Assembly (NCBI RefSeq): GCF_030268045.1
Contig: NZ_BSDC01000002.1
Location: forward strand, 248,001-312,000
Length of the DNA stretch: 64,000 nt
Reading direction: 5' to 3'
Source of the DNA: Geothrix edaphica
Lineage (GTDB): Bacteria; Acidobacteriota; Holophagae; Holophagales; Holophagaceae
Below are positions 1-64,000 of this stretch, in pieces. The notes beneath the pieces were generated by a model, which was not told where the DNA came from, made no database searches, and saw only the letters and a program-made list of their open reading frames with translations. The position numbers and the translations under genes are program-made. Numbering within the stretch: the stretch's first letter is position 1; each line of letters opens with the position of its first letter.

Positions 1-803
1 ACCATCTTCGTGCCGTTGTGGCGGCTCTCGGCGGCGAAGTGGCAGTCGGGGGTGCGGGTCATGTTCAGGTTCGAGCCCATGACCGCCAGGAACTTGGCGT
101 TGTACCAGTCGGCGCTCTCCTGCACGTCCGTCTGCTCGCCCCACATCTCGGGGCTGCTGGGGGGCAGGTCGCAATACCAGTCGTAGAAGCTGAGGTTGGT
201 GCCGCCCATGAGCTGGATGAACCGCGAGCCCGCGGCGTAGCTCAGCATGGACATGGCCGGGATGGGGCTGAAGCCCGCGATGCGGTCGGGCCCGTGGGTT
301 TTGATGGTGTGGATGTTGGCGGCGGCGATGAGCTCGCCCACCTGGTCCCAGGAAGCGCGGCGGAACCCGCCCTTGCCCCGGGCGCGCTGGTAGCGCGAGC
401 GCTTGTCGGGGTCATTCTGGATGCTGGCCCAGGCGGCCACGGGATCCTGGTGCCTGCCCTTGGCCTCCTCCCACAGGTCCATGAGGGCGCCCCTCATGTA
501 GGGGAACTTCACCCGCAGGGGGCTGTAGAGGTACCAGCTGAAGCTGATGCCCCGCTGGCAGCCGCGGGGTTCATAGGGCGGCACCTTCTCGTCCAGCAGG
601 GGGTAGTCGACGACCTGCATCTCCCAGGTGACGATCCCCTCCTTCACGTAGATGTTCCACCCGCAGCTGCCGGTGCAGTTCACGCCGTGGGTGCTGCGCA
701 CCACCTTGTCGTGGGCCCACCGGTTCCGGTAGAACTCCTCCCAGGAGCGGGTTTCGGGATCGACGATGTCGGTGATCCAGTGGCTCTGCTTGCGCTCGGT
801 CAT
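1..803 (-). CDS. narG: Respiratory nitrate reductase alpha subunit, N-terminal part (cut by window edge)
   Basis: This is the catalytic molybdenum subunit of membrane-bound nitrate reductase, reducing nitrate to nitrite on the cytoplasmic face. About 267 N-terminal residues are visible. Seen: the FS0 iron-sulfur motif with His39, Cys43, Cys47 and Cys82 ([11 protein letters not shown], then EPRGCQRG), the long NarG-type stretch ending [15 protein letters not shown], and DWYCDLPP, whose Asp212 matches the molybdenum-ligand Asp of E. coli NarG. No twin-arginine motif is seen at the N terminus. The ATG at 803-801 follows AGAAGGAA. The gene begins 18 bp after the diheme cytochrome stop, so the two are very likely one operon, with narHJI presumably beyond the edge. 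Confidence 0.95.
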
Positions 804-821
804 GGCTCGGTTCCTTCTGGA

Positions 822-1643
822 TCAGGCGCGTGGCTTGAGGTTGCGGCGCAGGCCCCGGAAGCGCCGACGGCCCAGACGGCCGGCCAGCAGCATGCCGGAG
901 ACGAGGCCCACGATGCCCAGGACGGGGAAGGCCATGTCCGTGCGGGCCGGGGGCTGGGCGGCGAGGCTCTTGATGAAGCTGCCCACCTGGAAGGCCTCCT
1001 CCGCCGTGAGGGGCGTCTTCTGGAACACGCCCTGCATGGTGGGGAAGGCGGGGTTCTCGATGGCCGGCACCAGGCCCACGCCCAGCTTCCCGGAAGCCCC
1101 CGTGAGGTCCGGGCCCAGGCGCCCGCCCCCGAAGCCGCCCAGGCCCTGCGCGCTGTGGCAGGACATGCAGGCGGGCGCGCCGGAGGCGAAGCGGGTGAGG
1201 CCCATGAAGAGCTGCTGGCCGTTCCGGATGTCGGCGGGCGTGGCCGCCCGGGCGATGGCCGCGGTGCCGAGGGTCCTCCCCCCGGCCGAGTAGTCATCGA
1301 TGAGCTTGAGGAGGGCCTGGGCCTCGGCGGCGGTCACGCCCAGGTCCGGCATGCGTGTGCCGTTGAACTCCCGGAGGAGGGCGGCGGCCGTGGCATCGCC
1401 CCCGTCCAGCTGGGCCGAGGGCATCTGGATGAACTTGGACGACCACTCATGGGGCCGGCGCTGACCCAGGCCCTTGAGATCGGGACCCACCTTCCGGCCC
1501 GCCCCGATGGTGTGGCAGCTCATGCAGCTCTTGCGGAACTGGGCCTCGGCCTCCTGGGCGGCCAGGGTTGGGGCCGACATCGGCATCAGGGTCGCAAGGA
1601 CGGCCCAGGCGAGCACCTGTCGTGGCGTGATCCTGGGGAACAC
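822..1643 (-). CDS. Membrane-anchored diheme cytochrome c of the nar operon
   Basis: The 273-residue protein starts with a Sec signal-like hydrophobic segment (about residues 9-28). It has two class I cytochrome c domains with heme sites CMSCH at 40-44 and CMSCH at 159-163. Met98 in TRMPDL is a candidate axial ligand for the first heme. A C-terminal hydrophobic helix (about 237-256) precedes an arginine-rich tail, so the hemes should face the periplasm on a membrane tether. It is first in the operon with narG. Cytochromes c linked to nar operons are known (NarC of Thermus, and cytochromes near nar genes in Geobacter). A role passing electrons to or from the nitrate reductase is inference. Confidence 0.88.
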   Translation of the reverse strand: MFPRITPRQVLAWAVLATLMPMSAPTLAAQEAEAQFRKSCMSCHTIGAGRKVGPDLKGLGQRRPHEWSSKFIQMPSAQLDGGDATAAALLREFNGTRMPDLGVTAAEAQALLKLIDDYSAGGRTLGTAAIARAATPADIRNGQQLFMGLTRFASGAPACMSCHSAQGLGGFGGGRLGPDLTGASGKLGVGLVPAIENPAFPTMQGVFQKTPLTAEEAFQVGSFIKSLAAQPPARTDMAFPVLGIVGLVSGMLLAGRLGRRRFRGLRRNLKPRA

Positions 1644-1983
1644 AACACCTCCTCGGGGGGAGCAGCCGGCATGGGCACGGCGATTTTAGGAATGATTATT
1701 CTGAAATTCGGCCAAGTATGGCTCCGCTCCCCCTGCTTGCGCAAGGGGGTTCAAGTCAGAAATGATTGATTTTTTTATTTTGAATATCTTAATTAATATC
1801 AATAATTAATAATACATATCGGCACTTGTCGTCATCTTGAGACTCCATCTTCTCTCGGAACCTGATCCGCAGATACCTGAGGCCAGGGCAATCTCAAAAT
1901 CGCAAAATTCAGGGATGGCGCCTTTTCGTGGCTGATTTATATTCAGACCACAAATTCTTTTTATATTTCTCCCTGGAAGGTCC
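1644..1983. promoter_or_regulatory. AT-rich divergent promoter region between the nar operon and the Rrf2 regulator
   Basis: This 340-bp stretch has no gene. Bases about 1755-1830 are strikingly AT-rich against the GC-rich genome, as expected for regulated divergent promoters. It contains the degenerate inverted repeat TTGAATATC...GATATTAA-like sequence around 1779-1802 and runs of ATTAAT. No exact Fnr site (TTGAT-N4-ATCAA) was found. The palindromic character and the adjacent Rrf2 gene make an Rrf2 operator plausible, but no site can be fixed by eye. Confidence 0.5.
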
Positions 1984-2469
1984 ATGAACCATCCCCAGCC
2001 CGGCTGCCCCCACCCCCGCAGCCTCTTCCACGCCCCCACGCGTTACGCGCTGCAGGCCCTCGTGCGGATGCCCGGGGATGGGACCTACCGGCTGGCCCGG
2101 AACCTGGCCGCCGAGCTGGACCTGCCCGGCCCCTTCCTGGCCAAGATCCTGCAGATCCTGGCCCACGCGGACATCCTCGAGTCCCTGCGCGGTCCCACCG
2201 GGGGGTTCCGCCTGACGCGGCCCCCCGAGCGCATCACTCTGCGGGAGGTCGTGGTGGCCATGGAGGGCCCCGAGCCGTTCGAGGACTGCCTGCTGGGCCA
2301 TGCCGCGGTGGGCGAGGACTGCCATTGCCCCATCCGGCCCGCCTGGGACGTCCTCCAGACCCTCCTCACCACGACCCTGGCTCGGACCTCCCTCCGCGAC
2401 CTTCAGGTGGCTCAGGCCGCTCCGGATCGGCCGGAGGACCCGGACCTCTCGGTGGCCGCCCCCGTATAG
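1984..2469 (+). CDS. Rrf2-family transcriptional regulator (NsrR/IscR type)
   Basis: The 161-residue protein has an N-terminal winged helix-turn-helix (TRYALQALVRM... LARNLAAELDLPGPFLAKIL, then GPTGGFRLTRPPERI) typical of Rrf2 proteins. The region that binds an iron-sulfur cluster in NsrR and IscR contains Cys102, Cys113 and Cys115 (DCLLGHAAVGEDCHCP). Three cysteines fit cluster binding, but the spacing is not the IscR C-x5-C-x5-C. It diverges from the cytochrome-narG operon and precedes narK. A nitric-oxide or redox-sensing switch for the nitrate genes is the likely role by context. Start: ATG after CTGGAAGGTCC. Confidence 0.85.
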   Translation: MNHPQPGCPHPRSLFHAPTRYALQALVRMPGDGTYRLARNLAAELDLPGPFLAKILQILAHADILESLRGPTGGFRLTRPPERITLREVVVAMEGPEPFEDCLLGHAAVGEDCHCPIRPAWDVLQTLLTTTLARTSLRDLQVAQAAPDRPEDPDLSVAAPV

Positions 2470-2482
2470 ATATTCGAGAGCG

Positions 2483-2498
2483 CGTGATCCCCATCACG
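2483..2498. promoter_or_regulatory. Crp/Fnr-type palindromic operator upstream of narK
   Basis: CGTGATccccATCACG is a perfect inverted repeat of the form GTGAT-N4-ATCAC, the architecture of Crp/Fnr-family sites (Fnr TTGAT-N4-ATCAA, Crp TGTGA-N6-TCACA). It lies 70 bp before the first narK start. A related site precedes the Crp/Fnr regulator encoded at 6917-7591, which is the obvious candidate binder. Confidence 0.6.
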
Positions 2499-2527
2499 AT
2501 CTCCAACCCCACTCACGATTTATTTTA

Positions 2528-2541
2528 GGATATTTAAATCC
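2528..2541. promoter_or_regulatory. Imperfect palindrome in the narK leader
   Basis: GGATATTTAAATCC is an AT-rich near-palindrome 26 bp upstream of the narK ATG, between the Crp/Fnr-like site and the ribosome-binding site. AT-rich interrupted palindromes of this sort are used by Rrf2 proteins such as NsrR. Binding by the neighbouring Rrf2 protein is inference. Confidence 0.35.
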
Positions 2542-2567
2542 GTTTTAGATTCTCCCCGGAGGCGTCC

Positions 2568-4115
2568 ATGTCGGAACGATCCCGAGCCGCCACCGCCCTG
2601 GCCATGAGCACCCTGGCCTTCACCCTCTGTTTCGCCGTGTGGACGCTGAACGGCGTCCTGGTCACCTTCCTGGTGGAGAACGGCCTCTTCCGCTGGGACA
2701 CGGCCCAGATCGGCTGGCTCATCGGCATCCCCGTGCTCACCGGCTCGGTGATGCGCCTGCCCGTGGGCCTGCTCACGGACCGCTTCGGCGGCCGGAAGGT
2801 CTACACCATCCTGCTCCTGCTGGCGGCCCTGCCCACCTGGCTGCTGGGCAGCGTCCAGAGCTACCAGGGCTTCCTCCTGGCTTCGCTGGGCTTCGGGCTG
2901 TCGGGCGCAGCCTTTGCCGTGGGCATCGCGTACTCCAGCGTATGGTTCAGCAAGGCGCACCAGGGCACGGCGCTCGGCATCTTCGGCGCGGGCAACGCGG
3001 GCTCGGCCCTCACCAGCATGGGCGCGCCCTTCCTCCTGAAGAAGCTCACGGCGGGCGGCGCGAACCTGGAGGCCTGGCGCATGCTGCCGAAGCTCTATGC
3101 CGCCGTCCTTTTGATCATGGCTGTCGTGTTCTTCCTCACCACCCATGAGAAGAAGGCGGAGGGCGCGAAGGGCAAGACCTTCGTCCAGATGCTCTCGCCC
3201 CTGCGCCACCTGCGGGTGTGGCGCTTCGGCCTCTACTACTTCCTGGTCTTCGGCTGCTTCGTGGCCCTGGCCCAGTGGCTGATCCCCTACTACGTGGGCG
3301 TCTACGGCATGAGCCTCGCCATGGCCGGCCTCCTGGCCTCCCTCTTCAGCCTGCCCTCGGGCCTCATCCGCGCCGCGGGGGGCTGGATGTCGGACCGCTT
3401 CGGCGCCCGGGCGGTGATGTACTGGACCTTCGGGCTCAGCATCTTCGCGTGCGCGGCCCTCATGGTGCCGCGCATGTCCATCGAGAGCCCGGGGCCCTCG
3501 GTGCTGGCCCAGGTGGGCGGCATCGTGACCGAGGTGGCCCCCGGCCGCATCGTGGTGGGGGACACCACCTATGCCTTCCGGATGAAGGGGGCGGAACCGG
3601 AGGTGCAGAACGAGCGCCTGCTGGTGCTGCCCCAGAGCCGCTTCTGGCAGACGCCCGCGGTCAAGGTGGGCGACCGCGTGAAGAAGAAGCAGCTGCTGGC
3701 TTCGGGCACCACCCATGTGTTCTTCCAGGCCAATGTGTGGATCTTCACCTTCCTGGTCTTCGTGGTGGGCATCGTGTGGGGCATCGGGAAGGCGGCGGTC
3801 TACCGCTACATCCCCGACTACTTCCCGGACGAGGTCGGCGTGGTGGGCGGCATCGTGGGCGTCATCGGCGGCCTCGGCGGCTTCGTGGGGCCCATCCTCT
3901 TCGGCTACCTGCTCAAGGCCACGGGCCTGTGGACCACCATGTGGCTGTTCCTCACGGTCCTGTCCGTCATCTGCCTGGTCTGGCTGCACACGGTGGTGCG
4001 GCGCCTCACCCGCGAGCAGAATGAGACCCTCTTCACCCGCTTCGAGCACCCCAAGCCCGCACCCGTCCCTGCCCTTGCCCCCGGCCTTGCCGGCGCCGAC
4101 GCCGAACCCGCCTGA
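2568..4115 (+). CDS. narK: NarK-family nitrate/nitrite transporter with inserted soluble segment
   Basis: The 515-residue major-facilitator protein carries the nitrate-nitrite-porter signatures AGNAGSALTSMGAP (141-154) and GGIVGVIGGLGGFVGP (427-442). It also has paired arginine helices VMRLPVGLLTDRFGGR (61-76) and LIRAAGGWMSDRFGAR (266-281) matching the substrate-binding arginines of NarK. Between the helices ending near 303 and starting near 388 sits a hydrophilic insertion of about 80 residues, including VGGIVTEVAPGRIVVGD and VKVGDRVKKKQLLASG, that looks like a small beta barrel rather than a loop. It imports nitrate and/or exports nitrite for NarG. A second narK follows 31 bp later. Confidence 0.93.
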   Translation: MSERSRAATALAMSTLAFTLCFAVWTLNGVLVTFLVENGLFRWDTAQIGWLIGIPVLTGSVMRLPVGLLTDRFGGRKVYTILLLLAALPTWLLGSVQSYQGFLLASLGFGLSGAAFAVGIAYSSVWFSKAHQGTALGIFGAGNAGSALTSMGAPFLLKKLTAGGANLEAWRMLPKLYAAVLLIMAVVFFLTTHEKKAEGAKGKTFVQMLSPLRHLRVWRFGLYYFLVFGCFVALAQWLIPYYVGVYGMSLAMAGLLASLFSLPSGLIRAAGGWMSDRFGARAVMYWTFGLSIFACAALMVPRMSIESPGPSVLAQVGGIVTEVAPGRIVVGDTTYAFRMKGAEPEVQNERLLVLPQSRFWQTPAVKVGDRVKKKQLLASGTTHVFFQANVWIFTFLVFVVGIVWGIGKAAVYRYIPDYFPDEVGVVGGIVGVIGGLGGFVGPILFGYLLKATGLWTTMWLFLTVLSVICLVWLHTVVRRLTREQNETLFTRFEHPKPAPVPALAPGLAGADAEPA

Positions 4116-4146
4116 TCCGACTACGACCCTCGAACTGGGAGACCCC

Positions 4147-5652
4147 ATGGCCAAACTCACCGAATGGAACGTCGAGGACGAGACCTTCTGGCTCGGCGGC
4201 AAACGCATCGCCCACCGGAACCTCGCCATCTCCGTGCCCAGCCTCCTCTGCGCCTTCGCGGTGTGGATGTTCTGGTCCATTCTCACCGTCCGTATGAAGG
4301 ACGCGGGCTTCCCCTTCACGGATGCCCAGCTCTTCACCCTCATCAGCATTGCGGGCCTCTCCGGTGCCACCCTGCGCATCCCCAACTCCTTCATGGTGGC
4401 CCTGGCAGGCGGGCGCAACGTGGTGGCCCTCACCACGGCCATGCTCATCGCCCCGGCCCTGGGCGCGGGCATCGCCCTGCAGGACAAGGCGACGCCCTTC
4501 TCCACCTTCGCGATCCTGGCGGTGCTCTCGGGCATCGGGGGCGGCAATTTCTCCTCCTCCATGTCCAACATCAACAGCTTCTTCCCCAAGCGCTCTGCGG
4601 GCCTGGCCCTGGGCCTCAATGCGGGCATCGGCAACCTGGGCGTGAGCGTCATGCAGCTGGTGGTGCCCGCCGTCATGGGCTCGGCCCTGTTCGGCGCCCT
4701 CTCCGGCGCCCCCCACATCACGGCCCTCGGGAAGCAGATGTGGGTGCAGAACGGCGCCCTCGTGTGGCTGCCCTTCCTGGTGGTGCTGGCGGTGGCCTCC
4801 TGGCTCGGGATGAACAACCTGCCCCACCACGACAGCGACCACACGCCGGCCGCCCTGGGCAAGATCCTGGGCCTGCACCTCCCCGCCTTCGCCGCCGCGG
4901 GGCTGGTGGCCTGGATCGTGGTGCGCTACCCCAAGCTGGGCCTCGGCGCCCAGCTGGGCCTGGTGCTGCTGGCCATCGCCGTGTGTCTGGCCCTGCTCAA
5001 GCTCCTGCCCGGCAAGGTGAAGACGAGCCTCGACAAGCAGTTCGCCATCTTCCGCATGAAGCACACCTGGCTCATGACCCTGCTCTACATCATGACCTTC
5101 GGCAGCTTCATCGGGTACTCCGCCGCCTTCCCCCTGCTGCTCAAGCTCTTCTTCGGCAAGAGCGTCACCAACCCCGCCACCTACGCCTTCCTGGGGCCCC
5201 TGGTGGGCAGCCTCATCCGGCCCGTGGGCGGCTGGCTGTCGGACAAGTTCCGGGGCTCCGTCATCACCCAGTGGTCCACGGTCATCCAGATCATCGGCGC
5301 CCTGGCGGTGGCCGTGGTCATCAAGCAGGCCCAGGGGAATCCCAACCCCGCCCACCTCTTCATGCCCTTCCTGCTGAGCTTCCTGCTGCTCTTCCTGGGC
5401 TCGGGCATCGGCAATGGCAGCACCTTCCAGATGGTGCCCTTCATCTTCGAGACCCAGTTCGCGGGTCCCGTGCTCGGCTGGACGGGCGCCATGGCCGCCT
5501 ATGGCAGCTACGTCATCCCCACCGTGTTCAAGTCCCAGATCGCCGCGGGCACCGTGCAGAACGCCCTCTACGGCTTCGCGGCCTTCTACGTGGTGTGCCT
5601 CGCCGTGAACTGGTGGTACTACGCCCGGAAGGGCGCCGAGGTGCGGTGCTGA
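4147..5652 (+). CDS. narK: Second NarK-family nitrate/nitrite transporter
   Basis: This 501-residue membrane protein belongs to the other NarK branch. It has the N-terminal WNVEDETFWLGGKRIAHRNL segment, the signature GGGNFSSSMSNINSFFPKR, then LGLNAGIGNLGVSVMQL, and a late GSGIGNGSTFQMVPFIF motif. The ATG follows GGGAGACCCC, 31 bp after the first narK. The open frame extends further upstream only as a shadow of that gene. Two dissimilar NarK proteins in tandem often split the work (proton-driven nitrate uptake versus nitrate/nitrite exchange). Which copy does which cannot be read from sequence alone. Confidence 0.93.
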   Translation: MAKLTEWNVEDETFWLGGKRIAHRNLAISVPSLLCAFAVWMFWSILTVRMKDAGFPFTDAQLFTLISIAGLSGATLRIPNSFMVALAGGRNVVALTTAMLIAPALGAGIALQDKATPFSTFAILAVLSGIGGGNFSSSMSNINSFFPKRSAGLALGLNAGIGNLGVSVMQLVVPAVMGSALFGALSGAPHITALGKQMWVQNGALVWLPFLVVLAVASWLGMNNLPHHDSDHTPAALGKILGLHLPAFAAAGLVAWIVVRYPKLGLGAQLGLVLLAIAVCLALLKLLPGKVKTSLDKQFAIFRMKHTWLMTLLYIMTFGSFIGYSAAFPLLLKLFFGKSVTNPATYAFLGPLVGSLIRPVGGWLSDKFRGSVITQWSTVIQIIGALAVAVVIKQAQGNPNPAHLFMPFLLSFLLLFLGSGIGNGSTFQMVPFIFETQFAGPVLGWTGAMAAYGSYVIPTVFKSQIAAGTVQNALYGFAAFYVVCLAVNWWYYARKGAEVRC

Positions 5653-5689
5653 CAGTCCGCTGTAGAGGCCGTGGCGGTATCCTTCGCCC

Positions 5690-6829
5690 ATGGCCATGAG
5701 CTGCGACCATCCCGACCTGCTGCCCCTGGACGAGGCACTGGCCCGGCTCTGGGCGGCCCTGCCCGCGCCGGCCTCGTCCGAGGTGCGGGCGGACCGGGAC
5801 GACCCGGCTGCGGATCTGGCGGCCATGGATGGCGTGGCGCTGCGCTCGGAGGACGGACGCGCGCCGCGCCGCCTCCTGGGCACCCTCTACGCCGGCGATG
5901 ACCCGGCGGCCTTCACGGTGACCCCCGGCACCGCCGTGCGCATCATGACCGGCGCAGCCCTGCCCGCGGGCGCGGATGCCATCCTGCCCGTGGAGCAGCT
6001 GCACGAGACCGAGGGCCAGATCCATCCCCAGGCCATCCCGGAAGCTGGCGACCATGTGCGCCGCCGCGGCGGCCAGGCCTGTGCCGGCGATCTGCTCCTG
6101 CCCGCGGACCAGCCCCTGAACGTGGCCCGCACGGCCCTGCGGGCCTGGGTGGGCCGGCCCCTGCCTCCGCCCAGACGCATCCGCGTGGCTGTGGCCTCCA
6201 CCGGGGACGAGCTGGTGACCGACCCCCTGCCCCACCAGATCCGCGATTCCAACGGCCCCATGCTGGCGGCCCTGGCCCATGCCCTGGGGGCGGACGTCGA
6301 GCGCCGTCCCGCCCTCCCCGACGATCCCGAGACCCTGGCCGCGGCCCTGCGGAACCCTGGCGGCGTCCGCATCCTGATGACCTCCGGCGGCGTGAGCATG
6401 GGAGAGCACGATCACCTGCCCGCGGTGCTGAAGGACCTGGGCGCGACCATCCTCTTCCACAAGATCCGCCTCAAGCCCGGCAAGCCCATGCTGGCGGCCC
6501 AGCTGGGCGATCTGCTGGTGCTGGGCCTGCCGGGCAATCCCGTGTCCGCCTACCTCAATGCCCTGCTGTTCCTCCCCGTCGCCCTCGCGAAGCTGGAGGG
6601 CCGAGCCCTGCCCGATCCCTGGCGCCGGGCCCGCCTCGCCGCCCCCGTGAAGCACAAGGGCGACCGCCCTCTCCTGCATCCCTGCAGCCTCGAAGACGGC
6701 CAGCTCCACCCCCTGCCCGGCAAGGGCTCCGCCGACCTCGTCACCCTCGCCCGGGCCGACGCCTTCGCCTGGATCGAGGCTCCCGGCCAGGAGGCGGGGG
6801 CCAGGGTCCGCTACCTAACGGTGATGTAG
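5690..6829 (+). CDS. moeA: Molybdopterin molybdotransferase MoeA
   Basis: MoeA inserts molybdate into adenylylated molybdopterin to make the cofactor NarG needs. The 379-residue protein shows the family blocks in order: AAMDGVAL near 45-51, GAALPAGADAILPVEQL near 88-104, STGDELV near 168-174, the MPT-binding TSGGVSMGEHDHLP near 230-243, and GLPGNPVSAYLNALLF near 280-295. Either of two ATGs six bases apart could start it. It lies 37 bp after the second narK in the same direction, so cofactor supply is probably co-expressed with nitrate transport. Confidence 0.94.
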   Translation: MAMSCDHPDLLPLDEALARLWAALPAPASSEVRADRDDPAADLAAMDGVALRSEDGRAPRRLLGTLYAGDDPAAFTVTPGTAVRIMTGAALPAGADAILPVEQLHETEGQIHPQAIPEAGDHVRRRGGQACAGDLLLPADQPLNVARTALRAWVGRPLPPPRRIRVAVASTGDELVTDPLPHQIRDSNGPMLAALAHALGADVERRPALPDDPETLAAALRNPGGVRILMTSGGVSMGEHDHLPAVLKDLGATILFHKIRLKPGKPMLAAQLGDLLVLGLPGNPVSAYLNALLFLPVALAKLEGRALPDPWRRARLAAPVKHKGDRPLLHPCSLEDGQLHPLPGKGSADLVTLARADAFAWIEAPGQEAGARVRYLTVM

Positions 6830-6918
6830 CCCCCGCTCCGAATCGCCTGCGGCGATTTGGAGCCAGGAATAGATCTCTTTCTATCTCCAAAAGGCGAAGC
6901 GTTTTGGAGCCCCCGCTC
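6828..6918. repeat. Double-hairpin element flanked by 11-bp direct repeats between moeA and the Crp/Fnr gene
   Basis: AGCCCCCGCTC occurs at 6828-6838 and again at 6908-6918, where it overlaps the regulator stop codon. Between the copies lie two hairpins: AATCGCC-tgc-GGCGATT (6841-6857) and CTCCAAAA-ggcgaagcg-TTTTGGAG (6885-6909). The first hairpin matches the core of the hairpins beside the duplicated efp and NFACT gene tails. The region can serve as a bidirectional terminator for the convergent genes. Confidence 0.6.
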
Positions 6919-7591
6919 AGCCCTTCGCGTACCGCTGCAGCTTCCCGAGGTCCAGGATGCGCACGACGGGGAAGGTGCTCTGGATGAGGCCGAGGTCCGT
7001 CAACAGACGCAGGGCTCGGCTGAAGGCCTCGCGGCTGGCGCCGATGCACTGGGCCAGGTCCTCCTGGGTCTCCTGGAACTCCACCAGGGACCGCATGGGG
7101 TGGGACTCGTGGGCCTCCAACAGCAGCTGGGCCACCCGCTCGGGCACGCTGTGCAGGCTGAGGGTCTCCACCAGGGTCACCAGGTGGCGCACCTTGGCGG
7201 CGAAGTGGTGGATGAGCATCTCGGCCACTTCCGGGTGGCGGTGGACGATCTGGCGCAAGGGGGCGGAGGGGATCAGCCAGCACTCGGTCTCGCCATGGGA
7301 CTCGGCGCTGGAGGCGATGGGGGCGCCGTCGAACACAGCCACCTCGCCCACGCAGTCCCCGACCTTGAGGAACTGGAGCACCTGCACCCGGCCGCGGCCG
7401 TCCGTGCGGAAGACCTTGAGGCCGCCCTTCACCACCACGTAGACGCCCGGCACCTGGTCGCCCTGGGTGTAGACCCGGGCGCCATCGGGGAAGCGCCGCA
7501 ACTCGGCGATGCTGGCCAGTTCCTCGGCGGCGTTCATCGGCAGCCCTGCCAGGAACTCGATCCTTCTCAGATTGAGGACTGCTTGAGGCAT
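6917..7591 (-). CDS. Crp/Fnr-family transcriptional regulator
   Basis: The 224-residue protein has an N-terminal cyclic-nucleotide-binding-type beta roll (about 10-125, with GDQVPGVYVVVKGGLKVF and GDCVGEVAVFDGAPI) and a C-terminal helix-turn-helix (QEDLAQCIGASREAFSRALRLL). It lacks the N-terminal cysteine cluster of Fnr, so it is probably a Crp- or Dnr-like sensor. The ATG at 7591 follows GGTGGAG; a 21-residue upstream extension is less likely. It sits at the end of the nitrate island and a TGTGA-N6-TCACG site precedes it, which suggests autoregulation and control of narK. The effector is unknown. Confidence 0.88.
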   Translation of the reverse strand: MPQAVLNLRRIEFLAGLPMNAAEELASIAELRRFPDGARVYTQGDQVPGVYVVVKGGLKVFRTDGRGRVQVLQFLKVGDCVGEVAVFDGAPIASSAESHGETECWLIPSAPLRQIVHRHPEVAEMLIHHFAAKVRHLVTLVETLSLHSVPERVAQLLLEAHESHPMRSLVEFQETQEDLAQCIGASREAFSRALRLLTDLGLIQSTFPVVRILDLGKLQRYAKG

Positions 7592-7639
7592 GGGGCTCCA
7601 CCAAGGCACTAGATCAGTTATCGCACATTTCCATCGGAT

Positions 7640-7655
7640 TGTGATTCTGGTCACG
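7640..7655. promoter_or_regulatory. Crp-like operator upstream of the Crp/Fnr gene
   Basis: TGTGATTCTGGTCACG matches the Crp consensus TGTGA-N6-TCACA at nine of ten positions. It lies about 50 bp upstream of the regulator start. It also fits GTGAT-N4-RTCAC, the pattern of the palindrome before narK. Autoregulation is the simplest reading. Confidence 0.55.
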
Positions 7656-7725
7656 CACCCGGGAACCAGGCGACCAGTACTTTACCGCGGGGTGGGAATT
7701 TCGTCTGGCGGAATTCGTATAGGAC

Positions 7726-7757
7726 AAGGCCCCGGCGGCATCTGCCTACCGGGGCCT
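7726..7757 (-). terminator. efp: Hairpin beyond the displaced efp tail (probable original efp terminator)
   Basis: AAGGCCCCGG and CCGGGGCCT form a 9-bp GC stem around a 13-base loop. It stands about 30 bp beyond the duplicate tail of efp, not beyond the present efp stop. The rest of 7656-7785 contains no gene. Confidence 0.55.
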
Positions 7758-7785
7758 CCATTGAGTCTCCTTATCGATGGAGCGT

Positions 7786-7839
7786 CTACTTCACGCGTTC
7801 CATGAACGTCCGATCGACCGTATTCACTCGGATCCTCTT
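7786..7839 (-). repeat. Duplicate 3' tail of efp, with its own stop codon
   Basis: Read on the minus strand this stretch encodes RIRVNTVDRTFMERVK followed by TAG, the same as the last codons of efp (KIRVNTVDRTFMERVK, stop) located 104 bp upstream. Over the shared last 15 codons plus stop, all six base differences are at third codon positions and all are synonymous. It has no start codon or gene body, so it is a stranded gene end. Confidence 0.9.
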
Positions 7840-7889
7840 GGCATCGCCTCCGGCGATACGCAAGGCCTCTCTACCGAAGGGATCGGTGC
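7840..7889. repeat. Spacer between the two efp tails, with ATCGCC/GGCGAT hairpin
   Basis: The 50-bp spacer contains GGCATCGCCTCCGGCGATAC, a hairpin ATCGCC-tcc-GGCGAT followed by ACGCAAGGC. The spacer behind the NFACT gene contains GGTATCGCCAGGGGCGATAC followed by ACGCGAGAC. The same core hairpin occurs after the Crp/Fnr gene. Confidence 0.7.
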
Positions 7890-8456
7890 CTACTTCACTC
7901 GCTCCATGAACGTGCGGTCCACCGTGTTCACTCGGATCTTTTGCCCCGCTTCCATGTAGGGCGGCACGCCCACGGTGATGCCGTTGTCCAGCTTGGCGGG
8001 CTTGTACGAGCCCGTGGCGTTGGCGTTCTTCATGACCGGGTCGGTCTCCACGATCTCCAGCACCACGCTGGGGGGCAGGGTGGCGCCCATGGCCTGGCCC
8101 TCGTAGAACTCGATCTCCACCTGCATGTTGGGCTCGAGGAAGACCATATCGTCGCCGAGGATGTCCTTGCTGACCTCGAGCTGCTCATAGGTCTCGTTGT
8201 TCATGAAGACGAGGTGGTTGCCGTCATCGTAGAGGTATTCCAGCATGTGCTGCTCGAGGCTGGCCTTGTCCACCTTGTCGGAGCTGCCGAAGCGGTTCTC
8301 CCGGTTGATGCCGTCCTTGAGGCGCTTCATCTTCACCTGGACCCGGGCCGGCAGGTTGCCGGGGGTCTGGTGCTCGACGCTGATGACGCGGCAGAGCTCG
8401 TTCTCGAAGTTGACGATCATCCCGGCGCGGACCTGAGTGGCGAGGATCAGAGGCAT
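7890..8456 (-). CDS. efp: Elongation factor P
   Basis: EF-P binds between the P and E sites of stalled ribosomes and relieves arrest at proline runs. The 188-residue length and three beta-barrel domains are standard, ending in the KIRVNTVDRTFMERVK tail. The domain I tip loop that carries a modified lysine or arginine in known EF-Ps reads TPGNLPA here, with Asn34 at the usual position. It must therefore work unmodified or by another chemistry. The ATG at 8456 follows GGGAGCTTCCC. The last 16 codons are duplicated downstream. Confidence 0.95.
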   Translation of the reverse strand: MPLILATQVRAGMIVNFENELCRVISVEHQTPGNLPARVQVKMKRLKDGINRENRFGSSDKVDKASLEQHMLEYLYDDGNHLVFMNNETYEQLEVSKDILGDDMVFLEPNMQVEIEFYEGQAMGATLPPSVVLEIVETDPVMKNANATGSYKPAKLDNGITVGVPPYMEAGQKIRVNTVDRTFMERVK

Positions 8457-8484
8457 GGGAAGCTCCCGAGGGAATGAGGACTGG

Positions 8485-8522
8485 CTGGAAGAAGAAAAGG
8501 CCCCGATCACGATCAGGGCCTT
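8485..8522 (-). terminator. Rho-independent terminator of tRNA-Val
   Basis: On the minus strand AAGGCCC and GGGCCTT form a 7-bp stem around a 12-base loop, followed by TTCTTCTTCC. It begins 10 bp past the tRNA 3' end and separates the tRNA from efp. Confidence 0.8.
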
Positions 8523-8531
8523 AGCTTGGAG

Positions 8532-8606
8532 TGGTGGGCGTACCAGGATTCGAACCTGGGACTTCTACCGTGTGAAGGTAGCACTCTACCGCTGAGTTAT
8601 ACGCCC
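8532..8606 (-). tRNA. tRNA-Val (anticodon CAC)
   Basis: The 75 bases fold as a complete tRNA: acceptor GGGCGTA pairs with TACGCCC, the D arm contains AGCGGTA, the anticodon arm is CTACC-TTCACAC-GGTAG, and the T arm is CCAGG-TTCGAAT-CCTGG. The seven-base anticodon loop gives CAC, reading the valine codon GUG. The 3' CCA is encoded. Confidence 0.95.
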
Positions 8607-8616
8607 GCGGTCGACC

Positions 8617-8645
8617 AGAATACCCCAGGATCCATCCGTTTCCAA
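8617..8645 (-). promoter_or_regulatory. Promoter of tRNA-Val
   Basis: TTGGAA (minus 35) and TATTCT (minus 10) are separated by 17 bp and place the transcription start just ahead of the tRNA 5' end at 8606. Confidence 0.55.
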
Positions 8646-8652
8646 GCCCAGA

Positions 8653-9867
8653 TCAGCGGGCGGCCACCATCCGCAGGGCCCGGGCGAACCGGGGGGCCTC
8701 ATCGGCCCGCAGCCCGCAGAGGCCCACCCGCAGCCCTTCCGGCAGGGGCACGGTGAACACGCCTTCGGCCTTCAGCCCCGCGCAAGCGGCCTCCGGATCG
8801 GCCGCGGGCGCCGTCACGAAGAACCCGCCCTGCCAGTGGAGCGCCGCCATGCCCTCGGCCTCCAGGGCCGTGTCGAGGGCCAGGGCGCGGGCCGAGAGCA
8901 CCTCGGACCAGTGGCGGTGCTCAGCCGCCAGCCGCGCCTGCGCCTTGCCATCCTGCGCCAGGCGCAGCAGGAGGGCCTGGGGCGCCCGGGCGCAGTTGGA
9001 CCAGGTCCCCCGGCAGGATTGCGTCAGCGCCGCCTGCAGCGCCGGATCCCCGCACCAGGGGAAGGCGAGGGCTCCGCCGCGGGCCCCGTAGAGGGTCAGG
9101 GACTTGGACAGGGACATGGAGGCCCCCACCAGCACCCGGCCCTCGGTGCCCAGGGCCCCGTAGTCCTTCAGGGCCGCGGCCACCGCCTCCGGCTCCCGCG
9201 TGTAGTCCAGGTAGGCCAGGTCCAGCAGCAGGGTGACGGGCCCCAGAGCCGCCGCCTCCCGTAGCAGGCCGGCCAGCGTCGCGCGATCCGCCGCCGAGAG
9301 GCTGCGTCCCGAGGGGTTGTGGCAGGGATCGTTGAGCCAGAGCATCACCCGGCCCTGCGCCTGCATCAGAGCCCGCAGCGCCGCGTCCCAGGCCGCCGCG
9401 TCCAGGGCCTGGCCCGCGGCGGGCCAGGGCGCCGTCGCCAGCTCCATGCCGTTTTCCGCCGCCATGGTGGCGTAGGGTCCCCAGAACGGCGCGGTGGTGA
9501 GCAGGGTCTGGCCCGGCTCCAGGAAGTTCCGCAGGGACAGGGACAGGGCCCCGCTGCCTCCGGGCGTGGCGCAGGCGGTGCCCGCGTGGTCGAGCAAGGG
9601 CCAATGCCGCTGCACCAGGGCCTTCAGGAAGGCGGGATCCCCGGCGATGGGCGCGTAGGGGGCCACGTCCATGGCGCCCAGTCCGCGCCAGAGCTCCATC
9701 ACCGTATCGAGCACCACCAGCTGGCCGGCCTCGTCCAGCAGCGCGCCGACGGTGGCATTGAGGATCGATTCCCCGGCGGCCCGGCGGCCCTGGGCCTCCG
9801 CGTTCAGGGCGAAGATCGGATCGTCCGCCGGGAAGGCGCGGCGGGTGGGGATGAGCTGATCGGTCAT
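8653..9867 (-). CDS. Class I/II PLP-dependent aminotransferase (aspartate/aromatic type)
   Basis: The 404-residue protein transfers amino groups using pyridoxal phosphate. Seen are the aspartate/aromatic-aminotransferase motif NDPCHNPSGRSLS, the substrate/cofactor segment DLAYLDYT, and the lysine region ASMSLSKSLTLYGARGGAL whose Lys in SLSKS is the likely Schiff-base residue. The CHNPSG signature is typical of the AspC/TyrB branch. The ATG at 9867 is chosen because the upstream extension is arginine-rich shadow coding. Its start lies only 22 bp from the divergent exporter gene. Substrate cannot be fixed. Confidence 0.85.
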   Translation of the reverse strand: MTDQLIPTRRAFPADDPIFALNAEAQGRRAAGESILNATVGALLDEAGQLVVLDTVMELWRGLGAMDVAPYAPIAGDPAFLKALVQRHWPLLDHAGTACATPGGSGALSLSLRNFLEPGQTLLTTAPFWGPYATMAAENGMELATAPWPAAGQALDAAAWDAALRALMQAQGRVMLWLNDPCHNPSGRSLSAADRATLAGLLREAAALGPVTLLLDLAYLDYTREPEAVAAALKDYGALGTEGRVLVGASMSLSKSLTLYGARGGALAFPWCGDPALQAALTQSCRGTWSNCARAPQALLLRLAQDGKAQARLAAEHRHWSEVLSARALALDTALEAEGMAALHWQGGFFVTAPAADPEAACAGLKAEGVFTVPLPEGLRVGLCGLRADEAPRFARALRMVAAR

Positions 9868-9889
9868 CACCCCAGGGTACCCTGAAGCC

Positions 9890-10855
9890 ATGAGCCCGTC
9901 CGCGCCCCGGTCCGCCCCCGCCCTCCTGCTCCTCGGCGCCCTGCTGGCCCTGGCGCCCTTCACCCCCGCCGCGGCGGCCCTGGTGGGCGGCGCGACCCTC
10001 GCCCTCACGGTGGGGAATCCCCGGCTCGCCCTCACCCGCACCTGGACCCATCGCCTGCTGCCCCTGGCTGTCGTGGGCCTCGGGGCGGACATGAACCTGC
10101 GCGCCGTGGCCAAGGCGGGCCTGCACGGCCTCGGCTACACCGCCCTGAGCCTGGCCCTGGTCCTGGCCCTGGGGCTCTGGCTGGCGCGGCTGCTGAAGGT
10201 GGACCGCGAGGCGGGTCTGCTGATCTCCGTCGGCACGGCCATCTGCGGCGGCAGCGCCATCGCCGCCGTGGCCCCCGTGGTCCGGGCCCGGGAGCAGGCC
10301 ATCTCCGTGGCCCTGGCCACGGTGTTCCTGCTCAATGCCGCCGCGCTCGTGATCTTCCCCCCCATCGGCCACGCCGCAGCCCTGGGCCAGGAGGCCTTCG
10401 GCCTCTGGTCCGCCCTGGCCATCCACGACACCAGCTCCGTGGTGGGCGCGGGCCTGGCCTATGGCCCCCGGGCCCTGGAGGTGGCCACCACCGTGAAGCT
10501 GGCCCGGGCCCTGTGGATCGTGCCCCTCACCCTGGGCATCGGCTGGCTCGTGGCCCGGCGCGAACCCGCTGCACCCGGCGCCCCGCCCCTGAAGAAGCCC
10601 TGGTTCATCGCCGGCTTTCTGGTCATGGCCGCGCTGGTGACGTTCGTGCCAATCCTGCAGGTGCCTGGGCACTTCGTGGCCGTGGCCGCCCGCCGGGTCC
10701 TGGTGCTGACCCTCTTCCTCATCGGCGCCGGTCTCAGCCGCGAGGCCCTGCGCAACGTGGGCCTGCGGCCCTTCCTCCAGGGCCTGCTGCTGTGGCTGAT
10801 CGTGGGCTCGCTGGGCCTCGGAGCCGTGAAGCTGGGGTGGCTGACGGTGGGCTAG
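9890..10855 (+). CDS. YeiH/UPF0324-family membrane protein (putative sulfate exporter)
   Basis: The 321-residue protein has about ten hydrophobic helices and the family block ISVGTAICGGSAIAAVAPVV (near 116-135), followed by SALAIHDTSSVVGAG, both hallmarks of YeiH-like proteins. These are annotated as putative sulfate or anion exporters, but experimental support is thin. The carbonic anhydrase gene starts 20 bp after its stop in the same direction, so the two may be co-transcribed. Confidence 0.85.
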   Translation: MSPSAPRSAPALLLLGALLALAPFTPAAAALVGGATLALTVGNPRLALTRTWTHRLLPLAVVGLGADMNLRAVAKAGLHGLGYTALSLALVLALGLWLARLLKVDREAGLLISVGTAICGGSAIAAVAPVVRAREQAISVALATVFLLNAAALVIFPPIGHAAALGQEAFGLWSALAIHDTSSVVGAGLAYGPRALEVATTVKLARALWIVPLTLGIGWLVARREPAAPGAPPLKKPWFIAGFLVMAALVTFVPILQVPGHFVAVAARRVLVLTLFLIGAGLSREALRNVGLRPFLQGLLLWLIVGSLGLGAVKLGWLTVG

Positions 10856-10875
10856 ACTCAGCGTCTGGAGGTCGC

Positions 10876-11457
10876 ATGATCCGCCCCTTCCAAGGCATGG
10901 TCCCCAAGCTCGGCTCGCGCGTGTTCGTGGCGGACAGCGCGCTGGCGCTGGGCGACGTGACCCTCGGCGACGACGCCAGCATCTGGTTCAACTGCGTCCT
11001 CCGCGGCGACGTGAACTGGATCCGCATCGGCGCCCGCACCAACATCCAGGATGCCTGCTGCCTGCACGTCACCAACGGGAAGTGGCCGCTGCTCATCGAG
11101 GAGGAGGTGAGCCTCGCCCACCACGTGATGCTGCACGGCTGCACCATCCGGAAGGGCGCGCTCATCGGCATGAGCACCACCATCATGGATGGCGCCGAGA
11201 TCGGCGAGGGCTGCCTCGTGGCCGCGGGCAGCCTGGTGCGCGAGGGCTTCCAGGCCCCGCCCCACAGCCTGGTGGCCGGCTGGCCCGCCACCGTGAAGGG
11301 TCCCCTCAGCGAGCCGCAGCGCGCCCTCGTCGCCAGCGTCTGGGCCCGCTACGTGCGCTACAAGGAGGCCTACTTCGCCGATGGGTGGCCCATCGCCGAG
11401 GCGCCTGTCATCGAGGCCCCCCGGCCCGGCTTCGCCGAGGGGCATCCGTTTCCCTGA
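10876..11457 (+). CDS. Gamma-class carbonic anhydrase-like left-handed beta-helix protein
   Basis: The 193-residue protein has hexapeptide repeats of the gamma carbonic anhydrase/YrdA fold (VTLGDDASIWFNCVLRGDVN... IGARTNIQDACCLH). Histidines at CCLHVTN and in SLAHHVMLHGC sit where the zinc ligands lie in Cam and YrdA. It may interconvert CO2 and bicarbonate, but many YrdA-type proteins have no demonstrated activity. The ATG at 10876 follows GGAGGTCGC. Confidence 0.87.
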   Translation: MIRPFQGMVPKLGSRVFVADSALALGDVTLGDDASIWFNCVLRGDVNWIRIGARTNIQDACCLHVTNGKWPLLIEEEVSLAHHVMLHGCTIRKGALIGMSTTIMDGAEIGEGCLVAAGSLVREGFQAPPHSLVAGWPATVKGPLSEPQRALVASVWARYVRYKEAYFADGWPIAEAPVIEAPRPGFAEGHPFP

Positions 11458-11460
11458 AGC

Positions 11461-12186
11461 TCAGTTCTGGGGCGTGGGCGGGTTCACCACTTCCCACCCG
11501 TCCTCCGTGCGGCCCTGCACCTGCTCCTGCGTGTGGGTGATGACTTCGCCCTCGAGCTCCCGGTTCTGTCCGCCCTGCCTGACCACGGCCCGGAACTTCA
11601 CCGACCAGATGGTGACGCCGCCTTCCTGTTCCTGCCCCGGGTAGACCAGCACGGTCCCGAGCGGGCCGGAGGTGCCCCGCTGCACCGCCGGGGCCGAAGG
11701 GGTCACCGGGTTCCGGAGGGCGAGGATGGCGGGATCCGCGGCGAGGGCCCGGATGACCGCCTCCTGGGGGGGGACCTGCCCCGGGGCCTTCGCCTGGAGC
11801 GCCAGGACCTCCGCTTCGGCCCGGCGCCGGGCCGCATCCAGGTTGGCCTGGACGGCGACCTCCCGGGCCCGTTCCCGCTGGACCAGCAGGGCCGGGATGG
11901 CGATGGCGCTCGCGATCCCCACGAAGGGCAGCATGAGCAGGGGGAGCACGAGGCCGATGATGCCCGTGACCAGGCCCGTGGCGGGCACGGGCGCATAGCT
12001 CTGGGGGTCCGCCTTGGCCAGGCGCTTGGCCTTGGCCTGCTGCACCAGGGCCACGATGCCGAGGATGATGGCCACGGGGATGCCCGCGCAGGTGAGTGCG
12101 AAGACGATGGCCAGGATGCCGCACACCTTGGCGGCCTTGGCGCCCGGGGCGGGAACGGGGACGGGCGTCGGGAAGGCGTCGGACAT
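11461..12186 (-). CDS. Membrane protein with DUF4190-like N-terminal part
   Basis: The 241-residue protein begins with a proline-rich stretch and a hydrophobic hairpin of the DUF4190 type (KVCGILAIVFALTCAGIPVA and following). A second hydrophobic region GLVTGIIGLVLPLLMLPFVG is followed by an alanine- and arginine-rich helix and a soluble C-terminal domain. Function is unknown. The ATG at 12186 is preceded by GGAG; an ATG six bases earlier is possible. It converges on the carbonic anhydrase gene with a 3-bp gap. Confidence 0.7.
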   Translation of the reverse strand: MSDAFPTPVPVPAPGAKAAKVCGILAIVFALTCAGIPVAIILGIVALVQQAKAKRLAKADPQSYAPVPATGLVTGIIGLVLPLLMLPFVGIASAIAIPALLVQRERAREVAVQANLDAARRRAEAEVLALQAKAPGQVPPQEAVIRALAADPAILALRNPVTPSAPAVQRGTSGPLGTVLVYPGQEQEGGVTIWSVKFRAVVRQGGQNRELEGEVITHTQEQVQGRTEDGWEVVNPPTPQN

Positions 12187-12305
12187 GGGCATCTCCAATG
12201 GGGATGTCTCCAGCTTCCCAGAAGACGGGGCTTCCCAGAAGGCGGGACCTCCCCGGAAGATCGTCCCTCCCATCGGTTGACAGGCTGGGCTAGACTCTCC
12301 GGATC

Positions 12306-13385
12306 ATGTCCCCCCTGCTGATCCTCCGCGTCCACGCCGATCTGCGCCTCGGGCTGGGGCACGTGGCCCGGGCCCTCGCCGTCCAGGAGGCCTGGCGCGC
12401 CCTCGGCGGCCAGGCCTGCATCGCGGTGTCCGGCGACGACCGCGCCCGTCGGGTGGGCGGCGGCCGCCACCCCTTCCTGGACCAGGCCCTGCCCTGCGAG
12501 GCCGCCTACCTGGGCGAGGCGATCCACGCGCCCCTGCCGCCGGAGCTCCAGGCCCGCGCCACCGCGGTGCTCGTGGACCAGTGGGACACCAGCACCGAGT
12601 TCCTCCGGGCTCTGCGCCCCTTGAAGGTGGCGGTGATGGAGGACGACACCGACGCCCATGAGACGGCGGACCTGCTCTTCCAGCCCTTCCTCGAGGGCGT
12701 GCGCTGGCCGGATCACCCGCTGAAGGTGGTGGCCGGCCGCAAGGTGCGGCCCTACGAGACCACCTCCGGGGCCTGCCGCGTGGTGCGCGGCTCCAACTTC
12801 ATCGTGGTGGACAAGGCGGCCCTGGAGCTGCGCCCCAAGCGGGTGCCCCTCCAGCCCCTGGCGGTCCACAAGCTGCTCATCACCTTCGGCGGCAGCGACG
12901 GCCCGAACCTGGCCCAGAAGGCCTTCGACACCCTGGCCCGCCTCGCGGTCGAGGACCGCTGGCACGGCGCCTGCACGCTGCTGGCGCCCAACGGCATCCA
13001 GGGCGAGCCCTTCCCGGGCTGCACCGTGGTGCAGAGCCTGCCCGGCCTCACCCGGCGCATCCCGGACCATGACGCCATCTGGTGCTCCGCCGGAGTGACC
13101 CTGGCGGAGGCCCTGTGCATGGGCATCCCGGCCACGGTCTGGGGGCAGAACGACCGGCAGCACAACATCCTCGCGGATCTGGCCCTGGCCAACGGCTGCT
13201 TCGACCTGGGCGTGGGTCCCGAGGCCGACCTGCCCATCGTGCGGGAGGCCCTGGCCCAGTGGCTGGGCCCCGAGGGCCAGGACAACCGGCAGGAGCAGGT
13301 CCGCGACGGCATGGCGCTGGTGGACGGCCTGGGCGCCTCGCGCATCGCGCAGGAGCTGTGGCGGCTTGCCGAAATCCCGGCTTGA
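12306..13385 (+). CDS. PseG/SpsG-like nucleotide-sugar hydrolase or glycosyltransferase
   Basis: The 359-residue protein has the two-lobed GT-B-type layout of PseG, which removes UDP from a trideoxy sugar in pseudaminic acid synthesis. Visible marks are RVHADLRLGLGHVARALAV (G-x-GH near 16-19), LITFGGSDGPN near 193, and the donor-side CSAGVTLAEALCMGIPATVW block. No other pseudaminic acid genes are nearby, so the substrate is uncertain. Spore-coat SpsG-like activity is an alternative. Confidence 0.7.
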   Translation: MSPLLILRVHADLRLGLGHVARALAVQEAWRALGGQACIAVSGDDRARRVGGGRHPFLDQALPCEAAYLGEAIHAPLPPELQARATAVLVDQWDTSTEFLRALRPLKVAVMEDDTDAHETADLLFQPFLEGVRWPDHPLKVVAGRKVRPYETTSGACRVVRGSNFIVVDKAALELRPKRVPLQPLAVHKLLITFGGSDGPNLAQKAFDTLARLAVEDRWHGACTLLAPNGIQGEPFPGCTVVQSLPGLTRRIPDHDAIWCSAGVTLAEALCMGIPATVWGQNDRQHNILADLALANGCFDLGVGPEADLPIVREALAQWLGPEGQDNRQEQVRDGMALVDGLGASRIAQELWRLAEIPA

Positions 13386-13410
13386 CCCCCCGGCCCCTCA
13401 ACGATAAGCT
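13382..13410 (+). promoter_or_regulatory. Candidate promoter of the rplM-rpsI operon
   Basis: TTGACC at 13382-13387 is followed 17 bp later by TAAGCT (or ATAAGC, one base earlier). The leader that follows has a CCACCCC/GGGGTGG inverted repeat at 13429-13443 before the rplM ribosome-binding site, a possible autoregulatory hairpin. Confidence 0.4.
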
Positions 13411-13479
13411 TTCCCTTCTGTGGACTCGCCACCCCTGGGGTGGTGTCTCCGCAGCCCGACCGAGATCCCGGAGCAGGCC

Positions 13480-13914
13480 ATGAGCACGTACTTCCCGAAA
13501 GCCAACGATCTGAAGCGCCAGTGGTTCCTGGTGGATGCCACCGGCATTCCCGTGGGCCGCCTGAGCACCGCCGTCGCGGATGTCCTCTCCGGCAAGAACA
13601 AGCCGACCTGGACGCCCTTCCTCGACACCGGCGACCACGTCATCGTCATCAACGCCGAGAAGGCGGTGCTGACCGGCAAGAAGGGCGTGCAGAAGATGTA
13701 CCGCCGCACCACCACCCAGCCCGGCTCCATGAAGGAAGTCCGTGCGGAGGTGATGAAGACCACCTTCCCCGAGCGCATCATCGAGAGCGCGGTCAAGGGC
13801 ATGCTGCCCAAGGGCCCCCTCGGCCGGGCGATGTACCGCAAGCTCAAGGTCTATGCCGGCCCTGACCACGAGCAGGCCGCCCAGCAGCCCCAGATCCTGA
13901 CCATCCAGAAGTAG
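13480..13914 (+). CDS. rplM: 50S ribosomal protein L13
   Basis: The 144-residue protein is of standard length and carries the L13 landmarks [34 protein letters not shown] and [12 protein letters not shown]. The ATG at 13480 fits the family N terminus; the longer upstream frame is untranslated leader. It is followed 13 bp later by rpsI, the usual bacterial pair. Confidence 0.97.
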
Positions 13915-13927
13915 AGGCGAGGAACCC

Positions 13928-14320
13928 ATGGCCATTTCCCAGAACTACGGAACCGGTCGCCGCAAGAGCGCGGCCGCCCGCGCCTTCCTCCGTCCCGGCA
14001 CCGGCAAGATCACCGTCAACGGCCGCAGCCTCGAGAGCTACTTCCCCAATGCCGTGCTCCGCATGATGGTCCACCAGCCCCTGGTGCTGGCCGACCTCGA
14101 CGGCAAGTTCGACATGATCATCAGCGTGTGCGGCGGCGGCCCTGCCGGCCAGGCCTCGGCCATCCGCATGGGCATCTCCCGCGCCCTGCTGGGCTACAAC
14201 GAGCAGCTGAAGTCCCTCCTGCGCGGCGCCGGTCTCCTGACCCGCGACCCCCGCATGAAGGAGCGCAAGAAGCCCGGTCGCAAGGCCGCCCGTCGCCGCT
14301 TCCAGTTCAGCAAGCGCTAG
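13928..14320 (+). CDS. rpsI: 30S ribosomal protein S9
   Basis: The 130-residue protein has the S9 features [18 protein letters not shown] at the start and the basic tail [18 protein letters not shown], whose end reaches the P-site tRNA. It is co-transcribed with rplM and preceded by GAGGCGAGGAACCC. Confidence 0.97.
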
Positions 14321-14331
14321 TCTGTTTCTCT

Positions 14332-14367
14332 GGAAGGGGGATCTTCGGGTCCCCCTTCCGCTTTTCC
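14332..14367 (+). terminator. Terminator of rplM-rpsI
   Basis: GGAAGGGGG and CCCCCTTCC form a 9-bp stem around a 10-base loop, followed by GCTTTTCC. It stands 12 bp after the rpsI stop. Confidence 0.8.
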
Positions 14368-14473
14368 GGTCCGCATCAGTTCGCGGACGACTCGGGCCGA
14401 GGGATCCAACCCAACGCCTTTCATCCCACCCGCGGCGTCCTTCGACCATCGCCGCTTGACCAGGGAGGCCAGC

Positions 14474-15226
14474 ATGGCTGCCATCCAGATGAAGGAACTC
14501 CTCGAGGCCGGTGCCCACTTCGGACACCAGACCAAGCGTTGGAACCCCAAGATGAAGAAGTACATCTTCGGGGCCCGCAACAGCATCTACATCATCGACC
14601 TCCAGAAGACCCTGCGCCTCTGGAACACGGCCGCGAACTTCCTGACCAAGGCCGCCGGCGAGGGGAAGAACTTCCTCTTCGTGGCCACCAAGCCCCAGGC
14701 CCAGGAGCTCATCGCCGAGCAGGCGGCCCGCTGCGGCGCCTTCTACGTCAACAACCGCTGGCTGGGCGGCATGCTGACCAACTTCGCCACCATCAAGAAG
14801 AGCCTCGAGAAGTTCCGCGAGATCGAAGCCACCCTGGCGGATCCCGCCCGCACGGCCCTGCTCTCCAAGAAGGAGCTGCTCACGCTGAACCGCACCCGCC
14901 TGAAGCTGGAAGCCAGCTTCCACGGCATCCGCGACATGCGCTCGCTGCCCGAGGTCATCTTCGTCATCGATCCGCACCGCGAGGACATCGCCGTCACAGA
15001 GGCCAAGAAGCTCGGCATCAAGGTGGTGGGCATCGTGGACACCAACTGCGATCCCGACATGATCGACTACGTGATCCCCGCCAATGACGACGCCATCCGC
15101 TCTATCCTGCTCTTCTCCGAGCGCGTGGCCGACTCCATCCTCGAGGGCCGCCAGTCCTTCCGCGACAAGGGCGACACCGAGGACATGAAGAAGATGATGG
15201 CCGAAAAGATGGAAGTCGAGGGCTAG
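14474..15226 (+). CDS. rpsB: 30S ribosomal protein S2
   Basis: The 250-residue protein shows the S2 motifs [53 protein letters not shown] and [21 protein letters not shown]. The ATG at 14474 follows GGGAGGCCAGC. It heads the classic rpsB-tsf-pyrH order. The 150-bp leader from the rpsI terminator must hold its promoter. Confidence 0.97.
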
Positions 15227-15246
15227 ACCCTCCCCCACTACCTTCG

Positions 15247-15280
15247 TCAGCCATCAGAGGGTCCGCCCGCTGATGGCTGA
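15247..15280 (+). promoter_or_regulatory. Intercistronic hairpin between rpsB and tsf
   Basis: TCAGCCATCAG and CTGATGGCTGA form a perfect 11-bp stem around a 12-base loop. No T-run follows, so it is more likely an RNA-processing or partial-attenuation structure that adjusts S2 against EF-Ts output than a full terminator. Confidence 0.55.
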
Positions 15281-15312
15281 TGGTCTGAAGCCCCTACGAT
15301 CCAGGAGATGAC

Positions 15313-15963
15313 ATGGCATTCACCGCCAATGACGTGAAGACGCTGCGCGAGAAGACCGGCCTCGGCATGATGGACTGCAAGAAGGCCCTGGAAGAGAACA
15401 ACGGCGACATGGAGCAGGCCATCGAGTGGCTCCGCAAGAAGGGCATGGCCGCCTCCGCCAAGAAGGCCGACCGCATCGCCGCCGAAGGCATCGTGGAGGC
15501 CTACATCCACCCCGGCGGCCGCGTGGGCGTGCTGGTGGAAGTGAACGCCGAGACCGACTTCGTCGCCCGCAACGAGGCCTTCCAGCGCCTGGTGAAGGAG
15601 ATCGCGATGCACATCGCGGCCGCCGATCCCGCGCCCCGCTTCGTCACCAAGGAGGAGGTCACCCAGGACTTCCTCGACACCGAGAAGCGCATCGCCATGG
15701 AGCAGGCCCTGGCCACCGGCAAGCCCGCGAACATCGTGGAGAAGATCGTCGAAGGCAAGATGAACAGCATCTTCAAGGAGGTCTGCCTCCTCGAACAGCC
15801 GTTCATCATGAACCCCGACCTCACCATCCAGCAGTACCTGTCCCAGAAGACCGCGGAGATCGGCGAGAAGCTCAGCATCCGCCGCTTCACCAAGTACGTC
15901 ATGGGCGAGGGCCTCGAGAAGCGCAGCGAGAACTTCGCCGCGGAAGTCGCCGCCGCCAAGTAG
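15313..15963 (+). CDS. tsf: Elongation factor Ts
   Basis: EF-Ts is the guanine nucleotide exchange factor for EF-Tu. The 216-residue protein has the N-terminal UBA-like domain ([19 protein letters not shown]), the core signature [13 protein letters not shown] that contacts EF-Tu, and a single compact C-terminal core. It is thus the short form, closer in length to Thermus EF-Ts than to the E. coli protein. The ATG follows CCAGGAGATGAC. Confidence 0.96.
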
Positions 15964-15974
15964 GTTTTAACCTG

Positions 15975-16013
15975 CTACAAAAAGGGCGGCCGTTCCGGCC
16001 GCCCTTTTTGTAG
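15975..16013. terminator. Bidirectional terminator after tsf
   Basis: CTACAAAAAGGGCGGCCG and its reverse complement form an almost perfect long stem with a tiny loop and a T-run on the plus strand. It separates tsf from pyrH, so pyrH probably depends on read-through or its own promoter. Confidence 0.85.
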
Positions 16014-16049
16014 GTAGGATCAGCCCATCGACCTCCGCACGGAGAATCC

Positions 16050-16754
16050 ATGAAATTCAAGCGCATCCTCCTCAAGCTCTCCGGCGAAGCCCTCATGGGC
16101 GAGCAGAAGTACGGCATCGACCCGGCGGTGGTGAACATGATCGCCGATCAGGTGAAGGCCATCCGGGAACTGGGCGTGGAGGTGGGCCTCGTCATCGGCG
16201 GCGGCAACATCTTCCGCGGCGTGGCGGGCGCCACCAAGGGCATGGACCGCACCACCGCCGACCATATGGGCATGCTGGCCACCATGATCAATGCCCTGGC
16301 CCTCCAGGACGCCCTGGAGCACAAGGGCGTCCACACCCGCACCCTGTCGGGCCTGGAGATGCCCAAGGTGGCCGAGAGCTACATCCGCCGCCGGGCCACC
16401 CGCCACCTGGAGAAGGGCCGCGTGGTGATCTTCGGCGCGGGCACGGGCAACCCCTACTTCAGCACGGACACCGCTGCGGCCCTGCGCGGCAACGAGATCT
16501 GCGCCGAGGTGGTGATGAAGGCCACCAACGTGGACGGCATCTACACCGCCGACCCCAAGCAGGATCCCGCCGCCACCCGCTTCGACCGCATCTGCTTCCA
16601 GGACGTGCTGGAGAAGGGCCTGCGGGTCATGGACGCCTCCGCCATCGCCCTCTGCATGGAAAACAAGCTGCCCATCCTCGTCTTCGACATGAACAAGCCC
16701 GGCAACCTGGTGGCCGCCGTGAAGGGCGAGCCCGTGGGCACCCTGGTCTCCTGA
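16050..16754 (+). CDS. pyrH: UMP kinase
   Basis: The 234-residue amino-acid-kinase-fold protein phosphorylates UMP to UDP. Seen are [14 protein letters not shown] at the N terminus, [10 protein letters not shown], the [18 protein letters not shown] nucleotide-binding block, [12 protein letters not shown], and the end [16 protein letters not shown]. Bacterial PyrH is hexameric and typically activated by GTP and inhibited by UTP. It follows tsf as in many bacteria. Confidence 0.96.
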
Positions 16755-16767
16755 ACGCCCCTGGCCC

Positions 16768-18108
16768 ATGACCCGGTTTCCGGATCTCCCTGATGCCACG
16801 GTCCTCGCGGACCCGGAGGCCCTGGAACCATACCGCCGCGATGAATCCCACGTACAGGGGGACCTGCCTCTGGCCGTGGTGTGGCCCAAGGGTCCCGCGG
16901 CCCTGAAGGAGCTGGTGCGCCTGGCCAAGGCCGAGGGTTTCGGCCTGGTGCCCCGGGGCGCGGGCACGGGCAAGGCGGGCGGTTGCGTGCCCATGGGGGA
17001 GCACGCCGTCGTGGTGGACTTCTCCGCCTGGCGCGGCGAGCTTTTGCTGTCGCCCCAGGATCTCTGTCTCAGCGCCCCCGCCAGCGCCCCCCTGCGCGAG
17101 GTGAAGGCCACGGCGGCGGCCGGGGGCCTCTTCTACCCGCCGGACCCGAACTCCTGGGAGAGCTGTGCCCTGGGCGGCACGCTGGCCACCAATGCGGGCG
17201 GGCCCAACGCCTGCAAGTACGGCATGACCCGCCACTGGGTGCTGTCCGTGGACGCCGTGCTGGAGGATGGCGAAGTCCACACCTTCGGCATCCACAGCGT
17301 GAAAGCCAACGCGGGCCCCGCCCTGGGCCAGCTGCTCATCGGCAGCGAAGGCATCTTCGGCTTCATCGTGGGCGCCACCCTGCGCCTCACGCCCCTGCCC
17401 CGGGAGCACGCCACCCTGCTGCTGCCCGCGAAGCGCTGGGAGGATCTGCTGGACCTGCCGGGCCGGCTCTGCGGCGCCGGCTACCTGCCCAGCGCCTTCG
17501 AGTTCTTCGATCCCGCCGTGCTGGCGGAGCTGCGCGCCCATGGCCCCGATGAGGCCCGGCGCCTGCCCGGCGAGGCTCTGGCGATCCTGGAGTTCGATGA
17601 CCGCGGCTGCACCTTCGGCCCTTTCCTCGAAGGCCTCATGGACCTGCTGGGCCCCATGGCCGAGAGCCTGGAGATCGCCTCGGACGCACGCCAGCGGGCG
17701 GGCATCTGGGCCGTGCGCCGCATGACCAGCGCCTTCCTCAAGGAGCGCCACCCCAAGAAGGTCAGCGAGGACATCGTGGTGCCCCGCAGCCGACTGCGGG
17801 AGTTCTTCGCAGGCCTGGAGCGCCTGGCCATCCCCAGTGTCACCTATGGCCACCTGGGCGACGGCAACCTGCATGTGAACCTGCTGGGGGCCGGCGAGGC
17901 CGATCCCGCCGAGCTGGACCAGCAACTCATGGACCTCTTCCGCCTGGCCCTGTCGCTCGGCGGCACGCTCAGCGGCGAGCACGGCATCGGCCTGTCCAAG
18001 CGCGAGGCCTTCCTGTCCCTGTCCGATCCCGGCCAGATCCGGGCGCTCCGAGCGCTCAAGCAGGCACTGGATCCGCATGGCATCTTCAACCCTGGCAAAG
18101 TGCTCTGA
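16768..18108 (+). CDS. FAD-linked oxidase of the GlcD/lactate dehydrogenase type
   Basis: The 446-residue flavoprotein has an N-terminal FAD-binding PCMH domain (VPRGAGTGKAGGCVP near 66-80, GGTLATNAGGPNACKYG near 138-154) and a C-terminal domain with VTYGHLGDGNLHVNLL. The end is SGEHGIGLSKREAFLS, the FAD-oxidase C signature. Such enzymes oxidise D-2-hydroxy acids such as D-lactate or glycolate. No GlcE/GlcF partner is present, so D-lactate or another 2-hydroxy acid is as likely as glycolate. Confidence 0.88.
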   Translation: MTRFPDLPDATVLADPEALEPYRRDESHVQGDLPLAVVWPKGPAALKELVRLAKAEGFGLVPRGAGTGKAGGCVPMGEHAVVVDFSAWRGELLLSPQDLCLSAPASAPLREVKATAAAGGLFYPPDPNSWESCALGGTLATNAGGPNACKYGMTRHWVLSVDAVLEDGEVHTFGIHSVKANAGPALGQLLIGSEGIFGFIVGATLRLTPLPREHATLLLPAKRWEDLLDLPGRLCGAGYLPSAFEFFDPAVLAELRAHGPDEARRLPGEALAILEFDDRGCTFGPFLEGLMDLLGPMAESLEIASDARQRAGIWAVRRMTSAFLKERHPKKVSEDIVVPRSRLREFFAGLERLAIPSVTYGHLGDGNLHVNLLGAGEADPAELDQQLMDLFRLALSLGGTLSGEHGIGLSKREAFLSLSDPGQIRALRALKQALDPHGIFNPGKVL

Positions 18109-18119
18109 AGGGGGTTCCC

Positions 18120-18776
18120 ATGTCCAAGCAGTCGCTGGTCCTCGGCCACCGCGGCCTGTCCGCGAAGCACTTGGAGAACAGCATGGAGGCCTTCCGCGCG
18201 GCGCTGGCCGCGGGCATGGCGGGTTTCGAGCTGGACGTGCAGCCCACCCGCGACGGCGTCTGCGCCGTGCTGCACGACGACGACCTGGCCCGCACCGCCA
18301 ATGGCTCGGGTCTCCTGCGGAAGATGAAGATCGCCGAGCTGCCGCCCCTGAAGAATGGCGAGCCCCTGCCCCGCCTGGCGGATGTGCTGGAGCTGCCCGC
18401 GAAACTCATCAACGTGGAGTTGAAGGGCGAACCCGGCTGGCAGCAGGCCCTGGCCACCGTGGAGGCCGCCGAGGCCCTGGACCGCGTGCTCTTCAGCAGC
18501 TTCGAGCACAGCGAGGTCCTCCAGCTCTGGGCCGCCTGCGAGACCGCCCGCTGCGGCTTCCTGTGGGAGACGGACGAGGCCCTGGAGCTGTCGGCCGAGG
18601 AGCTGGCGGACCTGCCCGGGGCCCTGTGGCTCCACCCGCCCCTCAGGGCCGTGAAGGCCAAGCCTGAGCTCTGGGCCCCCTACGCGGACCGCCTGGCCCT
18701 CTGGGGCATGAAGACCCCCGCCGAGGCCAGGGACCTGCCCTTCGTGCCCGCAGTGCTCATCGCCGATGGCCTCTGA
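18120..18776 (+). CDS. Glycerophosphodiester phosphodiesterase
   Basis: The 218-residue cytosolic protein (no signal peptide) has the GDPD catalytic elements GHRGLSAKHLENSMEAF (His and Glu near 10-22), FELDVQPTRDGVCAVLHDD with acidic metal ligands and a second His, and INVELKGEP. It should hydrolyse glycerophosphodiesters to glycerol 3-phosphate. It is short for the family but keeps the barrel core. It is coupled to the next gene by an 11-bp overlap. Confidence 0.88.
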   Translation: MSKQSLVLGHRGLSAKHLENSMEAFRAALAAGMAGFELDVQPTRDGVCAVLHDDDLARTANGSGLLRKMKIAELPPLKNGEPLPRLADVLELPAKLINVELKGEPGWQQALATVEAAEALDRVLFSSFEHSEVLQLWAACETARCGFLWETDEALELSAEELADLPGALWLHPPLRAVKAKPELWAPYADRLALWGMKTPAEARDLPFVPAVLIADGL

Positions 18777-19248
18777 GACCAGCTTCAGCGTGGTGGACTC
18801 GGGCAGCGGCCTGGGCCCGCTCTGGCGCAGCCTGGGGGATCTCTGGTTCTTCGGCTGGCTCGGCAACCTCTGGTTCTCCACCCTGGCCGACACCGAGGCC
18901 GGCCGCAGCCAGGTCAAGCAGGCGGCCGAGGACCACGAGGCCCTGAGGGGCACCCGTCCCTACACCCAGGTGCTGCAGGCCATCCTCGACGACCCCCAGT
19001 TCCGGCTGGTGGATCAGGACCCGGCCGTGGGTGAGCAGGTGCTGGTCCACGCGGCCTGCTTCGACGGGACCTGGATCCAGATGCGCGGCTCGGCGCTCGC
19101 CCAGGCCCGCTACCTGCGTCTCTACTGCACCAGCCGCTTCAAGCCCTTCCGGCAGGCCTACACCTTCGACCTGGCCTCCAACGAGATCACGCGTCACGGC
19201 CTCCCGGGCGGGCAGTGGCACCGCGAGGTCCCCTACGCCCTCTGGTGA
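18766..19248 (+). CDS. Uncharacterised protein translationally coupled to the phosphodiesterase
   Basis: The 160-residue protein is not recognised. It is rich in aromatic residues early on (LWRSLGDLWFFGWLGNLWF), which could be an amphipathic or membrane-associated helix, and the rest looks soluble. Its ATG lies inside the end of the phosphodiesterase gene, so expression is probably coupled, which hints at a lipid- or envelope-related role without proving it. Confidence 0.65.
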   Translation: MASETSFSVVDSGSGLGPLWRSLGDLWFFGWLGNLWFSTLADTEAGRSQVKQAAEDHEALRGTRPYTQVLQAILDDPQFRLVDQDPAVGEQVLVHAACFDGTWIQMRGSALAQARYLRLYCTSRFKPFRQAYTFDLASNEITRHGLPGGQWHREVPYALW

Positions 19249-19269
19249 GGCCTCGGCCCGCCCGTCGGC

Positions 19270-21060
<1,791 letters not shown>

Positions 21061-21157
21061 GTCACGACCTCCCGCATCTTCCTCAGGGTAGGCCAGTATA
21101 GTCAGCGCCCGATGGGAACTGCCATGGCCGGGGAAGTCTCGCCGGGCCGGGGAGCCC

Positions 21158-22426
21158 TCACAGCAGCCGCCGCTTCAGGGCCGCCTGGTCCGCAGCCAGA
21201 GGCTCGCAGAGCAGGGGCTTCGCCAGCAGGTCGCTTAGGGCCCTGGGCAGCGGGATCTCCCGGCCCAGGGTGGGCTCCAGGGACTCGCAGAACTTGGCGG
21301 GGTGGGCGGTGGCCAGGAAGATGCCCTGCTCGCCCTCGCGCAGCTGCGCCTGGAGCACACCGCAGGCCACGGCGCCGTGGGGATCCGCCAGGTAGCCTTC
21401 GCGGTCGAGATCGAGGATGGTCTGCCGCGTCTCCGCATCGCTGCGGACGCCCCAGCGCAGGGCTGCGGCCATGGCGTCGTGATCCCCGCGGAATAAGGCG
21501 TGGATGCGCTCCCAGTTGCTGGGGGCGCCCACATCCATGGCGTTGGAGAGCGTGGCCACGGAGGGGCGGGGGCGGTACTCGCCCGTGTCGAGGTAGTCCG
21601 GCACCACGCGGTTGGCGTTGGTGGCCACCACGAAGCGGTGGATGGGTGCGCCCGTGGCCTGGGCCAGCAGGCCCGCGTAGAGGTTGCCGAAGTTCCCGCT
21701 GGGCACCGCCACCACCCGCGGGGCATCACCCCCGACCTGGGCCGCAGCCTCGTAGTAATACAGCAGCTGCGCCAGGAGCCGGGCGATGTTGATGCTGTTG
21801 GCGGACGTGAGGCCCTGGCGGCTCACCAGATCGGGATCCTCGAAGGCACCCTTCACCAGGCGCTGGCAGTCATCGAAGACGCCGTCCACCGCCAGGGCCA
21901 GCACGTTGCCGCCGCAGGTGGCGAACTGGCGCTCCTGGAGGGGCGACACGCGGCCCGCGGGATAGAGCACCACCACGCGCACCCCCTGCAGGCCGAGGAA
22001 GGCACAGGCCACGGCGGCGCCGGTGTCGCCGGAGGTGGCCGTCAGCACCGTGCGCGGCGTCGTTCCGGCATCGAGGGCCAGCACCCGGGCGAGGAAGCGG
22101 GCCCCGAAGTCCTTGAAGGCCAGGGTGGGCCCGTGGAAGAGCTCCAGGGCGGAGAGCCCGGGCCGCACGGGCACCAGGGGCGCGGGGAAGGTGAAGGCGG
22201 AGCGCACCAGTCCCTCCACGTCGGAGCGGGACAGCTCATCGCCCAGGAAGCGGTGGAGGATCTCTGCGGATCGCGCCTGGAAATCCAGCTTCAGCAGGTC
22301 CGCCGCGTCTGCGAACCGGGGGACCTCGACGGGGGCAAAGAGACCTCCATCCGGCGCCAGGCCCCTCCGGGCGGCTTCCAGGAAGGTGGCCCGGAGGGCG
22401 GGAGTCCGGGTGCTCGCGAGCTTCAT
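21158..22426 (-). CDS. thrC: Threonine synthase
   Basis: The 422-residue PLP enzyme converts phosphohomoserine to threonine. Visible are the Lys-bearing LAFKDFGARFLARVL block, TATSGDTGAAVACAFLGL, SINIARLLAQLLYYYEA and VPSGNFGNLYAGLLA, all ThrC hallmarks of the shorter bacterial type with an N-terminal extension. Its ATG overlaps the thrB stop by four bases (22423-22426), so translation is coupled. It is last in the thrABC operon. Confidence 0.96.
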   Translation of the reverse strand: MKLASTRTPALRATFLEAARRGLAPDGGLFAPVEVPRFADAADLLKLDFQARSAEILHRFLGDELSRSDVEGLVRSAFTFPAPLVPVRPGLSALELFHGPTLAFKDFGARFLARVLALDAGTTPRTVLTATSGDTGAAVACAFLGLQGVRVVVLYPAGRVSPLQERQFATCGGNVLALAVDGVFDDCQRLVKGAFEDPDLVSRQGLTSANSINIARLLAQLLYYYEAAAQVGGDAPRVVAVPSGNFGNLYAGLLAQATGAPIHRFVVATNANRVVPDYLDTGEYRPRPSVATLSNAMDVGAPSNWERIHALFRGDHDAMAAALRWGVRSDAETRQTILDLDREGYLADPHGAVACGVLQAQLREGEQGIFLATAHPAKFCESLEPTLGREIPLPRALSDLLAKPLLCEPLAADQAALKRRLL

Positions 22427-23436
22427 GGGTGGGCCTCGAGAAGAAGATGGCGGGGCACGGGGGACAGGATGCGGGCGCCTTCCAGGTCCAGGGTGCAGAC
22501 CCAGGCGCGGCCGGAGAGGCCGGCCTTGGCGAAGCCCTGCTGGAGGGCCGCGGCGATGGCCCGCGCGCCCTCTTCCTCCTCTGCCACAGCGAAGACGGAG
22601 GGGCCGGAGCCTGACAGGGTGCAACCGAGCGCCCCGGCGGCGAGGGCCCCGGCCTGGGCGGCCCGGAAACCCGGCACCAGGGGGGCGCGGTGGGCCTCCA
22701 CCAGGGGATCGCGCAGGCAGCGGGCCAGCAGGGCCCGGTCGCCGGTGTGCAGAGCGTGGACGAAGCCCCCGAGGTTGCCGGCAAAGTCCACCGTGTCCCC
22801 CCAGGCCGGACGCTCCGGCAGGGCCGCCCGGCTCTGCGCCGTGGCCAGCTGGTACTCGGGATGGACCACCACGAGGAGCAGCTCTGCCGGCCAGGGCAGG
22901 CGCCGGGCCGCGGGCCTCCCGTCCCGCCCAGGCACCGCCAGCTGGAGCCCGCCCAGCAGGGAGGGCGCCACGTTGTCCAGGTGGATGCCGCCGCTGGTGC
23001 TGCCCTCCGCCCGCCCGGCCAGCTCCAGCAGCTCGGACACGCCGAGGGGCTCGCCACAGAGGGCCTGGAGCGCCGCCAGGGTGGCCACGATGGAGCTGGC
23101 GCTGGAGCCCAGGCCGCTGGCCACGGGCAACCGCTTCTCCAGCCGCAGGGCGAAGGGACCGGCCGGGCGGCCCAGGGCCATGAGCGCCTCCTGATAGAGG
23201 CCCGCGGCCCGCAGGACCAGATTGGGGCGGGCATCGCCGGCCAGGGCGCCGGCGAAAGGACCTTCCAGCCGGAAGGAGGCCTCCGGCGCAAACGAGGCGT
23301 GCACGAAGTCGCCCAGCAGACTGCCGTCCAGGGGCGCCAGGGCCGCGCCCAGCAGGTCGAAGCCCGCGGCGAAGTTGCCGATGCTGGCGGGGGCGTAGGC
23401 CGTGACCCCCGCCGGTGGAAGCTCCCGTTCCGTCAT
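22423..23436 (-). CDS. thrB: Homoserine kinase
   Basis: The 337-residue GHMP-superfamily kinase makes O-phosphohomoserine. It shows the N-terminal [14 protein letters not shown] motif, the ATP-binding [21 protein letters not shown] block (P-x3-GLGSSAA type), and the C-terminal [14 protein letters not shown]. It overlaps thrA upstream and thrC downstream by four bases each (ATGA), which ties the three proteins into one translational unit. Confidence 0.95.
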
Positions 23437-25916
23437 GCGGACCTCCGCCGCGAGGGCCGGGCGCCCGGGGGCACCAGGCGCAGCACATCCGCCAGCACGC
23501 CGGCAGCCGTCACCTCCGCGCCCGCGCCGTAGCCCCGGATGACCATGGGGTGGGGCTGGTAGCGCTCCGTGAGCAGGGCCAAGGCGTTCTCTCCGCCCTT
23601 GATGGCCATGAAGGGGTGCTCCGCGTCCACCGGGAGCAGGCCGACGCGACAGCCACTGTCCGAAAGGGAGCCCACATAGCGCAGGGCCTTTCCTTCGGCC
23701 TTCAGGGCCGCCAGCCGCTCGCGAAAGGGCGCGTCCAGCTCCGGCAGCCGGGCCATGAAGGACGGAATGTCGCCGCTGGCGTCGAAGGCCGCGGGCAGCA
23801 GGCCCTCCACTTCCACGTCGGCCAGTTCCAGTTCCATCCCCAGCTCCCGGGCCAGGATGAGGAGCTTGCGCGCCACGTCCATGCCACTGAGGTCGTCGCG
23901 GGGATCGGGCTCGGTGAAGCCGCTCTCCTTGGCGGAGCGCACGGCCTCGGACAGCGGCACGCCGTCCCCCAGGAGGCCCAGGATGTACGACATGGAACCC
24001 GAGAGGATGCCCTCGGCCCGCAGCACGCGGTCGCCGGTGAGCACCAGGTTCTTCACCGTGTCGATGATGGGCAGGCCCGCGCCCACGTTGGCTTCGTAGA
24101 GGAAGCGCAGGCCCCGCTTCGAGGAGCGCTCCCGCAGCTCGCGGTAGAAGGCCTGGGACGCGCTGTTGGCCTTCTTGTTGGCGGTGACCACGTGGAAGCC
24201 CGCATCGAACAGTTCGGGATACCGCGCCGCCAGCTCGCCGCTGGTGGTGCAGTCCACCAGCACGGACAGGGCGGGCGGGCCGTTGCGGACCACCGCCATC
24301 AGGCGGTCCAGGTCCGTGGCTTCTCCCTGGGCCAGGTCCTCGCGCCAGTGGTCCAGGTCGAGCCCCTTGGGATCCAGGCGCATGCGGCGGCTGGTGGCGA
24401 TGGTCGCCACCCGCAGGTCGAGGCCCTGCCCGGCCAGCTTGGCCTGCTGTCGCTGGATCTGGCCCAGGAGGCTGCCGCCCACGTGGCCGGCCCCCAGGAG
24501 GTGCACGTCCACCACCACCTGGGTCTGGAAGAAGCGCCGGTGGATGTGCGGCAGGGCCCGGGCCCCCTCCGTCTCCTCCACCACGGCGGAGATGATGCGC
24601 TCGCTGGCCCCCTGGGCGATGGCCACCACGTTGCAGCCCACTTCCGCCAGGGCATCGAAGAAGGTGCCCGCGATGCCCGGCCGGGTGCGCATGCCGTCGC
24701 CCACGATGCTGAGGACGGAGAGGCCCTCGCGCAGGTCCAGGGGATCCAGGAAGCCCGCCGCCAGCTCCGCGGGGAAGGCTTCCTGGATGGCCGCCATTGC
24801 GCCGGGCCCATCCGCCCGCCGCACGGCGAAACAGATGGACAGCTCCGACGAGCTCTGGGTGATGAGCACCACGGAGATGCCCTTGCGCGCCAGGGCGCCG
24901 AACACGCGACCCGCGATGCCCGGCACGCCCGGCATGCCCGGCCCCGTGAGGTTCACCACCGACAGGCCCCGCAGGAAGGAGATGCCCCGCACGCCGCTGG
25001 GGGGCGGCGGCACCGCCTCGCGGATCACGGTGCCGGGGTGGGTGGGATCGAAGCTGCTGCACACCCGCACGGGGATGCCCCGCTCGCGCACGGGGGGGAT
25101 GGTCTTCGGGTGGAGCACCTTGGCGCCGAAGAAGGAGAGCTCCATGGCCTCCTCGAAGCTGGCTTCGGGCAGGGGGAAGGCCTCGGGCACCAATTTGGGG
25201 TCGGCGCTGTAGAGGCCGATCACGTCGGTCCAGATCTCCAGCAGGTCTGCGCCCAGGGCCGCGGCGGCCAGGGCCGCGCTGTGGTCGGACCCGCCCCGCC
25301 CCAGGGACAGGATACGTCCCTGGGCGTCGCCGCCGAAGAAGCCCGGCAGCACCCAGAGGCCGCCATCGCTCGCCTTCACCGCGGCGAAGCGGGCCCCGGT
25401 CTCCGCCAGGCAGGGGCGGGCCTGGAGGGGGTCACCCTCCACCCGGACATGCGCCACGGGGTCGAGGTAGCGGGGCTGCAGGCCCCGGGCCGCCAGCAGG
25501 GCCACGAGGATGGCGCAGGAGGCCCGCTCGCCCAGGCTCGCCACCTGGGCCAGCACCGAGGGCGGCCCCTCCTCCAGCAGGGCCATGCCGTGGAGCAGGC
25601 GACGGCCCAGAGTCTCCAGTTCATCCAGCTCCGCGCGCAGGGGAACCACGCCACCGCCCAGCTCCGCCGCCAGGGCCTCCACCACCTCGGCGTGGACCTC
25701 GCGGAAGCGATCCATGACCCGGTCCGCCGACGCCCGGTCGGGCACGCGGCCCTCGTTCACCAGCAGGTTCGTCACCCCGGCCATGGCCGAGGCCACGACA
25801 CAGACACGGTGCGTGGCCCGGGCGGCGGCCACCAGGTCCGCCACGGCGCGGAGGCGCGCGGCGCCGGCGACGCTGGTGCCGCCGAATTTCATGACGCGGA
25901 TGGGGGCGGATGACAT
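23433..25916 (-). CDS. thrA: Bifunctional aspartokinase/homoserine dehydrogenase
   Basis: The 827-residue protein catalyses the first and third steps of threonine synthesis. The aspartokinase half starts [10 protein letters not shown] (8-17) and contains [14 protein letters not shown] regulatory ACT pair follows at about 310-460 ([18 protein letters not shown]). The homoserine dehydrogenase half begins near 465 with [15 protein letters not shown] and includes VTANKKANS and the [11 protein letters not shown] motif. The arrangement is that of E. coli ThrA. The ATG follows CCGGAGTCCCC. Upstream lies a threonine-rich leader peptide and terminator. Confidence 0.97.
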
Positions 25917-25940
25917 GGGGACTCCGGTGGCTCAATGCAG

Positions 25941-25964
25941 AAAGCCCCGCGGGGTGCGCGGGGC
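25941..25964 (-). terminator. Attenuator terminator of the thr operon
   Basis: On the minus strand GCCCCGCG-n5-CGCGGGGC is an 8-bp GC stem followed by TTTCTGC. It lies 23 nt after the stop of the threonine-rich leader peptide and just before thrA, the classic attenuator position. Confidence 0.75.
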
Positions 25965-25987
25965 CGGGTCTGAAAGAAGGGATCAGG

Positions 25988-26050
25988 TCAGGCGCCGCGC
26001 GAAACCGTGGGCGTAATGGTACCGTTGGTGGTCATCATCTGGCGGGACAT
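25988..26050 (-). CDS. thrL: Threonine operon leader peptide
   Basis: The short frame encodes MSRQMMTTNGTITPTVSRGA. Nine residues, TTNGTITPT, hold five threonines and one isoleucine, the amino acids used by the E. coli thr attenuator. The same frame is open up to an ATG at 26119, but that start would lie upstream of the likely transcription start. The ATG at 26050 lacks a strong ribosome-binding site. With scarce charged tRNA-Thr a ribosome would stall in this run and prevent formation of the terminator at 25941-25964. Confidence 0.72.
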   Translation of the reverse strand: MSRQMMTTNGTITPTVSRGA

Positions 26051-26117
26051 GGCCGTGCCCGTCGCGACCAGACGCGAGGCACAGAGGAACTGTCCAGACA
26101 GGCGAACCATGTCAGAC

Positions 26118-26145
26118 ATCATCCGCGAAGATGGCGGAAAGTCAA
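26118..26145 (-). promoter_or_regulatory. Candidate thr operon promoter
   Basis: TTGACT (26145-26140) and GATGAT (26123-26118) are spaced by 16 bp and point to thrL-thrABC. The minus 35 box overlaps the stop codon of the upstream transporter gene. Confidence 0.5.
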
Positions 26146-27434
26146 CGAGGATCCTCGGTCTGCCTGTTTAATGCCACCCGCCGCCCCAGGGCCGCGCTGC
26201 TGCCCAGCCAGAGGCCCGAGCAGCCCACCGCCGCCAGCCCCACGGGGATGGCCAGGGCGGCGAAGGCCGTGGGCGCCCACACACCCAGCAGGTCGCCGCC
26301 GCGGTAGACAAAGGTGTCGATGAAGGGCTTCGACTTGTAGCGCTCCTCGGGCCCCAGCTGGATGTAGAGGATCTCCCGGGCGGGCCGGTCCACGGCGTAG
26401 TGCAGGCCCCGGCGCAGCACCTGGAACAGGGCCATCACACCGAAGGTGGGCCAGGCCCAGAGGGCGCCGAAACCCGCCAGGCTCAGCACCGGCAGGATCG
26501 AGAGCACGAAGGGGATGCCCAGCCTGGTGATGATGCGGCCCGTGAGGAACACCTGCGTGGCCAGCGTCAGCACGTTCACCCAGAGGTCGATGCGGGCGAA
26601 GGCCGCCGTCCGCGCGGCGGTGCCGGCGAAGGCCCGCGCCACGATGGCGCCCTGCTGCAGGTAGAGGAAGGTGCTGGTGATGGTGAAGAGCAGCATGTAG
26701 GCGCAGATGAGCTGGAGGTAGCGCGAGGTCGCGATGAGGCGCAGGCCCTCCAGCAGGCCGGGGCCCGGCTCGCGCGCCCCATGGGCGACGTCGCCCAGGG
26801 CGAAGATCGCCGCCAGGCGCTTCACGCACTGCACGGCCAGCTCCAGCGTCAGCATGGAGAGCAGCAGCAGCGAGAGGGGGTCCACTTTCAGGACGAAGCC
26901 GCCCAGGGAGATCCCCTTGGTGAGCGCGCCCGTCATGGCGGCGCCCGCGATGGCGCCCAGGGTGCCGCCGGTGGCGATGAAGCCGAAGAGCCGCTTGCCC
27001 TGGACCTCGGACCACACATCGGACATCAGGCCCCAGAACACAGACACCACGAAGAGATTGAAGACGCTGAGCCAGATGTAGAAGGCGTAGCCCAGCCCCG
27101 CGCCGCCATGGTTCGGCAGCAGCCAGAAGGCCAGGAAGAAGCCCAGCATGTTGAGCGCAAAGAAACGGTAGGCCCAGGGGATGAAGCGCTTCCGCGGCAG
27201 TTTCGACACCAGGGCGGCGAAGGAGGGGTTCGCCAGCACCATGGCGATCAGCGTGCCTGTCATCAGCCAGGGCAGTTTGTCGGCGCCCCGGGCGATGCCG
27301 ATGGCCTCCCGCACCGGCCGCAGCAGGTAGAAGCCGAAGAGCAGCAGGAAGAAGTACAGCGCCGACCAGAGCAGCGCCGGGGCCTCGCCCTCCTCGAGCA
27401 GGACCAGGCGGCGGAGCAGGCGGGCGGGCGTCAT
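26142..27434 (-). CDS. ATP/ADP-translocase-like (NTT-type) membrane transporter
   Basis: The 430-residue protein has about eleven or twelve hydrophobic helices. It starts with an LL-rich segment then ALYFFLLLFGFYLLRPVREAI, the ...YxLRPxREA feature of free-living bacterial relatives of the NTT nucleotide carriers. A late block DRPAREILYIQLGPEERYKSKPFIDTF also marks this family. Free-living members have no proven substrate, so nucleotide exchange is only a family-based guess. The ATG at 27434 is preferred over a longer upstream start. Confidence 0.72.
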   Translation of the reverse strand: MTPARLLRRLVLLEEGEAPALLWSALYFFLLLFGFYLLRPVREAIGIARGADKLPWLMTGTLIAMVLANPSFAALVSKLPRKRFIPWAYRFFALNMLGFFLAFWLLPNHGGAGLGYAFYIWLSVFNLFVVSVFWGLMSDVWSEVQGKRLFGFIATGGTLGAIAGAAMTGALTKGISLGGFVLKVDPLSLLLLSMLTLELAVQCVKRLAAIFALGDVAHGAREPGPGLLEGLRLIATSRYLQLICAYMLLFTITSTFLYLQQGAIVARAFAGTAARTAAFARIDLWVNVLTLATQVFLTGRIITRLGIPFVLSILPVLSLAGFGALWAWPTFGVMALFQVLRRGLHYAVDRPAREILYIQLGPEERYKSKPFIDTFVYRGGDLLGVWAPTAFAALAIPVGLAAVGCSGLWLGSSAALGRRVALNRQTEDPR

Positions 27435-27526
27435 GAGCGGTCCGGAAAAGATGTTGCGGATGCGAATGGAAGGAGTATATATCGATTCACGATGCATCCA
27501 TCCCACCCTTCCCGCCGGAGGTTTCC

Positions 27527-28657
27527 ATGACCGTCTCCCGCCGCGAGTTCCTCCAGTGGTCCGCCACCGCCTCGGCCCTGGCGGCCACGGGCCTGGACCT
27601 GTCCGCCAAGCCCGCCGGGAAGGTCGCCCCGAAGAAGATCCTCATCCTGGGCGGCACAGGCTTCCTGGGGCCCGCCACCATCGAGATCGCGCAGGCCCAC
27701 GGGCACCAGATCACCATGTTCAACCGCGGCAAGACGCGGCCCGGCCTCTTCCCCGGCGTGGAGAAGCTGCACGGCGACCGCGATCCGAAGAAGGGCGAGG
27801 GCCTGAAGGCCCTGGAAGGCCGCAGCTGGGATGCCGTCATCGACAACAGCGCCTACTACCCGCGCATGGTGGCCGCCTCGGCCGGCCTGCTGGCGCCGCA
27901 CGTGAAGCAGTACCTCATCATCTCCAGCATCAGCGCCTACAAGGAACCCAACCCCGAGAACGGCACCGAGGACGCGCCCCTGGCCACCCTGGCCGACCCC
28001 GCCGTCGAGGAGATGGGGAAGGAATACCAGAACTACGGCGGCCTCAAGGCCCTCTGCGAGCAGGCGGCCCAGAAGGCCCTGCCGGGCCGCACCGCCGTGA
28101 TCCGGCCCGGCTACATCGTGGGGCCTGACGACCCCACGGGCCGCTTCACCTACTGGCCCGTGCGCTTCGACAAGGGCGGCGAACTCGCCGTGCCCGGCAC
28201 TCCCGCCGATCCCGTGGAGATCATCGATGTCCGCGACCTGGCCGCCTGGCTGGTGCACCTGGTCGAGCAGGGCACCGTGGGCACCTTCAATGCCTGCGGT
28301 CCCGAGAAGCGCCTGGCCTGGGGCCGCCTGGTGGAGGCCTTCCAGAAGGCCGGGAACCCCACCGCCAAGCCGGTCTGGATTCCCACCGACTACCTGGCCC
28401 AGCAGAAGGACCTCGAGTTCCCCATCTGGGCCCCCTACGCCGGCGAGACCAAGGGCTTCCACACCTGGCGCAATGACCGCGCCGTGAAGGCCGGCCTGCG
28501 CTTCCGCCCCGCCCTGGACACCGTGAAGGACACCCTCGCCTGGTACAAGACCCAGGAGAAGGTGGAGAAGGGCCGCACCAGGCTCGCGGGCCCCAGTGCC
28601 GAACAGGAAGCCAAGCTCATCGCCGCCTGGCGCGAGGCATCCAAGAAGAAGGGCTGA
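27527..28657 (+). CDS. Tat-exported NAD-dependent epimerase/dehydratase-like protein
   Basis: The 376-residue protein opens with a twin-arginine signal (SRREFLQWSATASALAATG), implying folding with cofactor in the cytoplasm and export to the periplasm. A Rossmann domain follows with ILILGGTGFLGPATIE (GGTGFLG near 39-45) and a catalytic-type YGGLK in place of the usual YxxxK. Proteins of this kind cluster with isoflavone-reductase-like and sugar epimerases. The substrate is unknown. The gene diverges from the NTT-like transporter across a 92-bp gap and follows CCGGAGG. Confidence 0.82.
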   Translation: MTVSRREFLQWSATASALAATGLDLSAKPAGKVAPKKILILGGTGFLGPATIEIAQAHGHQITMFNRGKTRPGLFPGVEKLHGDRDPKKGEGLKALEGRSWDAVIDNSAYYPRMVAASAGLLAPHVKQYLIISSISAYKEPNPENGTEDAPLATLADPAVEEMGKEYQNYGGLKALCEQAAQKALPGRTAVIRPGYIVGPDDPTGRFTYWPVRFDKGGELAVPGTPADPVEIIDVRDLAAWLVHLVEQGTVGTFNACGPEKRLAWGRLVEAFQKAGNPTAKPVWIPTDYLAQQKDLEFPIWAPYAGETKGFHTWRNDRAVKAGLRFRPALDTVKDTLAWYKTQEKVEKGRTRLAGPSAEQEAKLIAAWREASKKKG

Positions 28658-28674
28658 GCCCGGTTTTCTGATCG

Positions 28675-28700
28675 CAGGGCCCCGCGGATGCGGGGTCCTG
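28675..28700. terminator. Bidirectional terminator between the epimerase and CBS genes
   Basis: CAGGGCCCCGC-ggat-GCGGGGTCCTG is an 11-bp stem with one mismatch, located between two convergent stop codons. Confidence 0.75.
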
Positions 28701-29129
28701 TCAGTTCTGGATGTAGTGCACCAGCTGGTCGATGGTGAACTTCTGCTCGGAGATCGTCTCCTTCACCAGGTCGCCGATGGAGAGGATGCCCAGCACCGCG
28801 TTGTCCTCCCCCAGCACCGGCAGGTGGCGGATGTGCTTGCCCGTCATGAGGGCCATGCACTCCTCCACGGTCTCGCCCAGGGTCACGCAGCTCACGCGGT
28901 CGCTCATGATCTCCCGCACGGGGGTGTCCTTGGAGGTCTTGCCCTTGAGGATGATCTTCCGGGCGTAGTCCCGCTCCGAGAAGATCCCCACCAGCCGGCC
29001 CTGCTCCAGCACCAGCAGCGCCCCGATGTCGTGGCGGGCCAGGAGGTCGAGGGCGGTGAGGACGGTGTCGTCGGGTCCCACGGACACCAGGGGTCGCTTG
29101 CCTTCGAGCAGGTGCTTCAAGGGCCGCAT
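28701..29129 (-). CDS. Two-CBS-domain protein
   Basis: The 142-residue protein consists of two CBS motifs forming one Bateman module (about 10-65 and 75-135; VSVGPDDTVLTALDLLARHDIGALLV and CVTLGETVEECMALMTGKHIRHLPVL). Such stand-alone modules bind adenosyl nucleotides and regulate partners; the partner is not evident here. The gene follows GGAGGCATGC. Confidence 0.87.
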   Translation of the reverse strand: MRPLKHLLEGKRPLVSVGPDDTVLTALDLLARHDIGALLVLEQGRLVGIFSERDYARKIILKGKTSKDTPVREIMSDRVSCVTLGETVEECMALMTGKHIRHLPVLGEDNAVLGILSIGDLVKETISEQKFTIDQLVHYIQN

Positions 29130-29337
29130 GCATGCCTCCGAGAGGGAATCAGGCCGGATGGGAGGAGAGGGTGGACCTGACTATACGGCCAAGCCCGGGC
29201 CGGGGGGACCCCCCGGCCACCGGAATCCGTGATCCATGCCGCAGATTCCGCCGTCCGGGTTCATTTATGATGCATGGGTCAGCTTTTTGAGAGCCCGCCC
29301 CACCGGATTACGCGCCGGCCCCCATGAAGGATCGCCC

Positions 29338-30879
29338 ATGTCCCTGCCCAGGAAGCTCAAGGACCACGCCGCACGGCACGCCAGGGCCACGGACCCCCAT
29401 CCGGAGGCGGCCAGGAAGCAGGCGGCCCAGGGGAAGCTCCTCGCCCGGGAGCGCATCACGGCCATCCTCGACCCCGGGTCCTTCCATGAATACGACCTCT
29501 TCGTGGAGCACAAGTGCTCCGACTTCGGCATGGCCGGAAAGCAGCTGCCGGGCGACGGGGTCATCACCGGCACGGGCACGATCATGGGCCACCCGGTGGC
29601 CATCTACGCCCAGGACTTCACCGTGGCGGGCGGCTCGCTGGGCCTGGCCCACGCCCGCAAGATCACCAAGATCATGGACCATGCCATCAAGCTGGGCATC
29701 CCCCTCATCGGCATCAACGACTCCGGCGGAGCGCGCATCCAGGAGGGCGTGAACTCCCTGGCGGGCTACGGCGAGATCTTCTACCGCAACACACTGGCCT
29801 CGGGGGTCATCCCCCAGATCTCCATCATCCTGGGCCCCTGCGCCGGCGGCGCCGTCTACTCCCCGGCCCTCACGGACTTCGTCTTCGTCGTGGACAAGAT
29901 CTCCAAGATGTTCATCACGGGGCCCGAGGTCATCCGGACCGTGCTGGGCGAGGAGATCTCCATGGAGGACCTGGGCGGCGCCCGGGTGCAGTCCGAGATC
30001 TCGGGCAACGCCCACTTCTACGCCGAGAGCGAGGCCGAGTGCTTCGAGCAGGTGAAGCGCCTGGTCACCTTCATCCCCTGGAACAACCGGAAGAAGGCCG
30101 ATCCATTCGGCGTCAGCCCCTCCCGCACCGAGGAGGACCTCGAGCACATCATCCCCTCGGAATCCCACCGCCCCTACGACGTGCGCGACATCCTGCAGGC
30201 CGTCTGCGACGGCTCGGACTTCATGGAGGTCCAGGCCCTGTGGGCGCCCAACATCGTGGTCGGCTTCGCCCGCATGGGTGGGCGCACCGTGGGCCTGGTG
30301 GCCAACCAGCCGTCGGTGCTGGCCGGGGTCCTGGATGTGGACAGCTCGGACAAGGCCGCCCGCTTCATCCGGTTCTGCGACGCCTTCAACATCCCCCTCG
30401 TCACCTTCGTGGACCTGCCCGGCTACCTGCCGGGCGTGGACCAGGAACATGCAGGCGTCATCCGCCACGGCGCCAAGCTGCTCTACGCCTACAGCGAGGC
30501 CACGGTCCCCAAGATCACGGTGATCCTCCGCAAGGCCTACGGCGGCGGCTACATCGCCATGTGCTCCCGCCACCTGGGCGCCGACTTCGTCTTCGCCTGG
30601 CCCTGTGCCGAGATCGCGGTCATGGGGCCTGAGGGCGCGGCCAACATCATCTTCAAGGGCGAGATCGCCGCCGCCGCGGATCCCGACGCCTTCCGCCGGG
30701 AGAAGGTGAAGGAGTACACCGAGAAGTTCGCCAGCCCCTACGTGGCCGCGGCCAACGGGCATGTGGACGCCGTCATCGCCCCCGGCCAGACGCGAGACTT
30801 CCTGCTGCATGCCCTGGAGATCTCCGACCAGAAGGCCGAGCCGCGGCCCACGCGGAAACACGGCGTGCCGCCGTTCTGA
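29338..30879 (+). CDS. Acyl-CoA carboxylase carboxyltransferase subunit (propionyl-CoA carboxylase beta / methylmalonyl-CoA decarboxylase alpha type)
   Basis: The 513-residue protein is a full carboxyltransferase with two crotonase-fold halves. Marks include GGSLGLAHARKITKIMDHA, the oxyanion segments NDSGGARIQEG and CAGGAVYSPALTDF, DLPGYLPGVDQEH, and RKAYGGGYIAMCS. It moves a carboxyl group between biotin and a short acyl-CoA, probably propionyl/methylmalonyl-CoA. The biotin carrier follows 10 bp later; no biotin carboxylase or sodium-pump beta subunit is here. The ATG at 29338 matches the family N terminus. Confidence 0.9.
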   Translation: MSLPRKLKDHAARHARATDPHPEAARKQAAQGKLLARERITAILDPGSFHEYDLFVEHKCSDFGMAGKQLPGDGVITGTGTIMGHPVAIYAQDFTVAGGSLGLAHARKITKIMDHAIKLGIPLIGINDSGGARIQEGVNSLAGYGEIFYRNTLASGVIPQISIILGPCAGGAVYSPALTDFVFVVDKISKMFITGPEVIRTVLGEEISMEDLGGARVQSEISGNAHFYAESEAECFEQVKRLVTFIPWNNRKKADPFGVSPSRTEEDLEHIIPSESHRPYDVRDILQAVCDGSDFMEVQALWAPNIVVGFARMGGRTVGLVANQPSVLAGVLDVDSSDKAARFIRFCDAFNIPLVTFVDLPGYLPGVDQEHAGVIRHGAKLLYAYSEATVPKITVILRKAYGGGYIAMCSRHLGADFVFAWPCAEIAVMGPEGAANIIFKGEIAAAADPDAFRREKVKEYTEKFASPYVAAANGHVDAVIAPGQTRDFLLHALEISDQKAEPRPTRKHGVPPF

Positions 30880-30889
30880 GGAAGCGCCC

Positions 30890-31216
30890 ATGACCGCACG
30901 CCACACCCTCACCCTGGACGGCACCGCCTACGAGACCGCCCTCACCCGGAAGTACGCCCTCCGCCGGCCCTACATCCCGAAGGACCCCGGGTGCGTGGCG
31001 GCGGTCATCCCCGGCCTCATCCTCGAGGTCCTCGTAGCGCCTGGAGTGCGGGTCCGGCGGGGCCAGAGCCTCCTGGTCCTGGAGGCCATGAAGATGCAGA
31101 ACCACCTGGCCGCCCCCGCGGACGGCTACGTCCGGGAAGTGGCCGTGACCCCGGGGGACACCGTCGCCAAGGGGCAGCTGCTGCTGGTGCTCCAACCCGA
31201 TCCTGACAGTCTGTAA
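30890..31216 (+). CDS. Biotin carboxyl carrier protein
   Basis: The 108-residue protein ends in a biotinyl domain with the canonical LEAMKMQNH, where Lys68 is biotinylated by BirA, and the mirrored half [16 protein letters not shown]. The N-terminal 35 residues are a short link rather than the long Pro/Ala linker of AccB. It serves the carboxyltransferase upstream. Confidence 0.92.
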
Positions 31217-31301
31217 ACCGGATTCCCGGTCCGCCCCGTTCAAACCGCTGTCACTGGGCTGGGGCGCTACCCTATGGATCTTGATTCGCTCAGGAGGATC
31301 C

Positions 31302-32294
31302 ATGGCCGTCAACCTCAAGGGACGCAGCTTTCTCACGCTGATGGACTTCACCCCGCTGGAGGTGCGTTACCTCCTGGACCTCTCGCGTGACCTCAAGGCC
31401 AAGAAGCGCATGGGCGTGTTCAACTACCTGCTCAAGGGCAAGAACATCGTCCTCCTCTTCGAGAAGACCAGCACCCGCACCCGCTGCGCCTTCGAGGTCG
31501 GGGCCCTGGAAGAGGGCGCCCACGTCACCTTCCTGGACAGCGCCAGCTCCCAGGTGGGCAAGAAGGAATCCATTGAGGACAGCGCCAAGGTGCTGGGCCG
31601 CTTCTACGACGGCATCGAGTACCGCGGCTACAAGCAGGAAGTGGTCGAGGCCCTGGCCAAGCACAGCGGCGTGCCCGTGTGGAACGGCCTCACGGACACC
31701 GACCACCCCACGCAGATCCTCGCGGACTTCCTCACCATCGAGGAGCACGTGGCCAAGCCCCTGCACAAGGTGAAGCTCGTCTTCTGCGGCGACATCCGCA
31801 ACAACATGAGCTACGCCCTGATGTACGGCGCCGCCAAGACCGGCATGCACATGGTGGCCCTGGGGCCAAAGGAGCTCGCCCCCGATCCGGCCGTGCTGGC
31901 CGCCGCCCGCAAGGCTGCCGAGGAGACCGGCGCCACCATCGAGGTGACGGATGACGTGGACGCCGCCGTGAAGGGCGCCGACGTGCTCTACACGGATGTG
32001 TGGGCCAGCATGGGCGAGGAGGACCAGATCCCCCAGCGCGTGAAGCTGCTCACCCCCTTCAAGGTCACCATGGAGATGATCCAGAAGACCGGCAACGCGG
32101 ATGTGAAGTTCCTCCACTGCCTGCCCGCCTTCCACGACTTCGAGACCAAGCTCGCCAAGGAGCAGAAGGCCCTGGGCCACGACATCCGGGAGGTCACGGA
32201 TGAGGTCTTCCGCAGCCGCCACAGCGTGGTCTTCGACGAAGCCGAGAACCGCATGCACACCATCAAGGCCGTCATGGTGGCGACCATCGGATAG
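31302..32294 (+). CDS. argF: Ornithine carbamoyltransferase
   Basis: The 330-residue enzyme joins carbamoyl phosphate and ornithine to citrulline for arginine synthesis. Visible motifs are the carbamoyl phosphate loop [30 protein letters not shown], and the ornithine-side HCLPAFHD. Length and layout match the E. coli-type enzymes. The ATG follows a consensus AGGAGG. It stands alone, so it has its own promoter and the terminator described below. Confidence 0.95.
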
Positions 32295-32317
32295 GCACCC
32301 GCCCATCTTGGCCCCTT

Positions 32318-32351
32318 AGGAGAATTGGCCCCGTTCGGGGCCAATTCTCCT
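32318..32351 (+). terminator. Terminator after argF
   Basis: AGGAGAATTGGCCCCG and its complement make a perfect 15-bp stem with a four-base loop, 24 bp after the argF stop. No strong T-run follows. Confidence 0.75.
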
Positions 32352-32398
32352 GGTGGAGTGCTATGGTTGGGACCACCAACCCACCCCACGGAGGCCCC

Positions 32399-32896
32399 AT
32401 GCGCGCAGCTCGGCTGTTCCTCGTTCCCGTCCTCGCGGCCCTGTCCCTGGCGGCCCAGGAGCCTTCCCTGTCCGGCACCTGGACCCAGACCCGGGCCGAT
32501 GACATCGCCGCCGCCATCAACAGCACCGTGGCCGACATGAACTTCATCAAGCGGCCCATCGCCCGGGGGCGGCTCACCAAGGTGAACCCCGCCTACAAGA
32601 AGGTGATGATCGCCATCTCCGACAAGGAGGTGGTGGTGAAGTTCGATGAGCGGGCCCCCATCCACATGCCTCCCGGCGGCAAGGCCGCCCCCTGGACCCG
32701 CGAGGATGGCGACAAGTTCATGGTGGCCGCCCAGGTCGGCAAGGATCAGATGATCCAGACCTTCAAGAACGACGAAGGCGAGCGCACCAACGTGTTCCGC
32801 CTGAGCCCCGACGGCCGGACCCTCACCATGAGCGCCACCATCAAGAGCCCCAAGCTGCCCAAGCCGCTGACCTACACGATCACCTTCGGGCGTTAG
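32399..32896 (+). CDS. Secreted protein of unknown function
   Basis: The 165-residue protein has a clear signal peptide ending near AALSLAAQEP. The mature part starts SLSGTWTQTRADDIAAAIN, is beta-rich, and resembles lipocalin-like 'extracytoplasmic SGTW' proteins (GTW near 22-24), but no family is certain. It is probably periplasmic. The ATG follows GGAGGCCCC. Confidence 0.7.
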   Translation: MRAARLFLVPVLAALSLAAQEPSLSGTWTQTRADDIAAAINSTVADMNFIKRPIARGRLTKVNPAYKKVMIAISDKEVVVKFDERAPIHMPPGGKAAPWTREDGDKFMVAAQVGKDQMIQTFKNDEGERTNVFRLSPDGRTLTMSATIKSPKLPKPLTYTITFGR

Positions 32897-32902
32897 GAAC
32901 CT

Positions 32903-32932
32903 GAGCCCATGAGCCGCCTGGCTCATGGGCTC
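32903..32932 (+). terminator. Hairpin after the secreted-protein gene
   Basis: GAGCCCATGAGCC and GGCTCATGGGCTC form a perfect 13-bp stem with a four-base loop, 7 bp past the stop. The following lipoprotein gene starts 20 bp later. Confidence 0.7.
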
Positions 32933-32952
32933 GGTTTCATGCGGAGCGCCCC

Positions 32953-33393
32953 ATGAAGCTCGCAGCCCGTCTCACAGCACTCCTCGTGATCGCGCTCCTG
33001 GCCGCGTGCCAGCGGTCGCCGATCTCTCTTCCCGCGCCCAGCGATGCGAATGCCAAGGTCGTCGTCGCCTTCCTCACTGCCTATGGCCGCCGGGATCTGG
33101 ATGGGATGATGCGCCACCTGGACGAGGATGCCGTCTTCCGCGGCTCGGGCACCCCTCTGTCCAAGCCGCAGATCCGGGCCTTCTTCCAGGCCACCTTCCG
33201 GAAGCACCCGAACCTCCGCGTCGAAATCGGTTCCGTGAAGGTCGTCCAGGACACCATCCAGGCCGCCGTCAAAGTCGAAACCGACGTCATCTGGGCCGAT
33301 ACCTGGATCTTCGAGATGCGGAACCACAAGATCCACGCCTACTCGCTGGCCTCCGGCCGGCGCCAGGTCACCCGGGTCACTTCGTCAGGGTGA
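32953..33393 (+). CDS. Lipoprotein with SnoaL/NTF2-like domain
   Basis: The 146-residue protein has a lipoprotein signal with lipobox LLAAC (Cys19). The mature part fits the NTF2-like fold: an N-terminal helix (VVAFLTAYGRRDLDGMMRHL), then DEDAVFRGSGTPL and alternating strands. Such small domains bind ligands or act as enzymes, with no function predictable here. Its 3' end overlaps the convergent phosphoesterase gene by 17 bp. Confidence 0.72.
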   Translation: MKLAARLTALLVIALLAACQRSPISLPAPSDANAKVVVAFLTAYGRRDLDGMMRHLDEDAVFRGSGTPLSKPQIRAFFQATFRKHPNLRVEIGSVKVVQDTIQAAVKVETDVIWADTWIFEMRNHKIHAYSLASGRRQVTRVTSSG

Positions 33394-34726
33394 CGGCATC
33401 CAGCTCGCGTCCCTCGGCATCGAGCTGGCGCAGCTTCAAGGATTTCGCTTCCACATCCAGCACCGTGAAAGAGTGCTTGTCGGAGACGAAGGCTCGGGTC
33501 CAGGGCTGCCAGCTGGCCCTGGCGTCCGTCTGCCAGGGGTCGTAGAGCTCGGCGCCACCGGCGCCCGTCACGATGTGGAGGATGCCCTTCGCACGCGTGG
33601 CGGTCTTGCCGTCGAAGGTCTCGTCCACGATGAAGGTGCCGGCGACCGGCTTGCCGCGGGGCCCGACCTTGGCAGGTTTGAAGCGGAGGGGCGCGGTGCG
33701 CTGGTAGTTGTGGACGTGACCCGCCAGCACCAGATCCACCCCGTACTGTTCGAGGAGCGGGCTGAGGGGGCGCATCCACTGATCGTCCATGTGGCTGCGC
33801 GAACTCTGGAACAGGGGATGATGCAGGGCCACGATGCGCCACTCGGCGCCCCGGGCGGCCTTCAAATCGGCCTCCAGCCAGGCTCTCAGCGCGGGGCTTC
33901 CCCAGTCCGTGTAGATGTTGGAATCCAGCACCGTCCAGTGCACCTTGCCGTAGTCGAAGCTGTAGCTGGCCATGCGGGGATAGGCCGGGCCCGAAGCCGC
34001 CACCATGGCCTCGTGCACCCCGGCCACGGCCGGGGCGGCGTTCGGCTCGCCCGGCTTCAGGGCCGGTCCGTTCAGCGGCAGGGACCAGCAGGCGAAGTAG
34101 GCCAGCGTATCGGGCCAGCGCTGGAGGTCCCAGGGCACGTCATGGTTGCCGGGCACGCCCAGAAAGGGCACGGACCGCATCAGAGGCGTGGCCTCGCTGT
34201 TGTAGACGGGGAAGAAACGCGTGCGGTATTCCGAGGCGCGCCCCCTGGGGTAGACCAGATCCCCGGTGATGAAGACCGCATCGGGTTGCTGGGCCGCCAC
34301 GGCCTTGGCGATGGCGGCCTGTTCCTTCGATCCGTCCGCCGCGTCCCCGAACACGATCATCCGGTGGGAGCCCCGCCTGCGTGTCCGCGCCTCCGCCTCG
34401 AACACCACCGTCCCATTCAGCTTCACGCGGTAGGGGGTGCGGGCGCCGGGCGCCAGGTCCCGCAGGCTGGCGCGGTAGATGCGATGCGCGGGAAGGGGCG
34501 GTGCGTCCAGGCGCCTGTAGGCCGGAGCGGCCTGCGCGGTCCAGCCCCGCGCGGCCCTCACCTCCACGGCCCACGCGGCGTCCCGATCCTCTGTATGCCA
34601 CATCAGCTCCAGGCGCTCCCGGGCAGCCGCTTTCGGTGCATTCCCCAGCTGGAGGTAGGGCTTCACCAGGAAGGCGTCCTGGGCTTGAAGGAATGCGGTG
34701 AAGAGGAAGATCCAAAGGATGCGCAT
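33377..34726 (-). CDS. Secreted metallophosphoesterase (purple acid phosphatase-like)
   Basis: The 449-residue protein has a signal peptide (ends near LQAQD), an N-terminal fibronectin-like domain (to about 120), and a calcineurin-like phosphoesterase domain. The metal-ligand motifs appear in order: VFGDAADGS, ITGDLVYP, GVPGNHDVPW, ALHHPLF and LAGHVHNYQR. This combination is that of purple acid phosphatases. It should act in the periplasm or outside the cell, releasing phosphate from organic esters. Confidence 0.87.
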   Translation of the reverse strand: MRILWIFLFTAFLQAQDAFLVKPYLQLGNAPKAAARERLELMWHTEDRDAAWAVEVRAARGWTAQAAPAYRRLDAPPLPAHRIYRASLRDLAPGARTPYRVKLNGTVVFEAEARTRRRGSHRMIVFGDAADGSKEQAAIAKAVAAQQPDAVFITGDLVYPRGRASEYRTRFFPVYNSEATPLMRSVPFLGVPGNHDVPWDLQRWPDTLAYFACWSLPLNGPALKPGEPNAAPAVAGVHEAMVAASGPAYPRMASYSFDYGKVHWTVLDSNIYTDWGSPALRAWLEADLKAARGAEWRIVALHHPLFQSSRSHMDDQWMRPLSPLLEQYGVDLVLAGHVHNYQRTAPLRFKPAKVGPRGKPVAGTFIVDETFDGKTATRAKGILHIVTGAGGAELYDPWQTDARASWQPWTRAFVSDKHSFTVLDVEAKSLKLRQLDAEGRELDAVTLTK

Positions 34727-34742
34727 GGATCATTATTCCATC

Positions 34743-34775
34743 TTCAAAACGGGCGCCAGCGGCGCCCGTTTTGAA
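34743..34775 (-). terminator. Terminator after nuoF
   Basis: TTCAAAACGGGCGCC and GGCGCCCGTTTTGAA form a perfect 15-bp stem with a three-base loop. Placed between nuoF and the phosphoesterase, it shows that the nuo transcript ends at nuoF here. Confidence 0.85.
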
Positions 34776-34794
34776 GCAAGGAACGGCAAAGAAG

Positions 34795-36165
34795 CTAGTG
34801 CGCCCCGACCCCGGAGAGCAGCCGCGAGCCCGTGGCGTAGCAGGTCTTGTGGGTGATGTGATGCTCGAACTCGTGCCGGAATTTCTGGAGGGCCGAGTCC
34901 ATGGGGCCGCAGGCGGCATCGCCCAGGGGGCACAGCGTCCGCAGGCCGATGCGGGGCGTGAGGCTGGCCAGCAGGTCCAGGTCCTCCATGCGGCCCTCGC
35001 CGTGCTCGATGCGGTAGAGCACCATCTCCATCCAGTTGCAGCCTTCGCGGCAGGGCGTGCACTGGCCGCAGCTCTCGTGGGCGTAGAAGCGGATCAGGCG
35101 GAGCGTCGCCTGCACCATGCAGGTGTCTTCGTCCATGCAGATGAGGCCTCCGGAACCGGCCATGGAGCCGCGAGCCTTCACGGTGTCGAAGTCCAGCGGG
35201 CAGTCGAAGTCCTTCTCGTCGAACATGGGGGCGCTGGCGCCGCCGGGGATGATGGCCTTGAGCTTCCTGCCGGTGCTGGAGCCGCCCGCCAGCTCGTTCA
35301 CCACGAAGTCCATGGGCGTGCCCAGGGGCAGCTCGAAGAGGCCGGGGCGCTTCACGTGGCCGCTGACGCCGAAGATGCGGGTGCCCGTGTTCTTGGGGGT
35401 GCCCAGCTTGGCGTACTCAGCGCCGCCCATGCGGAGGATGGGGGGCACGGCCGCGAGCGTCTCCACGTTGTTCACGGTGGTGGGCTGGCCGAAGGCGCCC
35501 TTGGCCGCCGGGAAGGGCGGCTTCACGCGGGGCTCGCCGCGGCGGCCCTCCAGCGAGTTCAGCAGGGCCGTCTCCTCGCCGCAGATGTAGGCACCGGCGC
35601 CGCGGTAGACGAGGATGTCGTAGTCCCAGCCGGTGCCCAGGATGTTCTTGCCGAGGTAGCCGGCGTCGCGGGCCTGCTGGAGGGCGGCTTCGAGCTTCTC
35701 GATGAGCCAGAGGAACTCCCCGCGGATGTAGACGAAGCCCAGCTTGCACTGCATGGCCCAGCCGCCGATGATCATGCCCTCGATGAGCTGGTGGGGGTTG
35801 TACTCGAGGATGGCGCGGTCCTTGAAGGTGCCGGGCTCGCCCTCGTCACCGTTGCAGACCAGGTAGCGGGTGAACTTCCGCTCGGGCGTGTCCTTGGGCA
35901 TGAAGGACCACTTCAGGCCGCAGGGAAAGCCCGCGCCGCCCCGACCGCGGATGCCGGAGGCCTTCATCTCATCGACGACAGCCGTGGGTTCCAGCTTCAG
36001 CGCGGCCTTCATGGCCACATAGCCCTCGTGCTTCTGCTCGTAGACCTTGAGGTGCCAGTTATCGAGGTCTCCCGCGCCGCGGAGCATCAGATTCGGGAAC
36101 TTGTCCGTGCCGAAGCCGGGGAAGGTGTAGATCTGGGGATCGGGCTTGGTGCGAATGGCGGCCAT
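34795..36165 (-). CDS. nuoF: NADH-quinone oxidoreductase subunit F
   Basis: NuoF carries FMN, the NADH site and a [4Fe-4S] cluster of complex I. The 456-residue protein has the FMN/NADH glycine-rich GIRGRGGAGFPCGLKW (71-86), CNGDEGEPGTFKDR, YICGEETALLNSLEG, and the cluster motif ESCGQCTPCREGC with a later CPLGDAACGP. It starts 10 bp after nuoE. No nuoG follows; a terminator and an unrelated gene come next. Confidence 0.96.
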   Translation of the reverse strand: MAAIRTKPDPQIYTFPGFGTDKFPNLMLRGAGDLDNWHLKVYEQKHEGYVAMKAALKLEPTAVVDEMKASGIRGRGGAGFPCGLKWSFMPKDTPERKFTRYLVCNGDEGEPGTFKDRAILEYNPHQLIEGMIIGGWAMQCKLGFVYIRGEFLWLIEKLEAALQQARDAGYLGKNILGTGWDYDILVYRGAGAYICGEETALLNSLEGRRGEPRVKPPFPAAKGAFGQPTTVNNVETLAAVPPILRMGGAEYAKLGTPKNTGTRIFGVSGHVKRPGLFELPLGTPMDFVVNELAGGSSTGRKLKAIIPGGASAPMFDEKDFDCPLDFDTVKARGSMAGSGGLICMDEDTCMVQATLRLIRFYAHESCGQCTPCREGCNWMEMVLYRIEHGEGRMEDLDLLASLTPRIGLRTLCPLGDAACGPMDSALQKFRHEFEHHITHKTCYATGSRLLSGVGAH

Positions 36166-36174
36166 GGCTTCCCC

Positions 36175-36750
36175 CTACCTTGCCCAGGGGCGGTAGTCGC
36201 CCCGCTTGCAGGCTTCCATCACGTCGAGGAGCTTCTTCTCGTCCACGAACTCGTCGTAGACGTCGTGGTTCACCTGCACGCAGGGGCCGCTGCCGCAGCC
36301 GGCGAGGCACTCGACCTCCTCCACGCTCCACAGGCCGTCGGCGCTGGGGCCCTGGCCGGGTTTCACGCCGGTCTTCTCGCAGACCTTCTCCAGCAGCTGG
36401 GCGGCGCCGCGCAGGGCGCAGCTGATGTTGGTGCAGACCTGCAGGTGGAACTTACCCACCGGGGCCTTCTGGTACATCGTGTAGAACGTGGCGACGCCGA
36501 AGACGTGGCCCTCGGGGATACCGATGGCCTTGGCCACGGCCTTCATGGCCGCGAGGCTCACGAAGCCGAACTCGCGCTGGGCGATGTGCAGGGCCGGCAG
36601 CGTGGCCGCGAGCTTGTCAGGAAACTTGGCCATGATGGCCTGGATCTCCGCCAGGGCCTCGGGGCTGAATTCCTTTCGCTCGGATTCCGGAAGCCGCTGG
36701 CCCGGGGCCAGGGGCTCGTTCGCGGTGTCGGGAGGCAGGGGATGATTCAT
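36175..36750 (-). CDS. nuoE: NADH-quinone oxidoreductase subunit E
   Basis: NuoE holds a [2Fe-2S] cluster of the NADH dehydrogenase module. The 191-residue protein shows the thioredoxin-like fold with ligands in VCTNISCALRG (C-x4-C) and ECLAGCGSGPCVQVN (C-x3-C), plus GVATFYTMYQ. The ATG at 36750 is taken; an in-frame upstream extension runs into the inverted-repeat element and is unlikely to be translated. Confidence 0.95.
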   Translation of the reverse strand: MNHPLPPDTANEPLAPGQRLPESERKEFSPEALAEIQAIMAKFPDKLAATLPALHIAQREFGFVSLAAMKAVAKAIGIPEGHVFGVATFYTMYQKAPVGKFHLQVCTNISCALRGAAQLLEKVCEKTGVKPGQGPSADGLWSVEEVECLAGCGSGPCVQVNHDVYDEFVDEKKLLDVMEACKRGDYRPWAR

Positions 36751-36777
36751 GGGCGCGCTCGCATGAATGGCCAGTGT

Positions 36778-37047
36778 AGAACGCCAAGCCAAGCCCGACA
36801 ATGCCGCGATGAAGCCAGGCGGGATGCACCGCAAGAAAGGGCCCGCAGGGCAACGTGGTTCGTTGTTCAAGGGGCCTGACGCCGCGGGGCGCCCGCCTGG
36901 CTTCATCCCTCCGGGCGAGGGGTGGCGGGCGTCGCGATGCCGCGTCACGCTCGTCGCGCGTAGTACCCGCTACGCCTCGACTCGCGTTCCTCGCCTCACT
37001 CGCCCGGCACCCCTCGCGCGGCAGTGTGGGGCTTGGCTTGGCGTTCT
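36778..37047. repeat. 270-bp element with perfect 19-bp terminal inverted repeats
   Basis: AGAACGCCAAGCCAAGCCC at 36778-36796 is repeated inverted at 37029-37047. Inside, GATGAAGCCAGGCGGG (36808-36823) is inverted at 36892-36907, and GCGAGGGGTG is inverted near 37009-37018. The element therefore can fold into nested stems. It has no coding capacity and lies 28 bp upstream of the nuoE start. It could be a non-autonomous mobile repeat (MITE-like), a structured leader RNA, or both. Confidence 0.8.
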
Positions 37048-37063
37048 CCGCCCGAAACGGAAA

Positions 37064-37092
37064 GGGGGCACCCGGCCAAAGCGGGTGCCCCC
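37064..37092 (-). terminator. Terminator after yceI
   Basis: On the minus strand GGGGGCACCCG and CGGGTGCCCCC form an 11-bp stem around a seven-base loop, followed by TTTCCGTTTC. It isolates yceI from the nuoE leader. Confidence 0.8.
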
Positions 37093-37114
37093 CATCACGA
37101 ACAGGATGATCCGG

Positions 37115-37708
37115 TTACTTCTTGGCGGCGGGGGCGACCTTGCCGGCCTCGGCGTTCAGGCTGACGGCCACGGTCTCGCCGATGACGCCGGGGAAGGTCT
37201 TGATGCCGAACTCATTGCGGTTGAGGGTGAGGGCGCCGTCGATGAAGCCCGCGATCACGGTGCCGGGCGCCATGCCGGGCTGGGTCCCCGCGTTGGTGAT
37301 GGGGAAGGTGATGCGCTTGGTCACGCCGTGCAGGGTGAAGTCGCCGGTGATCTCCAGCTTGCCCTTGGCCACTTCCTTCACGGCCGTGCTCTTGAAGGTG
37401 ATGACGGGGAACTTCGCCACGTCGAAGAAGTCGGGGGACTTCAGGTGCTTGTCCCGGGCCTCGTTGTCGGTGGTGAGGCTGGTGGCGTCGATGGTGACGT
37501 CCACGCTGGACTTGCTCATGTCGGCAGTGTCGACCTTGATGAGCCCCTCGAACTTCGTGAAGCGGCCGCTGACCTTGGCCAGCAGGTGGCTGACCTTGAA
37601 GCTCACTTCGCTGTGGACGGGGTCGATCTTGTAGGTGTCCTCGCCGGCCAGGGCGGGCAGGGCTGCAAGGGCGAGGGACGCGAGCAGAGCACGGAAGGGG
37701 TGGCGCAT
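37115..37708 (-). CDS. YceI-family periplasmic lipid-binding protein
   Basis: The 197-residue protein has a signal peptide cleaved near ALAGEDTY. The mature part is the YceI lipocalin-like barrel (YKIDPVHSEVSFKVSHLLAKVSGRF, then FPVITFKSTAV and GDFTLHGVTKRITFP). Family members bind polyisoprenoid lipids in the periplasm. It diverges from a MarR-type gene, which probably controls it. The ATG at 37708 follows GGAGGTCCC. Confidence 0.93.
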   Translation of the reverse strand: MRHPFRALLASLALAALPALAGEDTYKIDPVHSEVSFKVSHLLAKVSGRFTKFEGLIKVDTADMSKSSVDVTIDATSLTTDNEARDKHLKSPDFFDVAKFPVITFKSTAVKEVAKGKLEITGDFTLHGVTKRITFPITNAGTQPGMAPGTVIAGFIDGALTLNRNEFGIKTFPGVIGETVAVSLNAEAGKVAPAAKK

Positions 37709-37821
37709 GGGACCTCCAGAGAATAGGTGTTTCACCATGCAATTCAGTCTAGGCCGATTTTAAGAAGTTGCAACACCTTTTTTGGAAATTCTGTCAATCT
37801 TGGATTCGCAGGAGCAGGACC

Positions 37822-38310
37822 ATGCACATCCAGGAAGAACTCCAGATCACCAAGCCGCTCGAACCGGGCCATGAAGTGGCCCTGGCGCTCCTCCTGACCC
37901 GGGAGTATGTGGCCCGCCTCTTCGACCAGGCCCTCTACGAGCCGGAGGACCTCTCCGACCAGCAGTTCAACGTGCTGCGCATCCTCAAGGGCGGCGGCAA
38001 GGACGGCTACCTGGTGAAGGACATCCGCTGCCGGATGATCTACCGGTTCGCCGATGTGCCCCGCCTCGTGAACCGCCTGGAGGCCCGCGGCCTGGTGAAG
38101 CGCTGCGAGAACCCGGCCGACCGGCGGGGCAGCCGCGTGCAGATCACGGCCAAGGGCCTGGCCCTGGAAGCCCGCATGCACGACCGCCACCAGGCCCTCA
38201 GCCAGCAGGTGGACCGCTGCCTCAGCGCGGAGGAACGCGACCAACTCCTCGCCATGCTGGAGCGTCTGCGGGACGACTACCGGGCCCAGCTGGAGGCCCT
38301 GGGGAAGTAG
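37822..38310 (+). CDS. MarR-family transcriptional regulator
   Basis: The 162-residue protein has the MarR winged helix (LSDQQFNVLRILKGG, DIRCRMIYRFADVPRLVNRLEARGLVKRCENPADRRGSRVQIT) flanked by dimerisation helices. The DRRG wing is typical. It diverges from yceI over a 113-bp AT-richer gap, so yceI is the natural target. The ATG at 37822 follows GCAGGAGCAGGACC. Both genes interrupt the nuo gene order. Confidence 0.88.
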   Translation: MHIQEELQITKPLEPGHEVALALLLTREYVARLFDQALYEPEDLSDQQFNVLRILKGGGKDGYLVKDIRCRMIYRFADVPRLVNRLEARGLVKRCENPADRRGSRVQITAKGLALEARMHDRHQALSQQVDRCLSAEERDQLLAMLERLRDDYRAQLEALGK

Positions 38311-38316
38311 GCCCGC

Positions 38317-38465
38317 CTAGCGGTTCAGCTCGCCGGCGAGGATGCTCACTCGGCGCTTTGCGCCTCGCCCTTCGGGCGGTGCCTGCGGCACCGTGGGACT
38401 CGCTGCGCTCGTCCTCATCGCCCCCAGCCCGGCACCGGGCTTCGCCCGCCGCCGCCCTCGGCGCG
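38317..38465 (-). repeat. Duplicate 3' tail of nuoD plus hairpin-rich spacer
   Basis: On the minus strand 38317-38349 encodes VSILAGELNR then TAG, matching the real nuoD end MNIIAGELDR (TGA) 149 bp away. Differences are conservative (N/S, I/L, D/N, M/V) or synonymous, as between orthologues. The 116-bp spacer holds hairpins GGCGC-ttt-GCGCC, CGCCC-ttc-GGGCG and GGTGCC-tgc-GGCACC. The duplicate stop is 6 bp from the convergent marR stop. Confidence 0.85.
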
Positions 38466-39665
38466 TCAGCGGTCGAGCTCACCCGCAATGATGTTCATCG
38501 CGCCGAGGACGGCGACGGCATCGGCGATGAGGCAGCCCTTCACCTGGTCGTGGAAGCTGCTGAAGATGGGGAGGCAGGGGGGGCGGACCCGGATGCGGTA
38601 GGGGTTCTTGCCGCCATCGCTGACGATGTAGAAGCCCAGTTCGCCGTTGGCGGCCTCGGTGGCGCTGTAGACCTCGCCCACGGGCATCTCCATGCCGTGC
38701 ATGATGAGCTTGAAGTGGTGGATGAGGCTCTCCATCCGGGTGTAGACCTTCTCCTTGGAGGGCAGGGCAATCTTCGGATCGTCCACGTTCACGGGTCCGG
38801 GCTCGAGGCGGTCCAGCACCTGGCGGATGATGCGCAAGCTCTGGCGCATCTCCTCCATGCGGACCAGGTAGCGGTCGAACACGTCGCCGGTGGTGCCCAC
38901 GGGGATGTCGAAGTCGTAGGTCTCGTAGCCCAGGTAGGGCTGGGCCTTGCGGAGATCCTGGGGCACGCCGGCGGCGCGGAGGCAGGGGCCGGTATAGCCC
39001 CAGTTCACGGCGTCCTCCGGGCTGATGGCGCCGATGCCCTTGGTGCGGTCATGCCAGATGGGGTTGTGGGTGAGCAGACGCTCGCACTCGTCCACGGAGG
39101 CCTCGCACTCCACCAGGAAGCGCTCGCAGAGGGGCACGAAACCCTCGGGGATGTCCCGGAAGAGCCCGCCGATGCGGGTAAAGCTGGTGTGCAGGCGCTG
39201 GCCGGCCGCCATCTCGAAGAGGTCGTAGACCGTCTCGCGCTGCCGGAAGAGGTAGAGGAAGGCGGTGAAGGCGCCGATATCCACGGCGTTCACGCCCACG
39301 CACACGATGTGGTCCGCGATGCGGGCGAGCTCGGAGACCAGCACGCGGATCTGCTGGGCCCGCTTGGGGATCTCGATGCCCAGCAGCTTCTCCACGGCGC
39401 AGGTGTAGCCCACGTTGTTCATGATGGAGCTGCAGTAGTTGAGGCGGTCCGTGAGGGGGATGAACTGCTGGTAGCTGAGGTTCTCGCCCAGCTTCTCCAC
39501 GCCGCGGTGGAGGTAGCCCATCTCCGGGGTGGCCTTGAGGATGGTCTCGCCCTCGAGCGCGAGGATGATGCGCAGGGTGCCGTGGGTGGTGGGGTGCGAG
39601 GGCCCCAGGTTGACGATCATGTGATCGCCATCGAGCTGCTGGCGGGAGAGGGCGATGGAATCCAT
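38466..39665 (-). CDS. nuoD: NADH-quinone oxidoreductase subunit D
   Basis: NuoD (49-kDa subunit) forms the quinone-binding pocket together with NuoB. The 399-residue protein includes NLGPSHPTTHGTLRI with the quinone-site His, EMGYLHRGVEKLGE, LNYCSSIMNN and MPVGEVYSATEAANGELGFY. The ATG at 39665 has GAGGAG seven bases upstream. The last ten codons also occur as a second copy downstream. Confidence 0.96.
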   Translation of the reverse strand: MDSIALSRQQLDGDHMIVNLGPSHPTTHGTLRIILALEGETILKATPEMGYLHRGVEKLGENLSYQQFIPLTDRLNYCSSIMNNVGYTCAVEKLLGIEIPKRAQQIRVLVSELARIADHIVCVGVNAVDIGAFTAFLYLFRQRETVYDLFEMAAGQRLHTSFTRIGGLFRDIPEGFVPLCERFLVECEASVDECERLLTHNPIWHDRTKGIGAISPEDAVNWGYTGPCLRAAGVPQDLRKAQPYLGYETYDFDIPVGTTGDVFDRYLVRMEEMRQSLRIIRQVLDRLEPGPVNVDDPKIALPSKEKVYTRMESLIHHFKLIMHGMEMPVGEVYSATEAANGELGFYIVSDGGKNPYRIRVRPPCLPIFSSFHDQVKGCLIADAVAVLGAMNIIAGELDR

Positions 39666-39675
39666 GGTCATCTCC

Positions 39676-40170
39676 TCAGTCCCTGGCCCGTTCGCCGTTG
39701 TTGTAGGGAGCCGTGCAGCCCTCCATGCAGAAGGGGTCCCCGCCATCGAGTGGGAAGTCCTTGCGCAGGGCGTGCCCCGGGAAGTCGTCCCAGGTGAGCA
39801 GGCGCTTCATGTTCGGGTGCCCATCGAAGCGGATGCCGAAGAGGTCGAAGACCTCGCGCTCGAACCAGTCGGCGGTCTTGAAGTGGCCCGTCAGGGAGGG
39901 CACGGTCCCGCCATCGGCCACGGGCACCTTCACGCGCAGGCGCTCCTGGCTGGCCAGGTTGAGCCAGTGGTAGACCATGTCAAATCTCTGCTCACGCTCG
40001 GGCCAGTCCACCGCCGTGATGTCCACCAGGAGCTGGAAACCTTCCCGGTAGAGCAGGTCCACCAGGGCCAGGAGGTTCTCCTTCGCCACCACGATGGTCT
40101 GGTCGCCCCGGAAGGCGTGGCGGTCGGTGACGGCGCCCGGCAGCTGTGCGTCGATGTGCTCGATGATCAT
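39676..40170 (-). CDS. nuoC: NADH-quinone oxidoreductase subunit C
   Basis: The 164-residue protein is the 30-kDa subunit of complex I, joining the quinone and hydrophilic arms. Motifs: LVDITAVDWPERE, FDMVYHWLNL, and the signature ADWFEREVFDLFGIRFDGHPNMKRLLTWDDFPGHALRKD region. It is separate from nuoD, unlike the NuoCD fusion of enterics, and lies 10 bp before it. Confidence 0.95.
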   Translation of the reverse strand: MIIEHIDAQLPGAVTDRHAFRGDQTIVVAKENLLALVDLLYREGFQLLVDITAVDWPEREQRFDMVYHWLNLASQERLRVKVPVADGGTVPSLTGHFKTADWFEREVFDLFGIRFDGHPNMKRLLTWDDFPGHALRKDFPLDGGDPFCMEGCTAPYNNGERARD

Positions 40171-40182
40171 GGTCCGCCCCGC

Positions 40183-40791
40183 CTAGAAGATCGTGCCTGC
40201 GCCGCGCTCCGCGGCATCCATCAGCATGTTGCGGATGGTCTGCTGGCCCGTGAGGCCCGTTTCCGCCTGGAGGGTATCCTGCCGGGCCAGGCTTTCGTAG
40301 AAGCGCGCGATGTGCTCCTTGCGCATGGAGAGCGATTCCTTCTCGATCTTCTCCTGCAGCTTCATCACACCGTAGATCATGCTCTCGGGCCGGGGCGGGC
40401 AGCCGGGGACGTAGACGTCCACGGGGATCACGCGGTCCACGCCCTGGAGGGTGGCGTAGGTGCGGTACATGCCGCCCGAGGACGCGCAGACGCCCACGGA
40501 GATCACCCACTTGGGCTCGGCCATCTGGGCGTAGATGGTGCGCAGCACGGGCGCCATCTTGTTGGTGACGGTGCCCAGGATCAGCATCATGTCACTCTGC
40601 CGGGGGCTGAAGCGCATGGCCTCGGCGCCGAACCGGCTCATGTCGTACTTGGACGCCATCATGCTCATGAACTCGATGGCGCAGCAGGCGGTGCCGAAGG
40701 GCAGCGGCCAGAGGCTGTTCTTGCGGCCCCAGTTGACCACCGCATCCAGGCGGGTGGTCACCACCGCGTCGTTGATGTTCATCTCGGCCAT
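40183..40791 (-). CDS. nuoB: NADH-quinone oxidoreductase subunit B
   Basis: NuoB holds cluster N2, which gives electrons to quinone. The 202-residue protein has the four cysteine ligands in GTACCAIEF, GVCASSGGMY and VPGCPPRPE. The ATG at 40791 has GGGAGCACTG upstream and lies 2 bp past the nuoA stop. A long C-terminal tail (about 50 residues after the Fe-S core) ends RGAGTIF. Confidence 0.95.
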   Translation of the reverse strand: MAEMNINDAVVTTRLDAVVNWGRKNSLWPLPFGTACCAIEFMSMMASKYDMSRFGAEAMRFSPRQSDMMLILGTVTNKMAPVLRTIYAQMAEPKWVISVGVCASSGGMYRTYATLQGVDRVIPVDVYVPGCPPRPESMIYGVMKLQEKIEKESLSMRKEHIARFYESLARQDTLQAETGLTGQQTIRNMLMDAAERGAGTIF

Positions 40792-40793
40792 GG

Positions 40794-41174
40794 TCAGTGC
40801 TCCCACTCGAAGGCGCCCTTGCCCCAGGCGTAGATGAAGCCCACGAGCAGGGTGGCCATGAAGCTCAGCATGGCGGCGAAGGTCCAGAGGGCATGCTTGA
40901 AGTTCACGGCCCAGGGCAGCAGGAACGCGGCTTCCACGTCGAACAGGATGAAGAGCATGGCCGTGAGGTAGAACTTCACGGAGTACTTGTGCCGCGCGCC
41001 CTCCTGCTGGGCCGGCACACCGCATTCGTAGGGCCTCAGCTTGGCCTCCTGCGGGTTGTTGGGCTTGAGCAGGGGCAGCACCTTGCCGGACAGCACCAGG
41101 ATGGCGATGGCCGTCACGGCGGCGACCAGCAGCAGGATCAGGATCGGCAGGAAAGGCGATGCGGGATGGGCCAT
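40794..41174 (-). CDS. nuoA: NADH-quinone oxidoreductase subunit A
   Basis: The 126-residue membrane subunit has three transmembrane helices (about 8-28, 66-88, 95-116). It has the conserved loop RPYECGVPAQQEGARHKYSVKFY and the acidic FDVEAAFLLPW helix. It heads nuoABCD on the minus strand, diverging from the acyl carrier protein gene over 139 bp. Confidence 0.95.
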   Translation of the reverse strand: MAHPASPFLPILILLLVAAVTAIAILVLSGKVLPLLKPNNPQEAKLRPYECGVPAQQEGARHKYSVKFYLTAMLFILFDVEAAFLLPWAVNFKHALWTFAAMLSFMATLLVGFIYAWGKGAFEWEH

Positions 41175-41313
41175 GGCGCTCTCGGGCGGAGGGTTCCGCG
41201 AGGATCCAGCTTAGCGCCCTTTGCGGATCCCGAAACCGTGCCAATATCACAACCCCACCGGGGTCTCCGGTTAGGGATAGAATCAATCTCCCCACCCTTC
41301 TGCCGGGATTGTC

Positions 41314-41571
41314 ATGAGCGACCTCAAGCTGCGCGTCAAAGAGATGATCATCGAGCGCCTGAAGCTCGAAGGCATGACCCCCGACCAGATCGAGGACCAG
41401 GCCCCCCTCTTCGGGGATGGGCTGGGGCTCGATTCCATCGACGCCCTGGAGTTGGTGCTGGGCATCGAGCAGGTGTTCGGGGTGAAGATCGAGGACGAGG
41501 CGGCGGGCCTGAAGGCCTTCAAGTCCGTCCAGGCCCTCACGGACTTCATCGCCGAGCACGCCAAGGGCTGA
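41314..41571 (+). CDS. Acyl carrier protein
   Basis: The 85-residue acidic protein has the phosphopantetheine motif GLDSIDALEL with Ser41. The flanking helices match the four-helix ACP fold. It opens a four-gene unit (ACP, dehydratase, two ketosynthase-like genes), so it is a dedicated carrier rather than the housekeeping AcpP. Confidence 0.92.
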   Translation: MSDLKLRVKEMIIERLKLEGMTPDQIEDQAPLFGDGLGLDSIDALELVLGIEQVFGVKIEDEAAGLKAFKSVQALTDFIAEHAKG

Positions 41572-41584
41572 CCCCGAGATCCCA

Positions 41585-41992
41585 ATGACGGACATTCCGG
41601 CCCACCTGCCGCACCGCTACCCGTTCCTCCTGGTGGACCGGGTGCTGGAGCGCGAGCCGGGCGTGCGCGTGGTGGCGGAGAAGCTCGTCACGAACGGCGA
41701 GCCCTACCTCCAGGGCCACTTCGAGGGCCGCCCGCTGGTGCCGGGCGTTCTGCTGCTGGAGATGCTGGCCCAGGCCGGCGGCTTCCTGGAGGCCGGAACC
41801 CTCCACGGGGTCGCCATCTTCCTGGCCGGCGTGCGGGACGCCCGCTTCCTGGCCCCGGCCTTCCCCGGCGACCGCCTGCGGCTGGAGGTGGCCTCCGAGG
41901 GCGCCTTCGCGGGCCTGATGAAGCTGAAGGGCGCCGTGTCCTGCGACGGCCGCGAGCTCTGCACCGCCACCCTGCTGGTGAAGCGCCTATGA
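41585..41992 (+). CDS. FabZ-like 3-hydroxyacyl-ACP dehydratase
   Basis: The 135-residue hot-dog protein has LPHRYPFLLVDRV and the catalytic region GHFEGRPLVPGVLLLEMLAQ with His45 and Glu59 in the FabZ positions. It starts 13 bp after the ACP gene and overlaps the ketosynthase gene by four bases. It should dehydrate hydroxyacyl chains made by that enzyme. Confidence 0.88.
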   Translation: MTDIPAHLPHRYPFLLVDRVLEREPGVRVVAEKLVTNGEPYLQGHFEGRPLVPGVLLLEMLAQAGGFLEAGTLHGVAIFLAGVRDARFLAPAFPGDRLRLEVASEGAFAGLMKLKGAVSCDGRELCTATLLVKRL

Positions 41993-43167
41993 ATCGCGTC
42001 GTCGTGACGGGCCTCGGCCTCGTGAGCTCGCTGGCCCTGGGCCGCGAGGACACCTGGGCCGCCATGCTCGCGGGGCGCGACGGCCTGGGGCCCCTCACCC
42101 GGCTGGACCTGCCGGCGGAGCCCGCCCAGATCGCGGGCCAGGTGCCCCTGGGACCCCTGCGGCATCAGACCCTCTGCGGGCGCATGGCCCTCCTGGCCCT
42201 GGAGGAGGCCCTGGACGGCTTCCAGCCGGGGGGGGATGCGACCCGCATCGGAGTCTTCCAGGGCGCGGGCACCAGTGGCCTGCCCGTGGCGGAGGCGTAC
42301 CTGATGGACCGCCTGGCGGGGCGGCGGGGCCACGCTGCCGAGCCCGCCTACCAGGGCCCCTGCACCGTCACCGACGCCCTGGCCCATCGCCTGGGCGCCG
42401 AAGGGCCCCGGAGCACCCTCATGAACGCCTGCTCGTCGAGCCTCCTGGCCCTGGGCCAGGCCTGGGAGCGCTTGGCCGCCGGGGAGCTGGATCTGGCGGT
42501 GGCCGGCGGCGCCGAGAGCCTCTGCCGGACCACCTACGCGGGCTTCTCCTGCCTGAAGGCCGTGGATCCGGGCAAGTGCCGCCCCTTCAGCCGGGACCGG
42601 GCGGGCCTCAACCTGGGCGAGGGGGCCGCGCAGCTGCTGCTGGAACCCCTCGACCGCGCCCTCGCCCGGGGCGCCACCATCTATGCGGAGGTGCTGGGCT
42701 ACGGGGCCAGCATGGACGCCCACCATCCCACCGCCCCCCATCCCGAAGGCGAGGGCGCCGCCCGGGCCATGACCATGGCTTTGCGCACGGGGCGGACCGA
42801 GGCCGCGGAGGTGGATCTCGTCTCCGCCCACGGCACCGCCACCCCCGCCAACGACGGCGCCGAGTGCCTGGCCATCCGCAGGGCCCTGGGCCCGGCGGCC
42901 GACAGGGTGTCCGTCACCAGCACCAAGAGCCAGTTCGGCCACACCCTGGGCGCCGCTGGCGCCATCGGGGCCGCCGCTGCCGTGCTGGCCCTGCGGGACC
43001 AGACCGTGAGTCCCACCCTGCGCCTGGAGGAACCGGACCCCGCCTGCGACCTGGACTGCACGCCGCTGGCGGCGAAGGAGCGCACAATCCGCGCCGCCCT
43101 GGTGAATGCGTTCGCCTTCGGCGGCAACAACGTGTCGCTGGCCCTCCGCCGCTGGGAGGGGGCATGA
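41989..43167 (+). CDS. Beta-ketoacyl-ACP synthase (FabF/KS-alpha type)
   Basis: The 392-residue thiolase-fold enzyme has the catalytic triad Cys148 (MNACSSSLLA), His281 (SAHGTATPAND) and His318 (SQFGHTLGAAGA). Fold ends VVVTGLGLVSSLALG and AFAFGGNNVSLALR fit FabF. It is coupled by 4-bp overlaps to the dehydratase before and the ketosynthase-like gene after, consistent with an alpha/beta ketosynthase heterodimer. Confidence 0.92.
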   Translation: MNRVVVTGLGLVSSLALGREDTWAAMLAGRDGLGPLTRLDLPAEPAQIAGQVPLGPLRHQTLCGRMALLALEEALDGFQPGGDATRIGVFQGAGTSGLPVAEAYLMDRLAGRRGHAAEPAYQGPCTVTDALAHRLGAEGPRSTLMNACSSSLLALGQAWERLAAGELDLAVAGGAESLCRTTYAGFSCLKAVDPGKCRPFSRDRAGLNLGEGAAQLLLEPLDRALARGATIYAEVLGYGASMDAHHPTAPHPEGEGAARAMTMALRTGRTEAAEVDLVSAHGTATPANDGAECLAIRRALGPAADRVSVTSTKSQFGHTLGAAGAIGAAAAVLALRDQTVSPTLRLEEPDPACDLDCTPLAAKERTIRAALVNAFAFGGNNVSLALRRWEGA

Positions 43168-44243
43168 GCGGCGCCCTCGCCATCACGGGCCTGGGCCTGG
43201 TCCTTCCCTGCGGGGATGGCCTGGAAGCCGCCCGCGCCAGCCTCGCCTCCGGCGCGCCCTGCTTCGAGGAGCTGCCCGAAGCGCTGGGCCGCGGCCGGGG
43301 CGCGGTCTGCGGGTCCTTCAACCCCGCGGGCATCATCCCCCCCATGCAGCTGCGCCGCCTGGACCGCACCTCGCGGTTCGCCTGGGTGGCGGCCCACCAG
43401 GCCTTCCGGGACGCTGACCTCGACCCGACCTCCCTGGGCGAGCGCATCGCCGTGGCCGTGGGCACCATGAGCGCCGGGAGCGAAGCCAGCGAGGCCTTCA
43501 TGCGGCCCTACCTCCAGCGGGGGCCCGAGGGCGCCTCCCCCCTGATCTTCCCCAACACCGTGGCCAACGCCGCCAGCGGGCACCTGGCCCTGGCCTTCGG
43601 GCTCAAGGGGCCCGGCGCCACCTTCGTGGACCGGGAGAACGCCACCTTCGCGGCCCTGGACCAGGCCGCCCGGTGGCTGCGCGCCGGCCTGGCGGACGCC
43701 GCCCTGGTCCTCGGTGCGGACGGTCTCTTCCCCCTGCTGCTGGACATCTGCCGCGGGGCCCGCCTGCTGGCCCGCCACGGGGATCCGGAGGTCGGATCGG
43801 GCCGGGGCTTCCTGCCCGGCGAAGGGGCCCAGGCCTTCCTGCTGGAGACGGCGGACCACGCGGAAGCGCGGGGCATCCGGCCCCGGGCGCTCCTGTCCGT
43901 CCTGGCGGACCGCTCGGCTCCCGGCGCCGAGCTCCAGGGTCGGGCCCAGGCCCTGGCTCTGGCGGCAGCAAGGGCGCTCGGCCAGGACCTCCCCAGCCGC
44001 TGGATCGGCGGCAGCAACGGTCTGGACCGCCTGGATGGGCTGGAGACCCGGCTGGCCACGGTCCATCCGGACTGGCCCTCCCCCCGCTTCCCCAAGGCCC
44101 TCTGGGGCGAATTCGGCGGTTCCGGCGGCCAGCTGCTGGCGGCCGCCCTGCTGGAACCTTCGGAGCGCGTCCTCGTCACCGCCCCCGCCAGCTCCGGTGC
44201 CCAGTTCGCGGCGCGCCTGGACGGCGTTAGCCTGGAGCGGTGA
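43164..44243 (+). CDS. Ketosynthase-like protein lacking the active-site Cys (chain-length-factor-like)
   Basis: The 359-residue protein has the ketosynthase fold (ALAITGLGLVLPCGDGLEA, PLIFPNTVANAASGHLALAFGLKGPG) but the nucleophile position reads VDRENATFAAL, with Glu158 where Cys belongs. The catalytic histidine motifs are also not evident. Type II polyketide chain-length factors similarly lack the Cys (usually Gln) and pair with an active ketosynthase. It is coupled to that partner by a 4-bp overlap. The longer upstream reading is shadow. Confidence 0.85.
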   Translation: MSGALAITGLGLVLPCGDGLEAARASLASGAPCFEELPEALGRGRGAVCGSFNPAGIIPPMQLRRLDRTSRFAWVAAHQAFRDADLDPTSLGERIAVAVGTMSAGSEASEAFMRPYLQRGPEGASPLIFPNTVANAASGHLALAFGLKGPGATFVDRENATFAALDQAARWLRAGLADAALVLGADGLFPLLLDICRGARLLARHGDPEVGSGRGFLPGEGAQAFLLETADHAEARGIRPRALLSVLADRSAPGAELQGRAQALALAAARALGQDLPSRWIGGSNGLDRLDGLETRLATVHPDWPSPRFPKALWGEFGGSGGQLLAAALLEPSERVLVTAPASSGAQFAARLDGVSLER

Positions 44244-44767
44244 TGCCCCACCGTGACCAGATCAGCATCGGCAGCCAGTCCATCCTCTGGGTGGCGGGTG
44301 TGGGCGTGGGTCTGGTGACCCTGGCCTTCGTCCTGGGGGTCCAGGTGGGCAAGCAGGGCGCGGCCCTGCGCCGCCCAGCCCAGCGGGGCGTCGAGGAGGA
44401 ACTGAAGGACCTCCCGGAGCCGCTGCTGGACCAGCTCAAGATCTTCGAGGGTGAAGGACCGGACAAGCTGGTGGCCACGCCGCGGGTGGATGCCACCGCC
44501 CCGGCGGCGGAACCCAAGGCGGAGCCAAGGGCAGAGCCCGCCGACGCCGGGACCTGGACCCTCCAGCTGGTGGCCACCTCCGACGCCGCGGAAGCCAAGC
44601 GCGTGGCCGACAAGGCCAAGGCCGCAGGCTTCGCCACCACCACCCTCAAGGACAAGGGCCAGCTGAAGGTGCGCCTCGCCAGGCCCGCCGACCGCGCCGC
44701 CGTCGACAAGACCGCCGAGAAGCTGAAGAAGGCCGGCTTCAAGCCCTTCGCGGTGAAGGTGGACTAG
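44243..44767 (+). CDS. SPOR-domain membrane protein
   Basis: The 174-residue protein has one N-terminal transmembrane helix (about 13-33), a proline/alanine/glutamate-rich linker, and a C-terminal SPOR-like domain (TWTLQLVATSDAAEAKRVADKAKAAGF... KVRLARPADRAAV). SPOR domains bind denuded peptidoglycan at division sites, suggesting a septal or envelope role. It overlaps the ketosynthase-like gene by one base. Confidence 0.78.
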   Translation: MPHRDQISIGSQSILWVAGVGVGLVTLAFVLGVQVGKQGAALRRPAQRGVEEELKDLPEPLLDQLKIFEGEGPDKLVATPRVDATAPAAEPKAEPRAEPADAGTWTLQLVATSDAAEAKRVADKAKAAGFATTTLKDKGQLKVRLARPADRAAVDKTAEKLKKAGFKPFAVKVD

Positions 44768-44771
44768 CGCC

Positions 44772-44876
44772 CTACGGCTTGGGATAGACGCGGATCCCTT
44801 CCCACTTCCTCTCGGTATCGCCAGGGGCGATACGCGAGACACCGCTCGCGCTCCGATGACCCGTCTTCGATTCAGG
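44772..44876 (-). repeat. Duplicate 3' tail of the NFACT gene plus hairpin spacer
   Basis: On the minus strand 44772-44807 encodes KWEGIRVYPKP then TAG. The real gene end 105 bp away encodes KWIGIRVYPKP then TGA, and the 21 bases before the stop codons are identical. The spacer carries ATCGCC-agg-GGCGAT followed by ACGCGAGAC, closely matching the efp spacer. The duplicate stop is 4 bp from the convergent SPOR gene stop. Confidence 0.88.
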
Positions 44877-46340
44877 TCACGGCTTGGGATAGACGCGGAT
44901 GCCAATCCACTTTTTGAGGATCACCTTGCCTGGCGCGAAGCCGCGGGGCTTGCTGATGTCGGCGATGCGGGCGAGGTGGACCTCCACCTTGCCGCCGTCC
45001 CGGGCCTTGCTGTGGTAGGCGGCCAGCTCGGCGGCGCGCTCCAGCACGTGGCGGGGCAGCTCGCTCAGCTTGTCGGGATTGCGGATCACCACGTGGCTGC
45101 CGGGCACGCTGGCCACGTGCAGCCAGAAGTCCATGTTGTCAGCCACCTTGAAGGTGAGCTGGTCGTTCTCCGCGTCGCCCTTGCCGATGAGCACCTCGAA
45201 GCCGTCCACCATGACGCTGCGGAAAGCCGCGCCCTTGCCGTCCTTGCGCTTGCCTTCTGCCTGCATCCGCTTCGTCCCCTTGTCTTTCGGGGCGCCGTGC
45301 CCCCTCGCCGCGCCCTGTCCCTTCGGTTGTCGCGCAGAGGGCGGTTCCGGCGCAAGGCCTCCCGCTTCGGCCTCCATCCGCTTCCCCCAGGCGGCCCGCT
45401 CCCGCGCGAGCTCCGCCTCGAGTTCAGTCACGCGGGCCAGACCCCGCTCGGCCTTCTTGGCCGCGGTGAACCAACCCTGGACGGCGGTCTCGGCACTCTT
45501 CCCCTCGGGCAAGGAGACGCGCCCCCCGTCCAGCAGCACCGCCTCGCCCGTGACGCCCTTCAGGCGGTAGAGCTCCGCCGCCAGACGCTGGGCCTGGGCC
45601 TTCAAGGGCAGCACGCCCTGATGCTTCGCCCGGTCCCGGGCCAAGGCCAGGGCCAGCCGGTCCAGCCGGGCGGCCTCGGCCTGCCGCTTGCGCTCGGCCG
45701 CCGCCTTGGCGGGTCCGAGGATGAGCTCCTCCGCCCGGGCCTCGGACCAGGCGCGGTGGCGGTCCAATAGGCCGCCCTCGCCGTCCAGCACCTCCGGGAG
45801 CTCGCCCGCCAGGGCGCGCTCGAGATCGGAGCCCCAGCGTTCCCGCCAGCGGCGGAAGGGCGGCGGCTCCTCCTGCGGCTCCGGCGCCGCGGCCGGAAAA
45901 GGGGAACCCAATCCCAGACGGGAGAGAGGCACATCCAGGCCGTCCACCCGGATGCCGGCCCGGCCCGGGATGGCCTGGAAGGCGAGGCGCAGGGTCTCCA
46001 GCCGCCCGGTGATGGCCCGCCGCTGGAACACGAGGCCCAGCCAACGTTCCCGCGGATCCCCCTCCACCGCCTTCAGCCGGGCCCCCGAGAGCAGGGGACC
46101 CCAGATCTTCGCGCTGTCCCTGGGCGCCTCGGCCTGTAGGCGCGTCCAGGCGGGATGGGCCGCCCCCAGCAGCCACAGCTCGGGCTTCGGATGGAGCAGG
46201 AGCACCCAGCCCTCGGCGGCTTTCCGCCCGGCCCAGCGCAGGCCCAGGGCCCGGCCCGAGGCCCAGGCCGATTCCAGGGGGATCTCGCCCCGCTCGCGGA
46301 GCCAAGCCCGCCCCAGGGCCAGGATCAGGGGAGCATCCAC
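44877..46340 (-). CDS. NFACT-family protein (FbpA/RqcH relative)
   Basis: The protein has the N-terminal NFACT-type region, a long charged coiled-coil middle (about 190-330), a basic low-complexity link, and a C-terminal NFACT-R domain (VDGFEVLIGKGDAENDQLTF, DNMDFWLHVASVPGSHVVIR). In other bacteria RqcH binds stalled 50S subunits and adds alanine tails. The N-terminal part is divergent, so that activity is not assured. A GTG at 46340 with AAAGGTGAG upstream is the preferred start (487 residues); an ATG at 46391 is possible. Its tail is duplicated downstream. Confidence 0.82.
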   Translation of the reverse strand: MDAPLILALGRAWLRERGEIPLESAWASGRALGLRWAGRKAAEGWVLLLHPKPELWLLGAAHPAWTRLQAEAPRDSAKIWGPLLSGARLKAVEGDPRERWLGLVFQRRAITGRLETLRLAFQAIPGRAGIRVDGLDVPLSRLGLGSPFPAAAPEPQEEPPPFRRWRERWGSDLERALAGELPEVLDGEGGLLDRHRAWSEARAEELILGPAKAAAERKRQAEAARLDRLALALARDRAKHQGVLPLKAQAQRLAAELYRLKGVTGEAVLLDGGRVSLPEGKSAETAVQGWFTAAKKAERGLARVTELEAELARERAAWGKRMEAEAGGLAPEPPSARQPKGQGAARGHGAPKDKGTKRMQAEGKRKDGKGAAFRSVMVDGFEVLIGKGDAENDQLTFKVADNMDFWLHVASVPGSHVVIRNPDKLSELPRHVLERAAELAAYHSKARDGGKVEVHLARIADISKPRGFAPGKVILKKWIGIRVYPKP

Positions 46341-46479
46341 GGACTCACCTTTCCCTGTTCTTTCCACCCGACGCTGGCCATGATGGGGCATCCTCCCTGT
46401 CCCAGCATCCCACGCCCGGCCCGGGGACGATCAGGCTCGCAGTTCCCACCTGGCTCCACTTCCACCGATACTGGACCCC

Positions 46480-47937
46480 ATGACGATTGCCGCCCCCAAG
46501 GCCTCCAAGACCCTCCAGGTCCTACTGGTGGATGACAACCCTATCCAACTGAGCCTCCTGCACCACCTCTTCCAGCGCCATGGGCACACCACCCTGGAAG
46601 CCAAGAACGGCGCCGAGGCCCTCATCGTCCTCGCCACCGAATGTCCGGACGTGGTGGTCAGCGACTGCGTCATGCCCCTCCTGGACGGCTACCAGCTCTG
46701 CCGCCTCCTCAAGGACGACCGGGCCACGCGCAACCTGCCGGTGCTTCTGCTGACGGCCCAGGGCGTGGGCCTGGCGCGGTTCTGGGCCAAGACCTGCGGC
46801 GCGGACCGCTTCCTGGTGAAGGGCCGGGACCTCGACCATGTGGTGGAGGCCGCCACGTCCCTCGTGGAGCAGACGGACCGCTTGCGCCCCCTCCCCGGCA
46901 CGCCCCGGCTGGCCCAGGAGAACTTCGGCGTGGACGCCATCCAGCGGCGCCTGGCCCAGGCCCTGGAACAGCGCGTGGTGGAGACGGCGCTGCGCGATTC
47001 CATCTCCCGGCTCTACACCGTCGAGCACGACACCCTGCGGCTGATCCGGGGCTTCATCGAGATCCTCCAGGAGCTCGTGCTGCCCGGCGCCCTCCTCGTG
47101 ACCTACCTGGGGGAGGAGGGGACCACCTGCCACGGCGTCCATGGGGCCTCCGCCAGCGAGGAGGACCGGAGGGCCCTCGAAGCCGCCGCCCTCCAGTTCG
47201 CCCCGCCCGGCGTCCCGGCGGAGTGCCACTGGCATCCCGTGGACGACGGCGACGAGCGCCGCCGCGCCCTCCGGGACCCGGTGATGCGGGTGCTGCCCGC
47301 CCTCCTGCCCGGCTACCCGGCGGTGGGCGCCCTCGGGTTCTTCGCCGAGCGTCGCTCCGTCGAGGAATACGAGCGGCTGTTCGAGATCGCCAACGAGGAG
47401 CTGGGCCGCCTCCTCACCCTGGAGGACTCCCGGCTCCGCCTGTACCACCAGGCCATCCGCGATCCCCTGACGGGCCTGTTCAACCGGCGGCACATCCTCG
47501 ACATGCTGAAGATCGAAGTGGATCAATGTGGGCGCTTCGGGCAGAGCCTGTCCCTCATGCTCATCGACCTCGACCACTTCAAGGCCGTGAACGATCGCTT
47601 CGGCCACGCCACCGGGGACCAGGTGCTCAGCGTCATGGCGCAGCGCATGTCCTTCGGGCTGCGGAAGGTGGACCAGCTGGGCCGCATCGGCGGCGAGGAG
47701 TTCCTGGCCTACGGGCCCCAGACGGATCTGGACGGCCTTCGCGCCCTGGCCGAGCGGCTCCGCGAGCATGTCACGCTGGAACCCCTGCCGGGCCTCCCCC
47801 CCAATTACCGGGTGACCCTGAGCATCGGCCTGGCGACCTGGGAAGGGTCCGAGGACACGCTGGAGCGGATGCTGGCCCGGGCCGACAAGGCCCTCTACCA
47901 GGCCAAGGCCGAGGGTCGGAACCGCGTCATCGGCTGA
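46480..47937 (+). CDS. Response regulator with GGDEF diguanylate cyclase domain
   Basis: The 485-residue protein has a receiver domain (VLLVDDNPIQ, phospho-acceptor Asp62 in VVVSDCVMP), a central region of about 240 residues that may be GAF-like, and a C-terminal GGDEF domain. The active site is GGEEF near 404-408, so cyclic-di-GMP synthesis is expected. RKVD five residues before it matches the RxxD inhibitory site for product feedback. No kinase gene is adjacent. Confidence 0.92.
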   Translation: MTIAAPKASKTLQVLLVDDNPIQLSLLHHLFQRHGHTTLEAKNGAEALIVLATECPDVVVSDCVMPLLDGYQLCRLLKDDRATRNLPVLLLTAQGVGLARFWAKTCGADRFLVKGRDLDHVVEAATSLVEQTDRLRPLPGTPRLAQENFGVDAIQRRLAQALEQRVVETALRDSISRLYTVEHDTLRLIRGFIEILQELVLPGALLVTYLGEEGTTCHGVHGASASEEDRRALEAAALQFAPPGVPAECHWHPVDDGDERRRALRDPVMRVLPALLPGYPAVGALGFFAERRSVEEYERLFEIANEELGRLLTLEDSRLRLYHQAIRDPLTGLFNRRHILDMLKIEVDQCGRFGQSLSLMLIDLDHFKAVNDRFGHATGDQVLSVMAQRMSFGLRKVDQLGRIGGEEFLAYGPQTDLDGLRALAERLREHVTLEPLPGLPPNYRVTLSIGLATWEGSEDTLERMLARADKALYQAKAEGRNRVIG

Positions 47938-47963
47938 GCTTCCTGGAGAGGCGCGGGAGTGGC

Positions 47964-48012
47964 TTGACAGGGCCCGGACCACCATCGCATGATCCCATAC
48001 GCATCCGTATGG
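47964..48012 (+). promoter_or_regulatory. Promoter-like boxes and palindrome upstream of the DUF2339 gene
   Basis: TTGACA (47964-47969) is followed after 18 bp by CATGAT. Then CCATACG-catc-CGTATGG (47995-48012) forms a perfect 7-bp inverted repeat 7 bp before the DUF2339 ATG. The palindrome may be an operator or a leader hairpin controlling translation. Confidence 0.45.
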
Positions 48013-48019
48013 AGACATC

Positions 48020-49750
48020 ATGGCCGACCTTCCGCAGGACCAAGCCGGACCGCAGGAGCTGACTGACCGGGTGGCGCGCCTGGAGGCCCAGGTGGCCTGG
48101 CTCCTCCAGCGCCAGCAGGCGCCCGCGCCTCCCGCGGCCCCCGCACGGCCCAGGCCCGTTCCCCCCGCTGCCGCTGCCCTCCCCCGGAAGGAGCTGTCCC
48201 CGGTGGTCTGGATCGCCGGCGCCGGTGCCGCGATCTTCCTCGCGGGCGCGATCTTCTTCTTCCGCTGGGCCATCCAGCAGGGCTGGCTGGGCGCCGAGCT
48301 GCGCTTCCTCCTCGGCCTGCTGGCCGGCGGCGGCATCGCCGCAGTGGCCGCGAAGCTGATCCTCGGAGAGGACCGCCGCCTGGGCGTGGCCCTGCTCCTC
48401 GCGGGCCTCGGCACCCTCCAGTTCACCTTCCGGGCCGGGGCCATGGCCTACCACTTCTATCCCGCCGCCCTCGGTCTGGCGGCGGCGGCCCTGGTCACCC
48501 TGGTGGCCGGGGGGCTGGCCGCCCGCGGCCGCAGCGGCGGCGCCCTGACGGTGGCCCTGGTCTCGGGCCTGGCCGCGCCCCTGGTCTTCAGCCAGGGCGG
48601 CCACCACGAGGTGGCCCTGGCCCTCTACCTGGCCGTGCTCATGGCCGCCACCCTGGCCGTGCCCTACCTCGCGGGCCTCGGCGGAACCTGGCACGGCGCG
48701 CGGTGGACGGCGCTCCTCGGCACCTGGCTGCTGCTGCTCCCCGCCTGCGCCGAGGTCCTGAAGGCGGATGCCTCTCTGCTGGCCCTCCTGCTGGTCCTCC
48801 ACCTGGCCCTGGCCGGCGGCTGGGCCTGGCTGCCGGGCCGGGAGGAGAAGCCCGGGACGCCCACCGTGCTCTGGCTCATCGCCTCGATCCTGGCCACCTC
48901 GTACGGCTGGCTGCTCTGGAAGCGCCTGGACCTTGCCCCCGAGGCCTTCGCCCTGCCCGTGCTTGCCGTCGCCGCCCTGAACCTGGCCCTGGTGAAGCCG
49001 CTGCGCCGCCGCCTGGACAGCCGCCAGGCGGACTGGGGCCTGCTGGCCCTGGCCGCGGGACACCTGGCCCTGGCCGTGCCCGTGGCCCTGGCCTGGCGCT
49101 GGGTGGGCCCGCTGTGGGGCGCCTTCGCCCTGGGCCTGGCCTGGGCCTCCCTGCAGGCCGAGGACAGCGAGTACGCCCAGGAGGCCACCGCCCTGCGCTG
49201 GCTGGCGGCCGGGCTGGCCCTGCTCACCACGCTGCGCTGGGCCTTCCACGGCCTGGACAGCCTGTTCTTCCACGGGAGCGGGCTGACGCCCATCCTCAAC
49301 CCCGCCTTCGCAGAGGGGGCCCTGGCGGCGGCCGCCTGGTTCATGCTCACGCGCCGCGGCGGCCCCCTGGGCCTGATCGCGTTCCTCGCCCTGGAAGTGA
49401 CAGCCAACGTGACCCTGGCCTTCGAGGCGGCCCGGCTGGTGCAGTGGCTGCAGGCCTCCGGCTCCCGGGGCTGGGGGCCCTCCCGCGCCGCCTCCATCGC
49501 CATGACGCTGGTCTGGGCGCTGTCCGGCGCCTGGCAGTGGATGCGCGGGCTGGGCCAGCGCGACGCGGCCCGCCGCGCCCTGCTCATCGCCGGCTACGCC
49601 TGGATGGGGATCGCCAGCTTCAAGCTCATCGCCTCGGATCTCGATCGCGCCGACACGCCCCTGCGCGCCCTCGCCTTCCTGGGCGTCGGCGCCATCGGCA
49701 TGGCCGCCGCCATCCTCGCCCACCGGCATCATCCCGAAGGGAACGCATGA
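48020..49750 (+). CDS. DUF2339 multi-helix membrane protein
   Basis: The 576-residue protein begins with a short coiled coil (DRVARLEAQVAWLLQRQ), a Pro/Ala linker and then about 16 hydrophobic helices. The first is LSPVVWIAGAGAAIFLAGAI, as in DUF2339 proteins. The function of the family is unknown. It overlaps the DUF3999 gene by four bases, the usual genomic partner of DUF2339. Confidence 0.82.
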   Translation: MADLPQDQAGPQELTDRVARLEAQVAWLLQRQQAPAPPAAPARPRPVPPAAAALPRKELSPVVWIAGAGAAIFLAGAIFFFRWAIQQGWLGAELRFLLGLLAGGGIAAVAAKLILGEDRRLGVALLLAGLGTLQFTFRAGAMAYHFYPAALGLAAAALVTLVAGGLAARGRSGGALTVALVSGLAAPLVFSQGGHHEVALALYLAVLMAATLAVPYLAGLGGTWHGARWTALLGTWLLLLPACAEVLKADASLLALLLVLHLALAGGWAWLPGREEKPGTPTVLWLIASILATSYGWLLWKRLDLAPEAFALPVLAVAALNLALVKPLRRRLDSRQADWGLLALAAGHLALAVPVALAWRWVGPLWGAFALGLAWASLQAEDSEYAQEATALRWLAAGLALLTTLRWAFHGLDSLFFHGSGLTPILNPAFAEGALAAAAWFMLTRRGGPLGLIAFLALEVTANVTLAFEAARLVQWLQASGSRGWGPSRAASIAMTLVWALSGAWQWMRGLGQRDAARRALLIAGYAWMGIASFKLIASDLDRADTPLRALAFLGVGAIGMAAAILAHRHHPEGNA

Positions 49751-50964
49751 AACCCGCCCTCCTGTTCGCCTCCCTCCTCTGCCTGGCCTGCGCCCGCGAG
49801 GACACCGCGGCCCTGCACCGCCGCCCCATTCCGCCGGCGGCCGTCAGCGGATGGGCGCGCCTCCCCCTGGACGCTGGGGCCCAGCGCCACGTGAAAGGCG
49901 CGTGGATCGGCGATGCGGCCGGGCGCAGCGTGCCCTTCCTCGAGGCCCGGGAGGGCCTGTGGGAATCCCGCACCCTGCCCCTGGAACACCTGCTGACGGG
50001 TCGGGATGCCGAGGGCCGGCCCACCGTGGAGTTCTCCCTGAAGCTCCCCGAAGGCTGGCAGGTGGGCGAACGGGAAACGCTGAAGCTGGACTTCGATCTC
50101 GATGGCCGCGCCCCCTGGGTGGCCCAGGTGAAGGCCGAGCGGCGACGCGAGGACGGGGGCGATGGCGGGATCTTCATCGCCTACGATCCGCCCGCCCCCC
50201 TGCACCTCTACGATCTGGCGCCTTCCGGCAGCCGCCGCACGCTCGACCTGCCCTGGGACGGCCACCGCTACCGGCTGACCCTGGTGGCCTCCCAAGGCGA
50301 GGCCCCGCGGATCCGCGGCCTCTCGGCCCGTGCGGAGACGCGGCCCGAGGCCCTGGAGACGGAACTGGCCCTGGACGGGGCGTTCGCGCCCGAGCCCGGC
50401 CGGCCCCGCACCTGGCGGCTGACCCTGCCGGACACCGAGCGCGTGGTGGGTGTGGAGCTGGTGCTGGCGCCCCCCGCCGCACCCCTCGCCCCGGAGATCC
50501 ACGTGGGCGGCACCCCGGAGACCAGCCGGCCCTGGGCCTGCAGTGACCTGGTGTGGAACCTGCCCGCCCTCCGCACGCGCTCCACGCGCATCGCCCTCCC
50601 GCCCGAGCTGGCCCAGACCCTCACCCTCAGCCTGCCCGAGGGCGCGTCGCCCCTGAGCCTGCGGGCGCTCGTGCGGCGGCAGACCCTGATCCTGCCCGTG
50701 GAGGCAGGGCAGACCTACGCCCTGCATCTCGGCGGCGAGGCGAAACCCGCCCCCGGGAACCTGGGCGCCCTGCCCTCGCTGCGCACCCTGGCCTCGGCCG
50801 CACCCCTGGCCCTGGGTCCCAGCGAGCCCGATCCGCAGGGCGTACCCCACCACATCGGCGCCGATGAGCGGGCCCGGCCCTGGATGCCCTGGGTGGCGGG
50901 AATCGCCGTGCTGGCCCTGGCGGCCGTGGCCTGGAAGCTGCTGAAGGGGACTTCCGCCGCATGA
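49747..50964 (+). CDS. DUF3999 family envelope protein
   Basis: The 405-residue protein has a signal with lipobox-like LLCLAC (Cys near 15), a large beta-rich periplasmic region and one C-terminal transmembrane helix (about 378-397) followed by a short basic tail. This layout and pairing with DUF2339 identify DUF3999. The two probably form an envelope complex of unknown role. It overlaps both neighbours by four bases. Confidence 0.78.
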   Translation: MKPALLFASLLCLACAREDTAALHRRPIPPAAVSGWARLPLDAGAQRHVKGAWIGDAAGRSVPFLEAREGLWESRTLPLEHLLTGRDAEGRPTVEFSLKLPEGWQVGERETLKLDFDLDGRAPWVAQVKAERRREDGGDGGIFIAYDPPAPLHLYDLAPSGSRRTLDLPWDGHRYRLTLVASQGEAPRIRGLSARAETRPEALETELALDGAFAPEPGRPRTWRLTLPDTERVVGVELVLAPPAAPLAPEIHVGGTPETSRPWACSDLVWNLPALRTRSTRIALPPELAQTLTLSLPEGASPLSLRALVRRQTLILPVEAGQTYALHLGGEAKPAPGNLGALPSLRTLASAAPLALGPSEPDPQGVPHHIGADERARPWMPWVAGIAVLALAAVAWKLLKGTSAA

Positions 50965-51713
50965 GGCTCTGTGCCCTCCTGCCTGCGGCCCTCGCACTGG
51001 CGGGCCTCGCCTGCCGCTCGCCCCTGGCGGACCTGAAGCTTGAGCACGGCGCGCCTTCCCTGAACCTGGCCGTCCGCCTCGAAGACCACAGCCGGAAGCT
51101 GGCGCGCATCAAGGACCCCGAAGGGGAGGCCGATACGCCCGCGGCCCGCCGGGCGGCCCTGGAGTCCCAGCGCGCGGCCTTCGAAGCCGAGTTGCGCGCC
51201 GAGGCCGCTTCTCGGGGCCTGCGCCTGGATCCGGCTGCGGACCTGCGCCTGGACCTGACCATCACCAGCCTGGGCGAGGTGCGGGCCAAGTACATCGCCT
51301 GGGGCATCCTCAGTGGCGTGGGCTGGGGCGTGGGGGTGGGCCTGCTGGCCCACGACCCACGGCTGGCCGTGGGCCTCGGCCTCTACGAGCTGCTGGAGGA
51401 GAGCGCCTTCTGGATCGGCGGCTCGATCCTCGTGGGCCGCTGGTCCAGCCCGGCGGTGGTGGAGGCCCGACTCGTCCGCGCCAACATGGAGAAGCCGCTG
51501 TGGCAGGAGACCTACTACGTCCTGTGGGCCCGGCGGGAGCTGGCGGCCCTTCCGCCCACGGAACAGAGCCGGCGCGAGCGCCAGCTCCAGGCTTCCCTCC
51601 GCAAGGTGATGGGCAAGCTGTTCCGTGATCTGGAAGCCATCCCGGAGTTCCCCCGGACGGCGGCGCTTCCCCGGCCGCTGCCGGAAGGCCCGGCTGGCGC
51701 GCCTTCACTTTGA
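50961..51713 (+). CDS. Uncharacterised lipoprotein
   Basis: The 250-residue protein has a lipoprotein signal (ALAGLAC, Cys near 18), a charged helical stretch, then a central hydrophobic glycine-rich segment (YIAWGILSGVGWGVGVGLLA) that could insert into a membrane. No family is recognised. It is coupled by a 4-bp overlap to the DUF3999 gene, so it probably belongs to the same envelope unit. Its end overlaps the convergent encapsulin gene by 9 bp. Confidence 0.68.
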   Translation: MRLCALLPAALALAGLACRSPLADLKLEHGAPSLNLAVRLEDHSRKLARIKDPEGEADTPAARRAALESQRAAFEAELRAEAASRGLRLDPAADLRLDLTITSLGEVRAKYIAWGILSGVGWGVGVGLLAHDPRLAVGLGLYELLEESAFWIGGSILVGRWSSPAVVEARLVRANMEKPLWQETYYVLWARRELAALPPTEQSRRERQLQASLRKVMGKLFRDLEAIPEFPRTAALPRPLPEGPAGAPSL

Positions 51714-52529
51714 GCGAGGTGCCGCCTTCAGCTTCAGCTCCACGGCGGCCGCGGGTTCCAGGACCCGGAACGTGAAGGACTCGGCGAAATACAGCTCCAC
51801 CTCCCGGGCGGTGTGCATCTTGTAGCCGATGGCCACGTCCTGGCCCACGGTCATCTCGAAATCGCCGCCCCGGCGCGACAGCACGGCGCCGCCCCCCAGG
51901 ACCGGGCTCCAGTGGATGCCACCGGTGACGAGGGCCTTGATGCGCTCGCGCAGCGGGTAGGCACTGGGCTCACCTGCCATCAGCCACTTATAGGGCTCGG
52001 TGCCCAGCACCAGTGCGAAGGGGCCGCCGATTTCCGCCTCCTGAATGGCGAGCAGGGCCAGTTCCACCGATTCAGTCAGCTTGCTTCGATCGGCGCTCAG
52101 GGGCACCGGCGCATGGCTGGAGCCTTCAAGCATGCCCTGGATGCCGGCCCCGCCAAAGCCGCGGTAGAGAGCCGTCTCCTCGAAGACCGCCACCTTCCGT
52201 GCGGCTTCGAGCATGGGGCTCAGGTCCGGGTTCTTGGCGCCGCGGGCCATATCATCCAGTTCCCAGACCTGCAGGGTGAAGGGCACCCGGATCTCCACGA
52301 GGGGGAGGACCTTGTGCAGACCCCAGGCCACGCCGGGCACCGCATCCTCGGCGCCCACCTCCAGCCTTCCGAGGTTCACGGCCGCGAACGTCCAGCCATG
52401 GGGACCCTTGAAATCCACCAGCTTCCGCCCGGAGAGGTTGCCCTTGAGCAGGCGAGAACTCTGCAGTTCGATCTCCTGCCAGGCCTCGTCCACGATGGGT
52501 GCCATGTCACGCCTGAGGATGTCGACCAT
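51705..52529 (-). CDS. Encapsulin shell protein (family 1)
   Basis: The 274-residue protein has the HK97-like encapsulin signatures at the N terminus (DILRRDMAPIVDEAWQEIE, then GRKLVDFKGPHGWTFAAVNLG), the ARKVAVFEETALYRGF segment and a C-terminal EIGGPFALVLGTEPYKW. Length matches the Thermotoga maritima shell protein. It self-assembles into a protein compartment that encloses cargo with a specific C-terminal peptide, here the ferritin-like protein encoded just upstream. Confidence 0.93.
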   Translation of the reverse strand: MVDILRRDMAPIVDEAWQEIELQSSRLLKGNLSGRKLVDFKGPHGWTFAAVNLGRLEVGAEDAVPGVAWGLHKVLPLVEIRVPFTLQVWELDDMARGAKNPDLSPMLEAARKVAVFEETALYRGFGGAGIQGMLEGSSHAPVPLSADRSKLTESVELALLAIQEAEIGGPFALVLGTEPYKWLMAGEPSAYPLRERIKALVTGGIHWSPVLGGGAVLSRRGGDFEMTVGQDVAIGYKMHTAREVELYFAESFTFRVLEPAAAVELKLKAAPRSK

Positions 52530-52558
52530 GACCGCTGCTCCTGGGCCTCAAGGCCCGC

Positions 52559-52897
52559 TCATTTCAAGTTCCCCAAACCCAATCCTGTGCCGCTGGCCAC
52601 GGGTGGTTCGCTGCCTCCAGCCAGGCCTGTGATGGCATCCGCGGTGAACAGGAACTTCTTCAGCTGGAGGTCGAACCCGGGCAGGGCGCGCCGCAGCCAT
52701 TCCAGGAGCATGGCCGCGTGTTCCATCTCGTCGTCCCGGTTGTGGGCCATGACGGCCTTCAGGGACTCGTCCTCGGCCACGTCCACCCGCTGGTGGTAGT
52801 AGTCGATGGCTTCCAGCTCCTCCTGCAGGCTGGCGAGGGCCCGGTGGAGGTCGAGCGCGGCGCTGGATAGACCCGATTCAATGGATCCGCTGCTCAT
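52559..52897 (-). CDS. Encapsulated ferritin-like protein (encapsulin cargo)
   Basis: The 112-residue two-helix protein matches EncFtn. Glu27, Glu57 and His60 fall where the ferroxidase residues of Rhodospirillum rubrum EncFtn lie (EELEAIDYYHQRVD and HNRDDEMEHAAMLLEWLRR). It oxidises Fe(II) as a ring-shaped assembly. The C terminus GTGLGLGNLK is a shell-targeting peptide. The ATG overlaps the superoxide dismutase stop by four bases, and the encapsulin starts 29 bp after its end. Confidence 0.92.
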   Translation of the reverse strand: MSSGSIESGLSSAALDLHRALASLQEELEAIDYYHQRVDVAEDESLKAVMAHNRDDEMEHAAMLLEWLRRALPGFDLQLKKFLFTADAITGLAGGSEPPVASGTGLGLGNLK

Positions 52898-53502
52898 GGC
52901 TGCGGTCTCCCTCCTCCGGCGCCCACCTCGTCGAAGCGCCGGGACACTTCGCTCCACTTGATGTTGTCCATGAAGGCGTTGATGTACTCGGGGCGCCTGA
53001 TTCCGTAGTCCACCATGAAGGCGTGCTCCCAGCTGTCCAGCACCAGGATCAGGTCCTGCTCGATGGGCAGGCCCAGGTGGTGTTCGGCCACGAAGTAGCT
53101 GTGCAGCTTGCCGTCCCGGCGGTTGCGGGTGAGCAGCGCCCAGCCGGGGCCGCACAGGGCCGCCGCCTTGAGATCGGCGAGCACTTTGCCCCTGCCGCCC
53201 TGGGCGTCCATGGCCTTCTGGATCTTGGGGCTGATGGTGGCATCGCCGCCCAGGTTCTCGAAGTAGAGCTCGTGGAGGAAGGAACCATTGAAGGCCACCG
53301 CCTCCCGGCGCTTCAACTCGCTGTACTCGTTGAAGGAGTAGTTGGGTTTGGCGTTGCTGGCCACGGTCAGCTTTTCTTCGATCTCATTGAGCTTGACCAG
53401 GTAGCCCTTGTAGAGCGTGAAGTGCAGGTCCAGCTGGCTGTCGCTGAACCCCTTCATCGCCCCGCCCTTCAGGTGCTCATAGTTCTTGGGCTCGTACGCC
53501 AT
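52894..53502 (-). CDS. Fe/Mn superoxide dismutase
   Basis: The 202-residue enzyme has the metal ligands His27 (LDLHFTLYKGYL), His77 (FLHELYFENLGG), Asp156 and His160 (VLDSWEHAFMVDYG). Metal preference between Fe and Mn cannot be told safely. No signal peptide and no encapsulin targeting peptide is seen (C terminus GGGRPQP). It is first in a coupled operon with the encapsulated ferritin and encapsulin. Confidence 0.93.
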   Translation of the reverse strand: MAYEPKNYEHLKGGAMKGFSDSQLDLHFTLYKGYLVKLNEIEEKLTVASNAKPNYSFNEYSELKRREAVAFNGSFLHELYFENLGGDATISPKIQKAMDAQGGRGKVLADLKAAALCGPGWALLTRNRRDGKLHSYFVAEHHLGLPIEQDLILVLDSWEHAFMVDYGIRRPEYINAFMDNIKWSEVSRRFDEVGAGGGRPQP

Positions 53503-53720
53503 GCGGTCCCCTCAGATCTGCTGCTGACGGGCGCAGGGGCCCAGGCACAGCAGCAGGTCCTTGAGCAAGATCTGATCCGATTCATAAATTAATTATTATC
53601 AATATATAACAAGCATGGTCTGCCCAGCTTTCCCAGGGGATTCCATCAAGATGAGTTGCCGATGCCTTCACTTTGAAAGCCCGGATCTCGAAACCCCGGC
53701 CGGTCCCGCCCGGGCTTCCC
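53503..53720 (-). promoter_or_regulatory. AT-rich upstream region of the sod-ferritin-encapsulin operon
   Basis: This 218-bp gap has no gene. Bases 53581-53612 are AT-only apart from a few positions and include AATTAATTATTATCAATA. Hexamers ATTATC/GATAAT recall Fur boxes, but the fit to the 19-bp consensus is partial. It should hold the operon promoter, and iron or redox control would suit the genes. Confidence 0.45.
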
Positions 53721-54587
53721 CTAGGCCGCAACCTCCGCCCTTTTCGGCCTAACCTGCACCAGCGCCACCGCTCCCAGGATGATCGCCATGCCGAGCACCT
53801 GGCGCAGGCCGAAGGCCTCGTGCAGGATGAGGCTGCCCAGCAGCACGGCCACCAGGGGATTCAGGTAGGCGTAGGTGCCCATCTTCGCCGGGGGCCAGAC
53901 CTTGGCCAGGTAGATGTAGGCGGAGAAGGCCAGCATCGAGCCGAAGAGCGCCAGGTAGCCGATGGCGCCCAGGGCCCTGGGCGTGACGGGGCCCCGCAGG
54001 AACCCGCCCAGGAGGGGCGCGGCCGCGAGGCCGATCACCGCGGCCGTGGCCATCTGGAGGCCGACGTTGGTGAGCAGCCCGCCGCCGTGGACGAAACGCT
54101 TGCCGTGCAGCGTGCCCCAGGACCAGATGATGGGCGCGGCCACCAGGGCCACCAGGCTGCCGGTGTGCACCCGCACGCCGCCGGTCGGCCACACCAAGAC
54201 GCACACCCCGGCCAGTCCCAGGGCGAGGCCCGCCCAGCCCTTGGATCCCAGGGGCTCCTTCGCCATGGAGAAGACCGCCAGCCAGAGGGGCACCAGGGCC
54301 GCCAGCACCGCCGCCAAGCCCGAGGAGACATGCAGCTCGGCAAAGGAGATCAGGGCGTTGGACACCCCCAGCAGCAGGGCGCCCACGGTCATGAGATGGG
54401 GCAGCTCGCGCAGGGGGGGCCAGGGTTCGCGGCGCAGCCTGCCCAACCCCAGCGCCAGGAGCGAGGCCAGGGAGAACCGGGCGGCCACCATGCCATAGGG
54501 CGAGAAGGACTCCAGGCCCAGGGCGATGGCGAAGTACGTGGAGCCCCAGACCACCGCCACCGTGAGGTAGGCGAGCCAGCCGAGCAT
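53721..54587 (-). CDS. EamA/DMT-family transporter
   Basis: The 288-residue protein has ten hydrophobic helices arranged as two EamA repeats (starting YLTVAVVWGSTYFAIALGLE and near LVAAPIIWSWGTLHGKRF). Such transporters export amino acids or metabolites. It lies 31 bp after an Lrp-type regulator in the same direction, suggesting amino-acid export under Lrp control. Confidence 0.88.
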   Translation of the reverse strand: MLGWLAYLTVAVVWGSTYFAIALGLESFSPYGMVAARFSLASLLALGLGRLRREPWPPLRELPHLMTVGALLLGVSNALISFAELHVSSGLAAVLAALVPLWLAVFSMAKEPLGSKGWAGLALGLAGVCVLVWPTGGVRVHTGSLVALVAAPIIWSWGTLHGKRFVHGGGLLTNVGLQMATAAVIGLAAAPLLGGFLRGPVTPRALGAIGYLALFGSMLAFSAYIYLAKVWPPAKMGTYAYLNPLVAVLLGSLILHEAFGLRQVLGMAIILGAVALVQVRPKRAEVAA

Positions 54588-54618
54588 CAGGCGCGATCCC
54601 TCAAACAGGGCCGGGTCC

Positions 54619-55122
54619 TCACTTCTTGGCCTTCTTCCCCTGGCCGTCGCCGGGGAAGGGGCTCGGGCCGGCCTTCTCCCAGTGGGTCTCCAGCACGATG
54701 GTGGTGCGGGTGGTGACCATGGGCCCCAGGGCCCGGATGCGGCGCAGGCGCTCGGCGATGCCCGCGGGCGTATCCGCCACCACCTTCAGCATGAGGGCGT
54801 CCTCGCCGGCCACCGTGTGGGCCTCGAGGATGTCGGGTTCATCTTCGAGGGCCTTGATGAAGCGCTGCTCGATGGCCTCGTTGTTGTCCTTGTAGCGCAC
54901 CGCCACGAAGGCCACGTTGGGCTTGTTCACGGCCGCCGGCGCCACCCGGGCTGCGTAGCCCGCCAGGACGCCCTCCGCCTCCAGGCGCTTCACGCGGTCA
55001 ATGATGGTGGGGCGGCTCACGCCGAGCCGCTCAGCCAGTTCCGCGTGGCTCATGCGGCCCTCCTGCTGGAGCAGGGCCACCAGGCGCCGGTTCAGATCGT
55101 CTTCCATCAACGTCTTCGCCAT
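54619..55122 (-). CDS. Lrp/AsnC-family transcriptional regulator
   Basis: The 167-residue protein has the N-terminal helix-turn-helix (MSHAELAERLGVSRPTIIDRVKRL) and the RAM/ligand domain (VAVRYKDNNEAIEQRFIKAL, DALMLKVVADTPAGIAERL). A lysine-rich C-terminal tail (GQGKKAKK) is unusual. The ATG at 55122 follows CGGAGTCCAGC. It diverges from kdsA and precedes the EamA transporter gene. Confidence 0.9.
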   Translation of the reverse strand: MAKTLMEDDLNRRLVALLQQEGRMSHAELAERLGVSRPTIIDRVKRLEAEGVLAGYAARVAPAAVNKPNVAFVAVRYKDNNEAIEQRFIKALEDEPDILEAHTVAGEDALMLKVVADTPAGIAERLRRIRALGPMVTTRTTIVLETHWEKAGPSPFPGDGQGKKAKK

Positions 55123-55222
55123 GCTGGACTCCGAAAAATGGGGTTGGATGGTTCCATTGAACACTGTGCAAGACTACCCAGCAATACGGATGACAACCCG
55201 TAAATGACTCGGCCGAGGTAAA

Positions 55223-56071
55223 ATGCAGGCAGAGGTGCACATGGACTTCACCCGACCCTTCACTGGCCAGAGCTTCTTCCTGATCGCGGGGCCCTGCGTC
55301 ATCGAAAGCCGGGAGCACGCCCACCTGATGGCCTCCAGCCTGCGGGACCTGGCCGAGGCCCGGGGCATCCCCTTCATCTACAAATCCAGCTTCGACAAGG
55401 CCAACCGCACCAGCCGCGACAGCCACCGGGGGCCGGGCATGGCGGGGGGCCTGGACATCCTGGCCGAAATCCGCAGCCGCTACGGCGTGCCGGTGCTGAC
55501 CGACGTGCACGAGAGCGACCAGTGCGCGCCCGCGGCCCAGGCCGTGGACGTGCTCCAGATCCCGGCCTTCCTCTGCCGCCAGACGGACCTGCTCCTGGCC
55601 GCCGCGGCCACGGGGCGCACCGTGAACCTGAAGAAGGGCCAGTTCCTCGCGCCCTGGGACCTCAAGCACGGCGTGGAGAAGCTCCAGTCCGTGCCCGGCC
55701 ACGGGCCCGTCTGGGTGACGGAACGCGGCTCCAGCTTCGGCTACGGCAACCTGGTGGTGGACTTCCAGAGCTTTCCCCACCTGCGGAAGACCGGCTGCCC
55801 GGTCGTGTTCGATGCCACCCACAGCGTGCAGAAGCCCGGCGCCCTGGGCAACGCCACGGGCGGGGCGCGGGAGATGATCCCCACCCTGGCCCGGGCCGCC
55901 GCCACGGCTGTGGACGGCTTCTTCTTCGAAGTGCACGACTGCCCGGAGAAGGCCTGGAGCGACGGGCCCAACGCGATGCGGCTGGAGCAGTTCGGCACCC
56001 TGCTCGATGAGCTGCTGGTGCTCTGGAGGGCCGGCCGCGCCGCGGCCCAGCAGGACCCCGCCGGCCAGTGA
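55223..56071 (+). CDS. kdsA: 3-deoxy-D-manno-octulosonate 8-phosphate synthase
   Basis: KdsA condenses phosphoenolpyruvate and arabinose 5-phosphate for lipopolysaccharide KDO. The 282-residue barrel contains FFLIAGPCVIESREHA, where the Cys marks the metal-dependent class of KdsA. It also has YKSSFDKANRTS, TDVHE, VNLKKGQFLAP and DATHSVQKPG. Starts at 55223 or 55241 are both possible. Its presence shows that the cell makes KDO-containing lipopolysaccharide. Confidence 0.94.
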   Translation: MQAEVHMDFTRPFTGQSFFLIAGPCVIESREHAHLMASSLRDLAEARGIPFIYKSSFDKANRTSRDSHRGPGMAGGLDILAEIRSRYGVPVLTDVHESDQCAPAAQAVDVLQIPAFLCRQTDLLLAAAATGRTVNLKKGQFLAPWDLKHGVEKLQSVPGHGPVWVTERGSSFGYGNLVVDFQSFPHLRKTGCPVVFDATHSVQKPGALGNATGGAREMIPTLARAAATAVDGFFFEVHDCPEKAWSDGPNAMRLEQFGTLLDELLVLWRAGRAAAQQDPAGQ

Positions 56072-56079
56072 GGGGGGCG

Positions 56080-56628
56080 ATGACCGGAGTCATCAAGGCC
56101 GCCCGCTCCCTGGAATTGCGTCCCCTGCGCCTGCGTGATGCCAGACCGCTGTTCGCCCTCGTGGACGCCAACCGGGCCCGCCTGCGCCACTGGCTGCCCT
56201 GGCCTGACGCCAACCGCAGCGTGCAGGATTCCCGCGCCTACATCCTGAGGGTACGGGCCCAGGCCCGCGCGGGCATGGCGCTCCCCTTCGGCCTCTGGTG
56301 GAAGGGCGAGCTGGTCGGCGTGGCGGGCTTCGTGTGGCTGGATCCGGCCAACCACAGCGGAGGCATCGGCTATTGGCTGGCCCGGGAAGCCGAGGGCCAC
56401 GGCCTGATGACCGCCGCCGTGGCCGCCCTCGCACGACATGGCTTTCGCGCCCTCAGGCTCAACCGCGTGGAGATCCGAGCCGGCGTCCGCAACCGGCGCA
56501 GCCGCGCCATTCCCGAGCGCCTGGGCTTCCGTCACGAGGGCACCCTCCGGCAGGCGGAGCGCCTCGTCGGCCGCTACGTGGATCATGCCGTGTACGGGCT
56601 GCTGGTGGGGGAATGGCGGGCGCGGTAG
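56080..56628 (+). CDS. GNAT acetyltransferase of the RimJ/RimL type
   Basis: The 182-residue protein has the RimJ/L layout: LRPLRLRDARPLFALVDANR, then HWLPWPD, GGIGYWLAREAEGHGLMTAAV covering the acetyl-CoA loop, and RNRRSRAIPERLGFRHEGTL. These enzymes acetylate N-terminal amines of ribosomal proteins or small amines. The ATG at 56080 follows AGGGGGGCG and is 8 bp after the kdsA stop. Confidence 0.85.
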   Translation: MTGVIKAARSLELRPLRLRDARPLFALVDANRARLRHWLPWPDANRSVQDSRAYILRVRAQARAGMALPFGLWWKGELVGVAGFVWLDPANHSGGIGYWLAREAEGHGLMTAAVAALARHGFRALRLNRVEIRAGVRNRRSRAIPERLGFRHEGTLRQAERLVGRYVDHAVYGLLVGEWRAR

Positions 56629-56657
56629 GCCGTCTGGCTTGAATGCCGGCCCGCCCT

Positions 56658-57830
56658 TCAGCGGAGCCGGAAAGGCATCGTCAAGCGGAACCGGGCAACC
56701 TGCGGCACTCCATTGAGCTTGGCCGGCTCGAACCGCCAGTCCAGCGCGTAGCTGATGGCGGTGAGCAGGAGGGGCACCGGCCCCTCCCGTGCCTCGGCCA
56801 GGATGGGCTCGCCCTGCGGGTCGATGATCAGGTCCAGGACCACGGTGCCCTGCACTCGGGCCAGCTTGGCCGCGGTCGGGTACGGCGGCGCGGGCGGCTG
56901 GCGCTTCACGCGGATCTGTCTGAAGTCGAAGTCCACCACCCCCTTGGCCTTCTCGACGGCCTCGGCTGGGGCGGCCCCGGGTGCCGGGGGCGTCGCGACC
57001 GGCCGGACCTCCCGGAACCGGGGCGGAGGCGCCAGGATCTCATCCAGGCTCCGCTGGAGCACCCCGGCGACCAGGTCCTGGAGGCCGGCGTCGCCCTTCT
57101 GCCCGGCCACCCGGTTGAGGAAGACGATCCGGGGCGTTTTCCCGGGCTTGTTCTCGGCCAGGTCCCGGGCCTCCCAGAGCGAGCCGCGCCCGCGGACCTG
57201 GCAGATGGACAGGCCCTCCGCCCGGGTGACCTTGACCTGCATCCCCAGGTGGAAGGTGTCCTGCGGCCCCGCTTCCGCGGGCCCCACACCGGTCAGGCCG
57301 CTCCGGTCCGAGAACCGCCCGAGCTCAGCCTTCAGGCGGTCGGGCCCGAGGACCGCCGGTCCCACCGGCGGATCCTGCACGATCTCCACCACCATCTTGG
57401 TGGGCGGCTGCGGGAGCTTGGGCAGCCCTGGTGCGCCATCGAGATGGAAGGGCACCCGCAGGTCGCACTGCACCCGCACGGGTTTCCCGTCGACGAGGAC
57501 CGGCTCGAAGCTCCAGGCCTGGAGGTAGGCCACCGCGGCCTCTCGCAGCAACCGGGGGCCCTCCAGGGCCTCGGCCCGCTCCACCCATCCGCCCCGCGAG
57601 ATGGTCAGCCGCAGGAGGACTTCGCCCTCCAGGTTCGCCAACCGGGCCAGGGGCGGATACAGCGGCGGATCGGGCCGCCTCCGGACCACCAGGCGCTGGA
57701 AGTCCCAGGGCACCGGGCCCGAGGACCCGCCGAGGAGGGCCGCCAGACCACTCGAGACCGCCGACGCAGGCTGGGCCAGAGCCGGCAGGAAGGAGCAGAG
57801 GCAGGCCAGGAGGGCGGCGGCGGGACGCAT
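56658..57830 (-). CDS. Periplasmic protein with two TonB C-terminal domains
   Basis: The 390-residue protein has a signal peptide and two TonB-C-like domains, at about 45-120 (RRPDPPLYPPLARLANLEGEVLLRLTI) and about 305-385 (RQPPAPPYPTAAKLARVQGTVVLDLII). They are separated by a central region with a possible C-x-V-x-G beta domain. The usual N-terminal cytoplasm-anchored helix of TonB is absent, since the start is a cleavable-type signal. It is therefore a TonB-domain protein of unknown role rather than an energy-transducing TonB. Confidence 0.8.
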   Translation of the reverse strand: MRPAAALLACLCSFLPALAQPASAVSSGLAALLGGSSGPVPWDFQRLVVRRRPDPPLYPPLARLANLEGEVLLRLTISRGGWVERAEALEGPRLLREAAVAYLQAWSFEPVLVDGKPVRVQCDLRVPFHLDGAPGLPKLPQPPTKMVVEIVQDPPVGPAVLGPDRLKAELGRFSDRSGLTGVGPAEAGPQDTFHLGMQVKVTRAEGLSICQVRGRGSLWEARDLAENKPGKTPRIVFLNRVAGQKGDAGLQDLVAGVLQRSLDEILAPPPRFREVRPVATPPAPGAAPAEAVEKAKGVVDFDFRQIRVKRQPPAPPYPTAAKLARVQGTVVLDLIIDPQGEPILAEAREGPVPLLLTAISYALDWRFEPAKLNGVPQVARFRLTMPFRLR

Positions 57831-57876
57831 GGGAACCTCGGGGGGCACCGGCCAGTATAGGGGGCCGGGCGGAGGC

Positions 57877-58737
57877 CTACTCGACGCCGGCGGCGTAGGT
57901 CAGGTTCAGGAGGGCCATGGCCCGGGTCACCTTGCCCACGCTGTTCTTGGTGGTGTCGGTGTAGGGGATGCCTCGGCGCTCCAGGGCCTCGTAGTCGAAG
58001 TTGCCGTCGCCGCTGAGGTCGAAGCAGAGGGCCCCCTCCTTGATCCAGTCCGTGTTGATGCTGTAGCCGGGCGCGGGCACGGCGCTGACGATGACATCGG
58101 CCATGCGGATGAAGCCTTCGAGATGCGTCTGGTTGGTGGCGGCGTGGCAGAGGATGGGCGTGCCCTTGAGGTTGGCCACCATGGCCGTGAGGGGCCGGCC
58201 GATGCGGAGGCTGTCGTTGATCACGAGGACCGTCTTGCCGGCCATCCAGTTCTCGCCGAAGCCCCGCTTGAGGGTCTTCACGATGGCCCGGGCCGTGCAC
58301 GGCGTCATGCAGCGGTGCTGGGAGCCGTCGTCCAGGCGCTTCCGGTACTTGGTGAGGAAGCCGATGTTGATGGCGTGGAGGCCCTCGATGTCCTTGCCCG
58401 GATCCACCAGGTCCATCACCTCGTCGTCCTTGATCTCGGGGTAGCGCAGGGGATAGAAGATGAACACGCCGTGGGTCTTCTCATCCTGGTTGAGGCGGGC
58501 GATGAGCTTCACCATCTGCATGCCGTTCTCCACCCGCAGGTCCGCCGCGTTGATGCCCAGGTCCTCGCAGTCCTTCATGAGCCAGCGCTGGTAGGTGACG
58601 CTGCCGGGGTCGTGGCTGCCGAGGATGACGCCCAGGCCCGGTGAGAAGCCAAGCTTCTTCACGTTCGAGCGCACCAGCTCCAGGTAATGGCGGGCGGTCT
58701 CCTGGCAGTCGAGTTTCCCCGTGAGCGTGGTGGGCAT
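57877..58737 (-). CDS. Mtd1-like NAD-dependent methylenetetrahydrofolate dehydrogenase (FolD relative)
   Basis: The 286-residue FolD-fold protein has PCTARAIVKTL and the Rossmann segment VLVINDSLRIGRPLTAMVAN. The residues needed for cyclohydrolase activity are replaced: Leu53 stands where FolD Lys56 lies (YQRWLMK, Lys two positions later), FYPLR replaces the QLPLP motif, and KDIEGL replaces KDVDG. These match the yeast monofunctional NAD-dependent Mtd1 (YATWTQK, YFP, KDVEGL, VINRSEIVGRPL). It probably oxidises methylene-THF to methenyl-THF only. Confidence 0.82.
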   Translation of the reverse strand: MPTTLTGKLDCQETARHYLELVRSNVKKLGFSPGLGVILGSHDPGSVTYQRWLMKDCEDLGINAADLRVENGMQMVKLIARLNQDEKTHGVFIFYPLRYPEIKDDEVMDLVDPGKDIEGLHAINIGFLTKYRKRLDDGSQHRCMTPCTARAIVKTLKRGFGENWMAGKTVLVINDSLRIGRPLTAMVANLKGTPILCHAATNQTHLEGFIRMADVIVSAVPAPGYSINTDWIKEGALCFDLSGDGNFDYEALERRGIPYTDTTKNSVGKVTRAMALLNLTYAAGVE

Positions 58738-58805
58738 GCGGCACCTCACCCTCCAGTTTATCCGTCCGGCACGCCTTTCGCAGGACGAGGCTCTATCCTG
58801 GTGCC

Positions 58806-60347
58806 ATGCGCGCCCCCAAGCCCCAGCCCCGAGAGCTCCAGGCCCGGCTCCGCGCCGCCTATCCCGACGCCCGCTGCGCCCTCGATCACCGCGACCCCTT
58901 CCAGCTGGTGGTGGCCACGATCCTCAGCGCCCAGTGCACGGACGCGCGGGTGAACCTCACCACGCCGGCCCTCTTCGCCCGGTTCCCGGATGCCGCGAGC
59001 CTGGCGGAGGCCCGCCAGGACGAGGTGGAGGCCCTCATCAAGTCCACGGGCTTCTTCCGCAACAAGGCCAAGAACCTCATCGGCCTGGGCCAGGCCCTGA
59101 TGGCGCGGCACGGCGGCCGGGTGCCCTCGGATCCCACTGAGCTGGGGGCCCTGCCGGGCGTGGGGCAGAAGACGGCCAACGTCGTGCTGGCCAATGCCTT
59201 CGGCGTGCCGGCCCTGGCCGTGGACACCCACATCTTCCGCGTGGCCCGGCGCCTGGGCCTGTCGAAGGCCGCCACGCCGGAGAAGGTGGAGGCGGACCTC
59301 TGCCGCCTCTTCCCCCGGGAAGACTGGATCGAGCTGCACCACCAGCTCATCTTCCACGGCCGCCGCACCTGCGAGGCCCGCCGTCCCGACTGCGCGGCAT
59401 GCCCCCTGCTGGACCTCTGCCCCACGGGACTCGGGCAGATCAAGGACCCGCATCTGGGGGTGAGGCTGACCGTAGATCCTGGGCCGAGCGCGCCTCGTCC
59501 TGCCGTGGCCTTCCCCCGACCAGGAGCCGTCAGGCAGGATCAGCAGGCTGTGCCTGAAGATCCTGCGGGGGCCCCGGGGGACATCGCGAGCGAAGCGAGC
59601 AGGCGGTCCCCCCGGATCATGTCGGCCCCGCAGCGTATCGTCAGCCTGGTGCCCTCGGTGACGGAACTGCTGGTGCAGTGGGGGCTGGCAGCGCGGCTCG
59701 TGGGGCGCACACGCTACTGCATCGAGCCCCGCTGGATCCGCAACACGGTGCCCGCCGCGGGCGGGACCAAGGACCCGGACCTGGGCCGCATCAAGGATCT
59801 GGCGCCGGATCTTGTGATCCTCGAGCGGGACGAAAACCCGAAAGAGGTGGCCGAGGCGCTGACGGCCCTGGGCATCCCCTGGCTGGCCCTGGAGATCCGC
59901 ACGGTGGAGGATTGCGTCGCCGCCCTGCGGGAACTCGGAATCCGCCTGGGCGTACCCCAGGCCGGCGAGCTCCGCGCCGCGGCCCTGGAAGCCTCGCTGA
60001 AGGGCCGCCGCCGCAAGGGCCCCCGGGCCCTGGTCCTCATCTGGAAGGATCCCTGGATGAGCGCCGGCCCCGACACGTACCTGGGGGACCTGCTGCGCCA
60101 AGGCGGCTTCACCCCCATCGGACCGGACCGCTACCCCGCGCTGTCCGACGAGGACCTGGAGGCACTGGCTCCGGAGGCGATCCTGCTCCCCACGGAGCCC
60201 TACCGCTTCAACCGCCGCCACCAGGCCGAGCTGCAGAAGCGCTTCCCGCACGCGGCCGTGCATCTCGTGGATGGCCAGGCCCTGACCTGGTACCTCAGCC
60301 GGACGGAAACGGGCCTCGACCTGGTAAAGAACCTCCCACCGCGATAG
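58806..60347 (+). CDS. nth: Endonuclease III joined in frame to a BtuF-like binding domain
   Basis: The 513-residue frame has two parts. Residues 1-215 are a complete Nth DNA glycosylase/AP lyase: the GVGQKTA loop with catalytic Lys122, Asp140 in VDTHIF, and the [4Fe-4S] cysteines 189, 196, 199 and 205. Residues 272-513 resemble the BtuF/helical-backbone metal receptor fold (RIVSLVPSVTELLVQWG, VGRTRYCIEP, APDLVILE) without a signal peptide. The linker (about 219-271) is low-complexity and encoded by hairpin-rich DNA. A separate start at 59619 for the second part is possible but lacks a ribosome-binding site. Confidence 0.8.
   Translation: MRAPKPQPRELQARLRAAYPDARCALDHRDPFQLVVATILSAQCTDARVNLTTPALFARFPDAASLAEARQDEVEALIKSTGFFRNKAKNLIGLGQALMARHGGRVPSDPTELGALPGVGQKTANVVLANAFGVPALAVDTHIFRVARRLGLSKAATPEKVEADLCRLFPREDWIELHHQLIFHGRRTCEARRPDCAACPLLDLCPTGLGQIKDPHLGVRLTVDPGPSAPRPAVAFPRPGAVRQDQQAVPEDPAGAPGDIASEASRRSPRIMSAPQRIVSLVPSVTELLVQWGLAARLVGRTRYCIEPRWIRNTVPAAGGTKDPDLGRIKDLAPDLVILERDENPKEVAEALTALGIPWLALEIRTVEDCVAALRELGIRLGVPQAGELRAAALEASLKGRRRKGPRALVLIWKDPWMSAGPDTYLGDLLRQGGFTPIGPDRYPALSDEDLEALAPEAILLPTEPYRFNRRHQAELQKRFPHAAVHLVDGQALTWYLSRTETGLDLVKNLPPR
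59574..59615. repeat. Hairpin in the nth-BtuF linker DNA
   Basis: CCGGGGGAC (59574-59582) pairs with GTCCCCCCGG (59606-59615) around a loop carrying the direct repeat GCGAGC-gaa-GCGAGC. It resembles an intergenic terminator or repeat element, now inside an open frame. Confidence 0.6.
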
Positions 60348-60403
60348 CCATCATGTCTCGATGTATCATGTCTGGCTAGGCCACAGCCCTCGCCGGAGGA
60401 TCC

Positions 60404-61444
60404 ATGCCCCTGCCCCTGATCTGCCTGATGACGGCCGTGCCCGCACTCCAGGTCCCGGCCCCCGCGGCGGGCCCCCAGGCCGTGCTTGATGCCGCCCGGG
60501 CGAAAGTCAAAGCCGTGATGGAGGCCCGCGCCGCCTTCATGAAGGCCGGCGGCAACACCAAGGATTTCCGGGGCGACTGCGCGAAGGAGCTGGCGGACCT
60601 GGACGCCCGCCTGGCCGTCGAGACGCGTCCCGACATGCGGCAGGCCCTGCTGGTCAGCAAGCTGTTCCACCTGCAGCTGGCCAAGGCCCAGCCGACGCCC
60701 GCCCTCCTCGACCAGGTGCGCCAGGAGGTCCCCCCCACCGCCGCCGCCTGGAGCCTGGATCCCGGTCTGCTCTCGACCCGCGCCGCCGCCGATCCCAAGG
60801 GCTGGGGCGCCTATGTGGCCGAGGCGCGCATGAAGCATGCAGATGCCGGCCTGCGCCGCACCTTGCTCTTCGACCACTTCCTGGCGCGGTTGGAGGCGGG
60901 CGACGAGGCCGGCTGGAAAGCCGCCTTCGACGCCATCCGGGCCCAGTTCCCCGGCAGCCCCCTGCAACAGCGGGCCCAGGCCTTCCTGGATGCCGAAGCG
61001 AAGACGGGACCGGGCCATCCCGCCCCCGCCTTCAGCCTGAAGGCCCTGGAGGATCCCAAGACCACCTACACGCTCGACACGTTCAAGGGCAGGTACGTGC
61101 TCATCGACTTCTGGGCCACCTGGTGCCCGGACTGCCGCGTGGAGCTGCCCGGCCTGCACGCCGCCTGGGCCAAGTTCAAGGCGAAGCCCTTCGAGATCCT
61201 GTCCCTCTCCTTCGACCGCCGGGTCGAGCACATCGCGCCCTTCCGCCAGCAGGCCACCACACTCATGCCCTGGAAGCACGCCTACATCGAGGGCGGGTTC
61301 AAGAATCCCCTGGCCGACGCCTACGGCGTGATGGGCATCCCCAAGGCCCTGCTCATTGGCCCCGACGGGAAGATCGTGGCCCAGGGCGCCCAGCTCCGCG
61401 GCGAGCAGCTGGAGAAGACCTTGGAGCAGTTCCTGGGGAAGTAG
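60404..61444 (+). CDS. TlpA-like thioredoxin-fold protein
   Basis: The 346-residue protein has a short signal peptide (MPLPLICLMTAVPALQV), an alpha-helical N-terminal region (about 25-190) and a C-terminal TlpA/ResA thioredoxin domain. The redox motif is FWATWCPDCRVELPGL, and the cis-Pro region is YGVMGIPKALLIGPDG. It should reduce periplasmic disulfides, for instance in cytochrome c maturation. DsbD, which would recharge it, is the convergent neighbour. Confidence 0.87.
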   Translation: MPLPLICLMTAVPALQVPAPAAGPQAVLDAARAKVKAVMEARAAFMKAGGNTKDFRGDCAKELADLDARLAVETRPDMRQALLVSKLFHLQLAKAQPTPALLDQVRQEVPPTAAAWSLDPGLLSTRAAADPKGWGAYVAEARMKHADAGLRRTLLFDHFLARLEAGDEAGWKAAFDAIRAQFPGSPLQQRAQAFLDAEAKTGPGHPAPAFSLKALEDPKTTYTLDTFKGRYVLIDFWATWCPDCRVELPGLHAAWAKFKAKPFEILSLSFDRRVEHIAPFRQQATTLMPWKHAYIEGGFKNPLADAYGVMGIPKALLIGPDGKIVAQGAQLRGEQLEKTLEQFLGK

Positions 61445-61450
61445 CCTCCG

Positions 61451-61500
61451 CTGAATTCGCTGCGCGGATTCAGATAGGGCCCGCGTTGCGGGCCCTTCTT
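61451..61500. terminator. Two hairpins between tlpA-like gene and dsbD
   Basis: CTGAATTCGC/GCGGATTCAG (61451-61473) forms one stem. GGGCCCGC-gtt-GCGGGCCC (61477-61495) followed by TTCTTATTTT forms a good terminator for the plus-strand gene. Confidence 0.8.
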
Positions 61501-63244
61501 ATTTTCCTTCCAGCCAGACCTTCATCGCTTCGGGTTTCATGAAACCCATGTAGCGGCGCAGCTCGCGGCCCTCTGCATCCAAGAGGACCACGGTGGGATA
61601 ACCGGCAATCTTGAGATTCTGGGCCAGGTCCTTCCGCTTGGCGTAGGTGTCGATGCGGATGGGCACCGCGTTCTGGCTGATCCACTGTTTCACAGCGGCA
61701 TCGGGCCAGGTCTTCTCGTCCAGCTCCTTGCACTGGGCGCACCAGTCCGCGTAGATGTCCACCAGCACCAGCTTGTGCTCGACCTTGGCCTTGGCCAGCG
61801 CGCCTTCGAGGTCCTGTTCCATCCAGCCGGCATGCTCGTCCTGGACCGCCACGGCCGCGCCGCCCTTGGGCAGCAGGTCCACCTTCAGGTAGGTCTCGAC
61901 GGTCCGCACACCCAGCAGCAGGGCCAGCGCCAGCATCAGGAGGGCGAAGCCCTTCCGCAGCTGGCCCACCAGCCCTTCGGCCGCCTCGAAGGCGCCGAAC
62001 ACCGCCGCGCCCGCAAGCATCACGAGGGTCCACATGGCGAAGTTCGCCCAGTCCGGCACCACGAGCCGCACGTTCCAGGCCGCGAAGCCCAGCACCACCA
62101 GGCCCATGCCCTGCTTGAACCGCGTGAGCCACTCGCCGCTCTTGGGCAGCGCCGCCGAGAAAGTGCCCACCGCCAGGAACAGCACGCCCATGCCCAGGGC
62201 GAAGACGAAGAGCTTGAGGCCGCCCATGAAGACGTCGCCCTGCTGGGCGATGCCCACCAGCACCGCGCCAATCACGGGCCCCACGCAGGGCGCCGACAGG
62301 GGCCCCAGCACCAGGCCCATGAGGAAGGCGCCTCCAAAACCCTTCCGGGACCCATCCCCCTGCAGCTTCAGCGCGAGGCCCTGGGGCAGGGCGATCTCGA
62401 AGGCCCCGAAGAGCGACAGCGCGAAAGCCGCGAAGAGCAGCGAGACGGGGATGAGGAAGGCCGGCTTCTGCGCGAAGGCCCCGAAGGCCGCTCCGCTGCG
62501 GGCCGCCAGGACGCCCAGCGTCGTGTAGGTCACGGCCATGCCCAGCACCAGCATGGCCGACAGCGCGAAACCCCGGGCCTTGCCACTGCCCTTGGCCCCC
62601 ACGATGGCCATGGTGATGGGGATCATCGGGTACACGCAGGGCGTCAGCGAGGCGCCCATGCCCGCCAGGAAGACCAGGACCAGGGACCAGACTAGGCCCG
62701 AGTGCCCGGATGCGGGCGCAGGCGTGGCCGCCTGCGCCGGGGGAAGAGATGAAGCCAGAGGGGCCGTAGGCTCCGCCGTTTTTTCCACCGGAGAAACCGC
62801 AGGTTTCTCCGCCGCCACGGCCGCGGGCGCGGCACTCGGAATCTCCGACGCCTTCACCTCCAGTGTCCGCGTGGTGGGCGGGAAACAGACGCCGCCTTCG
62901 CCCTCGGTGCAGGGCTGGTAGGTGACCTCCAGCTTCACCGTGCCCGCGAGGCCTTCGCCGCGCACCGGGATGCGCACGGTGCCGTGCCAGATGCCGTCGC
63001 CGATCTCGTCCTTGGCATCCGTGGCGGGCAGGGGCCCGACCTTCACGGCCCCCGGCCCGCCCTTCTTCGCCACTTCCATGAACGAAGCCTTCAGGTGGGC
63101 CCCCGCGGGCACCTTGAGCACCACGGCCCCCTTCTGGAAGGCCAGGCTCACACTCCCCATGGCATCGAAGGCGGGATCCGCCCTCTGGGCCCAGGCGACC
63201 GCCGTCAGCAGCAGGCTCAACAGCAGCGTGGTCAGGCTCCGCAT
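61499..63244 (-). CDS. dsbD: Thiol:disulfide interchange protein DsbD
   Basis: DsbD carries reducing power from cytoplasmic thioredoxin across the membrane. The 581-residue protein has a signal peptide, an N-terminal immunoglobulin-like domain with a Cys pair (TYQPCTEGEGGVCFPPTTRT), an eight-helix core with GASLTPCVYPMIPITMAIVG and LGPLSAPCVGPVIGAVLVG, and a C-terminal thioredoxin domain with YADWCAQCKELDEKTW. The ATG at 63244 follows GGAGGACCC. Its periplasmic client is probably the TlpA-like protein next door. Confidence 0.94.
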   Translation of the reverse strand: MRSLTTLLLSLLLTAVAWAQRADPAFDAMGSVSLAFQKGAVVLKVPAGAHLKASFMEVAKKGGPGAVKVGPLPATDAKDEIGDGIWHGTVRIPVRGEGLAGTVKLEVTYQPCTEGEGGVCFPPTTRTLEVKASEIPSAAPAAVAAEKPAVSPVEKTAEPTAPLASSLPPAQAATPAPASGHSGLVWSLVLVFLAGMGASLTPCVYPMIPITMAIVGAKGSGKARGFALSAMLVLGMAVTYTTLGVLAARSGAAFGAFAQKPAFLIPVSLLFAAFALSLFGAFEIALPQGLALKLQGDGSRKGFGGAFLMGLVLGPLSAPCVGPVIGAVLVGIAQQGDVFMGGLKLFVFALGMGVLFLAVGTFSAALPKSGEWLTRFKQGMGLVVLGFAAWNVRLVVPDWANFAMWTLVMLAGAAVFGAFEAAEGLVGQLRKGFALLMLALALLLGVRTVETYLKVDLLPKGGAAVAVQDEHAGWMEQDLEGALAKAKVEHKLVLVDIYADWCAQCKELDEKTWPDAAVKQWISQNAVPIRIDTYAKRKDLAQNLKIAGYPTVVLLDAEGRELRRYMGFMKPEAMKVWLEGK

Positions 63245-63329
63245 GGGTCCTCCAGGAAGGCCCATCTTACATGGCCCCATGGCGGCCGCTCCACCGGCCA
63301 CCGCAGTGGAGACCCAGAGCTGGCTTGGA

Positions 63330-63806
63330 TCAGGAGAACCCGCCGGCCGCCCGCTGGACGAAGTTCTGGAGCCCCATCTGGCCGATGAGATCCAGCTGGG
63401 TCTCCAGCCAGTCCACGTGTTCCTCCTCGCTCTCCAGGATGTCCTGGCAGAGGTCGCGGCTCACATAGTCGCGGATGCCCTCGGCGTAGGCGATGGCCTC
63501 GCGCAGGTCCTTCATGGCGTCCATCTCCAGGGCCAGGTCCCCCTCCAGGATCTCCTTGGGGTTCTGGCCGATGCGGAGCTTGTTCAGGTCCTGCATGCTG
63601 GGCAGGCCCTCCAGGAAGAGGATCCGCTCCACCAGCCGGTCCGCATGCTTCATCTCGTCGATGGATTCCTTGTACTCGTGCTCGCCCATCTCCTTCAGGC
63701 CCCAGTTCCGGCACATGCGGGCGTGGAGGAAGTACTGGTTGATGGCCGTGAGCTCGTTGCGGAGGAGCCGGTTCAGGTGCTGGATGACCGTGGCGTCGCC
63801 TTGCAT
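63330..63806 (-). CDS. bfr: Bacterioferritin
   Basis: The 158-residue four-helix protein stores iron. Ferroxidase residues appear in [36 protein letters not shown] and [17 protein letters not shown]. Met52 in DEMKHAD is the heme ligand position of bacterioferritins. Together with the encapsulated ferritin it gives the cell two iron-storage systems. The ATG follows GGGGAGGCCCC. Confidence 0.95.
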
Positions 63807-63866
63807 GGGGCCTCCCCTGGAAAGGGGCTCACGATAGCGACTTTTGCCGGTTCTTCACAACGCCTT

Positions 63867-64000
63867 TCAGCTGGCCTTGGCGATTTCGGCCGGTTCACCC
63901 CAGGCGGGCCGGCAGCGGCCGCGGCAGCCCCACGGCGTGGCCAGCGGATCCAGGGCCACGCCCACGGGCTCTCCGGCCCGGATGGCGAGGACCGCCTCCG
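63867..64000 (-). CDS. C-terminal end of an unidentified gene (cut by window edge)
   Basis: A minus-strand frame enters from the edge and ends at TGA 63867. The visible 44 residues end WGEPAEIAKAS and include the cysteine pair GCRGRCRP. Codon use is like the neighbours. No family is recognised. The 60-bp gap to bfr should hold the bfr promoter. Confidence 0.45.
   Translation of the reverse strand, partial: EAVLAIRAGEPVGVALDPLATPWGCRGRCRPAWGEPAEIAKAS

Follow-up and report, generated by a model that had tools for sequence, protein, structure and literature searches.

A short palindrome between duplicated gene edges in Geothrix: a probable small mobile repeat with a long target duplication

The window, the whole stretch of 64,000 nucleotides from a contig of Geothrix edaphica (NZ_BSDC01000002.1, positions 248,001 to 312,000), contains two genes whose 3′ tails are duplicated, efp (elongation factor P) and an NFACT-domain gene. 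At each of them a hairpin is located between the duplicated gene tail and the working tail. The features of both loci are given below, where H denotes the palindrome, T′ the stranded copy of the gene edge, T the working edge and S the spacer from H to T.

7786..7834, minus strand: T′ of efp, last 15 codons and stop; reads IRVNTVDRTFMERVK and stop, 88% identity to 7890-7938, offset 104
7836..7866, plus strand: H of efp, the 31-bp palindrome TCTTGGCATCGCCTCCGGCGATACGCAAGGC; model match 59.1 bits
7867..7889, no strand: S of efp, the stretch from H to the working stop codon; it can be aligned, by eye as well, with the spacers at efp in genomes G009, G015 and G020
7890..7938, minus strand: T, the working efp 3′ end; EF-P C-terminal domain PF09285
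7890..8510, minus strand: efp open reading frame, with a putative start codon
44772..44809, minus strand: T′ of the NFACT-domain gene; RKWEGIRVYPKP and stop, compared with KKWIGIRVYPKP and stop in the working tail, offset 105
44810..44840, plus strand: H of the NFACT gene, TCTCGGTATCGCCAGGGGCGATACGCGAGAC; model match 57.3 bits
44841..44876, no strand: S of the NFACT unit; alignable among occupied species
44877..44914, minus strand: T, the working 3′ end of the NFACT-domain gene (gene 44877-46391; PF05670 NFACT-R_1)

The hairpin core ATCGCC-N3-GGCGAT was matched three times in the window, each time exactly, in a search that allowed one mismatch (0.36 expected; three matches were reached in 0 of 100 shuffles). 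The cores at efp and at the NFACT gene occupy 7843-7857 and 44817-44831. A preliminary description of this DNA had stated that the two spacers differ at three or four bases before a common continuation, and this was borne out: the hairpin 20-mers differ at four positions, one stem base and three loop bases, and both continue with GC-R-AG. The two copies of the efp tail (49 bp) differ at six positions, all of them third codon positions, and both encode the same peptide. When folded as DNA, the efp hairpin gave −7.1 kcal/mol (z −2.0) and the NFACT hairpin −12.2 kcal/mol (z −5.5).

The third core, at 6842-6856 beside a Crp/Fnr gene, had been described as part of the same common sequence. The core itself is exact, but its flanks differ (CTCCGAATCGCC...GGCGATTTGGAG), the bulged G typical of H is absent, it scored 22.6 bits against the H model compared with 52-63 bits for the six sites from which the model was built, and an adjoining repeat above background was not found (best score 11.5). 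The hairpin on the Crp/Fnr side is therefore a weak outlier to the H family, and the original observation stands for efp and the NFACT gene only. Two unlike hairpins, at 6838-6862 (CTCCGAATCGCC-TGC-GGCGATTTGGAG) and 6886-6910 (CTCCAAAAGGCGAAGCGTTTTGGAG), lie here, with a forward open reading frame that ends at 6829 on one side and the Crp/Fnr gene, convergent to it, on the other. Elsewhere in the window, 36778-36808 and 37017-37047 form a 31-nt inverted repeat, 94% complementary, with its arms 208 nt apart.

Across the whole genome the exact core ATCGCC-N3-GGCGAT occurs eight times, the reversed control pattern not once. Six of the eight have a longer directional element in common, and the H model was built from these six sites; the eighth core, at C2:634290, is without the flanking element, and none of the 25 model matches falls on it. 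H is a 31-bp imperfect palindrome of approximately TCTYGG-YATCGCC-NNN-GGCGATA-CG-CRAGRC, with conserved ends TCTYGG and CRAGRC in the alignments and a bulged G which makes it directional. The model returned 25 raw matches at E ≤ 1 in its own genome, many of which were opposite-strand echoes or weak, and 14 distinct sites at E < 0.001. In a model search of 41 genomes, H was found in all 25 from the genus Geothrix and in none of the 16 that represent other genera of the class. Exact-pattern stretches in named genomes numbered 90; among the 80 of these that were listed with labels, all were labelled Geothrix, Holophagaceae or Acidobacteria, bar one. That stretch, of 8 kb and labelled Deltaproteobacteria, has only ~220 bp that match the loci collected here, at 89-90%. 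A scan of viral contigs with one exact H pattern gave no match.

The H stem is maintained by compensatory change. In the 125 forward-strand rows (98 distinct) of a 150-row alignment, 1251 of 1273 stem cells were paired, and 57 cells were changed on both sides, compared with a mean of 9.3 and a maximum of 17 in 500 shuffles. Over all 150 rows 98.2% of cells were paired and 64 were changed on both sides (10.0 when shuffled), figures that are to be read with the inclusion of opposite-strand echoes, the fitting of the alignment to the model and the inflation of covariation counts by related rows. G-U cells numbered two in the inner stem, which had 17 non-pairing cells, and 21 in the outer stem, mostly at the outermost pair; the scarcity in the inner stem is more in keeping with an exact palindrome in DNA than with an RNA. 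The stem variants were tied to locus (mutual information 1.36, 0.43 when shuffled, reached in 0 of 2000), which suggests that H is mostly inherited or homed gene by gene, and hopping between genes was not seen. Identity as a terminator, a promoter or an Rfam RNA was considered and set aside: a simple scan for a GC hairpin followed by a T run found no terminator-like site at the efp or the NFACT locus, and Rfam gave three matches at E ≤ 1 over 20 loci, one a tRNA and two under the gathering score, none of them on H.

To assess duplication beside H, copies were sought in the order T′, H, S, T on the strand of H, at a score of at least 15 and within a reach of 260 bp, with the copy assumed to lie left of H; control anchors were treated by the same procedure 400 bp away. 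A duplication was detected at 132 of the 231 distinct H sites fetched and at 1 of 421 control anchors. This agrees with the proposal of one repeat family at independent gene ends with a link to tail duplication, and the outcome that would have spoken against it, a common terminator unconnected with duplications, was not seen. The offset from copy to original was 102-108 bp in 92 of the 132 duplicated sites; the other 40 had offsets of 154-159 (16 sites), 170 (4), 178 (2), 67-69 (5), 111-116 (5), 139 (1) and 205-228 bp (7), and the 111-116 bp cases inspected have longer hairpin loops. One 67-bp case (L103) lies slightly under the score threshold. A mirror search, for the right side of H repeated at its left, was positive at 56 of 231 sites. 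Five of these stand alone and the other 51 belong to the 132, so that at 51 of 132 sites the repeat, single or arrayed, extends over the right side of H too. Tandem arrays of two to six units occur. Arrays with a period of 67-69 bp, that is H plus ~37 bp or half the usual duplicated length, were seen at L111 842-1225 (G006 C7) and in L112.

The remaining 99 of 231 sites were without duplication at this threshold, and many of these are inside a dispersed palindrome of ~300 bp. This palindrome, with H at its middle, accounts for most of 41 H sites (L094, L123, L152 and others), in which context gene-edge duplication was not seen; in some members the ends are inverted and resemble AGAGTGCCTAACAAAA, and the right flank resembles AAACTGATATCT. 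At L021 1501-1542, L124 797-837 and L164 865-905, H lies inside, or close to, the loop of another long palindromic repeat (such as CACCACCAAG...CTTGGTGGTG), as though hairpin loops were targets too.

Outside arrays, the cases represent at least 21 gene clusters, a lower bound since clusters were merged by sequence similarity and a few contain more than one gene. Judged by open frame and third-position GC, 12 are gene starts and nine are gene ends, and the notion that 3′ ends are the sole target was thus not upheld. In 16 of the 21 clusters at least one member has a detectable copy starting no more than 12 nt from a start or stop codon. The cluster genes confirmed by domain are efp, the NFACT-domain gene and a nucleotidyltransferase here called manC; polA, rpsT, uppS, folP, rdgB, BCCP, other biotin carriers, a pdhC-like gene and a ThiF-like gene were named by eye from sequence. 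The T′-H-T arrangement is shared by efp, polA, rpsT, BCCP and the NFACT genes. At L009, L020, L038 and L049, viewed by eye, the stranded start, H and spacer together make a short open reading frame upstream of the gene start, whose stop just precedes or overlaps the working start codon and which could be a translated leader.

The junction on the gene side is C-N-T-Y-T-T. With one member taken per cluster, the gene base aligned to the first base of H is T in 21 of 21 clusters, C stands at −5 in 19 of 21 and T at −3 in 18 of 21; two biotin-carrier clusters are hit at one and the same sequence, CTGCATCTTCATG. That H is a coding insert in frame was also considered, and rejected: its frame is constant at gene starts (by eye), but the unit lengths do not keep the frame. 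The constant frame was not counted as evidence of coding, because the CNTYTT motif with codon bias or high third-position GC can explain it.

The extent of the duplication was read from the freshest sites. At the NFACT gene of G056, the freshest of all, 73 bp at 97% identity lie on either side of the 31-bp H and include 35 bp past the stop codon. At rpsT, G015 repeats 70 bp at 89% and G001 71 bp at 83%, the terminator, as judged by eye, included, and at manC of G052 the upstream region is repeated too. These sites are read as a duplication, so that the ~105-bp unit is composed of H (31 bp) and ~73 bp. The idea that S derives from the flank of T′ by decay gave no general signal (mean score over 55 sites 3.10, control 3.15) and was accepted on the fresh sites; the length of 73 bp therefore rests on a few fresh sites and on the constant offset. 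The non-coding halves of the duplication presumably diverge over time. Of the differences between T′ and T over all clusters, 320 of 618 were at third positions; for seven well-framed clusters, selected afterwards, the figure was 105 of 153. Some copies of T′ have decayed by frameshift (efp of G005, NFACT of G048). In L201, L202 and L203 short tail leftovers (CCCAAGCCGTGA or one base off) lie past the NFACT stop codon with no H adjoining; such leftovers stand beside empty or occupied sites and are probably traces of earlier tail duplications.

Orthologous loci were compared for the presence of H, manC and NFACT loci being the best 30 from about 40 genomes. By eye, H was present at 5 of 29 efp, 10 of 30 NFACT and 13 of 30 manC loci, and two further occupied NFACT loci were excluded from the counts as they had been added knowing that H was there. 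Calls by script were lower (efp 4, NFACT 9, manC 11), with degenerate or variant copies missed and one manC locus too short. On a tree of 19 genomes the by-eye labels required 3, 4 and 5 changes for efp, NFACT and manC, compared with shuffled means of 3.8, 4.6 and 6.4; these values were reached in 400, 705 and 421 of 2000 shuffles, so there was no significant clustering. With the script labels the changes numbered 3, 3 and 4; manC came nearest to clustering (131 of 2000). Most of the loci examined were thus empty, a pattern of presence and absence which the idea of a tiny mobile element fits.

The manC loci suggest a further component. Empty manC loci begin with a K-D-S or K-E-S head in 12 of 16 cases and with other types in four. 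In six occupied loci T′ has a native-like K-type head, K-D in G000 (this genome), G005, G008, G024 and G047 and K-A in G011, and the working start is of another type. From these sequences the working manC start appears to be a replacement, and the stranded T′ native-like, in 6 of the 13 occupied loci. Among the seven others, the two heads resemble each other in G022, G052 and G054 and are non-K in G014; the locus is an array in G009 and G015 and is cut off in G012.

Candidate partner enzymes were sought in 31 genomes. Y1_Tnp (PF01797) was not found in this genome and was present in 3 of 31; the suggestion of a RAYT partner was not borne out, this family being absent here and from 28 of the 31. 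RVT_1 and Cas1 were likewise not found in this genome and were present in 9 and 4 of 31, and Y2_Tnp, for which the control genomes gave no match either, was not found here and was present in 8. Each of the four was rejected as the partner of H, being missing from some H-carrying genomes. With the four families not found here and patchy in the genus, the putative enzyme would be unknown or lost.

These data suggest that H is probably a very small, non-coding and non-autonomous mobile palindrome of Geothrix which generates an exceptionally long target duplication, of ~73 bp, and spreads by recombination. The data support several steps. H is located directly 3′ of C-N-T-Y-T-T, on the strand on which it reads CTYGG, and its fresh trace is a direct duplication of ~73 bp flanking it, giving T′-H-T and a repeat unit of ~105 bp. 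In the duplicated sites examined the gene runs on 3′ of H, and the duplicated block mostly holds a whole gene start or end. The location at gene edges is explained by the survival of those insertions that leave the gene intact, and a special preference for 3′ ends is not needed. In older sites the non-coding half is unrecognisable and the coding half still alike; the unit is also seen in tandem, and most orthologous sites examined are without it. At manC several species appear to have a replaced working edge, the T′ left behind being of the native type. The enzyme of the REP/RAYT system recognises a single-strand hairpin, and a trans-acting enzyme may recognise H in this form, join it to CNTYTT on one strand and open the other strand ~73 nt away, fill-in then producing the duplication. 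The block of H, spacer and T may pass between species by ordinary homologous recombination through matching flanks. Against the mobility of H, transposition was not observed and a donor copy was not identified, the contrast between native and replacement starts is missing in 7 of the 13 occupied manC loci, and to our knowledge a target duplication as long as ~73 bp has no precedent.

The main rival to a mobile H is that H is old and fixed at gene edges, where the ~105-bp T-H unit expands or contracts through slippage or unequal recombination, empty sites are losses, and occupancy differs through loss and allele exchange. This would account for the tandem arrays of two to six units, for stem variants that are bound to a locus, for spacers that align across species within one locus, for the tail remnants that adjoin some NFACT sites, empty ones included, and for empty manC sites with a non-K head (as in G013) or K-T (G016). 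It leaves unexplained, however, the same H at nearly the same offset in unrelated genes and their common CNTYTT target, and also the fresh duplications containing the recipient's own non-coding DNA (G056, G052) unless conversion homogenises the copies. We regard a fixed H as rather unlikely; it was graded slightly higher, and the mobile H slightly lower, because the hybrid pattern holds at 6 of the 13 occupied manC loci and some of the NFACT loci counted had been chosen. A different question is whether T′ is still used, some cells excising H-S-T, as DNA or as RNA, so that the gene body is joined to T′ in a reversible switch with both edges under coding selection. The third-position bias of 105 of 153 in the picked clusters, against the ~50% expected for a decaying T′ compared with a constrained T, would agree with such a switch, as would the start codon, frame and K-type head retained by manC T′ starts in six species and the fact that exact joining at CNTYTT would restore the gene. 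Over all clusters, however, third positions account for 320 of 618 differences (52%), which is what a T′ free of selection would give; frameshifts have decayed some T′ copies, and recent replacement by alleles of other species would give the same pattern. A switch of this kind is quite improbable.

The preliminary description had also proposed a remnant of natural transformation, in which DNA of relatives is joined by homology on one side and illegitimately on the other, with H as the preferred breakpoint. Its recombination component fits the hybrid manC starts, and the same third-position bias (105 of 153 picked, 320 of 618 in all) resembles that between functional alleles of two species, but random joins would be expected to produce neither a constant offset of ~105 bp nor a conserved, covarying H, and copies nearly identical to the recipient's own edge and flank also speak against it. 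As a whole it is retained as a very unlikely rival. It is more improbable still that H is a functional RNA or terminator selected at gene edges, with the duplications incidental. The hairpin is stable and shows compensatory changes, as such an RNA would; the simple terminator scan was negative at both window loci, 12 of 21 clusters are gene starts, G-U pairs are nearly nil in the inner stem (two cells), duplication is linked to H at 132 of 231 sites and 1 of 421 controls, H is missing from the same gene in most species examined, and in 0 of 20 loci did Rfam match H. From the interpretation given earlier for this DNA, the single family and its link with duplication are kept, and exclusive targeting of 3′ ends, membership of the Crp/Fnr-side hairpin and a RAYT partner are not supported.

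If H is mobile, a more specific and tentative possibility, in which we place limited confidence, is a new integration reaction by which an enzyme places a 31-bp hairpin DNA into CNTYTT with ends staggered by ~73 bp (seven helical turns) and by other spacings elsewhere, which builds arrays resembling an inside-out CRISPR and through which starts and ends of core genes are exchanged by bacteria of different species. Judged from the offsets, the other spacings may be 37, 123-126, 139 and 147 bp, some of them near whole or half turns. Three things that are usually separate would be joined here, a minimal palindromic repeat, a very long duplication and the replacement of core-gene starts or ends. 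Replacement of the edge is indicated for manC starts, and the efp, polA, rpsT, BCCP and NFACT genes have the same arrangement. If this is true, the ends of bacterial core genes would be exchangeable as small mobile units, as in fungal mitochondria. The many gene clusters, the empty and filled sites and the target motif offer a clean system for finding the integration enzyme, and in annotation it should be noted that gene-tail repeats or short open reading frames beside Geothrix core genes can be stranded edges.

CRISPR arrays grow by the extension of block-payload-block, a payload of ~31 bp being flanked by copies of a target block. H is likewise a payload of ~31 bp between copies of a block, with the roles reversed: the payload is constant and the block locus-specific, and Cas1 was not found in this genome. 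Boxes of the attC type were not seen by eye at H when compared with the attC consensus. H resembles Rickettsia palindromic elements (RPE) and bacterial MITE-like repeats in being a palindrome inside or adjoining genes. RPE, of ~150 bp, are fused in frame with open reading frames (PMC2229807, PMC10969869); H units of 102-108 bp are generally not multiples of three, and at gene ends T has its own stop codon. MITEs have terminal inverted repeats and target duplications of 2-30 bp, and the fresh duplications of H are 70-73 bp. For YPAL the corresponding account gives 3-26 bp (PMC2229807), and the ~73 bp of H lies far above this, as it far exceeds the target duplications in the portions of the comparison literature covered. 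In a literature search of titles and abstract openings, with few subscription papers, a description of such a gene-edge element was not found, and H is here filed as a new variant among small palindromic mobile repeats.

In appearance H is closest, by analogy, to REP sequences and REPINs, which are imperfect palindromes of 20-40 bp, several per genome, with a GTAG or CGTC tag and the RAYT enzyme (TnpA-REP); the word stem 'duplicat' is absent from the main text of that paper (PMC3733652). H is also short, imperfectly palindromic and multi-copy, as its 14 distinct sites in its own genome (E < 0.001) and its covariation indicate, but its ends TCTYGG and CRAGRC are without either tag, the Y1 transposase was not found in this genome, and H is at gene edges with a duplication of ~73 bp. 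In its mode of action H would be most similar to the mORFs at the 3′ ends of fungal mitochondrial genes, described for Allomyces atp6 and for Glomus atp6, atp9, cox2 and nad3 (PMC3630166). According to that study, an inserted mORF supplies the gene with a foreign end and makes it a hybrid, the native end being stranded beyond the insertion; a horizontal origin is proposed, and the inserts contain a homing endonuclease gene of several hundred bp, the cases reported there being 3′ ends (PMC3630166). The H unit of ~105 bp has no room for an endonuclease gene, and its sites include gene starts along with gene ends; at 6 of the 13 occupied manC loci, however, the sequences point to the same outcome, in which a foreign gene edge would have come in and the native edge been stranded, and by this analogy H may work much as the mitochondrial gene-end hybrids do, minus their endonuclease gene.
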